64,000 nt of DNA from Loxodes magnus. Its lineage: Eukaryota; Ciliophora; Karyorelictea; Loxodida; Loxodidae. This document shows, piece by piece, positions 1 through 64,000 of this stretch (position 1 is its first letter; each line of letters opens with the position of its first letter). Made by a program: the position numbers and the translations under genes. The stretch lies in the NCBI GenBank assembly GCA_946699065.1, contig CAMPDV010001228.1, forward strand, positions 1 through 64,000. Direction: 5' to 3'. The notes under the pieces were generated by a model. That model ran no database searches. It was given only the letters and a program-made list of their open reading frames with translations, and was not told the origin of the DNA.

Positions 1-79
1 GAGACATAAGATTCTTAGACCTTCGGCACTGGTTTAGTTTAGTTTTAATTCTGGAACGAAAAAGAAATAATATTGCGAA

Positions 80-402
80 CTTCATCAGAGGTTGGGGAAT
101 TTAAGTACCCATAATTGACACATGTCGTCCTCTGCTTCGGTGATGCAATGAGACACAATCCTGCCATGTCCTTGGACCTCCAACAAGTATTAAAGATTAC
201 GAGTATTCTTAAATTATATCAGTATTGAACATTTTTATCAGTACTGAATAATTATACCAGTATTGAATAAGGTTTATCAGTATCTGATAATTTTATCAGT
301 AGCAAACATTCTAGTCAGTATGAAACATTTTTTTTAAAGAGCTGCGCACCAACGAGAGTGCTACGCGCTCTATAATCAAATTTATTTATTTATTATAAAA
401 TT
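80..402 (+). mobile_element. TTTA-tailed retroelement copy, 5'-truncated
   Basis: One of at least five related copies in the window. It runs from the motif TTCATCAGAGGTTGGGGAA through a stretch of degenerate TATCAGTAYTGAA units to a GC-rich hairpin (GAGCTGCGCA...GCTACGCGCTC) and ends in a TTTATTTATT tail. Copies share the 3' end and differ at the 5' end, as expected of SINE/LINE retrotransposition. Bases 1-88 outside this copy match 47,590-47,690 in reverse, so a longer version exists. Confidence 0.75.
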
Positions 403-1410
403 TTGTGATTAAATTATAAAAGTATAAATAAAAAAATTACAAAAAGATATTTAAAAATCGTTTTTAAAAATTTTAATTTTAAAAATCTGTAAAAATTTTA
501 GGCTATGCTTTTTATTTTTCTATTAGAAACTTTATAAAAGAATAATTATGGAATGATATTAAAAAGAAATCTTTTTCGAGTAATAATTTTTTTAATTGAA
601 GAGTTTCAAAAAAGGCCTTTTTTGAAAAATATTTGAGTATAATTACAAAGTCTTTTTTTTTAATATTATTAGTTTTTAAATTCAATATTTTTAATTCTTT
701 TTAACGTTTTTGAGAAAAAATTTAGGAAAATTTTATTTTTATTTTTGCTTAGTGATTAGTACTTGAGGAAAATTTTGCGACAAAATGAAAATGGGATAAA
801 AAATTTTGAAAGGGAATAAGTAAATTTAAAATAGTAATAAGACATGATTAGTGATAGATTTTAAATAAGGTCAGAAAAATTTATAGATATTTTTTAATTA
901 AATATTTTTCAAAGGGAAAAACGAAATAAACACTAGTTTATTGAAAAAATTTTTTAATTTTAGAAAAAGTAAAACAATGCTTTCTCAGAATCGAAATTAA
1001 TAAGGATTTAAAAAAAAGTTAAAAATTAAAAAATGTAAAGTTTATTTTTTTATTTTTAAAAAGCAGTGAAGAAAAACAATCGGAAAATTTTTTTTGAAAT
1101 AAGGCTAAATTTTTATTTAGTACAAATTAATTTTTTTTATTTAAAAATTTAGAAAGCAATGCTCAATTTTTACTGATATAAATTAAAAAAACGTTTAAAA
1201 GTTAAAAAAAGTAAAAAATTTATTTTTCTCTTTGTTCAGTGATTCCCATTAAAGGAAGTTTTTGGGACAGACTTTTTTAAGAAACAAATTTCAAATTCGA
1301 TTTTTAATAAGTAAATAATTAAAAACTTAATTGAATTTTAAAGATTATGAAATGGAGCAATTAATAATCTAGAGTAATTAATTAATTAATTTTTAATTTT
1401 TTTTTATAAT
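403..1410. other. AT-rich spacer between two inverted retroelement copies
   Basis: About 1 kb of A/T homopolymer-rich sequence lying between a plus-strand and a minus-strand copy of the same retroelement. I see no coding frame with homology here. The inverted pair could form a long stem. Confidence 0.5.
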
Positions 1411-1780
1411 AAATAAATAAATTTGATTATAGAGCGCGTAGCACTCTCATTGGTGCGCAGTTCTTTAATAAATGTTTCATACTGACTAGAATGTTTGCTA
1501 CTGATAAAATTATCAGATACTGATAAAATTATCAGATACTGATAAATCTTGTTCAATACTGGTATAATTATTCAGTACTGATAAAAATGTTCAATACTGA
1601 TATAATTTAAGAATACTCGTAATCTTTAATACTTGTTGGAGGTCCAAGGACATGGCAGGATTGTGTCTCATTGCATCACCAAAGCAGAGGACGACATGTG
1701 TCAATTATGGGTACTTAACTTCCCCAACCTCTGATGAAGATGACCTTGTTGTTCACCTTCGATCAACTATGGCGGTTTAA
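1411..1780 (-). mobile_element. TTTA-tailed retroelement copy, minus strand
   Basis: Inverted relative to the copy at 80-402, with the tail at the low-coordinate side and the hairpin at about 1,430-1,470. Its 5' end is longer and starts at AACCGCCATAGTTG, a start shared with the copy at 37,330. The short repeats TATCAGATACTGATAAAAT are tandem here. Confidence 0.75.
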
Positions 1781-2751
1781 AAAAAAAAATATATTTAATA
1801 TAATTTTTTTATTTTGAGTTATGTTAGTTTAAGAAAGTTCAATCTAAATCTCCATATGAATTTTTTTGTTTAGTTGATAAAATTTAAAGAATTATTTTTT
1901 GCTTTTTAACTCAACGTTCTATACTATAGAAGATTTTTCTTCAGAATAAAAAGTTTTATAAAACTGTTTAATCATAAAATATTTTATTAAAGTAAAATCA
2001 CATAAACTACAAAAAAAGATTAGAAAAGATGAAATAGAGAGATTAGGTTTTTTTTTTAATATTTTTAAATTGCTTTTTTGCTTTTTCTCAGAGATTTTTA
2101 TTACAAGCTCCTTAAAGGATGGACGAAGAAAATATTTTAAGGTAGATAAATATAAAAAAATAAAGGAGTGTAACTGTATTGCAGAATCTACTTCAACAGC
2201 ATTTCAAATAAATTTTTATGATTTTTAAATGTACCTTTCACAAAACTTAGACGCCTTAGTACTTAAATTGTCTTCAAAAGACTATAATATTTTACATATA
2301 TTTTTGAAATGCTAAATTTAATAATTTTAGAATTAAAAAAAAGTTCACTAAAACAAAATTTTGATCCATATTCTGTTTTTGGAAATTGAAATAAAAGAAA
2401 AATATTAAATCTTTTTACTTTAATAGCTAACATTAATAGATTTTAAATAGGATGGAGAGCCCTTTCCTTCAGATGTTGCTTGGAGACTCAGCAAGGCAAC
2501 TAAAAATGAGATGGACGGAAGATAAATCGGAGAAAGAGAAACCAATAATAAAAGAAGGAAGATTCGACAAGCTGGAGAATTCTGAAGGCAAGGAGAAAAC
2601 CTTCTTCATCAAAGGTCGGGGAAAGATGTACCGGTAATCGCATATTGCATCCTATGCTTTGTAAGGAAAAATTACAGGTCCCCTACTGCAGGAAGAGAAA
2701 ACAAGGAAAGAGAGACGAATAAAATTTTATTTTTCGACATTAAATAAAATT
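1781..2751. other. AT-rich stretch with a small possible ORF
   Basis: Mostly A/T-rich without recognisable content. From 2,452 a frame opens with ATG and runs about 100 codons if TAA/TAG are Gln. It is rich in Lys and Glu with no known motif. Its closeness to the retroelement tail at 2,752 and to the ORF1 at 2,870 suggests retroelement debris, but that is inference. Confidence 0.3.
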
Positions 2752-2815
2752 AATTTAAAGAGCTGCGCACCAATGAGAGTGCTACGCGCTCTATAATCCA
2801 ATTTATTTATTTATC
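2752..2815 (+). mobile_element. Retroelement 3' tail, severely 5'-truncated
   Basis: Only the terminal hairpin and the TTTA-type tail are present, nearly identical to the ends of the copies at 80-402 and 37,330-37,684. A copy reduced to its last 60 bases is typical of target-primed reverse transcription that stopped early. Confidence 0.7.
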
Positions 2816-2869
2816 TTTAAAGATAAAATTAAATTAATTTTTAAACTAGAAAGTTAGAAAAAATATAAA

Positions 2870-3832
2870 ATGGAAGGATTCAAAAGAGGTTTCTACACCA
2901 GCTCCAAAAAATTGGAGAGGAAACCTGAATCCAATCTTGGATAGTCTTCTTTTCCTTAACCCTAACATTTTTCTTAATCCTAATAACTTGGAGAGGAACA
3001 GAAACAAGTTCAAAAGACAACACATGCAATAACTCCAACCTCATAAAAGAAGCCAATGAAGCAGATGAAGTCTGCTCTTCACTAGGAGGTTTCATAGTTT
3101 AATCCTTCTAGCCAGATGAATATGGAATAGCTCATCAAAATGGTACTGAACCTCCAAGAAGAGGTCAGGAAGCTGAAAAAGGACAATGACAAACTAATGG
3201 AGAATTTGAACAAGCAAGAGGAAATCGAATCAAGACTCATGTCTCAGGAGAGAGATTTAAGCACTTTCTGGAACATATCTCAGAGTCAGAACAGTTAATC
3301 CCAGTATCAAGATTAAAAATACAGAGAAATCGATGGTAAATTAGCACAGCTACTAAAAAATCAGCAAAAATTTCAAAAGTAAATTGAATCAAGGGATTAG
3401 AAATAAGACAAGATGGAAATCGAAGAAATTAAAGTTGACAAGCCTTTATACAAGTGAGAAATAAAATCCTGCTACTACTGTGACTCTAGAGAACACTTGT
3501 GAAAGAAGTGTAAGAAATTCCTAAATTTCAAACAGAGTTCTGGAAAAAGCAAAGATAACAGTAGGAAAAAAGGAAGAGATAGCAACAGCTTAAAGTAAGA
3601 AGGAATAGAGAACAGTTATGGATAAACGCTCTTGAGAATATATACAAGAGAAAATGCAATTAGTAATGGAAGAGAAACTTAAGATTTCAAGAACAAGCAA
3701 GACAGGACAGTGGATGGAGATAGAGATCAAACATTTAATTTTAGCCTCCGGAGCAATCTGAAGGCAGGTTAGAAATAGGTTGAAATACCTACAAGAAGGC
3801 CAAACAATTTTATTCATAATAATAATAACTAG
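2870..3832 (+). CDS. Retroelement ORF1 with coiled coil and CCHC zinc knuckle
   Basis: Read with TAA/TAG as Gln and TGA as Trp, a frame opens at ATG 2,870 and stays open for about 320 codons. The N-terminus is basic and Ser/Gln-rich. A heptad region around residues 85-125 (LQEEVRKLKKDNDKL) is followed by a zinc knuckle CYYCDSREHLWKKC, spacing C-x2-C-x4-H-x4-C, then a basic tail. This layout is that of a nucleic-acid-binding ORF1/Gag-like chaperone; the coiled coil resembles the minus-strand ORF at 38.8-39.6 kb. No reverse transcriptase follows: the next gene is convergent. The 3' end is not fixed because no near TGA is obvious. The Trp in the knuckle is TGA. Confidence 0.6.
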
Positions 3833-3944
3833 AAAGTTAGATTATTAGTCAAAATAAGATATTTTTATTATATGACTTATTAAAAATTAAAATATACTTA
3901 AATTTTTTTTTTGATTTATAAAATTAATTCCAGAATCTTTTAGT

Positions 3945-5527
3945 TCAATTTTATAGTTTCTCTGCAATGTTCCCTAAACTAAAATCCATAGGTCCTGAAT
4001 TATTTTCATCTTCTATTATAAAACTTATCTTGCTTAAAGAATTTCTTAGTTAGCTCAAACAATTTTCAGTTATTTAATTTTCACTTAGAGATATCTATTT
4101 TAAGGTTTTATAAATAGGCCATTGATTACTATTTTCATCTACTATAGGAAATTCTTCTAGTTGAATATCTTTATTATTTTTAATATTTAAATACTTCAAT
4201 TTTTTGCAGTTAACTATAATCTATCTCACATCCTGTTCTGTTAAATCACATCATTAAAGAGTTAGTTATTTTAAGTTTTATATTTTGGTTATTTCTTCTA
4301 TTCAATCTTTATTTTCAAATATGCAAACAACAAAATTCACTTAAGTTAACTAAGAACAATTTTGTTGCATTACCTATAAAGTGTTTTTGCTTATTTTCCT
4401 CATTATAAAAAAAGTGACTTCTTTTAATTTCCTACATTATAAAAAAATGCTTTACAAGATTTTATTTGATATTTGCCTAGTATCTTTAAAAGATACTGCT
4501 GATAGGTTTTATCCATAATTTGCTATTTATTAAAGTATTTATTTACTAACTTAAGGTAAGAGACCTAAATTTAAGGATTTAAGATTTGGAGCGTTTTTCA
4601 GTAGTTGAATTAAATGAGAATCTGTAAAATAGTTGCAATGAGATGTTTCAAAATATTCTAAGCTTTAACTAGTCTCAGAAAAGAAATTATGGAAATCAGT
4701 AGAACTAAATCTGCATGAATAGAGAATCTATAGATGTTTCAATTAATAAAACTTAATTTTATCTAAAACAGTATTAGTTAAACTATACGATTCTTTTAGT
4801 TCTAATTTACTTAGATTAGGACATAAATTTATAAATTAATCAATATTCTCATTTCTATTGATGAGAATTTCTTCTATATATATCCCTTTGGTTTCTAAAT
4901 ATCTTCTTAAATAATCAATGCTTACTTCACTTTTTCCCATTTTTATCACTTTTAAATTCAAATTTTAAAGGAAATCAAATAATAATTTTCCGCATGATTT
5001 TCTAGGCTTAATGCAGCCTTTAATTTCAAGTTCTTCTAAATTTACTAGATTTTTCAAAAAGCTAGTTCTTTTTCCTTTATTTCTTCGTCATCTAAAGATA
5101 GCTTTTTTAAACTTGTTATTAAAAATTCATCTGTCCAATCTATTTTATCGTAAGTAGCATGCTTTATTTATAGCTGCATTTATATTTAATAGTTCTTATT
5201 CATTTTAGGTAGTTTTTACTACTTATTCTAATAAATTTGATTCATAGTTTCTATAATTTGCTAGTATAGCTTTTTAGAAATTTATTAAGCATCAAAATTA
5301 ATTTGCTTAACATCTGAGTGAGCTATTTATTTTAAAGTCCAAATAATTCTATTTTTACCTAACTGTTAACTTTCATTATACTTCTTTATTTATAGTTATT
5401 CAAATTAATACTTAAAGTTATAAAGAAGTTTATTAACTTATTACAATCTACAAATATCTCTTGTTTTTAGAAACCTAAATATTAGTTACATCATATAAGC
5501 ATTCTACAGTATATTTAGTTAATTCAT
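3945..5527 (-). CDS. F-box-like / leucine-rich repeat protein
   Basis: From ATG 5,525-5,527 the N-terminus reads MNQLNILQNAYMMQLIFRFL, followed by KTRDICRLQQVNKLLYNF, which fits an F-box (IFxFLxxxDxxxLxxVNK). The rest is a run of LRRs of the AMN1/F-box type (LVNLEELEIKGC, CPNLSKLELKE, APNLKSLNLG, LKQLTLQWCDLTEQDV, KKLKYLNIKNNK). About 525 residues, ending at TGA 3,945-3,947. Two internal TGAs fall where Trp is plausible. One 1-nt frame change is needed near 5,056-5,060, in a run of five T on the coding strand: an indel, assembly error or unseen intron. Likely role: substrate adaptor of an SCF-type ubiquitin ligase (inferred from the family). A separate 77-codon frame at 5,524-5,757 (-) overlaps the start by ATGA and may be an upstream exon or nothing. 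Confidence 0.72.
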
Positions 5528-5759
5528 TTTTTGCTTTTTATTATTCTTAGTTTCTTAGTAAATTTCATTATCTTCTTCATTCTAACTTTCTCTGATTCTT
5601 TTGGATTATAATATTTGGATTTCAGAATCACAAGCTTTCTATTGAGTGTTTTTATCTTCTTATACTTAAAATAGGTTTTTACTGCTAGATTTTTAAAAAG
5701 GATCTCCTTATAACTATTGATTATGACTTTACCATGCTTAGTAAGTTTTTCCTTCATTT

Positions 5760-6242
5760 TGATTTTATTCGTCGAAGTTTATTTTTTCATCCTCATAATT
5801 TTATTCTTCTTAAGCTTTCTAAGAACTTAAATTTTTTTGCTCCATCTAAGTTATAATTATAATATATAACTTTTTTGGATATTAAAATTAGTAAATTATA
5901 AAGAAAAAATAAGTTTAATTATAAATGAAAAATCTAGCAAAATTAGTGTTAAATTAAGGAACTAGAAAGTAGTTGTTTAGTTTAGAAAAATATCAAATAA
6001 ATAAGCTTCTAAGAAACAAAGGAAATCATTTAATGAGTGTCTTAAAAAATAAGAGTAATAGTAGTATAATCAGAACGAGCTAAAACTTCAATGATAAGAG
6101 TTGCTTGTACAATCAGAGTATTAAAAAATGGTAAGTCTATAGAAGATTCAGAAAAAAAATTGTTTCTATCCAGATAATTAAATATAAATTAAAGTTATCT
6201 CAAAAAGAATAAATACTAGAAAAGTTATTTGTAATTGATAAT
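5760..6242. other. AT-rich stretch, no gene recognised
   Basis: No recognisable product on either strand. Lysine/glutamine-type triplets occur on the plus strand but without a convincing frame. Confidence 0.4.
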
Positions 6243-6627
6243 AAATAATAAATTAACTAAAATAAATGCAACAAAAATGAGATAGAAAAAAGAATGTAAG
6301 TAAAATTAAATGTAAAAAAAACTTTAAAGAAAAAAATTTTCAAACCAAAATTAAAATAAAATATTTCCAAATTTTTTCATATTTTATCTATCTTTGTCTT
6401 TTTTCATATATTTCTATTTTATTTTGATTCCCTTTTTATCTTATTTTCTTTTTATTAGATAAAGTTTTTTGGCGTGTTCTTTACTTTACTTTCAGATTTT
6501 TTATATTTATCTATTTTTTTCTATTTATTTTAAAAAAAAATTTATTTTTTTTATTTTTTTGAAAAATGTTAATTTTAGTTCTTTATAATTTACTTTTATT
6601 AAAGATTTTTATCTTAATAATTTAAAG
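6243..6627 (+). repeat. Dispersed ~385-bp T-rich repeat, copy 1
   Basis: Nearly identical, apart from short indels in homopolymers, to 31,846-32,225. Both begin at TAATAAATTAACTAAAATAAA and end at TTAATAATTTAAA. No coding content, no clear terminal inverted repeat and no clear target duplication were seen. Confidence 0.8.
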
Positions 6628-7130
6628 TTTTGCATAAATTAATCTTTTAATTGTTTTTTTTAGTTATAGTGTGTAGTATTTCTTTGATAAATTAAAGGAA
6701 TTTTAGATTTTTATAACCAAAATTTTAATTTTATATTTCAGATTATCTGTATTTAAATTTTACCCTCAATTTTTTTTGCTTATAATTTTTTTAATTTTTG
6801 GATCAAAGTTGCAATTTTTTTCTTTTCGTATTTCCTTTTAATATTTTTTTAAATTTTTTATGCTTTTTTAATTTGCTCTTAATCAAAAACATGATATATT
6901 TTTTTCTGTTTATCTATATCTTTTTTGCTTTTTATAATAATTTTTGATAAAATAATTTCTGATATAAATTTTTTAATTTTAATAATATTCAACTATTATT
7001 TATTACTAAATATTATTTTTTAAATGACTTGAGGTTAAGTAAATTATCGTTTTTTATATATTATAAGTATACGAAAATTTACCTATATTTTTTAACTCTA
7101 AAATATTTTTTTAATATAAATAATAACAAA
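6628..7130. other. T-rich stretch, no gene recognised
   Basis: Strong T-richness on the plus strand. Nothing recognisable; it may be the 3' untranslated flank of the minus-strand gene that ends near 7.1 kb. Confidence 0.4.
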
Positions 7131-10100
7131 AAATAAATAATAATGGCACTATGCTTCTAAGGTTTACCTCTTTAAATTCACTTGTATTTACTCTTATAAA
7201 ATTTCTGCTACCTCCTGCGAAGTCGTTCATAGATTTCTTGATCTTCCTTTTATCTTCGGTTCAATTTTCATCTTGAAAATAATTTCTTTTTTCCTCTTCT
7301 AGTTCTATATATTCTATAGCTCCTTTAAATATTTTCCTCATTATTTTATTGTTCGAATCCATTATTGATTCATTAATTCCAATCCTTGATAGCTTTATCA
7401 TAAAAAAGTTTAATCATCTTGCGTATAATATTTTAACTCAGTTTTCTTCAAATTTTTTTACTTATAGTATTTACTTAATTTTAAACTATTAACATATCCT
7501 TATTAGATATTCTTTTTTCTTGCAGAATCATCGTCATAATATTCTTATCTGCTAAATAATTTATTTATTTTTAGATTTTTCTCAATATCCATAGGATCTG
7601 CATTACTTTAATTTTTCTAGATTATTAGATGTTAATATAATTTAATTATTGATTCTATCTTCTATTTACTTTAGTTGGAAGTTTACCTTTTGCATTTCCG
7701 ATTTTTAGTTGATTTACTTTTTTAATTTCTTATTTTCTTACTTTATCTTCACAACGATTTATAAAAATGTTATTATTTTTTCGTTTAAATCCGAAACTTA
7801 AAATTTTAGGGTTTGATTTTTGTTATTTTTGATATACATATCTTTTTCGTAATTGATAGTTAAAATAGTTAGTCTTTTGCTTGATAAGAGGTTTATTGGA
7901 TAATATAAATAATTTTTAGGTTGATAATAAGTTTTTGATCTATGACTGACTAGTTGAGTTTGAAAAATAAGATTTTGATTAATTGAATAGTAATATAAAA
8001 TTGAGTCTATTAGATAGAATGTTTTTGAGTGATAATGTTGTTAGGATATATTAAGCAAATGATAGTGTTTTGAATTGAATTAAGGACATGTTTAGTTATT
8101 ATATTTATAAAGGGTTAGCTAGATTATTAGTTATTTATATTGTTTATAATATTTACTTTTATATTATGCTATATTATACTTTTAAAATCAAAATACCATT
8201 TTCTAGTTGTCCTTATCAATTACACTTGTTGGTAACTGATTTGATTGATGTCTAGTAATAATTTAGTATATAATATAATTTTAGAGTGTACTTAAGATTT
8301 GAAATGATAATAGAAATAAATAACTCTGATTATAGACATAAATTAGAAGTTAATAATAAAATATGTAAATAAAGTAGTTTAAGAGTACACTACATCTTAA
8401 TAGTATTAAACTAGAGAAATCTTACTAATAATATTAGTAGATTAAATAAAATAGAAGATATAGATAGAGGATATTAATAAATAGCTAAAAATAAGTAGTT
8501 AATATATTAATTAGAATATAAAATAGGGTTATAAAGTATAGACTGTGTGTTATAATATTAGTAATTCAAATTAATCATATTCAAGTAGTAGTTTATAATA
8601 ACAATCATTATATAAGCTAAATTCTTACATCTGCTTTAATCATATTATTACATAGATTATAAATTAAATACTTATCTATTACAAATTTTTAAAATACCAG
8701 CAACAATATCTCAGTAACACTTTAACACTTTATTACACAACCATAACTAAATCAAACTAACTAACTACATCCTTATTTACTATTATTTAAACTAACTATT
8801 TTATAATTCATAAACACACATTTTGTAGAGACTATATTAGATCATTACATATTATCTTTAAAAATTACTGAACCTATTTTAAACATTAATAGAAAGGATA
8901 TCAAATTAACACTTCTAGACATTATTTCAAAATCAAACAACTACTATCAACAAATCTAATACATCAGCTAAAATATATACCTATTATCAAAATATTACCT
9001 TAATTACTAATTCCAACATCTCCTTAATAGGAATCAATTTTTCATCAATAAAGTGAAAAAAGCAAGAAAGTTAGCAAAGATCTTAAAATATAATGCTAAT
9101 ATGCTTAGTAACTTTAAAATAGCTAAAGTATCTAAATTAGAAATTAATTAATAATTAAGTATTAATTTAAGATAAATATTTAAAGTTGTTAAATGTTTTT
9201 TCCATCTCTGCTTATATCAAAAATTACCCTCTATAATCAAAAACTTACTTATCATTAAATTATTTACATCCTAAAATAGAAAAATAACTACCTAGTATAA
9301 ATAATCTAATATTAATCATTACTATAACATTCTTTAATCAATTATATTAGGCATTACTTTCTTTTCAAATCAATCATTACCCCCTATAATATTAATAATA
9401 TTACATTCTATATCATTTTATTACTAACTTAGGTTAAATAATACAAGCTCATATAAGCAAATACTAGCTTCAATAAAATCAAAACCATCTTATAATTATT
9501 TCTTACAATCAAAAATTAAAAAGGTACCTGAAGTAAATTCTTACCGCCTGAGGTAATTTATTACCCTCTTATAATAATAAAAAATACCAGCTATAATAGT
9601 TTTTAAATACAAACTGTCTATAAAAAATATTTTACATTCTATAAATTTTTAAAATAACTTACTCACTATAAATATTTAAAATATCTCACTCACTATAAAT
9701 ATTTAAAATATTTCACTCACTATAAATATTTAAAATATCTTACAATCCATAAATATTTAAAATATCTTACAATCTATAAATATTTAAAATATCTTACAAT
9801 CTATAAATATTTAAAATATCTTACCAACTATAAATATTTAAAATATCTTACCAACTATAAATATTTAAAATATCTTACAATCTATAAATATTTAAAATGT
9901 CTTACTCCCTATAAATATTTAAAATATCTTACTCCCTATAAATATTTAAAATATCTTACAATCTATAAATATTTAAAATATCTTACCATCTATAAATATT
10001 TAAAATATCTTACAATCTATAAATATTTAAAATATCTTACCAACTATAAATATTTAAAATATCTTACATTCTATAAATATTTAAAATATCTTACCAACTA

Positions 10101-12278
10101 TAAATATTTAAAATATCTTACATTCTATAAATATTTAAAATAACTTACCATCTATAAATATTTAAAATATCTTACATTCTATAAATATTTAAAATATCTT
10201 ACCAACTATAAATATTTAAAATATCTTACAATCCATAAATATTTAAAATATCTTACCAACTATAAATATTTAAAATATCTTACTCACTATAAATATTTAA
10301 AATATCTTACATTCTATAAATATTTAAAATATCTTACATTCTATAAATATTTAAAATATCTTACATTCTATAAATATTTAAAATAACTTACCATCTATAA
10401 ATATTTAAAATATCTTACATTCTATAAATATTTAAAATATCTTACTCACTATAAATATTTAAAATATCTTACAATCCATAAATATTTAAAATATCTTACA
10501 TTCTATAAATATTTAAAATATCTTACAATCTATAAATATTTAAAATATCTTACCAACTATAAATATTTAAAATATCTTACATTCTATAAATATTTAAAAT
10601 ATCTTACCAACTAAATATTTAAAATATCTTACTCACTATAAATATTTAAAATATCTTACTCCCTATAAATATTTAAAATATCTTACTCACTATAAATATT
10701 TAAAATATCTTACATTCTATAAATATTTAAAATATCTTACCTACTATAAATATTTAAAATATCTTACTTTCTATAAATATTTAAAATATCTTACAATCTA
10801 TAAATATTTAAAATATCTTACATTCTATAAATATTTAAAATATCTTACAATCTATAAATATTTAAAATATCTTTCTCCCTATAAATATTTAAAATATCTT
10901 ACTCACTATAAATATTTAAAATATCTTACATTCTATAAATATTTAAAATATCTTACTCACTATAAATATTTAAAATATCTTACATTCTATAAATATTTAA
11001 AATATCTTACAATCTATAAATATTTAAAATATCTTACATTCTATAAATATTTAAAATATCTTACAATCTATAAATATTTAAAATAACTTACCATCTATAA
11101 ATATTTAAAATATCTTACATTCTATAAATATTTAAAATAACTTACCATCTATAAATATTTAAAATATCTTACTCACTATAAATATTTAAAATATCTTACC
11201 ATCTATAAATAATTAAAATATCTTACATTCTATTTTAAATAGAAATACCATCTTATTTTAAGTTTTACCTCCTTTATTTGTTTTTTTTACTTGCTATATA
11301 TTAAATAATTTACTTTCTGGATTTGTTAAATTACCAACTTAACATAATTATTTTACAATCTTTTTTATTATATACATTCTATATTTAATTATTACTCCCT
11401 TTCTTAGTATTCTTACAATCTTATTTATTTTATTACATTCTTAAATTTTATTTATTACTTTCTAGTTTTTAAAGTATTACTCACTTTTGTTAAATATATT
11501 ACACACTTTTTTAAAATTTACCTCCTATACATTTATTTCTAACTTTTTTCGAAGTCATTTTAGCCTTTTTTAAATTTTCTTACTTTCTCCTATTTTTGAT
11601 TATTTAATGCTTTCTAATTTTTATTATTATTTACATTCTATTATTATTATATTTACCATATTATTTTCTCATTATCTCGAAAACTAATTTTTTATTAATT
11701 ACTTTCTATCTTTATTTTTTACCTCCTAAATCTTATTTTCTCACCTCCTTAAATTATATTAATTACAGGCCTTCAATTTTAATTCTAGCTAAACCTCATC
11801 TCTATTCTCCATTTTATTTATTTTATGTTAACTATCTAATTTTTCTTATCCTTTATAAAGTTCATAAAAATCAGCGTCAATTCCTTCTAGTCTTTCTACT
11901 TTTTATTTCAGTTATTCAATTATTTCTCCTTCCTCTACTGTTAAGTTTATCTCTTCTTCATTTTCACTTAAAATCTTGACTTTTATTAGTTTCGGTTTCT
12001 GCTAATAAGATAGTTCAATTTTAGTTTCTTCAAGATGAAGTTATTTATATTCTTATTTACTTTCACTTGATTAGCCCTTTTAGTTTATTAAACTTTTTGG
12101 ATCATCAAATGAAACTTTTCTACAGTTTTCTTTTTGGGCACTGATAAGAACCCTCTCTTAAGTATTCTTCAAGAATACAAATTTGGCATACTTGATGTCC
12201 ACAAGGAAGGGTTACGGAAATTCGTATTTAAGAGTCGAAATGAACTAAGCATGAGCTGCACCTGTTAGATTCAGCCAT
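7131..12278 (-). CDS. RING + ubiquitin-like protein built from ~95 three-nucleotide exons
   Basis: ATG at 12,276-12,278. Residues 7-47 form a RING: C7-x2-C10-x15-C26-x-H28-x2-C31-x2-C34-x12-C47, then a last Cys after a 1-nt frame change in an A5 run. At about 11,993-11,770 lies a ubiquitin-like fold (IKVKIL...EEGEIIEQLKQKVERLEGI...LELKLK). From about 11,757 to 9,230 the gene is a chain of 14-37-nt (mostly 16-24) GT...AG introns separated by exons of exactly 3 nt, with a few of 6, 21 or 27 nt. Splicing in phase 1, set by the donor after codon GCC plus T, gives a charged peptide without TGA and enters in frame a normal exon at about 9,215 (ends DEKLIPIKEMLELVIK). The frame then stays open to about 7,690. 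The last part has a 14-nt intron at 7,461-7,474 (gtaaatactataag) and contains YARWLNFFMIKLS and SMNDFAGGSRNFI. Start of the last part and the stop are unresolved. Probably an E3 ligase; role inferred. Confidence 0.72.
9640..11233 (-). repeat. 27-bp tandem array = 24-nt intron + 3-nt exon, ~60 units
   Basis: On the coding strand each unit is a 24-nt intron beginning GTAAGATATT and ending ATTTATAG, followed by three variable bases. The intron is almost invariant, while the triplet varies among ATT, AAT, TTG, ATG, TGA, GGA, AAA and TAG. Triplets in order are not periodic. One unit near 10,605 has a shortened intron and one near 10,868 has GA in place of the donor GT. Units at the low end differ slightly in the intron (gtgag starts). 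Flanks outside the array keep the same AG-NNN-GT layout with unrelated intron sequences, so the triplets are exons and not satellite variants. Confidence 0.85.
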
Positions 12279-12289
12279 ATTGATTATAA

Positions 12290-12985
12290 TGAAAGTGAAT
12301 TAAATAGTTTAAATCTATTTATGTTTAATTCTAAAGCTTAAGAAAATAATAAGTTATTAATAATTAGATAGTTACTATACTAGTCTAAAGCTAAGAAGCT
12401 TTTCTAAATTAAGAATTCATATATTAACTTAATTAAACATTTAGCTATTAGTTAATTCATTTTAATCCATATCATATTAACACTATCTATCTATACTCAT
12501 GTAGTCTATCATTTAGAACTTTAATGCAATCAATATTGCTACTATCATAGCTTTTGTATACTAATAATAGTTATCTATTTATAATGCTTTTACTTATAAT
12601 AGGAAGGATATACTTTTAGTATAATTAGTAGCTTTCTAAAGGATTATTTTGCTACTTAATTATTTTATTAAGTCTACTAAGCTAGCCTTTTTAATTTCTT
12701 TTTCTATTTACAACATTTATATATAATGTCCAAACCTATACCTAAGAGATGAGAGACCAAATGAAAAGATAAGATAATTTAAAGTTAATAGATTAAAGAG
12801 AGAGGTTGATTTATTTAGAAGCTGATATAAAAAGTTAGCTCATTATTCTAACTAGAAGAAAGACTTTTAGGAATAATAAATGGCACATCTTATATCTTAA
12901 GATAATAAATAGTAGATAATTTAAGCAGAAGTAAGTGTAGAATCTATTTTATATTTTTATTTATTTCTTTAAAATAAAAGCCATT
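12290..12985. other. Intergenic stretch, possible short coding part on plus strand
   Basis: Upstream (5') flank of the RING-UBL gene and of the plus-strand genes that follow, so a divergent promoter region is likely. At 12,727-12,930 (+) a Lys-rich frame begins MSKPIPKRW and may be a small exon; no family recognised. Confidence 0.3.
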
Positions 12986-15900
12986 ATGCAATCAATCTGG
13001 AAACAACCATGCAAGGTAATGTCGAAACTTCACCTATTAGCATACAAAGCATCGTTCTTCTTCTTGCAATTCGAAGCTTGCCTCATTAGTTTGTCAATTC
13101 TTATTATCAAGCGTGAAGCAGATCTTTTTGCTTTATTTTTGCTACCTCAGCTTTGTATTATACCTCAAAGCGTTATGGAATTGAAGCCTTCCTAATTAAG
13201 CATAAATTTTGCTGAAGGAAAAAAATCGAATAATCTATTCTAAAGCCAATAATTTAGCTGAAGCTTCCGAAGGTAGAAATCTTTCCAAAAATATTTTGGA
13301 AGGGTTTACTTCTTCCTACTACAGGAGGAGAAGGAAGAGATTGCTTTTGCTTTTTATTTACCCTACTACTATCTAGCACTTGATGAAAATGTTGTCATGC
13401 TAGTCTTTATCCTTAATGCTATTATCGTTAACTTCCATGCTTCTAACCAAATTTTCTAATTCTCTCGACTTTAACTCTTCAATAATTTCAGATCCACATT
13501 AACATATCTAAACTGATCTCATATTTTAAATGATATCAAACTTCAAAGACATTACAAAAATATATCTCAGAGGCAAAATTAGTAGACTTTAATGACACTG
13601 GTATTTCTATTAAGGATCTACTTAAAAGCTTTAGAAAAACAGAATATTACTAACTAATAGAATCTCTAACTCATCAAAAAGACATTAAGTAAAATAGTTT
13701 TAGATTTAAAGATTCAAATTAAGATACTTAGATAGCATTATGAAGGTCTAATTTGTAATTTTCTTATTTTAAATTTCTGGTAAAATGAAATTTTAATCTT
13801 CTTATACTTTAGTTTAACTAAGATGATGAAGGTTTATATCTCTGGTAATGAGTATAGAGAGATGATTTTGTAGGATAACTGCACATTGTTTAAAATAGTG
13901 ATTGATATTCCGAGTGAAGAATTAAGATTTGAATGAAATTGTTAAGCTATAGACTAAAAATAGACTTCATATAATGAGGCAATCAAAAAAGAAGTAGAAG
14001 ATAAGTGTAATTTCTTTACATCTTCCATTAAGCTTTAAGGATAGTAATTTCTAGTATGAGCATTCTTAGAACTTGATGTACGTATCTATTTCAACAAACA
14101 AAAATAAATCTCTGATAAAGTGTACTTAAATATAACCAATAATAAGGTATCTCCAGTGGCTATAATGATACAGAATAATGAATATAGCAAAATAAATCCA
14201 TCTAATTTTTTATAATGTATAGAGTTGCTTCTAATTCAAGTGTAGATATAAAGACAGTTTCTTGATACCAAAGTTCTGGTAGATTTGATAATCTGCTACC
14301 TTCTTTGTCACTAAATTGTTTATATAAATTAAGGCATAAGAACTTGAGTAAGGAAATTACCATACATTTATTTTTGAAGTATAAGGAGTGATCAAGTGTA
14401 CTAGCCAAAAATAATCTATATTTACAGAGCTCCTCAAGTTGAAAATTTTATAGTGAGCTCTCAAAAAGGAAAAGCATGAGATACCTTATTTAGTCCTAAA
14501 GTGTGATGATGCTACTGATTTAGATGAAGATTATCCCTTAAGATACCAGTTCTTTTGCATGGGATCATTCTATAAAGAATTTCCTTTAAATTAGATGAAG
14601 AAATTAGCACTAAAAGCTTTAAGTTATTTAAATACTCTTAGTTTTTCTCCTATAGATATGAAACAGTTCTTATGATATCTATCCTAAAAAATAGAGAAGC
14701 AAGAATAGATGGCAATAGCAGTTTCAAGTTACTAAGAAGTAAGACTAAACGTAGCACCTGAAAGCCTGCAGAGTTATATAGACAGTATCTACCAATGTCT
14801 TAACTAGCAAACAAAGTACCAGATATCCTTAAATTAGACGTCTTTGCTTACGTAGATAATTAAACAGTTCTAATATATAAAATTTAACATTGAACAAGAA
14901 GTATAACCTAGTCTAATAACTAGGTGAAGTACCTTTAACTATATAAATAATCATACTTTTACATATAAAACTTCTAAAATCTAAATTTGATAAATCTTGT
15001 AAATAATTCTTCTATTCTATGAAAGGAGAAAGAAATTCCTACTAAAGAAAAGAGTTACGAGACTAGAGTCTTTTCTTTTTTATGATCTCAACCGTTGAAA
15101 CTCTAAAGGAGAAATAATGATAGTAATGGGAATTTCTCTGCCTAATTCCTAAGCTATTCAATGTTATTAAAGGATGCTTTGTTGTAATCTTTTTATTTGA
15201 AGAAGCAATTAATGTGAAATGGATGATTTTAGTTATATCCATCATTTAAATCTTCTGTTTACTAAATATCTGAAATGATAGATTCTATATAAGAAGGATA
15301 ATTTGAAGAAATTTAAAATCTAAGTCGAATATGTTCTAAGCTATAACCAAACTTAAACACCTTCAAATTTAGTGTGCCAATCGTGAGATATCAACGAAAA
15401 AAATGAGAAAATGGAACTTCATGCTCAATAGAAAAAATCCAACTAGCTAACTATTATAGGTGTAAATTGTAGTTAGTCAGGACTTTTTATACTCACTTCA
15501 CTTGTATAAGAGGCAGAAGAATAAGAAAATGAGGATAAAATGAAGAAAAGCAAGGGTAAGAGAATCAAATTTAAGAAGAGAGAAACAAAGAAATGTAAAA
15601 TTATGAAGAATCAAACTTAGGACTGGACTTAAATGAAAAAGAGAGGATAATGGAAATTAATCAAGTTATAAGCATCCAATTCCTGCTTAATCATTAGTAA
15701 TTTTATGTTTAATATTTTTCAATTTATATATTTATAACTCTGCATGTAACGTCAAAGAAAAAGGAAAATTTAGATAGAGCTTTATATTTAGTTCTTTAAA
15801 TCTGCCAAAATTATCCCAATGAACAATTAATCTTTTCATGACAGTTCCTTGATTAAAGATTCAATTCTAAGCTCTAAAAAAAATTTCATTTTGTATATAG

Positions 15901-18500
15901 ATTTTGCTATTGCTTCATGATGCTTTCTGGTAAACCTTATAATTGCTACTTAATAGAAAAGTTTAGGCTAAGATTTTGGATTTACGGTTTTAGTAGGTTT
16001 AGGAATGCCTATAATTTCATTTCAAACATTTTCACGTTTTTTAACACTGAAGAAACTATTCTTGACTATCTTGTCTCTTTATCAGCAACATTTTCTATTA
16101 TCTCTATTTGATCCATTATAGTCTTTTATTGCAATATAATGCTCAAAAAGATGCTTAGACTGCAAATGAATAAAACTATATCCTAAATATCATAAGCAGT
16201 TCATCCTCCTTAAGATGGTAATTAGATGAAGGAAGGTTAAAATGAGAAAAGGAATTGACTTAGCTAACCTAAAAGTAACTTCTAGATCTATGTTATGGTT
16301 GAAGTTAGCCCAACTTACTTTAATAAAGATACTTTATAGCATAAATAATACATAACGTGATGTTTATGAATCTTATATGCTTCAGAAAACTAAAGACTAA
16401 TATATGAGTAATGACTATATATCTCTTACCTTTGATTTATTAACTAATCAAACTCTTTCAAATAATCAAATCAAGACCTGCTTTAAAATAAGGCAGATTA
16501 GGAGAATTTCTACTCTCTTTGATTAAGAGATCAAAAGACTTTAGAGCTTAAACCTTCTAATAAAGCTTCAAAGCTTAGTTTTTTATATAAGCTAAAGATC
16601 TTAAAGTAATTAAAATCTCGAAGTATGAACAGCAGTTCTCCACCCTTCATTGGCAGTAAAAGTACAAAATATCTCATTTAATGGTATGAAATTGATCTTC
16701 ATAGATCTCTATAGAAACGCTAAACATCTACATTACTTTAAATAGTCAAAGGTAATCTGGATTTCAGTTAATGATAGTAATATAGGGAAGATCAAGAAGG
16801 TTAGGCATAAGTTGTAATTTAAGCATGAAAGTGAAAGAATGAAAAGAGGCTGAAAGAAGATTTAGCCTTAGTTTGTACTTAAAGAAGGAAATATACTGAA
16901 AAAAGTAATTTAAGCCAAACAATATTACACAGGTTAAGCCTTAAAGCGCTAAACTTCACTAATAGAACTGCAAATCTAAATGCAGGAAGGTATAAAATGC
17001 ACTCAGCTGAAACTAAAAGAAATGAGTAAAGCGCTAAGGATCAAGCAAAGGAGAAAAACCTCTTTGAAGATAGAACTATAAGCTTAAAGTATCCAAGTGA
17101 AGAATAATATTCTAGACTTGCATCAAAAATACTAAAGTAGGTAAGTTTTGACTTTACCCAAGACTAAGGTAGATAAAATAAATTATATAAGGATATTAAT
17201 TTGCTAACTAAGTTAAGCTTAAAATATTCTAAGGAATAAAGATTAATTATCTCTTTTAAGGCAAAAAACATTGAGTGTCTAATTTCAAACCCAGTATAAA
17301 TAAGAGAAAGCAAACTCTTCAGCTAGTATATAAAACAAGCTAGTTTTAGATAAAGCTTGGCAGTCACAGATAAAAGCTGATCTACTGAAATGCTATAAGA
17401 TGAACTACTTATCTACAATAAAAGTCTAAAATTAAGAGTTTCTCCTTGATTGAAATCATATAAGGATAACCTGTGGGTTTGCAAGGCTCAATTTCAGTTT
17501 TCTAAGAAGTTTTGACTCACTAAACTTCAAACTATCAGCTCTTCATTACTCAGTCAAATGGATTTAAGATTCACTTGATCTAATATCGTCAGAAAATTAA
17601 TTAAAATATGGAAATACAAACATAAGGTTGATAATTAAAAAGGAGCAAGCCCAATTAAATGTAGCTTATCTATTAAGTTAATTTAGCTTCAGCAGAAAAC
17701 TTCAAGTGTCTTTTTCTCTTTTAGCTAAAATCTAGAGCACATTAATAAATAGTTAAAGCAAGCCAAAGCTAAAAATCTTGATTATTCTTTCTTGCCAAGT
17801 AACTAAATGAAAAGCTAAAAGAGCAACTTGTGTGTGATTAGAATAGTAGAAATACTTGAAACTAAAAAAGTGCGTGAGTATGATAGAGGAATAAAAAGTG
17901 AGATTGGAAGTGATAATCAAGAAGATCAAGCAGTTAGAATAAGATGCCAGTAGATCAACATTATTACTTTAATTAAAGGGTGCAAAGAAAGGATTGGGCA
18001 TTTAATTAGACATACTTAAAGTTTAGATATTTAGTTACAAGTTATCAAATAGCTTTAGATATAAATAGTAATCCTATGAATATACTATCCATTCAAAGGG
18101 CTAGTCTTATGATAAACGATTATAGAAAAAAAATGATTTAATATATTAAAAAAGTTCACTTTTATTTGGCTGTTCATGTAAAGAAATAAGAAAAATGCAA
18201 GTTCTGGAATTTGCTCAGTAGATTATAAGAAGAATTTAAACGAAACTTATTTATAAAATACATTACAGACTTTCTCTTAGAGTAAGATTACATATCTCTC
18301 ACTATATAAAAGGGAGTAAATTCATAATTCTGATATTTTAGTTTAAACTATTACTTATGCAGCTTTTGCTGGATCATTATTAACCGCGGTTTTTTTATTT
18401 ACTTCTGTTAGTTTTATTCTGGTGGCTAAGCTCACATCCTTCTATTATTCTTACTAAAAATTTCATTTTATTCAAGGCTTTTGCAAAAGTTAAAACAACA
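12986..18500 (+). CDS. Large membrane protein region, REJ/polycystin-1-like (tentative)
   Basis: A chain of plus-strand frames, open with Q/Q/W decoding and changing frame at several points (small introns or indels), covers this region. Recognisable parts: at about 14,430-14,900 a REJ-like segment (YRAPQVENFIVSS..., then DLDEDYPLRYQFF, where REJ modules have W-D-x-D-x-PLxYxF). At about 15,270-15,530 a Cys/Trp-containing stretch (KKWENGTSCSIEKIQ...YYRCKLQ...FYTHFTC) resembles a GPS cleavage motif. Transmembrane segments follow at about 15,690 (SLVILCLIFFNLYIYN) and 16,075 (ATFSIISIWSIIVFY). A basic, low-hydrophobic stretch runs to TGA 18,077-18,079, and a further two-helix segment at about 18,350-18,450 (YAAFAGSLLTAVFLFTSVSF) may belong to it or to a neighbour. 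The region 12,986-13,500 is coding-like but unassigned. Exon borders are not resolved; two genes are possible. Confidence 0.45.
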
Positions 18501-18559
18501 GAAAAAATGGTTAAATTATATGAACTTTTGAAGAAAATTTGTATTAAATTAGAAAAAAT

Positions 18560-18715
18560 ACTATTAGTATACTAATTAAACTTAATAGCTTTAAAAATTG
18601 TTTAAGTGGAATAAATGATAAGAATATCAAAATTAAGATAAAAAAATTAATAGAAAATAAGTATAAAATAATTATTAATTAATTATCTAAAATTATATAA
18701 AAAAATGGATATAAC
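18560..18715. other. AT-rich stretch
   Basis: No feature recognised; probably the 3' flank of the preceding coding region. Confidence 0.3.
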
Positions 18716-18727
18716 AGATAGAAATTG

Positions 18728-18862
18728 AATGTGGACCCCGTTGTTCGCAATTGAGTAAGCGGAGATGCGTAGTTAATGCTGAACACCAACATTGTTTGGA
18801 AGCTTTCAGCTTTAAGGGCGAAATATTACATTTTGATCTCATCCTTACTTGCCTTTTTTGAG
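18728..18862 (+). ncRNA. GC-elevated segment ending in T6, possible Pol III transcript
   Basis: An island of clearly higher GC than its surroundings, with a GTTGTTCGCAATTG motif near the start that loosely resembles a B box and a T6 run at its end. No second copy in the window and no known RNA family recognised, so this is only a candidate. Confidence 0.2.
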
Positions 18863-18899
18863 GAAAGGTAAGTATTATTTAGGTGGTATCATAGAGAGA

Positions 18900-20722
18900 A
18901 ACAAGAAATTAAACCATTTTGTAGATATAATAAAGCAGAAATGAGAATCTAATTCAATTTAAATTAAATTAATTTAATTTAAAACTTTACTAAAAAAAAT
19001 AAATTATAAGTTTAAAAAGAAGCAAAAATATATAAGGCTCAAACTTAAAAAAAGAATTTAAATAATTAAATTTATTAATTTATATTAAATACTAAGAAAT
19101 TAAAAAATCTTGTAGATGTTATAAAAAATTAGTTGAAATTATTAATATCTCTTAAGTTAATTTTAATAATAGAAGTAAGGGAGTGAAACATGCTAGATCA
19201 TTATACAATTTTGATATTTAATGATAAATTAAAATTTATAAATTTGAATACTCTTTTTCATAATCTTTATGAAATGATGATTATTTTATGATTAAAAAAT
19301 ATTTAGTTATACTAATTATATTAGCATAATAGTATATTCTAATTTAAAATTTTTTTGTTAACATTTGAACATAAATTTATCAACTTAAATTTTTTAATTT
19401 TGTTTAAATCACCATAAAGATCCAAATCTAAGAAAAACCAAAGATAGTCAAAATTTTGTATGCAATATTAATAAAATAAATATTGTATAAAATTTTAGTT
19501 CTTAAGGAGGTAATTTCTTGAATCACTAATATAAAAAATAATTTATTTATTTGCAAAAATAAATTCTGAGACTTTCTCTGGTTTACATATAAATATAAGG
19601 ACTTATTTAAGATAATTATTTTTACACGTTAGATTTGTATTTTTTAATAATAATTTAATCTCAAAAACTAAATTTAATAGAATAATTTAGTATAATATCA
19701 TAATGTTATAATTAAATATTGCAAAAAGGGGAATGGTACAAGCAGTTATAGTCAACTAATTATTTTGGTTAATTGTAACCTTTAATTGGTGTATGAGGTG
19801 GTGTGCTTTCTTAACTATTTTGGGAATATTAGATTTAGATAAGGAGGATTGGAGTCTAATATTCTGCAATGTTTACAATGGATTGCAAATTCGATGATGA
19901 CTTGGCATTATCTACAAATTAGGCGTAAAAGATCAATTCTCAAACATAGATTCTAGTGAGGTTATTATGTGTTGTATTTAATGCTTTCTTGATTCCGAAA
20001 TTGGGCTCTTAAGCAAAATTAAAATTTTTATATTAATTTTAATATAAAATCTATAAAAATTATATTAAATTTAAATAAAAATTTTATTAAAATTATTAAT
20101 GCTTCAAGGGCAATTTCATTAATTAAATCCACTTCAAGACCGAAAACCTTTCATAAGCATTCCCTCCAAGGTCTTTGATCCTACTAATGACCTCTCTTAG
20201 ATTAGAAATAAAATCAGATAATTCAAAATCTTACTCTCGCTGTTCTTTAATCGTACAAAAATATTATATTTTAGTAATTATATAATCAACTTTAGATTTT
20301 GATTACATTTTTTGTTTTTTCTTAACTTTAATAGACATTTTATTCAATAAATATTAAGCTAGAATACTGGATTTCAGATTTTTTATATTGACAAAAATAA
20401 AAAAATATTTATAATTTTTATTTAAGTAACATGAAATATAATCTTTTTGCTTTTAACAAAAATAATAAAATTATAAAAAAGCTATAATTTTTGCTCCTTT
20501 CAATTATAAATAGTTTAGTTTTATTATTTTTCAGTTCACCATTCGTAATTTTTTAGCATATTTTGCTTATTTTTACTTCAGTTAAAGCAGTTATTTCATT
20601 TATGACTACATAAAAAGTTTAACAATCTTTCTTTAAGATTTAAAAATTTAGCATAACTAGCACACCAAAAAATAAAAAATAATTAAGAGAGCTTAAGAGA
20701 ATTATTTAATTATATAATATAA
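18900..20722. other. AT-rich intergenic with a structured island at ~19,725-20,015
   Basis: Mostly featureless. At 19,725-20,015 GC rises and a 9-bp inverted repeat (AATATTAGA / TCTAATATT) flanks an internal loop, with smaller inverted repeats beside it. This could be a structured RNA or an old SINE; no family recognised. Confidence 0.3.
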
Positions 20723-21022
20723 TTTAAAAGATGGTGGGAGCTGAGATTGACCTTCTTGACTAAACTTTTCTTGCTTGGAAAAAGTTCCTACCCTGTCGCT
20801 GAGAAAGTCCCTGTTCAGAGTCATTTTCTCAAGGGAACTCTGTCTTCTAGATTATCCGCTCTTGGTATGGGCTTGAAGCCTTGCTGTTCATAGCGATGGA
20901 ATTTCCTGGCAGCTGTTTCTGGACACAATAGGATATCCTCAGTATTCCTAAAAAAAGAGCATCGGGTTGTATAACTGGAAAGGAGTTTCAGTTCCCAAAA
21001 TTCTTTTAGTTAAAATTATTAA
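20723..21022 (+). mobile_element. SINE, full copy, with 18-bp target duplication
   Basis: A 300-bp element starting TTTAAAAGATGGTGGGAGCT and ending at an AT-rich tail. It is flanked by TTTAATTATATAATATAA at 20,705-20,722 and the same 18-mer with one mismatch at 21,023-21,040. Related copies lie at 34,003 and 63,280. No coding frame; tRNA or 7SL ancestry not recognised. Confidence 0.85.
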
Positions 21023-21040
21023 TTTAATTATATAGTATAA

Positions 21041-21940
21041 AGTTTATCAAAACACTTCAGAGTTTTCCATTAGATGATCAATATATCTCAAGCATATAAT
21101 GCAAAAACTTTTCCCTATTTACGCTCCTTTTTAGAAAAATTCAAAACATTATCTTGCCATATGCCCTATACATTTGCAGTATCAACACCCCATTATTTTT
21201 TTTACTAAAATTTTAAAATTTCGGTGAAAAGATATTAATCAATTATCTTGGATTATTTTCTTCACTTAGTTAGGTTTACTATAATTGAAATATCTTTAAA
21301 TTTACATCATCTTTAGGTTATCTTAAATTGCATTAATTTACAGCAATATTTATTAAGATAGAGTAATCCAGTTTATTTATTGTTTTATAATTTTATTTTC
21401 ATTTATAAATAGATTAATGGATTTCATCGAATTCTCAGTTTATTGGCTTAGATTACTTACTGTTTTTTGTGAGTTTTTTGTTCTCTAACTACAAAAAGTA
21501 TAGTTCATCTGTAGTATCTAGCTAAGATATTCTGGACTTTATGGAAGAAATCTAATTCTTAGGTGCCATTTTTAAATTATCATAATATTTTTTTATTTAA
21601 TCAAAATATTATTTTTAACGTTAATTATTGCTTTGTTAAATTATATTGTGGTTAAAGTCCTAAAGCTATTAAACTTAAAATTAATACATTTATAGCTCTA
21701 ATCTAAGACTCTTAATTAAAGATTATTACTCACTCCATTTAGAGAATTTAACGAGATTTGATCGAAAAAATTTGCAAAGAAGAAGAAAATTAGAAATTTA
21801 ATTGATTGATAAAAGATTAAGATTCTCATAAATTGACGTAGATATAATCATTAATTATAATAATTCGACAAGAAGTTTCATTTCTAAAATCTCAAGTGAA
21901 TAAAATTACAAGTTGTGTTGAAGTGATAATAATACACAAG
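21041..21940. other. AT-rich stretch, no gene recognised
   Basis: No product recognised. A short string TTCTTAGGTGCCATTTT at about 21,556 is shared with 31,825, just outside the dispersed repeat there. Confidence 0.35.
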
Positions 21941-21949
21941 AGTTTCTTA

Positions 21950-22700
21950 TTCTTTGAATTTTAAGACTAGAACTAATCAAGAGAAACAGTTTGAATACCT
22001 ATGCTTTTTTCCTTATCATCTTTAAACTTCTCTCTTAAGTTAAGGTTTAAAGTAATATCTTTAATTATTCAAATCTTCTGAATTCGACGAAAAAATTCAT
22101 TTTTTACTTAGATATTCATATTTCTGATCTACTTCTTACTTCTTAAATATCTTCAAACTAAGGTCTATCCTTAAAATCTTTTAGTATCTTTCTGTAATCA
22201 AATGAATCCAGTTTGCCCTATCTATACTTTTCCATATCTTGTTAAAACTTCTCTCTAAAGCGCTTCTGAAAAGTCACATCTTCCATTATTCAAATCTTCT
22301 TTCCTTCAATGAAAAAATTCAATTTTTACTTAATTATGTTTTTTCTCTGTCTTGCTTCAAATTTCTTTCTTAAGCTTTTTTTAAAGTAATATATTCGCTT
22401 ATTCTAATTTCTATCTGTCGATTTACTCATTCTGCTTTACTTAGTTAAACCTGATCTTTTTTTATTTCAGAATTAACTCTTAAGCTTATTATTAATGTAA
22501 CATCTTAAAGTATTTGAAAATTCTGTCTTTCGATATTTTCATTCAGTTTTTCTTAATTTTTCTTTTTCTTTGTCTATTTCTTACTTCTCTCATAAACTTA
22601 TTATTATAATCTGATATTCAAGAATTCTGTTTGAAATACTTGAATCATAAGTGATTCATTTCTAGATTATTTTTTAACTTAATTTTCTTCTTTTTATTGC
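21950..22700 (-). CDS. Charged, repeat-bearing coiled-coil region
   Basis: On the minus strand the frames are dominated by Lys, Arg, Glu and Gln. A degenerate unit of roughly 35-45 residues recurs, seen as LSKNWIFSLKERRFEQWKM, SKQKMNFFVEFRRFEQLKI and related stretches; the best part reads MEDVTFQKRFREKFQQDMEK. Frame changes between units prevent a full model. It could be a cytoskeletal coiled-coil protein or a decayed copy. No family recognised. Confidence 0.4.
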
Positions 22701-22719
22701 TTGCTTTTAATTTTACAAG

Positions 22720-23970
22720 TTTTCTATCTAGATTTTTCAATACCTTTTTACATGTTTTTTTATTAAAATTTTAAAGTTTTGTTGGCATTTTAATTTTAAA
22801 ATTAGATTGTTTAATATTTAATATTTTTGGCTATTATTATTTAATAATATTTTTAATTTGCTTTAATTTTTTTAAATTAAAACATAATATTTCTATGCTT
22901 GGCTATTACTTAAAATTTACTTTTTCTATTTGCTTTTTTTAATTTTTTTAAACTTTTGTCTAAAATTTAAAACTTAATATTTTTAGATTGTTTTTTTTGT
23001 ATTTATTTTCTTTATTAAATTATAATATAAAAAGGCTTTGCGTTTTAAGCTCAGCGTTTAACAGTTTTAATATTTTGAAAGGCTTTTTAGCGAAATATGA
23101 TTTTAGAGTTGGCTATATTAGTTTTGGTTTAATTAAATATAAGTAATATTTAATCCCTTATTGCTTTAAACTCTTATCTTCAATTTAATTTGAATATAAT
23201 AATCCTTTTTTATCTATTTGAATATAACTTTGATATTAAAATAAATGATTTGAAGAATGTCTATAATTCTGAAGAAGTGATATATAAATAATAGTTAAAG
23301 TAAATGGGTATTTAAGGATGTATAAGTTATATAATAACTATAGATTAAAAAGAATAAATATAATAAATTAATTTCCTATTAAATACTTATAAATCTATCA
23401 TAAAGTGTTTATCATACTCTTAATTGTCTATTAATTAAGTGAGTATCAAATTATTTATATCAATAAACCTCTAGTTTCATAATCAAAAAGTAAAGAATCA
23501 TCAAATTTTATGTTTTAATCTAAAAGTTTACTTAATCAATTTATTAGCCTTGCTATATATCTAGTTATCTCTAAAATGAGGTTTAAAGTATTACTGTTAC
23601 AAATTAAAAAAATTATATATAAAGCTTAGGATTTATATATATAGAGAAACTAAGATAAAATGCTTGAAATAATTTATTTAAATTTACAATATTTCCTATA
23701 TATCTAGAATATTATTTCTTCATAAACTTTAATAATAATTATTATTATTTAAATCCTAAGTTTACTTACTATATCATATATAAGTAAGAAATACAGAGAA
23801 TATATTTATAAGCTTTTTTATATTTTAATCTCCCACTTTTAATTATAATCCCTAAATTTTGTAGTTGTATTTATGATTTTTATATTTTTCTTAGTTTTGT
23901 AGATTAAACATCAAATATGAAAGCCTTTTATTAATATTTAGCCTATTCAATCATTTTCGTTCCTCTTAAA
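22720..23970. other. AT-rich stretch, no gene recognised
   Basis: Extremely A/T-rich, with T-rich and A-rich blocks. No protein or RNA recognised before the tRNA genes. Confidence 0.35.
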
Positions 23971-23975
23971 TTAAA

Positions 23976-24047
23976 TCCCCTTTAGTCTAGGGCTTAGGAT
24001 ATTCGGCTCTCACCCGAAAGATCGGGGTTCAAGCCCCGGATGCGGAA
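23976..24047 (+). tRNA. tRNA-Glu (CTC), acceptor stem imperfect
   Basis: D-arm, anticodon arm (CGGCT-CTC-ACCCG), and T-arm (CGGGGTTCAAGCCCCG) fold well and the anticodon is CTC. The acceptor stem pairs TCCCCTT with ATGCGGA, giving mismatches at pairs 4 and 6; the 3' strand predicts TCCGCAT. Two changes in the 5' strand only suggest a recent pseudogene or a 5' end altered by insertion. Elements for Pol III (A and B boxes) are intact. Confidence 0.8.
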
Positions 24048-24085
24048 CTATTTTGTTACGCCTACTAAATATATAAAATTAAAAA

Positions 24086-24158
24086 CGCCCAACGTGGGGC
24101 TCGAACCCACGACCACCAGATTAAGAGTCTGACGCTCTACCGACTGAGCTAGCCGGGC
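24086..24158 (-). tRNA. tRNA-Lys (CTT)
   Basis: Complete 73-nt cloverleaf on the minus strand. Acceptor GCCCGGC pairs with GTTGGGC using G-U pairs, D-arm GCTC/GAGC, anticodon arm CAGA-CTCTTAA-TCTG with anticodon CTT, and T-arm GTGGG-TTCGAGC-CCCAC. No intron. It converges on the tRNA-Glu gene 38 bp away. Confidence 0.93.
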
Positions 24159-24164
24159 TTGTTT

Positions 24165-26480
24165 TTATAAAACTGAAGTTGCTTAAATATTAGAAATCCT
24201 ATCTTAGCTTTAATAATTATAAGTTAACTAAGCTTTTTGTTTAAACTCCCAAAAGTTATTTTATTAGACTAACAAAACTTTAACTAATATTTAGGTACTT
24301 AAATCAATTTTATTTAAGCCTTAGCTACTAATCTGAATTTATATTTCAGTTTAGGATTTTTTGATTTAAAATATTAAAAAACTTGATAATTAAAAATTGA
24401 TTAAAAGTCACTTTTATTATTTCCCTTTATACTTAAAATTAATTTTAGATTAATAAGACAAGATACTTGGCAAACACATTTTTACAAAATTCCATTTATT
24501 AAATATTTCTAAGAGCTTTATTATGTAGTAGAATATGAAATTTAAAACTGTTGTAATCAGCATTTTGCAACTGTTTGTTTTAATATTAAAAATAAATTAT
24601 TAAGCTCTACCTTTGTTCAGTATTCATTTTTTGCTAGTTAGTTTAGCAAGAAATTCTGAGATATCTATATTTGGATATTAGACATAACTACATGGTCCTG
24701 AAATTGACTTGGTAATTAAATTTCAGTATGATAAATAATCCTTAATTCTGAATTGATTGCTAAAGGTAAATTTTTAAAATTTACTAAGCAAGGAGTAATT
24801 TTCAAGTTTCTTGTTATAAACCTCATTAGATCTGATAACTTCTTCTTTAATTAACTAACTAAGATTTTATCATCAAATATAGTTCCTGATCATTTCTATT
24901 AAATTTGGTAATAAGATCCTGAACTTAAAGCAAATCAGAAGCTCATTGAAGTATATTTAATCTGTTTAAAGGTTAATGTTCCCCTGCAGATAAAATTGAG
25001 ATGCTATCTCTTATTTATGTGAGTATTGTGAAAGTTTGTACTGTAAATATTTGAAACTGTTGTATTTACTAATTGACATTTGAAGATAAAATACTTTAGT
25101 CTAATAATATGGTTGAGGACAGTTAGAGTTATCAGAAATAGTAAAAAATTTCATACTTGTTAATCGTAAAAGGATTTATAATATAGAATTTTCCAGTTTA
25201 ATTACTTTTGTTCTAATACTCACTAATTTTCCTAAGAATTAGCAACTTTATTATTAATTCTTATCTTCAGCATATTCCCATTTTAGTTTAAAAAAGAAGG
25301 AAGTAAGGATATAACAAAAGAGGAAAAAGAAATAAAAATTACTACCTAGGACTAAGATATTAAGAAATTAAGAAAAAACTGACACAAGTTAGGATACCTA
25401 ACTGCTTAATTTACTTAGGAGTAATTGATGGAGCAAGGGCTGATATAAACAAAATTTAGAGATTAAAAGAACATTTATTTAATGAGATTCAGGATATGAG
25501 GAATTCATTAACTTGTTTTTAAGTATGTATAAAAGCAAAAATATCTAAACTATAACAGATATAAAAGATAAGGATTAACTAATAAAAAGAAAACTATAAA
25601 CAATAATATCTATAAAATTTCAAAAAGTGAGCTTCAAAATTAGATTTTATTAAATTGTATAGCTTAGAAAGAGGTAACAAATTGAAAACTAAAAACTACT
25701 TTTAATGACATAAGCACATCTTGGTAAACTATTTAGCATATTTAAAAAACGTTAATCAATTAATTAATAACAATAAGAAATTGTTATAATAGAAGTAAGT
25801 TTTAAACAAATTGAAGGAGATAAAGATAAAAATTATGCAGAATTAAAAATTAAAAAAAGGTTTGAATTTGAAATAAAATAATAAATAAAATCTAAAATTT
25901 CTATAAAAATGATTGAAAAATAAAAAAGTATAGCTTGATAAATGTATTTCATTTTTTAATTAAATATACATTAGAACTATGAAAAGCTTTAAAACTAATT
26001 TCTTTTTTAATATTCCTATAATTTTTTATAATGTATATATATTAAAATTTCTTTAAAACCTATTTTTTAACTACTTTCATAAATTAAGTTTGAGAATAAT
26101 TTAGATCCTTACAAATAATGACATGTCATTTAATAAGCTGCATGTAAAAATTTAAGTTTCTCAGTTATTTCCAAATATCTATTAACAACTTAATGCTATC
26201 AAGTAAAATCGATTTAATCTAATTTACATCTATGAAATTAAATTCCTTTTTTAACATTAATCACAAACATACTAGATTTAAAGAATGAGCACATATAGCA
26301 AATAATATTAGGAAATTTAAAATTATTAAGTTACTACAAAAAGTAAAAAACAAGTATAAGCTAAATAGCTAAAATTATTTATTTTCAATTAATAAAAAAT
26401 ATTAATTTACCTCTAAGATTAAAGTATACAACATTTTCCATATTTTCATATTTTTATAAATAAATACAAGAAATCCTTCA
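24165..26480. other. AT-rich stretch; possible coiled-coil coding on plus strand at ~25,300-25,912
   Basis: No homology recognised. From about 25,290 to a TGA at 25,910-25,912 two overlapping plus-strand frames are open and Lys/Gln/Asn-rich (for example QNFKKWASKLDFIKLY). Because TGA is rare in such AT-rich DNA, open frames of this size occur by chance, so I do not call a gene. Confidence 0.25.
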
Positions 26481-26484
26481 ACTC

Positions 26485-26650
26485 ACATTGACTTAAGATC
26501 TCCTACCAGCAAGTATCCATGGACGAAGAACTGAACAAGAATCTTGGTAGGAGCCAAGAGAGAAGAAAAAGACTAAAGAGGCATCAATTAATGTTATTGA
26601 TGAAAGATGCCAGTGCTAAGATGGGATCTATCTGATCAAGCCTTATAGAA
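26485..26650 (+). ncRNA. Structured RNA candidate, two hairpins
   Basis: A GC-elevated island in which CTCCTACCA...TGGTAGGAG forms one stem with a loop of about 35 nt, followed by GGCATC...GATGCC enclosing ATCAAT/ATTGAT. A TTGATGA and a CTGA lie about 35 nt apart and could be C/D boxes. No family recognised. Small hydrophobic frames on both strands at 26,659-26,923 end in TGA but show no known motif. Confidence 0.25.
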
Positions 26651-26929
26651 GACGAGACTCACATTCTAACAACGGAATTTCTTATTACTTTTGAGGTACG
26701 GACATTCTCTTCCTCGGTTTTGATGTTTCTGCTTTTTCTCTTCAAATTCTTATTAATTTTTAGCTTTGTAATTATATTTGGTAAAAATGGCGGGCTTAAT
26801 TTTGAACTGAGGTATAATGATGAGTATAATAAATTAGATTTGAATGTTATAATTTTGGCAATAATGTTCAAGATGGTTATAAATATATTAATGATTTCTT
26901 TTGTAAGAAATTTTAAATATTGAAGATAA

Positions 26930-28180
26930 ATAAAAATGCATATAATATTCTAATATTAGACTATTGCATTTCCACTATTTTTACATATGACTTAAGATGT
27001 CTAATACTATATTACAGACATTATATGAACTAACTGTAATATTTAGAATTATACAAATTACTTCTCCAAATATGTATATTAAGAGAAATTGAGAGGTTTA
27101 TAATTAGAAAGGCGTAAAAGAAGAGTTAAAAATAAGGAGGAAAGAATAATGAAGAACTCTTCATAATATTTAAAAAAGTTTTTGTGATTAAAGGAAATAA
27201 TTCCGATAATTAGCAAAGTTAAAGGTATGTAGTTTAAATATAATTTAAGCTTATATGGTATTCTAATTTTAATTAATCTTTACAATTAATTTATTAAAAC
27301 TAAAATATTTTTTTTAATAATCTATAATGAAAATAATGGTTAACTTTGAGTATTTAAAGCAGCATAACTTCACTTTCTGTTTATTCTTAAGTGAGTGTCA
27401 ATGTACATAACGGTGATATTCTGCTGATTATTTTCTACAATCAGGGACTAAATACTCCATATCATAAGATTTAAGCTTTACAGATAGGCACTGAGATACT
27501 TTCTCTTAAAGATCTCGAATCCAACTAGCAATCTCCGAAAGTTGATTGATATATTAAGATTTAAATGTTACTGATGGCATTTTTGATTAAGTAAAGAATA
27601 CTAAAATATATATGGTTGTAAAAAAAGTAGGATGATTTGCTTAAATAAAATAGTTTTGTTAATATCTGACTATGAATATTATTTAATTTTGATATCCAAA
27701 AACATCACTAAAATAATTATAAAATGAATCTAAAAATATTTCTAATTTTCTGAGTTAATCAATTAAAAAGATTATTTTTGTACCTTAAAATGTGAAAACT
27801 ATTAGTATATTTTAAAATGATTTTAATTAATAATGATGATATCACTTTAATTATCTTATCTTTATCTTATATATTTTTAAACAAAATCTTTCTCAATCTA
27901 TTTAAAACGGAATAGATTAAAAAATATTTTCTATTTCATTATAAATTTCAAAGGCAGTTTATATTAAATCAGAAAAATAAAGACTTAAATAAACTTATTT
28001 AGGTTAACAACAAATATTAGCTTCATTTATTTAAATAGAAAATTACTGAGAATCATGTCAGATTTTACTAATTTAACTGATAGTATCATAATCAAATAAA
28101 TATCTAAGCAAAAAGATCTAGTCAAATCATAAATTAAAGCCCAAAAGGTGATACAAAGATTTATGTATACAAAATGTCTA
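26930..28180. other. AT-rich stretch, no gene recognised
   Basis: Nothing recognisable upstream of the Arf-like sequence. Confidence 0.35.
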
Positions 28181-28182
28181 AA

Positions 28183-28712
28183 ATGGGATAATCTTTTGGT
28201 AAGATATGGAAAAGATTAATTGGGAAGATAGAATAGAAAATATCATAGGCTTAGATGCAGCTCATTACACTACAATTTTATATAATCTGAAATTAGGTGA
28301 AGTAAAAGCCAATATTCCAATAATAGGGTTTAATTTGAAACAGTCGAATATAAAAATATAATAATGAGATGTAGGTGGAGCTGATAGAATAGATGCTTTA
28401 ATATATTAACAAATGGATTAATTTTTGTAGTAGATTCTAATGATAGAGAAAGGAAAATGCTAAAGAAGAATTATTTAAAATATTAAAAGAAGATGAATTA
28501 AGAAACACTTGCATTTTAGTATTTACAAATAAATAAGACTACACTAATGCAATGGATATTGAAGAGTTAAAGGAAATATTACAATTGAATGCAATAATGA
28601 AAATTACATATTCCAGGATTATGTGCAATAAATGGTGATGGTTTGTATGAAGGATTTGACTGGTTGACAAAAGCAATGTGTGGAAATGAAGATAATTTTA
28701 AAATATTTGATT
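28183..28712 (+). pseudogene. Arf-family small GTPase pseudogene
   Basis: Opens [15 protein letters not shown], the Arf N-terminus with myristoylation Gly2. It then keeps GLDAA...[56 protein letters not shown] and GDGLYEGFDWLTKAM, covering the whole family length. The P-loop reads GLDAAHYTT, so the GKT that binds phosphate is lost. At least four frame changes are needed after residue 17. The Trp of WDVGG is encoded by TGA at 28,365-28,367, matching the reassigned code. A functional Arf is presumably elsewhere; this copy retains no obvious tail or target duplication, so its origin (retrocopy or segmental) is open. Confidence 0.88.
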
Positions 28713-28729
28713 AATGTAAGGTTATAAAT

Positions 28730-31010
28730 TAATAAATATAAAGGCTAACATTTTAATATTTAAATCCATTGCTACTTAAATTATTTTAGTCTAAAAACAT
28801 TTTACTAATAAAATTTCTATTTAAAGTCATAAATATAACTATTAAAAATTGATTTTTTATCTATATTTTTCCAAATATTGAAACAAATGAATGTTAGAAA
28901 AAATAAAATTATACTATCTATCTTTGATATTTATTAAGATTAATAAGATATCAAAATTAGGAAATGTTCTAAAGTTAACTCTTTTATTCATCCTAATAAA
29001 CATGTATGCTAAACTATAGCTGTAATAAAAATTATAAATTTAGAGTAAGTAATTTAAACATAGCAAAGATATTCTAGATAATAGAATATTAATAGATAAA
29101 ACATTAAACTTTTCCTAATAAAATTATTATTTACTATAGGAAAAATAGCTATTATGAGCATAAGAATAAACATTTGGTAAACTTAAATATGATCAATAAA
29201 TTAATAAAGTGATACCATACTTTTATTTAAGATTAAATTAAATCAAAATTAAACATATTTTAACATCAAAATAAACGCTTAATTTGAAAAATTAACAATT
29301 ACTGATAAGTTATAGTAAATAAATAATCTTGCTAAGTTTTAGATATGAAACTTAATAATAGTATCGAAGTTAGAAAAATGTTTCAAATGCTCATAAATTA
29401 ATAATATGTCATTTATATAATTCTCTTAGCATAGTAAAGTATCATATATTGATTCTCATTTATGTATAAAAAATAAGAATATAAAAACTCATAAAGAAGG
29501 AGATTGTTTATAAATTACTTCAAAACAAGTAAAAATTTAGAATGCTTTGAAAGGGTTATCTAGATAATTGAAAATCGAAAAACTTAAACCAATTAAGTGT
29601 TTTATTTGAAATCTTTGAAATATCCGGAAAAAACAATTGAAAATTAAAGGCAATAATTAAGTTTTAATTTTATATCAAGTTAGAAAGGAAAAATTGTTTC
29701 TATAATTTAAAAATAAAGAGAAAAATGAATGTACTACTGAAGTTTCTTATTTAGAGATCATAAGGATGAAAAAACCTTAAAAATTTAAGAAGGGTTATTA
29801 TAACTAAGATAATTCGCTAAGTAGCTGAAAGATTTATCAAGTGAATAAATATTTTAATTAAATGACTGATTGTTGATTTAACTATGCTTGAATATCTTAA
29901 AGTTAAATTATAATTATTTATTATTTGATAAATCTTAATCCTCTTAAGGTATCTATTTTAACTATATGGTTTTTAAGTAAAATATTATATTACATGGTTT
30001 ATTATTAGGATAATTAAGTGAATATATGAGAATACTATTATTTCTCTTTTTTATAATTATTTTACCTAAGATATTATAAACTCTAATGTTAATAGCTTAC
30101 TTTATAAAGTGTTAAATTAATTTTATAGACTTTAGTATATATTGTTTTGATAATTTCCTATTTAGAACTAATTATCTAGTCCCAAAAAGTTATTCTTGAT
30201 GCCTTAATTTAAGCCTGGCTTATTATTATATTGGTTCAACTTATGTAAGATTAATGGTAATAGAAAATAAATGAAAAGTATGATAGATTGAGTATAATTA
30301 TATGGTTTACTAATAATAAATACAAGTATTATTATTATATCATACAGTTACTTATTATAATCTATTTAGCATTAATTTTAATTATTATATCCTTTTATAA
30401 ACTAAATACTATTTATATTTTTAATTCCTATATCATTTAACATTTATAACAGCATTCTAAAATTATTTAGTTAAAAGTATTAGGGATTTCAATAGCTCTA
30501 AGTTTCATTAAAACTTAGATTATTAAAAAGAATATTCAATTACAAAGAAAATTAAAAAAAGTGCCTAAGTATAAAATAAAAAGTCTGTAGGAGTATTATT
30601 ATGTGCTCTAAGAGAGATTCTTAATATGATTTTCTTGAGGTATGTAGCTATGCTTACTTTATGCTTTAATGAAACTTACTCAAAGCTAATATAGTAACTT
30701 AAGGCAAGACTTATATTGGAATATTTCTTGTACTGTGGATACTAATGAGATTGGCAATTATCTTTTCGAATTAAATTTATTTGGCAATAAATTAAAAATT
30801 AATCCTTATATCTAATCTATTATATCCTTAATAGGTTATTTCCTTTCTTATCTAGCAAAGTTTAAGGTTTTAAAGTATTGTAATTTAATAATAGTTTAAA
30901 GGAATAAATTATAGAAGCTATTCTATTAATTTTAGCTTTAGTAAATGATATTTATTTTATTTTAAGTTATTTAGTTTAAAAATAACTAAAAATAGATGAA
31001 AAAAAAAGGA
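28730..31010. other. AT-rich stretch, no gene recognised
   Basis: No recognisable gene. The GC-richer bit at about 31,040-31,140 (GGAACTCTT-type end on the minus strand) may be a very decayed SINE, but the match is weak. Confidence 0.3.
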
Positions 31011-31149
31011 TAAAATTAAGTTTATAGTTTTAGAAAAGAGTTCCAGGGTTCACTTGTTTTTGTTCCTGCTCTTTCCTGAACTAAAGGACTGCGTAGGACT
31101 GCATTAGTCCGCCATCCTTGTCTCTCCCTCATCCACTAATTATCGTTAT

Positions 31150-31860
31150 AGTTTCTTCTTCCATTTTTATAAAACTCGTTGTTTCTTGAGTTGTAGAATT
31201 TCTTTCTGTATACTTATCCTGTTCTTGTTGGTCATATTCTGAAAAGTTAGTCTAATATTTATTACTTGTTAATTTTTTCAATTTCTTGTTTCTTCCAGCA
31301 ATGATTTTTCTAGCATAAATAGCACCGAATCTTTTTGCGATAATAATTGATCTTATTTATTTCTTATTATTAGAATTCCGAATCGATTTCCATTGGGATA
31401 TTTGATTATTAATCTTATAATTTTTAAATTATTACTTGTTATTATTCTTGTTTTTCTTAAAGTTGCTTTATTTGATATTCAATTTAAGAAAAATGAAATT
31501 GGAACATTTGAGGGACTTCGTTAAATTATTTATCAATTTATTCCAATTTAATTACTATTTACGATTAGATTTTATTTAATGATTCATCTATGGATGGGAA
31601 TTATAGGTTTAATTATTCCATTAATTTTTCTAGTAAGTTTTCTAAATTTTCTATTTTTTATCTTTGCTTTTTCAAGTCATATTGGATATTTGATATCCTT
31701 TGCTGAACTGATTATGCAAAGGATTCCTTAGATTATTAATCTTTATCTTATTAAGGCTATTCTTCAATTAAATTAGGTTATTCTTATTTTTTCAAGTATT
31801 CGTTAATAGAGATCTATTATTTCTTAGGTGCCATTTTATTTTATATAATAAATTAACTAA
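31150..31860 (+). CDS. Multi-pass membrane protein, unknown family
   Basis: Plus-strand frames here encode long hydrophobic segments. At about 31,260-31,370 the segment FNFLFLPAMIFLAQIAP and following residues are hydrophobic. From 31,375 one frame stays open for about 160 codons with at least three helices (LLLVIILVFLKVALF, MGIIGLIIPLIFLVSFLNFL, FFIFAFSSHIGYLISFAEL), interrupted by a polar loop with FKKNEIGTFEGLRQ. A frame change near 31,372 separates the two parts. TAA/TAG are used as Gln in the loops. The dispersed repeat begins at its 3' end, so the C-terminus may be cut. Family not recognised. Confidence 0.45.
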
Positions 31861-32225
31861 AATAAATGCAACAAAAATGAGATAGAAAAAAGAATGTAAG
31901 TAAAATTAAATGTAAAAAAAAATTTTAAAGAAAAAATTTTTCAAATCAAAATTAAAATAAAATACTCAAATTTTTTCATATTTTATCTTTCTTTGTCTTT
32001 TTTCATATGTTTCTATTTTATTTTGATTCTCTTTTTTTCTTATTTTCTTTTTATTAGATAAAGTTTTTTGGCGTGTTCTTTACTTTACTTTCAGATTTGT
32101 TTATATTTATCTATTTTTTTCTATTTATTTTAAAAAAATTAATTTATTTTATTTTTTTGAAAAATGTTAATTTTAGTTCTTTATAATTTACTTTTATTAA
32201 AGATTTTTATCTTAATAATTTAAAA
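31846..32225 (+). repeat. Dispersed ~385-bp T-rich repeat, copy 2
   Basis: Same sequence and orientation as 6,243-6,627, with only a few substitutions and homopolymer length changes. It abuts the membrane-protein frame on its left. Confidence 0.8.
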
Positions 32226-32235
32226 GTTTTGGATA

Positions 32236-32605
32236 TAAACTGGTAGATTTTAAAAGAAGCTAAATATAATTTAAAGATTAACTGATAAAACCATTAGAGG
32301 TTTAGAAGAATTATTACTATGAAAGAATAGTTTGAGCTAAAGGAATTAAAAAAAGAAAAAAGTATAGGAATATATCCCATCAGCGCAAGATTTTTTAAAA
32401 TTAAAGAATCTCAATAAGTCTCCTATTGCTTTTAACATGCTGAATATAACTGCCAAGTAAAGTTGACTAGTAAAAAATGCTTAACCTGCCTGCTTTCAAT
32501 TTTTTAAATTGCAAATTTAGTCTCGGAGCTACGCTACAATGAGAAGTTTAATCTAGCAGTAAAAAGACACTAAGCAACTTTCTTTAAAAGGGAAGAAAAA
32601 AGAAA
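32236..32605 (+). CDS. Hypothetical protein fragment
   Basis: An open frame of about 120 codons in code Q/Q/W with unusually balanced composition, including MKEQFELKELKKEKSIGIY and a Cys-bearing stretch with CFQ..., NC, KC and TC. The cysteines hint at a zinc site but do not match a family I know. It begins directly after the dispersed repeat. Confidence 0.35.
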
Positions 32606-32609
32606 AAAA

Positions 32610-33986
32610 ATAATAAACCTAAGCTATAAGATTTAAGGATTAAGAAACATGCATATCATTTACTTACCTAATAAGTAGAATCTAGAGTTTAAAACAAAAA
32701 ACATTTGATAGATTTATTTTTAAGATTTTCGTAAAAGAAAATAGACAACTTCATATTATTCTTTTTTTAAAGGTTTATAGTATTGAGGCTAGGAAGTAGA
32801 TTTACCTTCAAAGTAGCTGCTTCCTTACATGAATAAATTAAGGTAGTTTAGTTGTTGGTTCAATTTTTTTCAGCTTATCTAATTAAAAAATTTATGTTAA
32901 AGAAAGACAAACTAAGTGTAAGAACGAGGAACTACATATCAATGAGCAGTAAATAGAAATGATTAGAGAAGAAAGCAAGCTCAAGCTGTCCAAAAAACAA
33001 CTTTAAAGTACTAGACTCAGAGTTAATAAATTAATTAAAGTATTTAATTGATTATTTATTATATTGGAGCATTACTAGTTAAACAATATATTATTAAGAT
33101 TACTAAACTCAGTATTTTTAATTAAAGATAATCTAATTCTGTATAATACTTCTTATTTATGTATCTTAATAAACTAACAAGATACATTAAACCTTTAAAT
33201 ATACGATATATTTCATTTTAAGCTTTTATTTGCAAGAGATTTGTTAATAAGTATATTAAACTAATTTAAAAATAAAATTAAGCTTTAAAGTTTTTTTATG
33301 GTAGTTAATATTTTAGGTTTATTTTAGCTTAGAAATATAAGGAAAATCAAAATAGAGTAGTATTATCTAAATTAAGTAAAGGGAAGTTAAGCAGATAGAG
33401 TTTTAAAGGATTAAACTGATAATGTTTTTAAGAGACTAAAGTATGAATGTTTTTGTAATTTTGGGGTTTAAATTTATGCCTATTGAATAGTGTAGTGAAT
33501 GAAGCAGCAAATTCAATCTAAGATATTGCAAAGTTGGAGAAAAAGACAGCAATTTTTCATATTCCTAAGAAAATTTAAATCTCAAACTATTGCATGAATA
33601 TTTCAATCTAAATTTTATAAAAGCCATTGAATACTTGTAGTTCTAGAAGGATTTACATGTTTTTGTTTTTTTTCAAAAGGACAATTCTTAGATTTATAAG
33701 TTCAAAGTAGACATTTTGGCAATCACTTTGGACATGTACATTTCTAATTTAATCGCAGCTTTTTATTTAAGACTTCGATTAATAAAATTTTAGTGACTTC
33801 TTTTTTTCTATTTAGAAACACTGGAATTATATAATATTTAATTCTTCTATAAAACTTTTGTTATTATATTTTATCTATAGAAACAATTGTTAAACCATGC
33901 TCAATATTCAATCTGTAACTACTTGGAAACTTTAATATTTTTTAAATATCAAGCATGCCTTTTTGTTGCAATTTATTATTTTATTT
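32610..33986. other. AT-rich stretch, no gene recognised
   Basis: No convincing product or repeat. Confidence 0.35.
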
Positions 33987-34002
33987 ATTAAGAAAAATTG
34001 TT

Positions 34003-34320
34003 GATAATTAAAAAGATGGTGGAAGCTGAGATTGACTTTCTGAATCATACTTTCTGGTTTTATGGCTAGGAACAAGTTCCATTCCTGTCGCTGAGAAAGC
34101 CCCTGGTCAAAGTCAACCTTTGCAAGGGAACGCCTTCCTCTTGATTATCCACTCCTGGTAGGGGCTTGAAGCCTGGCTGCCCATAGTGATGGAGCTCCCT
34201 GGCAGCTGCTTTTCGAAAGCAACAGGACATCCCCGTTATCCCATGAAGGGAGTATTGGGGTCGTTAAACTGCAAAAAGTTGCAGTCCAAAAACTCTTTGA
34301 GTTTAAAATTAAAATTAAAA
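34003..34320 (+). mobile_element. SINE, full copy, with 16-bp perfect target duplication
   Basis: Second full copy of the SINE at 20,723. It begins TGATAATTAAAAAGATGGTG and ends in a run of AAAATT units. ATTAAGAAAAATTGTT flanks it at 33,987-34,002 and 34,321-34,336. Its body (GCTTGAAGCCTGGCTGC, CCTGGCAGCTGC, GACATCCCCGTTATCC) is more GC-rich than copy 1, which looks older. Confidence 0.9.
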
Positions 34321-34339
34321 ATTAAGAAAAATTGTTATA

Positions 34340-35845
34340 TAGCAGCTATTTCATTCTAGATTACAAATGATATTCTTGAATCTTTTAATTCAATTTAAGA
34401 TTTAAAACTCTTATCTTGTAGGTTTAATTTATTTCTCACTTTCATTATGTTTATTTAAATCCTTTCTCATTATTACTAAAAACTGTATTATTTTTAAATC
34501 TTATGATTAAAGTCAACTAGACTCAGGATTTATGTAGCATTAATTTTAGTTTTAAATAGCTTATATTAGCTAATCTAATGCTTATATTATCTCATACTTA
34601 TTACAAATAAGCATATTATGTTAAGTTTACTCTTTCTATTAATTTAGAAAATAATAATAGAAGATATTAAAAATATGCTTTCTTTCTTAAAAAAGCTTAT
34701 AATTTTCTTAGTAACAAACAAGTTATTTTAAGAAAGAGAGTATTAATAGTGGTAGCAATATAATATAGATTTGTATAGAATAATAGAATTAAGTTTTTAT
34801 CTTTAAATAATCTAGAATAATTTAGGTATTATTAATTAGAAATGATAATTACAAAAATAACATAAATAATAAATATAATATTAGTTTGATATAAAAGAGA
34901 AAGTTATCTAAATGTATTAATTATAACTAATCTAATATCTAAATTAAAGAGAAATTAATTAATAACTAATAAAGCTAAAAGGATAAAATATTAAGTATTT
35001 TAATAGACATAATTAAACATATTAAAGCTTATTTTAATAATAAAATTAAATATTACTATTTAATAATTGTAAGATAAAATTAGTGATACACCATTTCTAG
35101 TTAGTTTAAATATTTACTTTCTACTACTTCTATTTATTACATTTATATATTTTGCTTAGAATCAACATTAAAATAAATTATATTAGTTTATTATTTTAAG
35201 AGAGACCTTTATAAATAAAAAGTTTTAATGAAATAGTAAGAAAGTGGGCAATTAAAAGAGTTTATCTTATAAATACTAAAAATACTTTTTTTTAAGTAAT
35301 TTGATGTTTTTTAATATTTATTTAAGCTAATTAATAAAAAACTTATTTTATTTCATTTCTTTTAATTAGTAAAAGCTTAAAGAGCTCACTTTTTTGATTA
35401 AATGTAAGTGAAAAGCAATAATTAATAACAGTAGATTTAAAAGAATTGTAATATTTTATTTATCATTTAAAAGGGTCTACAACGAAATAAAGTTTTCTTA
35501 TTAAGAGTCTTTGATTTAAAGCCAAAATAAATTGTAATTAATAAATGCATATTAAAGTTATTATAATAAGGATATAATTCTTCTTTATAAACTTTTGAAA
35601 TAATAATTTATCCTTTTATTTAAAAGTAAAAGAAACAAAATAATTAAAATTGTAAAAGTTTGTATACTATTAGTTTAATATCTTGTCTCGTTTTAAGACA
35701 AAAATAGAAAAATAAATGTTTAAGAAATAAGATATTTATAAGTATGCTTAATAAATAATTTAATTGCCTAATTATATTGAAATTAAGTAAGTAAAATTAA
35801 TTGAGTTATTATATTTAAATAATTATTGAAATAAGTTATAAAAAT
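34340..35845. other. AT-rich stretch, no gene recognised
   Basis: No product recognised. The last 300 bases are the 5' flank of the WD40 gene. Confidence 0.35.
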
Positions 35846-35849
35846 TAAA

Positions 35850-36798
35850 ATGGAGAAAAAAGAAAAGCAATTTACTAAAAGTATTTTTTTAAGAAAACTC
35901 TTAAGAGCGAGAAACCATATTTTAGGGAAAATATCTCTACTTCATTTTAAGTATGAAATTCTGCCCAACTTATGCTACTAAAAGTTAATAAATAAGATCA
36001 GTTATGACCAAAGTAAAGGTATTTCTTTAATATTTTTTAGACTAAGTCTTCACTGGTCACACTTCAGTTGTTTACTCAGTAGCCATATCAAGTGACCTGA
36101 ATTGAATTGTATCAGGTTTAGGATATCCTGAATATTCGATAAAGATCTGGAATTTCCAAACAGGTGCTCTCCTAAGAACTATAACGGGACATACTGCTTC
36201 AATTTTCTCGGTAGTAATATCATCAGACTCTAGCTATATAGTATCAGGATCTTCTGACAAAACCATAAAGATCTGAAATTAATTGACTGGTTCTCTCTTA
36301 AGAACTTTAACGAGTCATACTTCATATGTTAACTCGGTAGTAATCTCCCCTGACTCTAGATATATTATATCGGGATCTTCTGATACAACTATAAAGATCT
36401 GGGATTTCTAGACTGGTCAGCTTGTGCGAACTCTTACTGGGCATTCAGACTTAGTTTTATTGGTGATAGCGTCTAAGGATAATAGGCATATAATATCTGA
36501 TTCTGGTGACAGTACTATTAAGATATGGGACTTCTCTTCTGGTTAGTGTGTTCGTACTCTTTAAGGTCATGCAGATGTTATATCAAGTATTCAGTTAAGT
36601 GTTGATTCAAGTGTTATATTTTCTGGTTCTGGTGACAGAACAATCAAGATATGGAACTTTGATAAGGGTGAGTGTATATAGACTTTAAAAGGGCATGCAG
36701 GATCAATATATTCTATAGCATTGAGTGTTGATAATAGATGGTTGGTATCGGGAGGAGGATGGGACAATACGATAAGAAAATGGAGAGTTTCGAGTTGA
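35850..36798 (+). CDS. WD40-repeat protein, intact, one 22-nt intron
   Basis: ATG at 35,850 and TGA at 36,796-36,798. Removing the GT...AG intron at 36,019-36,040 leaves 924 nt, 307 residues. After an N-terminal extension of about 56 residues (MEKKEKQFTKSIFLRKLL...) come six WD40 units, each with GH, an SVxxSxD strand, (I/V)SGS and a WD-type end: YSIKIWN, KTIKIWN, TTIKIWD, STIKIWD, RTIKIWN, NTIRKWR. Inferred role: a scaffold propeller; a seventh blade is not evident. TAA and TAG fall at FQTG, SGQC and LQGH positions, so they read Gln. Two internal TGAs align with Trp (KIWN, and NRWLVSGG). The split codon across the intron is G|AC. No frame breaks. Partners unknown. Confidence 0.9.
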
Positions 36799-36799
36799 G

Positions 36800-37325
36800 T
36801 AACTTGCTATTTGACTTAATTAAATTTTACGATTAAAGATATAAGATATTGGTTATGCATTTAAATGAATGTTGAATGGTAATAATGTTTTTTGTTATAT
36901 GAAGTATTTGCTTTATTTATTAAAAGGTTTTATATTCTTAAATATTATTGGTTTAATAAAAAAGATTGAGTAATATAGGTTATTGAAATTAGTGAGGTAT
37001 GTGATTTAAAGTGGTAATATTTAAAATATTAAAAATATAATTTTGTTAAATGAAGACGTATAATAAATTAAAGTTGAATTTTATTCTATAAAATTTTATA
37101 TATTTATTTTTAGATTTTGTAAAAATTTCAAGTTGAGTATAAATTTTCATTTTTTTTGTGGAGTAGTTAAAATTTTATTTGTACATGCAAAGTTAGTTTA
37201 TAATCTTGATTATAAATAAAAAATTTTAATTAAGTATTTTATTTATTTTTTATGATTGATATTTAATATTTAATATTGATTATTATTAATTATTAATTAT
37301 TAATAATTATTATTATATATTATTT
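36800..37325. other. AT-rich 3' flank
   Basis: Downstream flank of the WD40 gene, ending in (TTA/ATT)-rich DNA just before the retroelement copy at 37,330. No gene seen. Confidence 0.4.
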
Positions 37326-37329
37326 TTTA

Positions 37330-37684
37330 AAACCGCCATAGTTGTTCGAAGGTGAACAACAAAGTCATCTTCATCAGAGGTTGGGGAATTTAAGTACCCA
37401 TAATTGACACATGTCGTCATCTGCTTTGGTGATGCAATGAGACACAATCCTGCCATGTCCTTGGACCTCAAGCAAGTATTAAAGATTACGAGTATTCTAA
37501 AATTATATCAGTATTGAACATTTTTATCAGTACTGAATAATTATACCAGTATTGTACAAGATCTACCAGTATCTGATAATTTTATCAGTAACAAACATTC
37601 TTGTCAGTATGAAACATTTTTTTTAAAGAGCTGCGCACCAATGAGAGTGCTACGCGCTCTATAACCAAATTTATTTATTTATTA
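37330..37684 (+). mobile_element. TTTA-tailed retroelement copy
   Basis: Longest-start copy (AAACCGCCATAGTTG) carrying the full body, the terminal hairpin at 37,625-37,665 and the TTTATTTATT tail. An ORF1-like frame begins only a few bases beyond the tail. Confidence 0.8.
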
Positions 37685-37690
37685 TTTATA

Positions 37691-38530
37691 AAATAAAATG
37701 GCTCCTAAGAAATAATTGACCAAAAACTAACAGGAAATCGAAAAATAAAACTCTCTAATCGAAATATACTCCCTAGAAGCGAAAACAAAAAATGCAACAA
37801 TCACTTCTAGACTTGATTTAACAATTAAATTCTCTAACTTTTACTGTGCAATAATTACAAAACGAAAATTAATGGTTAAAAACGGAAATAAGCACTAAAA
37901 TCTTGATGTTGCAAGGTAATTAAAAACTGGAAAAAATGGAGCAAAAAATAGTAAAAATTAATAAATCATACAATTTTAATCTTAATAATAATCCTATGGT
38001 AATAGAAGGATAAAATTTAAATTCTTTTTCGGATCGGAAAAAAATTGTCAATTTTTTAAAATTCCAAAAATGCTAAAAATGCTAAAAATGCTTAAAAATA
38101 GGACATAATTCGAAATATCGAAAAAAAGATGTTTTTATTGCTAAAGGTTGGACACATCTTTAGAAGATGCTGGTATTTTCAGAAGAAGCAAGAATCTAAT
38201 ACTTGAAAGATATGAAATAATATAACAAAATTATACTGTTCTCCAGAAGGAAGAATTTACATGAAAAATTATACGGTGGAGATTAATTACTATTGGATAT
38301 AGTAAATGTTCAAAAAAGAAGGACGAGGAAGATGTTGGGATCTAATTGAGATTGAAGAAAACTTCTTAAGATCAAGAAAGGTTAAATCTGTACAACACGA
38401 TATGTAATAGAAGAAATAAGCTCTGAAGAAGACCTAAACGATTAATTTACATCTTAAAACTCATAAACTAATTTGTGGCAAACCAAATAAAGGTGAAGTC
38501 ACTTTAATAAATTATGTTATGTTTATGAAT
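37691..38530 (+). CDS. Retroelement ORF1-like fragment with zinc-knuckle remnant
   Basis: Opens MAPKKQLTKNQQEIEKQ, close to the start MVPKKQSP of the frame at 42,063. About 130 codons on is a Cys-rich stretch (KCQKCQKCLKIGHNSKY) with the CxxC...GH part of a CCHC knuckle. Beyond it the 3' end (TTTGTGGCAAAC...) resembles 42,770-42,820. Decayed; no reverse transcriptase follows. Confidence 0.5.
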
Positions 38531-38819
38531 GGTTAATTTTTAATTTATTTTTATAACATGATTGATTTATTTCCTTCTTTTATATTTTAGTATCTGAGGA
38601 TTTTTTTTGTTTGATTTTATTTAGAAGCGGTATGATTTTTTACTTTTTTCAATGATCTTTTTGAATTTTTAAATTAAAATATTTTATCTCTAAACAAAAC
38701 ATAATTAGAATATAAATTAAGATATTAATTACAACTTAATTTCCCAAAAATAGTCTTAAAAGCAGACTAAGTAAGTTTAAAATAAGATTATAATATCTAC
38801 TATTTTTAATAATAATAAA

Positions 38820-39612
38820 ATACTAAATTAAAGTGTTCGTATCTCCGTAGGATTTTAAATCCCTTCAATACCTCCATAGTTCGTTCTTTGAGGTTTAAAA
38901 TAAAAGTTCAGGAATCCTAGTTTTTTTTGAGTTTTGACACTCCCTTGAAAAAACCTCCTTCTAAATAGTCTTCAATGTCTAAATAAATCATTGACAGTTC
39001 TCTCCAAATCTCTTCACTGTTTCTTCGCTGTTTATCCAAATATATCTTGTATCTCTAGTATATGTGGAATCTTAATTTGCACAGGTAGTACAGCTTGACG
39101 ATCCTTCTGGGAGGAGTTATCTCTATGGGTTTTATGTAATCTAGTTTCATTTTATTTTCAGCTAAAGTTAAATTCTTTTTTCTCCCAAAATTTTCACTTC
39201 GATTTCCTGTTTCACTAATCTTTCTTCATTTTTTTAACTTATCTATAATAGTTTTTGGTTTTCTTTCTTTAATATTTCAACTTCTTCTTAAAGGTTATGA
39301 ATAGATTTCATAAGTTATTCTATTATTAGCTATTCATCATTTTTCTATTTCTACATTATTTTTAGTTACCACTTTTCATGTATTTGATTGATCGTAACTA
39401 TGGGAGTAAAAAGCCTCGCTTGCTTTAGTTAGTTTCTGTTGATTTAATTTCTTATTCAATTTAAGATTGTCTTTATTTTTCTAAATATAGGGGTCAAAGA
39501 GCCTAAGAAAATTATTATGTTATTAAAGAAGACGTGGTAGAAGAAGAATTAGCAGTCTCTGGTTATCTTTCCTTTTTCTATAGAGCTGGAAAAAAACTCT
39601 TCTTGAGAGCTT
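38820..39612 (-). CDS. Retroelement ORF1-like coiled-coil fragment
   Basis: Minus-strand frame opening MAEALKKSFFPALQKKERQP near 39,612, with a Ser/Thr-rich stretch and then a coiled coil (HNLQEEVEILKKENQKLL) that resembles the ORF1 coiled coil at 2,870-3,832. Frames change between the two parts. No enzyme domain follows before about 38,820. Probably a separate LINE fragment. Confidence 0.45.
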
Positions 39613-39921
39613 CTGCCATTTAATTTGAAAAATGGATTAGATAGGTAAATTGAAATGAATTATGAATGATATTTTGATATTAATATAATTATATTGGAGT
39701 AAAATATTTATGACTATAGTAATAAAAACTAGTATTTAAATTTTGGATATGGCTACATATTATAGTATTTACTATTATATTCTGTTTCAACTATGGTAAT
39801 AAATAGCGTATTTATGATTTGATTGTTTTTAGTTACTAATAAAGACTAATTTAGATAATTTAAAGGAAAAATGTAAATATTATGCATTTGATTAATAATT
39901 TATAATATATTTACTAAGTTA

Positions 39922-40479
39922 TCAGCTTGTAGTTTTAAAGTTTATTTTAAGTTTTGTAAATTTTGCTTATTAGCTAGTATTTCTTCAATACTATCATTAT
40001 AATGGATTTAATTAATTATTATATTTAATTGATTAGTTATAGAATTAAAGTCACTTTTCTTTACTCAAAAGTATTTTCTCAATAACTTATAAAGTAAGAG
40101 TTAATCAAATAGGCTAATATAGCTAAAATATTTTCTTAAGTTTAAAGAAATTATTCATGTTCTTACCTTTTAATTAGATATTAAATAGTAAGATAATTAC
40201 AGTTTAATGGTGAAAACATATCTGTTTGCTATTCAAATTACCTTTATTTATTTAGTCCATGAAAATGTTAAATTTTTCAATCCATTATCTCCTTTTTGTT
40301 ATCTTATGTTAGTATACAATATTTTCTTTATCTCATTAAATTTATTTTTGATACTTTTTTAATTCATTTCTTAAACGTTTCTTTTAAGTATTAGCAACAT
40401 ATCCACAACTTAATTTAACTTCTTATTTTTCCTATATCATTATCTAGCTTAACCAGCTTCAAAGAATATGTAGCTCATT
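39922..40479 (-). repeat. Segmental duplication, copy A, ORF1 part of LINE lineage 2
   Basis: Nearly identical to 56,320-56,873. On the minus strand it is a continuous frame (NSITNQLNIIINQIHYNDS, then EEILANKQNLQNLKQTLKLQ) which in copy B continues into the long coiled coil of lineage 2. TGA occurs at plausible Trp sites. Below 39,922 the two copies diverge abruptly. Confidence 0.75.
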
Positions 40480-40699
40480 GTGAAGCTTTTCCAATATTTT
40501 TCCAATTTTCAGTTTTTAGTAATATAACCTTCTTACTTATGATCTATATCTGCTATTTTAACAATTAATAGATATCATCTAGTATTCTTTCCTAAACAAT
40601 TCTTATGCTAATTATGCTATTAGTCCCTTAAAAAATAGTCTTAAACTTTCTTTTGTAGTAATCTAGGTTGGATCTTATGCTGAATTATTGCATTATAGT

Positions 40700-41210
40700 T
40701 TTAATTAATTCTAATAGCTACTATCCTACTGGATTTAGTTTATTTGCTACAAATTATGTATATGTGCATTAAATCTCATACTATACTTATAAACTTAAAT
40801 TGCTTTTAATTAGGCTTTCATAGAAACGGATTCATTATTCCTCAAGTAGGCGCATATACATTAAGTAAGATTCATACAAATTACAACCCTTCCAGTATTT
40901 CATTTTATTCCATTTACTTCATACTCTCTCCATATCAATTCTTCTTTAATATATAAAGCCACTCCTTTACTAAGTCTAGTTCCATTATTCCTTTATTTCA
41001 AGCATATCTTTAATTCAATCTATAAACACTTCTTGAGTCACCATAATATATCTTTTTCAAGCATTCATTTACATAACTCTTCTTTGTTCGACTTTATTCC
41101 TCTTATATTATCAGTTCTTATGTTAATTTCAAATATTCACATTTTCTTTATCTTCATTGTTTGATTCTTTAGTATCATCAATTTAGCTTAGTCTTTTTCA
41201 AAACCAAATT
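40700..41210 (-). mobile_element. LINE lineage 1 endonuclease fragment, minus strand
   Basis: Minus-strand frames give the apurinic-type endonuclease start (DNIRGIKSNKEELCK), a QE-bearing segment (IMVTQEVF), KGVALYIKEEL and IRFYESLI, all matching the plus-strand LINE copies at 48.3 and 61.0 kb. Several frame changes. The sequence 40,480-42,713 is absent from duplication copy B. Confidence 0.65.
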
Positions 41211-42062
41211 ACTCTAATGTTTGTATTTATGTTCAGGTTTTATGTATCCTATCTTTTCTCATATTATTTCTTGTTTATTATTCAAAGTAATTGCATCAGT
41301 TATCAAAATAGCTAGTTACTTATTGAACTTTATTTTTTAAAAAAGTTCTACAATTCCATTTTTTCTCTCATGATGTAAAACTTTGGCTTTTCCATATATC
41401 TAAGTAGCAGAAATCATTTTATCTCAGCATTTATTCAGTTAAATAATCTTTTATTATTCTATCAATTGTTGCCTATCTCGCGTATAATTATTTAAGCAAT
41501 TTTATACTTTAGGATCCAAGTTTTTGCATGCTATTCTTCTTTATAATTTCTTTAACGTTTCTTTAGTTTTTCTATTTTTATTTATATATCTTTTATTTCA
41601 GTGTGTTATTTCTTCTTACATATTCTACCACTTTTTTTGATATTCCAATATAACTGATTATTAGCTTGATTGATTTTTATCTTCTATATTACTTAGTACT
41701 GTGTCTTATTTTTTGACAGTTTACATATCCTCATATTACCAATTAATTTAACTTTACAAGTAATCTTTTTTCTTCTAGCCAAGTAGGAATATTTTTTGGA
41801 TAAGTGGTTCGAATATTTCTATGTACATAGTTGTTCTACAATCAAGTCCTATTATTCCTTTTATTTTAAGCAAAACTGTTTTTTTTATATTTCCGAAGTC
41901 TTTTAACTATTTTTCTGTTTGAGTTAAGCAGTTATCTAATCTAAAGAGTATTTTATTAGTTCATTATATTTTCTTTTCTCCATCCTTAAAAATTAATTTG
42001 GATGTTGCTGAGTAGTTCTTACTGGTTTATCATATTAATCTCGAAATTTATTATATAAAAAA

Positions 42063-42640
42063 ATGGTCCCGAAAAAGTAATCACCTATCTAGCAAAGCTC
42101 AAAATGATTACTTAATCGATCTGGAATTTCTCTTAAGTGAGAACTAAAAGCTATAATATTCGTTTCAAGAGCCAAAAAGAAATATAATAGTCCTATAGGA
42201 AAGCATCACTGGAATTCACATCAATAGTAATGAGATCGAATAGCAACTTAATCTTATTCCTTCGACTGAACAAATTAATTAGAGAATTTAAGCGACCGAA
42301 GCAAAATTAGAGTTTTTCCAATAATATAATCTACAAATTTGCGAAAAATGGATTTCTTAGAACATGCAAAATCAAGGAAACGTTCCGATGGACATAGAAG
42401 CAAAAGATCCATAGTAATTTATTATCAGGAAAATAAAATTGAATGCTGATACTGTAAAAAAATGGGACAAAAGATAAGAGACTGTTGGTAGTTATTAAAA
42501 AAAAAGAATACAAAAGCCAAAAATAAGGGTATAATTTAAAAAAGTTGTGAAACACGCAAGATGGCAGAATATTCAGAAAAAATGATTGTAAATCACTTAG
42601 AATGCCACTTAAATTCAAGCGGTTGTAAGTAATTTTAACA
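42063..42640 (+). CDS. Retroelement ORF1-like frame with CCHC-type knuckle
   Basis: Opens MVPKKQSPIQQSSK with Q/Q/W decoding and stays open about 190 codons. Near residue 125 is CWYCKKMGQKIRDCW: C-x2-C-x4-(His position Gln)-x4-C. The Trp in CWYC is TGA. A relative of the frame at 37,691. No polymerase follows in the same direction. Confidence 0.5.
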
Positions 42641-42876
42641 GAATTTGGTTAGGATTCGACACAGAAGAGATACTGAGAAAGAAAAGATTCATATTTGTCA
42701 AGAGAGATGATAACGAAGATCGGAAAAAATTTAAAGTAGAAGGTGAATTTTATTAAACTTAACAAAAAATTTGATTTGTGGCAATACTAATAATGTTGAA
42801 ATTAAGATAATCTATTATATTATCTTATCTTGAGATTGAGTTTTTATCGAGAGTTAAGGTATTAAGGTGTTATAAT

Positions 42877-43717
42877 AATAATAATAATAATATACTTAAA
42901 GTTAGTAGAGTTTTGCATTCTCTGGAATTGCAACCAGTTCCTGCGGACAGCTTTTTTAACGTGGGTGTGATCCACGACCTTTTTATTAAGTGGAAGGTTA
43001 CCACTGTAACCGTTCAAGTGGTCTTGCAAAAAGCTTTTATTTGTAGATCCCTGTTGGAGTTATTCATAGTTTATTGAGTTGTCTCCATGTTCTTTTCTGC
43101 TCTTATTCGTTTATTTTCTTTCATTATCAACAGTTTTTTAAAATATGTTGATTTGATTTGCAACATCAACAAAGTTTGTATTATTGTCTTTATTTCGTTC
43201 TTTTTTATGATAATTTATTTTCTATATTTTCTAATCTTTTAATGAAACTTGTAGCAATCATTTCTTTTTCTGGATTCAATTCTGTTTTTAATTCTATTGG
43301 TATTTTTTCTATTTCCATTTTTGTGTCGTATTTAAAATTTTATTATGATTAAGTTCAGAGTTATTCTTCCGTTATTAATTTGCTACAAATAAGTTATCTT
43401 CTAAGTATTAGTAATTCGTTGTTCTAATCTTCTATATTACTCATTAGTTCCCGTATTTTTTCGCCTAAGTTGTAAGTTGTTTCTTCATAATTTGAGATTA
43501 CTTTTTACATTTGGTCTAATTAAATTTAAAGTTTTTGATTAGTTTCGTTTTTAGGTTAACTTATCTCTATTTATCCTACCATAACTTTACCTTCTGAAGA
43601 AGAGCTTGACTCCTCCTATTGTTATTATTTTTTCTAAATTTCTTTTGCCGCTTTTTTCTTTAGGTTTCTAAGTTAATTTTTTGAGAGTCGAAGAGATTAA
43701 TCCATTTTTTTTTTTTT
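42877..43717 (-). mobile_element. 841-bp retroelement with 16-bp target duplication
   Basis: Flanked by ATTAAGGTGTTATAAT at 42,861-42,876 and 43,718-43,733. Copy B of the duplication has the empty site at about 57,014-57,029. On the minus strand it begins with a run of A and an ORF opening MDQSLRLSKNQLRNLKKKAA at about 43,705, followed by a poly-Gln/Ser stretch and a coiled coil (LDQMQKVISNYEETTYNL...). It ends in a GC-rich, tRNA-like segment (GGTCGTGGATCACACCCACG resembles a T-arm) and an (ATT)n tail. No endonuclease or polymerase, so non-autonomous. Confidence 0.88.
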
Positions 43718-44237
43718 ATTAAGGTGTTATAATGGCTTGGCTTTATTATTGGTTATACAAGGAACATTTTTAAGTGTATAAATTTTAGTTTAAATGATTA
43801 CAGGAATAATGTATTTAAGGGTTTAAGATGTTGGCTTGATGATAGTAGTGATGACGTAATTAGTATTTAGATATAGATATAGCTTAATAATAATTTGATT
43901 TAGTTTTGATTTGATTAGATAAATAATAGAGTAATCTAAGTAGTACTTGTATAATTTGAATATAAGGATGTATTTAATGAAAGGTCTTTTGACTATGTTG
44001 AATATGCTTTGGTATGTTATAAGTTGTATGTTTGTATCTGAATAATGATAATATTTGAATAATAGATTTTTAAAGATGTTTAGATAAAATTTGATTCTTT
44101 ATTTATTTCAGACGCTTTAAATATTTTAATAAGCAGTAATATATTTAACTAATTATAGATCTTTAAACTACTTCTTTACATATGAGACTATATTTATTAT
44201 AAATATTATTAATAATATAGATATTTTATTATGTTTA

Positions 44238-45632
44238 TTAGTTATGACTTCTAATACTTCTATAACTCAATTTTTCTAAATCAATCCTCATTATTGAAAC
44301 TCTTCCCTATTCTACAGCAAAAACATATCCATAGTAGTTTCTTATTTTCATCTCCGTTAAAGCTCCAACATCTTTAAAAATTTAACTTTATTATCATTAT
44401 TCTTTGCTTCTTTTATATATTCTTCTTGAAAATTCTTTCGTAAATGGATTTTTCATACCTCCAAATATGACAAAAGGCTCTAAACAAACTATAGGATATA
44501 AAACAACTTCAGGAAGACTCAGATTTTACTTACTTCATCTATCATTCTATATGCTGTATTTTCATATATCTTTTAAAATCTATTCTTTCTAATTTCCACC
44601 TCCAAAAGAATAAATATTTTATACATCTTTATCTACTACTAAAGTTTAGCCTTCTATTTTAAATGGAAATTAAGTACAGTTTTATCACTTACTTTAGTTT
44701 CCTATCTTTAACTTTTCTACTGATTATAAAGCTTGATTATTACTAGTAATTCCTCCAACCACATAAACATATTTTTAAGCAGCTGCTATTCCAAAACCAC
44801 CTCTTCCCTCATTTAGATCACTAAGTTTTATTCTATTACCTTCAAAATCAAATTATCAAGTTTCTTTTATTCCTTTCTTTTAATTTATGTTATATCCTCC
44901 AATGAAATATAACTTATTTTAATATTCTATACTTTTGCTGTCAACAGGAATTATAATTTAAACTTAGACTTATCGTAATTACTCTGTTTAAATATTAAAT
45001 AAACTTAATTTTTAAATTCCAAAATTAAAATAGTGAATATAGTTAGATTATATAAAGTGTTAGGTTAGTTTATGTTAATTAGTCTAAATAATATTTGGTT
45101 ACTTAGTATTGTGTTATAGTTTTTATCTTATTAGATTGTAAGTTAATTTAGACTTTAGTATTGTAGGTGGTTATGAGTTATATTAGAGTATAGTTGGTTT
45201 TAGTGATTAGTAGAATTAGATAATATTTGAGTGTTATTTTTGGTAGATAAATGTTGGTTAATGATTGATGATGATATTAGTTAGTGGTATTATGAGAGTA
45301 TTACTAATGTTTGATTATTTGGTTGTAATGGTTTTAGATTTTTCCATAATTTACCTCCTTATCTCTTTTAATTTCTATCTAGCATCTTAAATCTTTTATA
45401 TGTATTATTAGTTTTAAAATATCATTCTTATTAAATCACTTTCTTAAGGTAAATCATCAAATCTAAAATGGAATCCTTTTTAACAAATAGGACATTACAT
45501 TATGCCTTATAATCAGTACTCAGTATTCAAACACAAACCACAGTAAATATGTCCACAAGGTAAGACAGTTGGAAGAGCATTAGTTAAGTTGTAATCTTCT
45601 AAGCAGATTAAGCATTTTGGTAACGCTTACAT
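44238..45632 (-). CDS. RING-kelch protein, copy A
   Basis: ATG 45,630-45,632. RING residues 7-50: C7-x2-C10-x15-C26-x-H28-x2-C31-x2-C34-x12-C47-x2-C50, full C3HC4, with W40 from TGA. Then a helix to about residue 93, a linker of about 110 residues with almost no G on the coding strand (Asn/Thr/Ile/Gln/His), and kelch blades from about residue 215 (KLYFIGGYN, YVYVVGGITSN, NIYSFGGG, DIWKYSIQNDRWSKQN, FVIFGG). Expected function: E3 ligase with a kelch substrate propeller. TGA encodes Trp in DIW and DRW. The codon matching copy B's stop is TAA (44,238-44,240), so with this code the frame reads on for over 150 codons to no clear TGA. Confidence 0.85.
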
Positions 45633-45959
45633 TTTTATTATTATTTAGACTACAAAAGCTATAAAGGTAATTTATAACAGTTACCATCAAAAATTAAGTA
45701 AAAATATCAAATATTACATTATTACTTTATTTACTTAAATACTACAATATTAGGCTATTATATCAAGTAGTGATCCTATATTCCACATGTCGCCAATCTC
45801 GGATCGAGATTAGTTATTAAATTTACTAAAGGCATGAAAGAGCTTTACAACATATTTTTTATATTATTTTTTAAGAAAAACGTCTCTGTCGCAAAGTCTT
45901 TATACTACTAGGAGGAATGCACTAAAATAAGGGACAGAAATGTTAAAACTAAGTAGCCT

Positions 45960-47226
45960 ATCAAAAATGTAGGTAATTTAGAACATCAACTCAAACCACA
46001 GCTCTATGCAAATTATTAAAATGGAAGAAGAAAAGAACGAGCAATATCATAGAATGATGACGAGATTATGCAGCTCAAAACTGCTAAAAGAGTAGGAGTT
46101 ACCTGTTTCAATAAATTTTTAGAAGAAAATTACTACAAACAAAGACTTAGTCCAGCAGAAAGGCAAGAAAATGAAATCATTCAAGCATTTTTCAGATGTT
46201 TGAATTAAGAATATGGTAAAAATATTGAGAGTGTGAAAATCCTTCAGGCATGAACAATCATTATATGATTCAAAAATAAGGGAACACTCACTCAATTCTC
46301 AAACAATTATCTTGTAAATGTAGAAATTTTTTAATACCAAAAAAGCAAAGAAACATAGAGGATTCTAAAACATTAAGAACTATCCGATTCATTAAACATT
46401 TAACATGTATTCAAGTTTTAACCAGGTAGAAACCCATCGATAGCAGTACAGAAAATAGTATGTATAGAGATCGGAACCGTAAAAGGTACAACACGAGCCA
46501 ATGGAAAAATGAAAACTTATTTAGAATTGAAGGAGATCAAAGACGCAGAAAATATACTAGATAAGTTAGACGAAAGGTAAAGCACTTACTTGAGTCATCC
46601 ATCAATTTGAAATTGTATGAACTGTAACCAAATGGACATAGTACAAACTGATACTTAAGAAAAAAAGCTATAAAGGAAGTAATTAAAAATGCTAAAGAAG
46701 TAAAAAACCAAGTTGATGCATTCGGAAATCAGAAATAAAACGCCTTACTATAAAGAGAAACTGATAGCGAAGGAAAATAAATCGAAGAAAACTAAAGAAG
46801 ATTAACCTTCAAATGAAATACCACTTTTATTTCTAGCAAAAGCAACAAATTTAAACCATATTAAAATTACTTTAAAGGTGGTCGACTTTAATAGATACTT
46901 AGCTACAAATTAAATAAATAAAATTGAGACAAAACGATCAATGTTATAAAAAGCAGAAAGTAAAATAGGAAATACGCCAAAAAATCTGAAACAACTAGAA
47001 AGCAGCGACAGGAAGAAGTATACATAAACACAGCGCTGTCTCGAAAAAAAGAAAAATATATATAATGATAAGGAAGATAATATCGTGTAAAAAAATTGAA
47101 GACATAAGTACAGGAAAAATAATAAGCATTAGAACGATTTATTTTCACGCTATTAAAGAAGAGGAAGCTAAAAATGCAGGGTAGGAGGATCAAGAAAAAT
47201 AGGAAGTACAAGGAAATACTAATATA
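45960..47226 (+). mobile_element. LINE lineage 1, copy A, ORF1 part
   Basis: Plus-strand ORF1 with AKRVGVTCFNKFLEENYYK, SPAERQENEIIQAFFRC and a partial zinc knuckle (CMNCNQ...GHSTN). Copy B at 59.7-61.0 kb is about 90% identical. Several frame changes show decay. The endonuclease part resumes at 48,285 after an insertion. Confidence 0.7.
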
Positions 47227-48284
47227 AATTAATTAATTAAATTAGCCTGGTTTCACCATTGTTTGGTTCACTACGAAAAAATAAAGAAACCAAATTTAAT
47301 TATTAAACAAATAAATAAATAAATTTGATTATAGAGCGCGTAGCACTCTCATTGGTGCGCAGCTCTTTAAAAAATGTTTCATACTGATAAGAATGTTTGC
47401 TACTGATAAAATTATCAGATACTGGTATAATTATTCAGTACTGATAAAAATGTTCAATACTGATATAATTTAAGAATAGTCGTAATCTTATCTACTTGTT
47501 GGAGGTCCAAGGACATGGCAGGATTGTGTATAATGCATCACCAAAGCAGAGGATGACATGTGTCAATTATGGGCACTTAAATTCCCCACCTCTGATGAAG
47601 CTCGCAATATTATTTCTTTTTCGTTCCAGAATTATATTAAATTTAAATTAAGCCAGCGCCGAAGGTCTAAAAATCTTATGTCTCTATGCCAAACCAAAGC
47701 AGAGGAAGACATAAAGTCAATTATGGGTACTTAACTTCCCCAAGCTCTGATGAAGATGACCTTGTTGTTCACATTCGAGCAACTATGGCTGTTAAAAAAT
47801 ATATATATTAATAATAGTCTAGAAATTTTTCTAGCTTCATTTGGTCTCTTTGATTCTTATCTTGTTCTCTCCATTTTTATAATCAAAATTGATTTTCTTC
47901 ACTCTTTAAATTCTTGTAATTCTTCCAAAGGCTGGAGTTAGAGAACATTCCACTATTCGAGTCAAATGACCCAATTATGTTAAATTCTTCTAAATAATAG
48001 TTATTTGCGATCTCAGTCATTTCTTTGTTGTTTTCTAAATTCCTGATTTGAATAGCGACATGTAAAATCAAGATAACTCTGAGATCTGGATTTCGGTTCC
48101 CTCTAGTCGACTTCTCGTTCGAAAGAGAGAACCCTCAAACAAGTAAGGTTTGTCACACAATGGGCCCGTTCTTACTTGTTTATGGTGGCATCTATTACAA
48201 GAGTACTTGGAGTGCAGACATGACTGCGCCGGATTGCCTAGTTGGTCGACTAGAAACCAGAATCCATTTTAAAAATGAATACAT
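47227..48284 (-). mobile_element. ~1.06-kb TTTA-tailed retroelement inserted in LINE copy A
   Basis: Absent from copy B, where the LINE is continuous near 61,020. On the minus strand it starts with a GC-rich head at about 48,255-48,080 (shared with 57,205-57,400) and continues with a 62-codon frame ending in TGA at 47,883. Two partial repeats of the TTCATCAGAG region follow (about 47,800-47,690 and 47,595), then the terminal hairpin and TTTATTTATT tail at about 47,365-47,310. This is the most complete copy of the family. Confidence 0.75.
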
Positions 48285-49030
48285 AATAAAATAGAAAGAA
48301 TTAAACAAAGGCACAGCAAATGTCAGAGGAATAAAATCAAGCAAGGAAGAATTAAACAAGTTTATGTGTAAAGGAGCATAAAAATTATGGCAGATTAAGT
48401 AATATTTGTGGATCAAACTGATGAAATACCTTATATATACGGATTCAGAGCAATAATAAAATTGAGCACAAAACACTACAAAGGAGTAGCATTTTATATA
48501 AAAGACGGAATTACCCGCAGAACTAAAGTGTTGAATATAACGGATCTTAATCAAGTAGAATTATTTTAGAGAGGAAGATTAATAGGTTTAAAACTTGATG
48601 ATTGGCTAGCATTGATAAACGTATTCAACACTACAAAATCCGACTCTGATTAACTAATACGCTTTTATGAAAGTTTTATAATAATACAAAATAGCAGCAT
48701 GCAGCAAAGGATTATAATTTTAATATTAGGGGGTTTAATGAGCTTATTCGCCAATTTTTACCGTATAAGCAGTATAATGCAGGCTAATACTTATTTAACT
48801 TGATGAAAGATTTTCTTAAAAATGTAAAGATCCAATTCAAGACACAAACTTCATCACAACATAAGGGAAAGAAAAATTCAAAATAGAATATTTCTTAACG
48901 GATCAATATATCACGACTAACATTATCAGCACAAAATTCTATCAATAGAGACAAATAGGAGATCATTAGCCAGTCAAAATAAAGATAAAAATGGTGGAAG
49001 AATATAGAAAAAGCCCATAAATTAAAAGGA
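48285..49030 (+). mobile_element. LINE lineage 1, copy A, endonuclease part
   Basis: Apurinic-type endonuclease of a non-LTR retrotransposon: GTANVRGIKSSKEELNKF, KGVAFYIKDGITRR, GRLIGLKLDDWLALINVF, IRFYESF and the C-terminal GDHQPVKIKIK with its conserved Asp-His. Frame changes are present. It stops at about 49,030 where the similarity to copy B ends, so the polymerase domain is missing. Confidence 0.75.
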
Positions 49031-49433
49031 TAATGAATTTACCTATAGTTGAACTACTTCCTTTGAAAGTCCTATTATTTTCTTACTTTTCTTTATCTTC
49101 CTAGATTCTTCTCCTTCATCTTATACACGACAAGTTTGGAAAATTAGTTAATAAATTCATTTTGGATGATTTAGTTCTAGCTTGCAGTATAGAATAGAAG
49201 TGATTTTCTCTAGCTGCTTTTAAATGTTGTATAATGACTTAGATTCAGAGGGAAAAATCTTTTATTAGATGTAATAATTTTAAAGTAGGTAATAACTATT
49301 TTTGATAAGTAATTTATTACAATTAATGCAAAACAAATTATCCTTTAGTTACTTTCTTAAGTGATATCTATATAATAAAATATTAAGTAACTTTTTTATT
49401 TTTCACTTATTCAAAAATAAAATATCAGCAGCT

Positions 49434-50729
49434 AAGTGTGAAGCATGTGAAGAAGACTTCAACTAAGAACTGAGATGACCAAGGAAGTCAGGCTGCGAGT
49501 GTATTCTTTGTGAGAAATGCATAAAAAATATCTACAACCTCTATTAGAATTTACTTGTAGCAAGTACAATCTTATTACTAAAGAACAATCTAGATATTAC
49601 CAATTATGAATAAAATCAGTCAATAGATATAGAACTACAATCTTTAGAACATTTGCTAGATACATTAGTAGTATTATTTAACTCTATATTGTATATAGGA
49701 TAAAATAAGAATCTGTGTGTAATGCTAGTAAGAATATCATCAGGAGCTCAGATGCATTACTATATAAAAGGCAATATAGCAATTAAAGAGTTACATAGAA
49801 TCTACTTTAAGAGACATTAAGTAGAGACTACTATATATCTATATTGAATCAATTATATAGGAAGCTAAGTTAGAAGTAAATTCTAGAATAGATAATATAG
49901 TTTAAATATAACTATAGGTAAAATAGAATATCTAGTAAGCTTGTTAGGAGATGCAAAATTACTAATAAAGCTTAATTAAGAAATGAATGTAGTTACTTTA
50001 AGAAACATCTGACCGCTATCAGCAGATAGATAGCTAGATTAATTCTATCACAAGCATCTCTTAAGACAGTATTAATCTGTGCGAGAATAAGAGGAATTAG
50101 TTGGATAAGTTTTAGTTTGCAATCTATAATAAACTCTAGAGCATATCATAATCCTCTACTGTGTATCATGAGCATTTAAGTATATAGGATCTCTAGAATT
50201 ATAGCTAATATAGTGTAACATTTTTAGCCTAGTGTAGCTTATTAGAGCTATATGATATAAACTAACTAGATAAAGTAATTATAGTTAGAATGAAACAATT
50301 ATATAAAGACATGCAGTAAATACTCCTTTAATAAGAAAAGTAAGAATAAGAGTATCACAATTAAATCTCCTCCTTAGAGAATAGATATCATCTTACATAA
50401 GTTAGGTCAATAATTTAAATCAATAATTCATTGGATAGAATAAGTCAATATAGAATCTAACTGATTAACCTTATTTACTGAATAAGGATAGCTAACTACA
50501 GGTCTAATAAATTTAATATGTTTAAGAAACTTAAGAGCTTCAATAGAAATAAGTAAATCTTCAATAGGAACTTACTGTTAGTTAATCAACAATCACTTAA
50601 TTATAAAATTAGTTAAAGAAGTTATCATAAGAGTGCCTCGATTACTAAGAGTAGATAAGAATCTAATTATTGAGTAAGAGGTGTTAAAAACTGTTGATGT
50701 TTAGCTGGAAAACAACAATATTATATTGA
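49434..50729 (+). CDS. RING-like / coiled-coil protein
   Basis: A single uninterrupted frame of 431 codons ends at TGA 50,727-50,729. The first Cys pair is at codons 2 and 5, so the true start must lie upstream, perhaps in an exon near 49,316 (ATGCAAAACAAATTATCC). Ligands follow the RING-kelch spacing: C-x2-C-x15-C-x-C-x2-C-x2-C, with Cys in place of the His and no clear last pair. Helical regions follow, then a Gln-rich coiled coil (LQVQQIQYVQETQELQQKQV). TRIM-like layout, but no B-box seen. Five internal TGAs read as Trp (ELRWPRK, LYWINY, RNIWPLS, VSWAFKY, RAIWYKL). A diverged relative is at 62.9-63.2 kb. Ubiquitin ligase activity is doubtful without the last pair. Confidence 0.65.
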
Positions 50730-50734
50730 CTTAT

Positions 50735-51890
50735 TAGAGTAATAAGGACAAAAAATAAAATAAAAAACCTATTATTTGGAATAGTATAAGGAATAAATTA
50801 AATAACTCAGGGATAATAATAATAATAAGATAAAAAGTTTCAATTCTTTGCGTATTGGGACATAATTGCACTACTTATAGTATATTTCAAGCAAATTATG
50901 TTAAATATAAGAGTTTATGCAAGTTTATTATCAACCTCTAGTTAATATTTCCTGCTTCTGTTCTTTTTTTTCTTCTATATTAGTTCTAAATTGTGTTCTC
51001 GCATTTTCCTCTCTCTTCTTATTTTCAATTTTCTTCTTATTTGTATTCACAACAATCATTTAAGTTTCTTTCTTAGATTATATTTATTCTCTCATCAGTT
51101 TATCTTTTTGTTTCAGTTATTAAATTTTAAAATTTCTATTCTTTTTTAATCAATTTTTTATGAAAATTTTTAATATATTTATCAATCTTAGGGGTTTTAC
51201 TTTTTGCAAAGTTTGAATTAATATAGATTTAGTCGTACAGAATTAGTTTTTTATAATCTTTGTCATTAAATATTTTTCGATTAGATAATTCCTAAAAGAC
51301 ATATTATATAAAGTACATTAAATATAAGATCGAGTTCGGCATGAGCTAAACCACATGCACAATCAATTCCATTTTATGTGCTTATGTGACGGAAACCAAG
51401 TTCGTATTAGAAATTATAGGTGAATGTCCTCAGTTTGAAAATGGAAGTTATGTCTTATATTCTATGTCTGTTAAACTTAGTATAAGTTATTTAAGGAAAC
51501 ACATTTTGATTATTTCAAATAAATTACATTTATCTTTAAGCTGTAGGCATTTGTGCCTTCCTTTATAAACATTCTTATAAAGAAATTTTAGCTCTTAGAA
51601 TAATATGCTAATTAAATTATTTTATATTTGTCATACTTTCAATATCAATTTTATATTATTCAAGGCTTTTATTTATGTATTTCATATATGTCAAATTGTA
51701 CTGCTTGCATTTAGAAAACAAGAATGCTATATCAGAGTTCAGATTTTCTCTACTGATTTATTCTAACTCAAAATAAAAACGCATGAATTTTAATATTGTC
51801 ATGTGTGCAAACGGAAGTCAGTTAAGATCAATGAAATAAGATTCATTTAATGCCGATAAAAGAGATTTAAATGCCTTCTTTGAAATGATT
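50735..51890. other. AT-rich stretch, no gene recognised
   Basis: Between the RING-like gene and the 3' side of the minus-strand LINE. It may hold the 3' part of that LINE, but no motif was recognised. Confidence 0.3.
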
Positions 51891-54349
51891 CTTTTTAATT
51901 TAGTTATTTATTTTTCATTCCTTTAAGTCCAGAAATGATACTTCAAGGAGTTATATCACTTCCATACTTTATTTTAGTCAAAATAAATGTTCTGCAAAGT
52001 GTTCTAAAATTGAACAGTGATATTAGTCTGTACTTAAAAAGAATTGCTGATGCTTTCAAAACTGCTACTCTGAATTCAGATACTTTGCTTGCACAGTGTA
52101 GTTTATAATTTTAGTTATTTCCAAATCTGTATTCAAGATATGTAATTTCGACCTTTTAAACAATAGGAATTTTATTAATATTTAAATTTATTTAAATCTA
52201 TTTTCTTTCTTTTTTAATAACTAAATTACTTCACATTTCCATATTTATATTTAGTTTTACTCAAGAAAATATTTTTTTAGTGAATTCAAGTAATTTTTAT
52301 GCATTTTACTATGGATTAGAAAGCTCAATTAAGTTATCTGAAAAGCCACGAACCACTAAATTTCTCTAGCATATATTATAGCCATATTTATGTTATTTTT
52401 CTTCTAAGAATCTAATTACCCTATCATAAATATAAGTCCATGGCTGCATCCTTATAATACTCCGTTATTTAACTTAAGTGATTTTGTAATATTACCATCA
52501 ATAAGGAACTTAGCATCAATATTTTCACAAAAAGATTCAAGTGCTATTATCAATCCCAGAGGTAATCTAAGTCTTCTTAGATGTTCAAATAGTAATTTCC
52601 TTGGTATACTGTCAATCATTTTTTCCACGTCTATTAGAGTAGCAATTAACTATTTTTTTATGACCATCTACGATGCAAGTCAATAATCTATTAAATTGTT
52701 CAAATTTAGATATTTTCCGGTAAAAGCCAAATTAAGCTTGATGAATGATATTTCTTTCATATATTAAATTATATAGTCTTTAAGTTAATGCTTTATTTTA
52801 AGTAAGCAATTCAGTAGGGCTATTGGTCTTAATTTCTTGAGACACTTTTACTTCCTTTTTTGAAAATAGGTAAAATATGAATTTTTTTTAAAATTAATTT
52901 GGTGTGTTCCTAGCTTATTGTTACTAAAGCTTGTAACTATACTATGTAATTCCTATCCTCCATATTGAATGAATTCTGGTTTTAAAGCATCACTACCTGA
53001 GGCTTTGGTATTTGCTAATTGATTGATTATTTTTTGAATTTGAGATTCTTTAAAAGAGGCGTTTCTTATAAAGAAGGATAAAAATAGAGGTTAATTTTGA
53101 TATATTGTATTAATGTTTGTATTTGAATTTTGAATCTCTTCTTTATTTAAATTTGAATGTTTGTGAAAAAGTGAATTTAGTGAATTTGAAATAAATAGCT
53201 ATTGCTACTGATAATTAAAATGAATCTAATTAGTATTTTGGATTAATTAAAGTTTTTGCTTATTTGAACATTATTTATGCATTCTTATTAAGATTTTGAT
53301 GTTTTTCTTATGTCTTTTTTAATTTCCAAAATTAGTATTTTTTATTGTTGATAAGTTGAGAATTTCTTAATTTTGAGGCCCAGCTTAAAGAATTTGAGTA
53401 TTAAATATTATGTTATTTAGATGAACTGGAAGTTGATAATAATGTTTTTTGTACACTTGCTAAGTGCAATCTGAGCATTAATATTAATTAAATCACAGAT
53501 AAATTAGTACTACTTTTCAACATTATTTTATTCTATTTGTTTAAATTGGGAGAACTATCCCTAATAAAGATTTTGATATTATCTTCTTACATTAGGATCC
53601 TACAATTTTGAAATTTTAAAGAGTAAACGATATTCTTAATTTTGATATATTCTAGTTAAATCATAGAGTAATAATTAATGGGAAATGATCAGTATGAAAA
53701 CCCCAATTTTGAATCACACAAAAATTAGAGAAATCATCAATATTCAAGTGTTTAGTTGCTAGGAAATAATCATTACAGTAATTTTAGTTGTTTACTCTAT
53801 GAGTGAATGTGTTGTATTATTAATCATTCAATACTATTAGGTCATTTGCTTTTATGAAATCTAATAGTCTTTAAGTATTATTGTTAATTTGTGATTAATT
53901 ACTGCCCAAATTAGGAAGTAAAGCATTGAAATCACCACAAAGAATAGTAGGCCTCTAATTGTCATTATTATATTAGAAAGATATTCATAAGCAAGTTCTT
54001 TGTTGGCTTTTCATTTGTAGGCAAATAGCATGAAGCAACTGTTAAATACCCAATTCTTATACTAATAAAATGTCCAGGAAGAGAAATCTAATTCATTTTA
54101 ACAAGAATCAAGTTACTTCTTTACTAATAGACATACTCCTCTTGCTCTAATATTAGCATTTTAAAAATATGTACGATACTATTCTATTATTATAGGGCTA
54201 TGTTAGTCTTATGTTTCATTTATAGAGAAAATATCAAAATCATTATCAATTATAAAAGATTATAAAGCAAATTATTTACTGCCAATCGAATTTATATTAA
54301 TATGTCCTATTTTTAATTATTTTTGTGCTGCAGGTAATCCTCCTTTATA

Positions 54350-56873
54350 AATACATATTTATTTTATCCCTTTTTTATCAACCTAAATATGTACTAATTC
54401 TTTTCTAATTTCAGGGTGTTAATGGTAAAATTAGATTAGAATGTAAATTACCTGAGTTGTATATTCCTCTAACAGCTTTTTGTCTATTACTATTTTTTGT
54501 ACTATCTACTGTACCTTATGTTAATTCTTTATTTATTGTTACATATCTTCCTTGTATGTTTTTCATTTCATATTAATTTCTTCTTCATGTTTCCTCTTGA
54601 GTTAATTAAAATAGTTATTAGTAGTTTGAGTTGCAATGTTGATTTAAATATTAGTTGTCTAAATCTGCTATTCTTTTTTCCAAGGTTGAGTCTCTTGCTT
54701 AAATAATTATTAATTTCTTATTTTCTTAATTTCTTCCAGTTTTCTAAGTTATTCTAGATATTTAAAATAAATTCCATATTAAGTTAATGATATGTTTATT
54801 GAAGTTTTTAGTGATTTATATCTATAAAGTTTGTTTGACAAAATTTTTAACTTTATTCCAATTTTTCAGTGTTAACTTAAACTTCTTAATGTTATCATTA
54901 AACTTAAATTTCCTAATCTTATTATAAATTAATTGTTTAGATAATTTTATTTTCTACATTACATTTTATTTAAAGGTTTTAATCTGTCTAAATTTATTTA
55001 TTTTAGCTTAGTAATTCTGTTTAGGTAGAATTTTCTGCTGTTTATTAAAGTTTGAGATAATATTGTTTTTATATGTCTATATTAGATTTTTCTATGGCTA
55101 GTAGTTATTATATATTAGAAGTTTTTAATTTTTCAATTTCATTATGCTTTTAAGATATCAATATTTGAAATTCCATATCTTTTTATTATAATTCTTCTTG
55201 AAACTCCATGCTTTATTTAAAATTCTACTAATTTTATATTTTTAGCTGATTATTTAAAGTTATTAGCTTTATAGTTATTAGTCTTTATTTATAAATAATT
55301 AATTTTAAATTATCAACTATTGGCTATTTAATAGATTTAATTAATTTCATCAGTTTATGCAGTTTAATTATTATATTGAGAAATTAAATCTGTTTAAACT
55401 TCTATCTCTTTAGAATTATTTTGCTTTTTTCCAAAAATTAATTAATTATATTTAAACTATTGTTATTACTTTTAGTATTTAGATTTTAGTATTTAATTTT
55501 AAATTTTCTTTAGTTTCTTATAAGTTTTATTTACATACACTTTGTACTATTCTATTACTGCTTCATACTTACTTATAATCCTTTCCTCATTTTCTTAAGT
55601 TGATAGAAATTTTTAAGAATAATTTGATTATTTTATAGATTTTATATTTATTATTCAAGTTCTTTAATCTAATTTAAGAACTATTTTTTACTAGTTTCAA
55701 ACTCTTAGGATTACATTTGATCCTTTACTTCAATAAGTTAAGCTTAAAGTTATATGTTTTTGATTTCAAGATTATTTATATTTTTTAGATTTTAATTTTC
55801 TTAATTCTCTTGGTTTAAAAGATTATTGAATTTTTAATTTTAGTACTATACATGATTATACTCTAAATTTTAAGTAAATATGGAATATTCTATAATTCCC
55901 TTATTATTTTCATTTTTATTCATTCAAATCTTCTATCTTAAATATCTTTATTATTCCCCCTATTATTTAACATTTATACCTTTTATTCAACTGTGCCGCC
56001 AAAATTCCTTTTCAACAGTATATTTCTCAACTTTTAAAATGCGCTTCAACTGATGACATCGCTCCAAGGAATATTTAAGTTATCTTAGTGGAACCCTAAG
56101 AAAAGTATTTATTGTCTATTAGCTACATTGTTTTAGTATTTATCTTATTAAATTGACTATTCATTTTATTTACTTCAGTTGAAGCGTTTCCAAATTCTAG
56201 ATTTATGAAAGTGTAAACATCTGCCTATGCTTTTTTTATAAGATCACAGCTTCTTTATTGCTAGATAAGAGTCGCTAAGAGTTTAAATTAGCGATTTTGA
56301 ATTAGTTTCCATATTGATAGTTATCAGCTTATAGTTTTAAAGTTTATTTTAAGTTTTGTAAATTTTGCTTATTAGCTAGTATTTCTTCAATACTATCATT
56401 ATAATGGATTTAATTAATTATTATATTTAATTGATTAGTTATAGAATTAAAGTCACTTTTCTTTACTCAAAAGTATTTTCTCAATAACTTATAAAGTAAG
56501 AGTTAATCAAATAGGCTAATATAGCTAAAATATTTTCTTAAGTTTAAAGAAATTATTCATGTTCTTACCTTTTAATTAGATATTAAATAGTAAGATAATT
56601 ACAGTTTAATGGTGAAAACATATCTGTTTGCTATTCAAATTACCTTTATTTATTTAGTCCATGAAAATGTTAAATTTTTCAATCCATTATCTCCTTTTTG
56701 TTATCTTATGTTAGTATACAATATTTTCTTTATCTCATTAAATTTATTTTTGATACTTTTTTAATTCATTTCTTAAACGTTTCTTTTAAGTATTAGCAAC
56801 ATATCCACAACTTAATTTAACTTCTTATTTTTCCTATATCATTATCTACCTTAACCAGCTTCAAAGAATATGT
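54350..56873 (-). CDS. LINE lineage 2 ORF1, long coiled coil
   Basis: One frame from 56,873 down to about 54,350 with no break I can see and only a few TGAs at Trp-compatible sites (for example QIKWIVN, KEFWRHSWIK). Heptads dominate (NQIKELEQQIQNLQNNQI, QQKDMEFQILISQKHNEIEK). No zinc knuckle found, unlike lineage 1. The upstream end is cut at the duplication breakpoint at 56,873. It could alternatively be a host coiled-coil gene into which the LINE fell, since ORF1 and endonuclease meet with a frame change near 54,340. Confidence 0.5.
56320..56873 (-). repeat. Segmental duplication, copy B, left part
   Basis: Matches 39,922-40,479. At 56,873 the match jumps to 42,714 of copy A (ACGAAGATCGG), so 2.2 kb present in A is missing here or was inserted there. 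Confidence 0.8.
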
Positions 56874-57189
56874 AGCTAACGAAGATCGGAACAAATTTAA
56901 AGTAGAAGGTGAATTTTATTAAACTTAACAAAAATTTTGATTTGTAACAAAACTAATAATGTTGAAGTCAAGATAATCTATTATATTATCTTATGATTGA
57001 GCTTTTATCGAGAGTATAGGTGTTATAGTGGCTTGGATTTATTATTGTTTATACAAGGAACATTTTTAAGTATATAGATTTTAATTTAAATGATTAAAGG
57101 AATAATGTATCTAAGGGTTTAAGATTTTGACTTGATGATAGTAATGATACTTAACTAGTATTTAGATGTAGGTATAGCTTAACTATTAT

Positions 57190-57640
57190 ATATTATATAT
57201 TATATAAAATGGATGTCGGCTGCGTCAGACAAATTAGTAGGGAATCTGGTGCAGTGTATACTACATTGCGAGTAATCTCGCACTAGATGCCACCACGTAA
57301 AAGGGTGGATAAGCTCCGTTGAGACATACCTAACTTACCCCGAGAGTTCTCTCTAGCAGTATGAAAGTTTGACTGACGGGGCTTCTAATTACCGACTTAA
57401 TAACTATCTCTTATTTGGACTTTGTTCAAGAAAACTGAAGCATTTGACTCAATATTTAGAATAATTTTTAATAAGAAGATTCCCCATTTGGAGAAGCTGA
57501 CATTAGTCATCGGATCTCTAGAATTTTAACAAGAAACATGAGAACATTTTTCTTAATATTAAATATTAAAATTGAAAGAGATGCGCGCCAATGAGGTGCT
57601 ATGCGCTCTATAATCATTTTTATCTATTTATTATTTTATT
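57190..57640 (+). mobile_element. TTTA-tailed retroelement, internally shorter copy
   Basis: Absent from copy A at about 43,890. The GC-rich head (GATGTCGGCTGCGTCAGAC, TCTGGTGCAGT, TAGATGCCACCA, GAGTTCTCTCT) matches 48,255-48,080 in reverse. The element ends in a diverged hairpin (GAGATGCGCG...GCTATGCGCTC) and a TTTATCTATTTATT tail. It is about 430 bp against 1.06 kb for the copy at 47.2-48.3 kb. Confidence 0.7.
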
Positions 57641-57978
57641 ATAGTTTTGATTTGATTAGATAAATAATAGAGTAATCTAATTAGTACTTGTATAATTTGA
57701 TTATAAGGATGTATTTAATGACAATTTTTATGGCTGTGTTGAATATGTTTTGGTATGTTATAAGCTGTATGTCTGTATCTGAATAATGATAATATTTGAA
57801 TAATAGATTTTTAAATATGTTTAGATAAAATCTTATTCTTCATTTATTTCAGACGCTTTAAATATTTTAATAAGTAGTAACATATTTAACTAATTATAGA
57901 TATTTAAACTACTTCTTTACATATAAAACTATATTATTATAAATATTATTAATAATATAGATATTATTATTATGTTTA

Positions 57979-59373
57979 TCAGTTATGACTTCTAATACTT
58001 CTATAACTCAATTTTTCTAAATCAATCCTCATTATTGAAACTCTTGGGTATTCTATAGCAAAAACATATCCATAGTTATTTCTTATTTTCATCTCCGTTA
58101 AAGCTAGAATATCTTTAAAAATTTAACTTTTTTGTCATTATTCTTTGTTTCTTTTATATATTCTTCTTGAATATTCATTCGTAAAATAATTTTTCATACC
58201 TCCAAATATGATAAAAGGCTCTAAACAAACTATAGGCCTAGCAACAGCTTCAGGAAGATTTTAATTTTACTTACTCCATCTATCATTCTATATATTATAT
58301 TTTCATATATCTTTTAAAGTTTATACTTTCTAACTATACCCTCCAAAAGAATAAATATTTTATTCATCTTTATCTACTACTAAAGTTTAATCTACTATTA
58401 TAAATGGAAATTAAGAGCAGTTTTATCATTTACTTTAGTTTTCCATCTTTAATTTTTCTACTGATTATAAAGCTTGATTATTACTAGTAAATCCTCCAAC
58501 CACATAAACATATTTTTAAGCAGCTGCTATTCCAAAACCACCTCTTCCCTCATTTAGATCACTAAGTTTTATTCTATTACCTTCAAAATCAAATTATCAA
58601 GTTTCTTTTATTCCTTTCTTTTAATTTATGTTATATCCTCCAATTAAATATAACTTATTTTAATATTCTATACTTTTGCTGTCAACAGGAATTATAATTT
58701 AAACTTAGACTTATCGTAATTACTCTGTTTAAATATTAAATAAACTTAATTTTTAAATTCCATAATCAAATAAGTGAATATAGTTAGATTATATAAAGTG
58801 TTAGGTTAGTTTATGTTAATTAGTCTAAATAATATTTGGTTACTTAGTATTGTGTTATAGTTTTTATCTTATTAGATTGTAAGTTAATTTAGACTTTAGT
58901 ATTGTAGGTGGTTATGAGTTATATTAGAGTATAGTTGGTTTTAGTGATTAGTAGAATTAGATAATATTTGAGTGTTATTTTTGGTAGATAAATGTTGGTT
59001 AATGATTGATGATGATATTAGTTAGTGGTATTATGAGAGTATTACTAATGTTTGATTATTTGGTTGTAATGGTTTTAGATTTTTCCATAATTTACCTCCT
59101 TATCTCTTTTAATTTCTATCTAGCATCTTAAATCTTTTATATGTATTATTAGTTTTAAAATATCATTCTTATTAAATCACTTTCTTAAGGTAAATCATCA
59201 AATCTAAAATGGAATCCTTTTTAACAAATAGGACATTACATTATGCCTTATAATCAGTACTCAGTATTCAAACACAAACCACAGTAAATATGTCCACAAG
59301 GTAAGACAGTTGGAAGAGCATTAGTTAAGTTGTAATCTTCTAAGCAGATTAAGCATTTTGGTAACGCTTACAT
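57979..59373 (-). CDS. RING-kelch protein, copy B
   Basis: ATG 59,371-59,373, TGA 57,979-57,981: 464 residues with no frame break, the same length as the homologous part of copy A. Same C3HC4 RING at residues 7-50 and kelch blades. In the fourth blade the Trp of DRW is TGG (58,276-58,278) where copy A has TGA, and DIW keeps TGA in both. The TGA in KEQWQ is also conserved. Copy B ends at the TGA that copy A has lost, so it probably shows the ancestral C-terminus (LEKLSYRSIRSHN). Its RING-to-linker half is almost identical to copy A and the kelch half is more diverged. Confidence 0.87.
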
Positions 59374-59699
59374 TTTTATTATTATTTAGACTACAAAAGC
59401 TATAAAGGTAATTTATAACAGTTACCATCAAAAATTAGTATATAAATATCTATTATTACATTATTACTTTATTTACTTAAATATTACAATATTAAGATAT
59501 TATATCAAGTAGCAATCCTATAATCTGCATGCCGCCAGACTTAGATCGAGATTGGTTATTAAATTTAATAAAGGCATGAAAGAGTTTTACAACTTAATCA
59601 GATCTTTGATATTATTTTTAAGAAAAATATCTATGTCGCAAAATCTTTAAACTACTAGGAAGAATGCACTAAAATAAGGAAAAGAAATGTTAAAACTAA

Positions 59700-62350
59700 G
59701 TAACCTATCAAAAAAAGTAGGAAATTAGAGCATCAATTCAACCACAGCTCTATACAAATTATTAAAAGGGAAGAAGAAAAGAACAGATAAATCCCATAAA
59801 ATGAGGAGGAGAATATACTGCTCAAAACTGCTAAAAGAGTAGGAGTTACTTATTTCAATAATTTTTAGAATAAAAATTACTATAGCCAAATACTTAGTCC
59901 AGCAGAAATACAAGAAAATGAAATTGTTCAGGCATTTCTCAGATATCTGAAGTAAGAATATGGTAAAATATTGAGAGTGTGAAAATCCTTCAGACAGGAA
60001 TAATTATATATGATTCAAAAATAAGGGAACACTCACTCAATTCGCAAACAATTAACAATGGAAATGTAGAAATTTTTTAATGCCAACAGAGCAAAGAAAC
60101 ATAGAGGAATTCTACAACATTAAGAACTACCTGATTCATTGAATATTTAGCATGTATTCAAGTTTTAGCCAGGTAGAAACCAATTTGGAGCAGTACAGAA
60201 AATAGTATGTATAGAGATTGGAACCGTAAAAGGTACAACATGAGACAATGGGAAAATGAAAAATTATTTAGAATTGAAGGAGATCAAAGATGCAGAAAGT
60301 ATACTAGATAAGTTAGACGAAAAGAAAATCACTTACTTGAGTTAGTCTGGAAATCCCATATATTTATCGTTGTATCGCTAACCATCAATTTGAAAATGTA
60401 TGAGTTGTAACCAAAAAGGGCTCAGCTCAAATTGATACTTAAGAAAAAAAGCTATAAAGGAAATAATTAAAAATGCTAAGGAAATATAAAATCAAGTTGA
60501 TGCATTCGGAAATCAGGAATAAAATACCTTATTATAAAGAGAAACAGATAGCGAAGGAAAAGAAAGCGAAGAAAACGGAAGAAGATTAACTTTCAAATGA
60601 AATGCTACTTTGAATTTTAAGCAAAAGCAACAAGTTTAAGCAATACTAAGGTTACTTTAAAAGTGTTCGATTTTAATAGATACTTAACTACAAAATAAAA
60701 TAATAAAACTGAGACGAAACTATCAATGTCACAAAAAAACAGAAAGTAAAATAGGAAATATAGCAAAAAAACTGAAATAACTAGAAAACAGTGACAAGAA
60801 GAAAATATGCATAAACAACACGATATCTCAAAAAAAGATAGAAAAAAAATATAACGGTAAGGAAGATAGTATTGAGTAAAAAAATTGAAGATCAAACTAC
60901 AGGAAAATAATAAACATTAGAACGATTTGATTTTCTCTCTATTAAAGAATAGGAAGCTAAAAATCCAGGATAGGAGGATCAAGAAAAATAGGAAGTAAAA
61001 GGAAATACTAATATAATAAAATAGTCAGAATTAAACATAGGCACAGCAAACGTCAGATGAATAAAATAAAACAAGAATTAAACAATTTTATGTGTGAAAA
61101 GAAGATAGAAATTATTGCGATTTAAGAAATATTTGCGGATCAAACTGCTGAAATACCTTATATGAATTCAGAGCAATAATAAAATTTAGACCAAAACATT
61201 GCAAAGGAGTAGCATTTTTATAAAAGATGGAATTACCCGCAGAATCAAGGTGTTGGATATAGAGAATCTCCATCAAGCAGAATTATTTTAGAGGAAGATT
61301 AATAGGTTTAACACTTGATGGTCGGCTTGCATTGATAAACGTATATAGCACTATAACATTCGGATATTATTAACTAATACCCATTTATGAGGGTCTATAA
61401 TAAAATATAATAACAGCAAGCAGCAGAGAATTTTAAATTTTAGGGAATTTTAATGCGCATATTCTCCAATTTTTACCGTATGAACAGAATAATGCAGGCT
61501 AATACTTATTTAACTTGATGAAATATTATCTTTAGAATGTAAAGATCCAAATCAAGATACAACCTTCATCAACATAAAAGAAAGAAAAATTCAAAATAAA
61601 ATACTTCTTAGCGGATTAATTCATTACGCCTAGCATTATCAGCACAATATTTTATCAATAGAGACTAATTGGAGATAATTAGCCAGTCAAAATAAAATTA
61701 AAAATTGCGGAAGAATATCGAAAAATTCCATAAATTAAAAGGATAAAATTTCAACAATTAAAGCAATAAAAGGTTAAAGAGAAATTCAAAGAATGATTCG
61801 AGAAAATAAATTTTAGCGAATTCGAAAATTTTGATAGCGAAGCATACTATGAAAAATGATTAGAATACATCCAAGAAGCGACCTAAGCGATATGTGGATT
61901 TGTAAAACAAATTAAATGATAAAATACTAATATACAGCAGAAATAATAGAACTAAGAAAAAATTTCAATAGAAGGTAAAATAAGTAAATATCTAATTAGA
62001 TAAGGATGGTAATAAATTGATAATTATATTAAATGAGATAAGAAGTAAGGAGAAATTTATATTGCATCTAAAAAAAGATAGGAAAAATTAATTAAATATT
62101 TTCTTAGATGAAACTAATTAAGGAAACTTAAGCAAAACTTTAAAAGGAATATAAAAACGATTAAAGTAGAGAAAATATGCACCATGGATATTAATAAACG
62201 AAAAGAATATGCAGAATTTTAAGGAAAGTAGAGAGGAAAGTTTACCTGCTATATAAAAGCATTAAATCTCTTATAATCTCAAGTAGAATGTTACTATAAA
62301 GAAAGATAGAGATTAGGATTTAAAGGCTGAGTTCTAAGACTATTTCCATT
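59700..62350 (+). mobile_element. LINE lineage 1, copy B
   Basis: ORF1 at about 59,760-61,010, then the endonuclease without the insertion seen in copy A (from 61,036: GTANVR..., KGVAFFIKDG-like, GRLIGLTLDG, GNFNAH where the family has GDFNAH). It extends past the end of copy A into the linker toward the polymerase (FEKINFSEFENFDSEAYYEK, LEYIQEATQAICGF). The polymerase domain itself is not recognisable before about 62,350. Many frame changes; dead copy. Confidence 0.72.
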
Positions 62351-62900
62351 CCTTGTCTCCTCTTATCTGTTTTTTATTTTAAATTACTAAAAGCTCTCAA
62401 ATATCTTTCTTACTACTCCATCTCAATTAAGAAAATACAATAGTTAAATATCTCTTCTAACTTATCCTCTTGATATATGGAGTATACATTATAAAATGAA
62501 GCATTAATTCTAGGTTAGAAAGTACTTGGTAATAAATTTGATAGGTTAGTCTAATTGGATATTTGTAATGTTGAGGTTATTAAATACTTAGCTTCTAAAA
62601 TCTGTAAGATATAGTTAAAGCATTTAAGGATTTATTATAATTCTAAGCATATGGTACTATTTTTAAATAATGTTGCTCTTCTCTTTATCAGTTTCTATGT
62701 ACATGTTTGCAAACTAAGTTTGTATAAGTAAATAACAAATTAGAGGGAAATTTCTTGCATTAATGGTATAATTTTAAAAGTAACTATTAATTATATCTTA
62801 ACTAATAAATAGCCTATTATAGTTAATTAAGCTACTTTTATTTCCTTCAGTTTAAATAGTAGTTATCTATGTGAATAATATTAAACTTATTTTTACTAGA
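62351..62900. other. AT-rich stretch, no gene recognised
   Basis: Spacer between the LINE and the RING-like relic. Nothing recognised. Confidence 0.35.
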
Positions 62901-62904
62901 TTCA

Positions 62905-63210
62905 AATAAAATCTCAATCTGCTAAGTCTTAATTATGTCAACAACTGTTTCATCAAGAGCTCAAAGGCCTAACAAGATAGAATGCCAATCAATTGTAAGA
63001 GATGTTTGAAAGATATTTATAAGCTTTAATAAAAGTTAAAATGTAGAAACCATAGCATCATTACACTAAAGCCTAATAATTGCAAAGCGTTCCTTCATAA
63101 AATAACCAGAGAATATTAAAAACTATTTAGTATAAGTAAAGATAATTATCAGTCTCTAACTTTATATTGCATTTAGGATAAGGGATATGTGAAGTATCTC
63201 AATAAGATTA
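62905..63210 (+). pseudogene. Relic related to the RING-like gene at 49.4 kb
   Basis: Aligns by eye with 49,430-49,720. The best-kept part reads CKRCLKDIYKLQQKLKC followed by RNH, giving C31-x2-C34-x12-C47-x2-H50 in the spacing of the RING-kelch genes. The first half (KSQLCQQLFHQELKG) is in another frame and lacks most ligands. Probably a decayed paralogue. Confidence 0.45.
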
Positions 63211-63279
63211 TCATTAAAATCATTAAAGTGATAGATAAAAAGAGATAATTCCTATTATGTAAGTGCAGAACTATTAAAT

Positions 63280-63448
63280 TAATTTCAACTAAAAGAGTTT
63301 TTGGACATCAAACTCTTTCCGATTGTACGACCCGACACTCTCTTTTTATGGAATAACGGGGATATCCTGTTGTGCTCCAGGCACAGCTGCTAGGGATTTC
63401 CATCGCTATGAGCAGCCAGGTTTCAAGCTTCTACCAAGAGCGGATACA
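63280..63448 (-). mobile_element. SINE, 5'-truncated copy
   Basis: Minus-strand match to the 3' half of the SINE at 34,003: CTCTTGGTAGAAGCTTGAA, CCTGGCTGCTCATAGCGATGG, ACAGGATATCCCCGTTATTCC, CCAAAAACTCTTTTAG. Its 5' end is truncated and lies within 20 bp of the rRNA-like sequence. Confidence 0.85.
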
Positions 63449-63464
63449 GAAATTTTCTAGCCAT

Positions 63465-64000
63465 ATAAATGGATGGGAGAAACCGCCAGGTAAGGAGTTT
63501 GACTGGAGCGGCACATCTGTTAAAAGATAACACATGTGTCCTACAGCCAGCTCAGAGCGGACAGAAACCGCTCACAGACCAAAAGGAGAAAAGTTGACTT
63601 CATTCAACCTCTCATTGTCAGGATGAACTGGGAAATCATGGCATATCGATCCTTTATATTTTATGAGTTTTAAGCCAGAGGTGTCAGAAAAATTACCACA
63701 GGGATAACTGGCTTATGGTAGCCAAGCGTTCATAGCGACGTTGCCTTTTGATTCATCGATATCGGTTCTTCCTATCATTGTGAAGCTGAATTCACCAAGT
63801 GTTCTATTGCTCATCCGTCAAAAGAGAACGTAAGCTGGGTTTAGACCGTAGTGAACCAGTTTAATTTTACTGTATTGATCACTGCATCGCCATAATAATC
63901 CAACTCAGTACTAGAGGAACCGTTGGTCCAGATCACTGGTATCGCCATTGGTTGAACAGCCTTTTGGTTACGCTACCATCACCATAGATTATGACTGAAC
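63465..64000 (+). rRNA. 28S rRNA 3' segment, diverged (probable pseudogene), runs off the window
   Basis: Starts at GCCAGGTAAGGAGTTTGAC and follows the universal 3' domain: GGCACATCTGTTAAAAGATA, GAGGTGTCAGAAAA, TTACCACAGGGATAACTGGC, AAGCGTTCATAGCGACGTTG, CTTCCTATCATTGTGAAG, GCTGGGTTTAGACCGT, CCAACTCAGTAC, ATTATGACTGAAC. Invariant sites are altered: the sarcin-ricin loop reads AGTACTAGAGGAAC instead of AGTACGAGAGGAAC, and GATCCTTCGATGTCGG reads GATTCATCGATATCGG. The 5' part of 28S is absent, replaced by the SINE. So it is an rDNA fragment under little constraint. Confidence 0.85.

What the first reader, a model, noticed from the sequence alone, without database searches (positions are those of the whole stretch)
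9230..11760. A gene region made of ~95 exons of exactly three nucleotides
Seen: on the minus strand the pattern AG-NNN-GT repeats with GT...AG segments of 14-37 nt (mostly 16-24) between triplets. About 60 units have the same 24-nt intron, giving a 27-bp 'satellite'; about 35 more, on both sides, have unrelated intron sequences but the same layout. Longer exons are 6, 21 and 27 nt, all multiples of three. The donor after the ubiquitin-like domain fixes phase 1 (GCC plus T). In phase 1 the array has no TGA, against ten TGAs in phase 0, and the peptide is charged and balanced (begins WGEIFEIMRKQY, later NEYDQYQLKLRNQYQ). The frame enters the next normal exon correctly. I know of no described gene with runs of single-triplet exons. 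Inference: introns multiplied like introners, or intron homogenisation acted on a tandem unit while exons were kept by selection.
Basis: partly seen in the sequence, partly recalled or inferred. Interest (0 to 1): 0.97.

Follow-up and report, generated by a model that had tools for sequence, protein, structure and literature searches.

The report
Gene segment of three-nucleotide exons
A ciliate-like gene appears to store about a hundred amino acids as roughly ninety separate three-nucleotide exons spaced by tiny introns, a gene layout I could not find described and which only RNA sequencing can confirm.

Summary
The pattern is real. On the minus strand, 11766-9211 parses into 95 internal exons (91 of 3 nt; 6, 21, 21, 27) and 96 introns. 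Fifty-nine units form a 27-bp satellite; the flanks hold 41 introns of mostly unrelated sequence with the same layout. A parser blind to multiples of three scores 45 on each flank; shuffles and other window pieces reach at most 9. Satellite exon columns vary 29 times more than intron columns. TAA/TAG read as Gln and internal TGA as Trp (RING-Kelch gene pair), as in karyorelict ciliates; flank introns average 19.1 nt against 19.3 for RNA-seq introns of Loxodes magnus. Best reading: a RING-UBL gene with a spliced run of single-triplet phase-1 exons, grown by copying intron-plus-triplet units, with protein-level selection on the triplets. Against: no RNA; a frame break in the RING; four satellite units with damaged splice sites; no database match for the spliced peptide; codon scores that favour phase 1 overall but phase 2 inside the satellite; a weakly coding next exon.

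The parts
12122..12278 (-). RING-like domain from an ATG at 12278; reading frame breaks at about 12137-12122 before the last cysteine
   Evidence: Pfam zf-C3HC4_2 21.5 bits, below gathering 27; frames shown; sequence
11767..12121 (-). Rest of the exon with the ubiquitin-like domain; ends GCC T, i.e. phase 1
   Evidence: PF00240 17.3 bits, E 0.004, below gathering 25.4, match about 11986-11843; 11768-12106 open over 113 codons
11227..11766 (-). 5' flank of the array: 23 introns (one GC-AG) and exons of 3, 6, 21 and 27 nt
9639..11226 (-). Satellite part: 59 units of a 24-nt intron (one of 22 nt) plus a triplet
9211..9638 (-). 3' flank of the array: 18 introns, triplets and one 21-nt exon
8987..9210 (-). 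Predicted next exon, entered in phase 1, open to TGA at 8989-8987
   Evidence: weakly coding

Best explanation
A RING-UBL gene of a karyorelict-like ciliate has a stretch in which nearly every three nucleotides of coding sequence form an exon of their own. 95 internal exons (91 of three nucleotides), all in phase 1, are joined by removal of about 96 introns of mostly 16-24 nt, adding about 116 residues. Inferred splicing: intron definition, removed roughly 5' to 3', so each donor has a long joined exon upstream and each triplet is only the end of the growing exon; skipping any triplets keeps the frame. Inferred origin: repeated tandem copying of an intron-plus-triplet unit; old units (flanks) have diverged introns but keep AG-NNN-GT, the young burst is the satellite, where exchange keeps introns alike while protein-level selection keeps triplets different. 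Shown: layout, its statistics, intron-length match; well supported: genetic code. Inferred: transcription, splicing, translation, order of removal, origin.
For: Flanks keep AG-NNN-GT while intron sequence and length vary. Parser blind to multiples of three: 45 and 45 against maxima of 9 in 300 shuffles of each flank and in 300 other window pieces; its four non-3 exons are 21, 21, 27 and 30 nt. Flank introns mean 19.1 nt, 39 of 41 at most 25, against RNA-seq introns of Loxodes magnus of mean 19.3, mode 17, 93% at most 25 (PMC11441545, section 9); +3 is A in 34 of 41 (GT, AG and +3 A were required or favoured by the parser). TAA/TAG=Gln and TGA=Trp from the RING-Kelch pair: six internal TGAs in one copy, one of them TGG in the other copy. 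Phase 1 is the phase in which the UBL exon ends and the only one free of TGA in all three exons of 21 or 27 nt. Satellite exon columns mean pi 0.592, intron columns 0.0205, n 58 of 59 units, the 22-nt unit left out. A 2-nt shorter intron leaves the triplet grid intact.
Against: No RNA or protein evidence. Frame break in the RING. Four satellite units with a lost donor (1) or acceptor (3). The spliced peptide matches nothing in Pfam or PDB. Codon score from a small training set: phase 1 +3.7, phase 0 -24.8, phase 2 -2.6 bits in all, but inside the satellite phase 2 scores above phase 1 (0.18 against 0.03 per codon). Triplet-order shuffles reach the observed score in 0.108 (whole array) and 0.018 (satellite) of 2000. 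Satellite triplets have eight types and no C in 177 nt, against 21 types and 6 C in 36 flank triplets, unlike ordinary coding sequence. Lag-2 excess of triplets (19 against 9.8) may be two-unit duplication. The two RING-Kelch copies show no third-position excess of differences (16, 23, 20), so their coding constraint is unproved.
Confidence: 0.64

Rival explanations
1. Relic: the array was once a spliced run of microexons, but this copy is a pseudogene and is decaying.
For: Frame break in the RING domain; four satellite units with broken splice sites, three of them the same variant; weakly coding next exon.
Against: UBL exon open over 113 codons; the flank parse finds intact borders at 41 of 41 introns, one of them GC-AG, though the parser asks for them; the break lies in an A-rich run where assembly indels are common (recalled).
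Confidence: 0.15
2. The array is transcribed but removed in one or a few large steps; the triplets are frame-neutral pseudo-exons that are seldom included.
For: All parsed exons are multiples of three and all introns phase 1, so any donor can join any downstream acceptor in frame.
Against: Unused internal splice sites should decay, yet the flanks keep triplet spacing between AG and GT while introns diverge; 93% of Loxodes introns are at most 25 nt, so a 2.5-kb intron would be far outside, if the organism is like Loxodes.
Confidence: 0.11
3. A non-coding minisatellite, or an array of DNA-binding sites with a motif like TAG-NNN-GTAA.
For: 27-bp period, 59.7 copies, 91% matches; strong strand bias of G and C (skew -0.80 at 10001-12000); codon scores do not favour phase 1 inside the satellite.
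Against: Does not explain that all four non-3 exons are multiples of three, the agreement with the phase of the UBL exon, the intron-like lengths, or variation confined to three columns.
Confidence: 0.05
4. An unspliced protein repeat of nine residues, since no frame is closed if TGA is sense.
For: 27 bp is nine codons; phases 1 and 2 through the consensus unit also lack TGA (reading).
Against: Flank introns of 16, 17, 19 and 20 nt and the 22-nt satellite intron shift the frame; intron columns show no third-position pattern of change (by eye).
Confidence: 0.03
5. The short segments are removed from DNA during nuclear development, like internal eliminated sequences.
For: A ciliate is likely; insertions of 15 bp and more were examined in L. 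magnus (passage).
Against: GT-AG ends and intron-like lengths; L. magnus is reported without extensive DNA elimination (title and passages).
Confidence: 0.02

Closest known systems
Tiny spliceosomal introns of ciliates (Loxodes, Stentor, Paramecium)
   Same: GT-AG, AT-rich, about 15-25 nt; flank lengths close to Loxodes magnus; P. bursaria median 24 nt (passages of PMC12862383)
   Different: Here introns outweigh exons 2208 to 348 nt in the array and nearly all exons are single triplets
3-nt microexons of animals and plants (Drosophila homothorax, RPS24)
   Same: Frame-keeping exons of three nucleotides (search listing and abstract starts)
   Different: There one or a few in a gene, as far as the listing shows; here 91
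Micro-exon genes of schistosomes and bicycle genes of aphids (recalled, not looked up)
   Same: Genes built largely of short, frame-keeping exons
   Different: Exons longer than one codon and not a satellite of codon-sized units (recalled)
Introner elements
   Same: Many near-identical introns
   Different: Amoebophrya introners spread over the genome and carry inverted and direct repeats (passages of PMC7789003); here fixed 27-bp head-to-tail units
Venom gene families with introns more conserved than exons (recalled)
   Same: Exon diversity exceeds intron diversity after duplication
   Different: There between paralogous genes, here between codon-sized units of one gene

Membership tests
Ciliate tiny spliceosomal introns | GT-AG borders and length of about 15-25 nt | tested here: met
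   41 flank introns: 40 GT-AG, 1 GC-AG, mean 19.1 nt, 38 of 41 between 15 and 25 nt; satellite 24 nt; borders were asked for by the parser, but the number of such chains is far above null
Ciliate tiny spliceosomal introns | Removed from RNA | not testable with these tools
   no RNA data
Karyorelict genetic code (table 27) | TAA/TAG Gln and internal TGA Trp | tested here: met
   RING-Kelch gene and its copy; TGA in one copy is TGG in the other at 44537; Pfam hit when TGA is read as Trp. Same code reported for Amoebophrya ex K. veneficum
Karyorelict genetic code (table 27) | TGA as stop near the mRNA end | not tested
   no transcript ends known
Microexon genes | Many consecutive short exons, each a multiple of three | tested here: met
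   95 of 95 parsed internal exons are multiples of three; predicted, not seen in RNA
Introner elements | Same intron dispersed at many unrelated loci | tested here: inconclusive
   no such chain elsewhere in the window; no exact hit of the 24-nt intron in genome contigs, nor of intron plus GTAAG in viral contigs; own genome not held
RING E3 ligase | Complete C3HC4 pattern in one frame | tested here: not met
   frame breaks before the last cysteine; Pfam below gathering
Ubiquitin-like domain | PF00240 at the gathering score | tested here: inconclusive
   17.3 bits against 25.4

The most novel reading that the evidence does not exclude
The array is a splicing-coded diversity generator: as any donor can join any downstream acceptor in frame, the cell makes many in-frame protein variants from one locus, and selection keeps the triplets diverse while introns exchange freely.
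Probability: 0.13. Interest if true: 0.97.

Novelty: new variant of a known kind. Interest (0 to 1): 0.87.

Why it matters
If spliced as predicted, 91 exons of three nucleotides would sit in one message, with introns making up 86% of the region. It would test how little exon a spliceosome needs, and in what order introns go, many times over in one transcript. It would be a natural case in which the coding and the intron part of one tandem repeat evolve apart. It also warns that gene finders and repeat maskers will file such a gene as satellite DNA.

Tried and rejected
Ideas dropped: (1) Tetrahymena or Paramecium germline DNA: the Tetrahymena breakage sequence is not found beyond chance (1 match at up to 3 mismatches, 4.98 expected), and internal TGA=Trp speaks against both. 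(2) Oxymonad Streblomastix: search listing only. (3) Amoebophrya ex Karlodinium veneficum shares the code and is AT-rich (passages of PMC12005148); its genes average 2.6 exons in the MAKER set; not excluded. (4) A Kelch-like look of the 3' flank peptide: no Pfam hit at E up to 10. (5) Higher-order blocks in the triplet order: longest repeat 4, null mean 3.84; adjacent identical 8 against 9.9; only lag 2 in excess (19 against 9.8, 0.001 of 2000 shuffles). (6) Alternation of hydrophobic residues in the satellite peptide: only marginal against shuffled triplet order (lag 1 0.054, lag 2 0.066). (7) A simple gene finder on 8 stretches gave 3 introns (22, 26, 31 nt), too few to describe introns elsewhere. 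(8) Relatives in IMG/VR: none confirmed for the UBL exon or the Kelch part. (9) Pfam on 20 hand-picked ORFs: one hit; read-through of 4 further regions, 3 frames of one strand each: hits in 1 of 12 frames. The window was not scanned in all six frames.

Full report
What is there. On the minus strand a RING-like domain (ATG at 12278) and a ubiquitin-like domain (exon ending GCC T at 11767) are followed by a 2.55-kb stretch that parses into alternating tiny introns and exons. With one GC-AG intron admitted there are 95 internal exons: 91 of 3 nt, one of 6, two of 21 and one of 27, 348 nt in all, and 2208 nt of intron. The middle is a 27-bp satellite of 59 units; 45 of 59 introns are identical. 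Both flanks have the same layout with other introns.

Is it more than chance? AG-NNN-GT sites are about 8 and 10 times over expectation in the flanks (19 against 2.4, 18 against 1.9; maxima 8 and 7 in 500 Markov sequences each), and all six chains of four or more such sites in the window lie here. A parser that rewards 3-nt exons and penalises every other length alike scored 45 in both flanks; 300 Markov shuffles of each flank and 300 random pieces of the rest of the window never exceeded 9. Its four longer exons were 21, 21, 27 and 30 nt, all multiples of three without being asked to be.

Which organism. No genome is held for the window. TAA and TAG are read through in the RING, UBL and Kelch stretches as Gln. 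A RING-Kelch gene at 45659-44230 has six internal TGAs, several where Kelch repeats carry Trp (consensus recalled; Pfam hit with TGA as Trp); in its second copy, 59400-57970, 95.8% identical, one of the six is TGG. The differences between the copies show no third-position excess (16, 23, 20), so I rest TGA=Trp on the domain match more than on the exchange. Karyorelict ciliates use this code, and RNA-seq introns of Loxodes magnus have mean 19.3 nt, mode 17, 93% at most 25, few under 16, and fewer than expected divisible by three (PMC11441545: passages, and sections 8 and 9). The 41 flank introns have mean 19.1, 39 of 41 at most 25 nt, one under 16, and 10 of 41 divisible by three. A karyorelict is the best guess; Amoebophrya ex K. 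veneficum has the same code and is not excluded.

Reading frame. The UBL exon ends in phase 1. With TGA as Trp the other phases would hold 10% and 15% Trp from TGA alone, high for a protein. Only phase 1 is free of TGA in all three exons of 21 or 27 nt. But in the satellite a phase-1 TGA cannot arise from the eight triplets present, so that part is not independent evidence. Codon scores favour phase 1 overall (+3.7, -24.8, -2.6 bits for phases 1, 0, 2), yet inside the satellite phase 2 scores higher (0.18 against 0.03 per codon), and the training set is small. The peptide has no match in Pfam or PDB.

Evolution. Within the satellite, diversity per site is 0.592 in the triplets and 0.0205 in the introns (58 of 59 units). 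Neutral tandem duplication would give like values (inference). Constraint on intron sequence is an unlikely cause, for flank introns show that intron interiors may differ. So either protein-level selection keeps triplets apart while exchange makes introns alike, or the triplets mutate unusually. Two intron variants are linked to the nearest triplet on one side (list), which fits exchange with breakpoints inside introns, on seven cases. The satellite triplets come from a small set: eight types and no C in 59, against 21 types and 6 C in 36 flank triplets. Adjacent flank introns are more alike than random pairs (no significance test), and TRF finds four short 20-23 bp duplications in the flanks, so unit duplication seems old and recurring.

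How it would work (inference). Introns this short must be recognised by intron definition. If they go from the 5' end on, every donor has a long upstream exon by the time it is used, and the triplet is merely the last three nucleotides of it; no step needs a 3-nt exon to be recognised alone. Every join of a donor with a downstream acceptor keeps the frame, so errors cost residues and not the frame, which would let the array grow.

What speaks against. There is no RNA. The RING domain has a frame break in an A-rich run at about 12137-12122. Four units have damaged splice sites. The next exon is weakly coding. A dead or dying copy is a serious rival.

Literature. Full-text searches for tiny or 3-nt exons in ciliates, germline genes, introners and Loxodes (others) listed no gene with a run of single-triplet exons. 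I saw listings and abstract starts, and passages or single sections of the papers. Only the held open-access library was searched; supplements were not, so the unexplained 'orphan introns' of the Loxodes paper (figure legend) stay open.

Noticed in passing
45659-44230 and 59400-57970, minus strand: Two copies (95.8% identical) of a RING-Kelch gene with in-frame TGAs; one TGA is TGG in the second copy, which supports TGA as Trp.
   Followed up: yes
63350-64000 and 20853-20923: Fragment of eukaryotic LSU rRNA (398.7 bits), with a 71-nt inverted match at 20.9 kb; the sarcin-ricin loop looks altered (consensus recalled).
   Followed up: no
80-400, 1402-1739, 37308-37699, 47294-47816: Related repeats rich in 19-bp units, in both orientations, two of them forming an inverted pair 1.16 kb apart; perhaps ends of a mobile element.
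   Followed up: no
39917-40216 and 56319-56618: A 300-nt stretch repeated with 100% identity.
   Followed up: no
45340-45000, minus strand: Stretch rich in A and C between the RING and Kelch parts of the RING-Kelch gene, unlike the rest of that gene.
   Followed up: no
13500-18700, plus strand: Long gene-like stretch with protein-like pieces in three frames and internal TGAs, REJ-like by eye and recall, without a Pfam hit.
   Followed up: partly
12137-12122, minus strand: Frame break inside the RING domain of the array gene: pseudogene or assembly indel.
   Followed up: partly
23976-24048 plus, 24086-24158 minus: A pair of convergent tRNA genes, Glu (ctc) and Lys (ctt).
   Followed up: no
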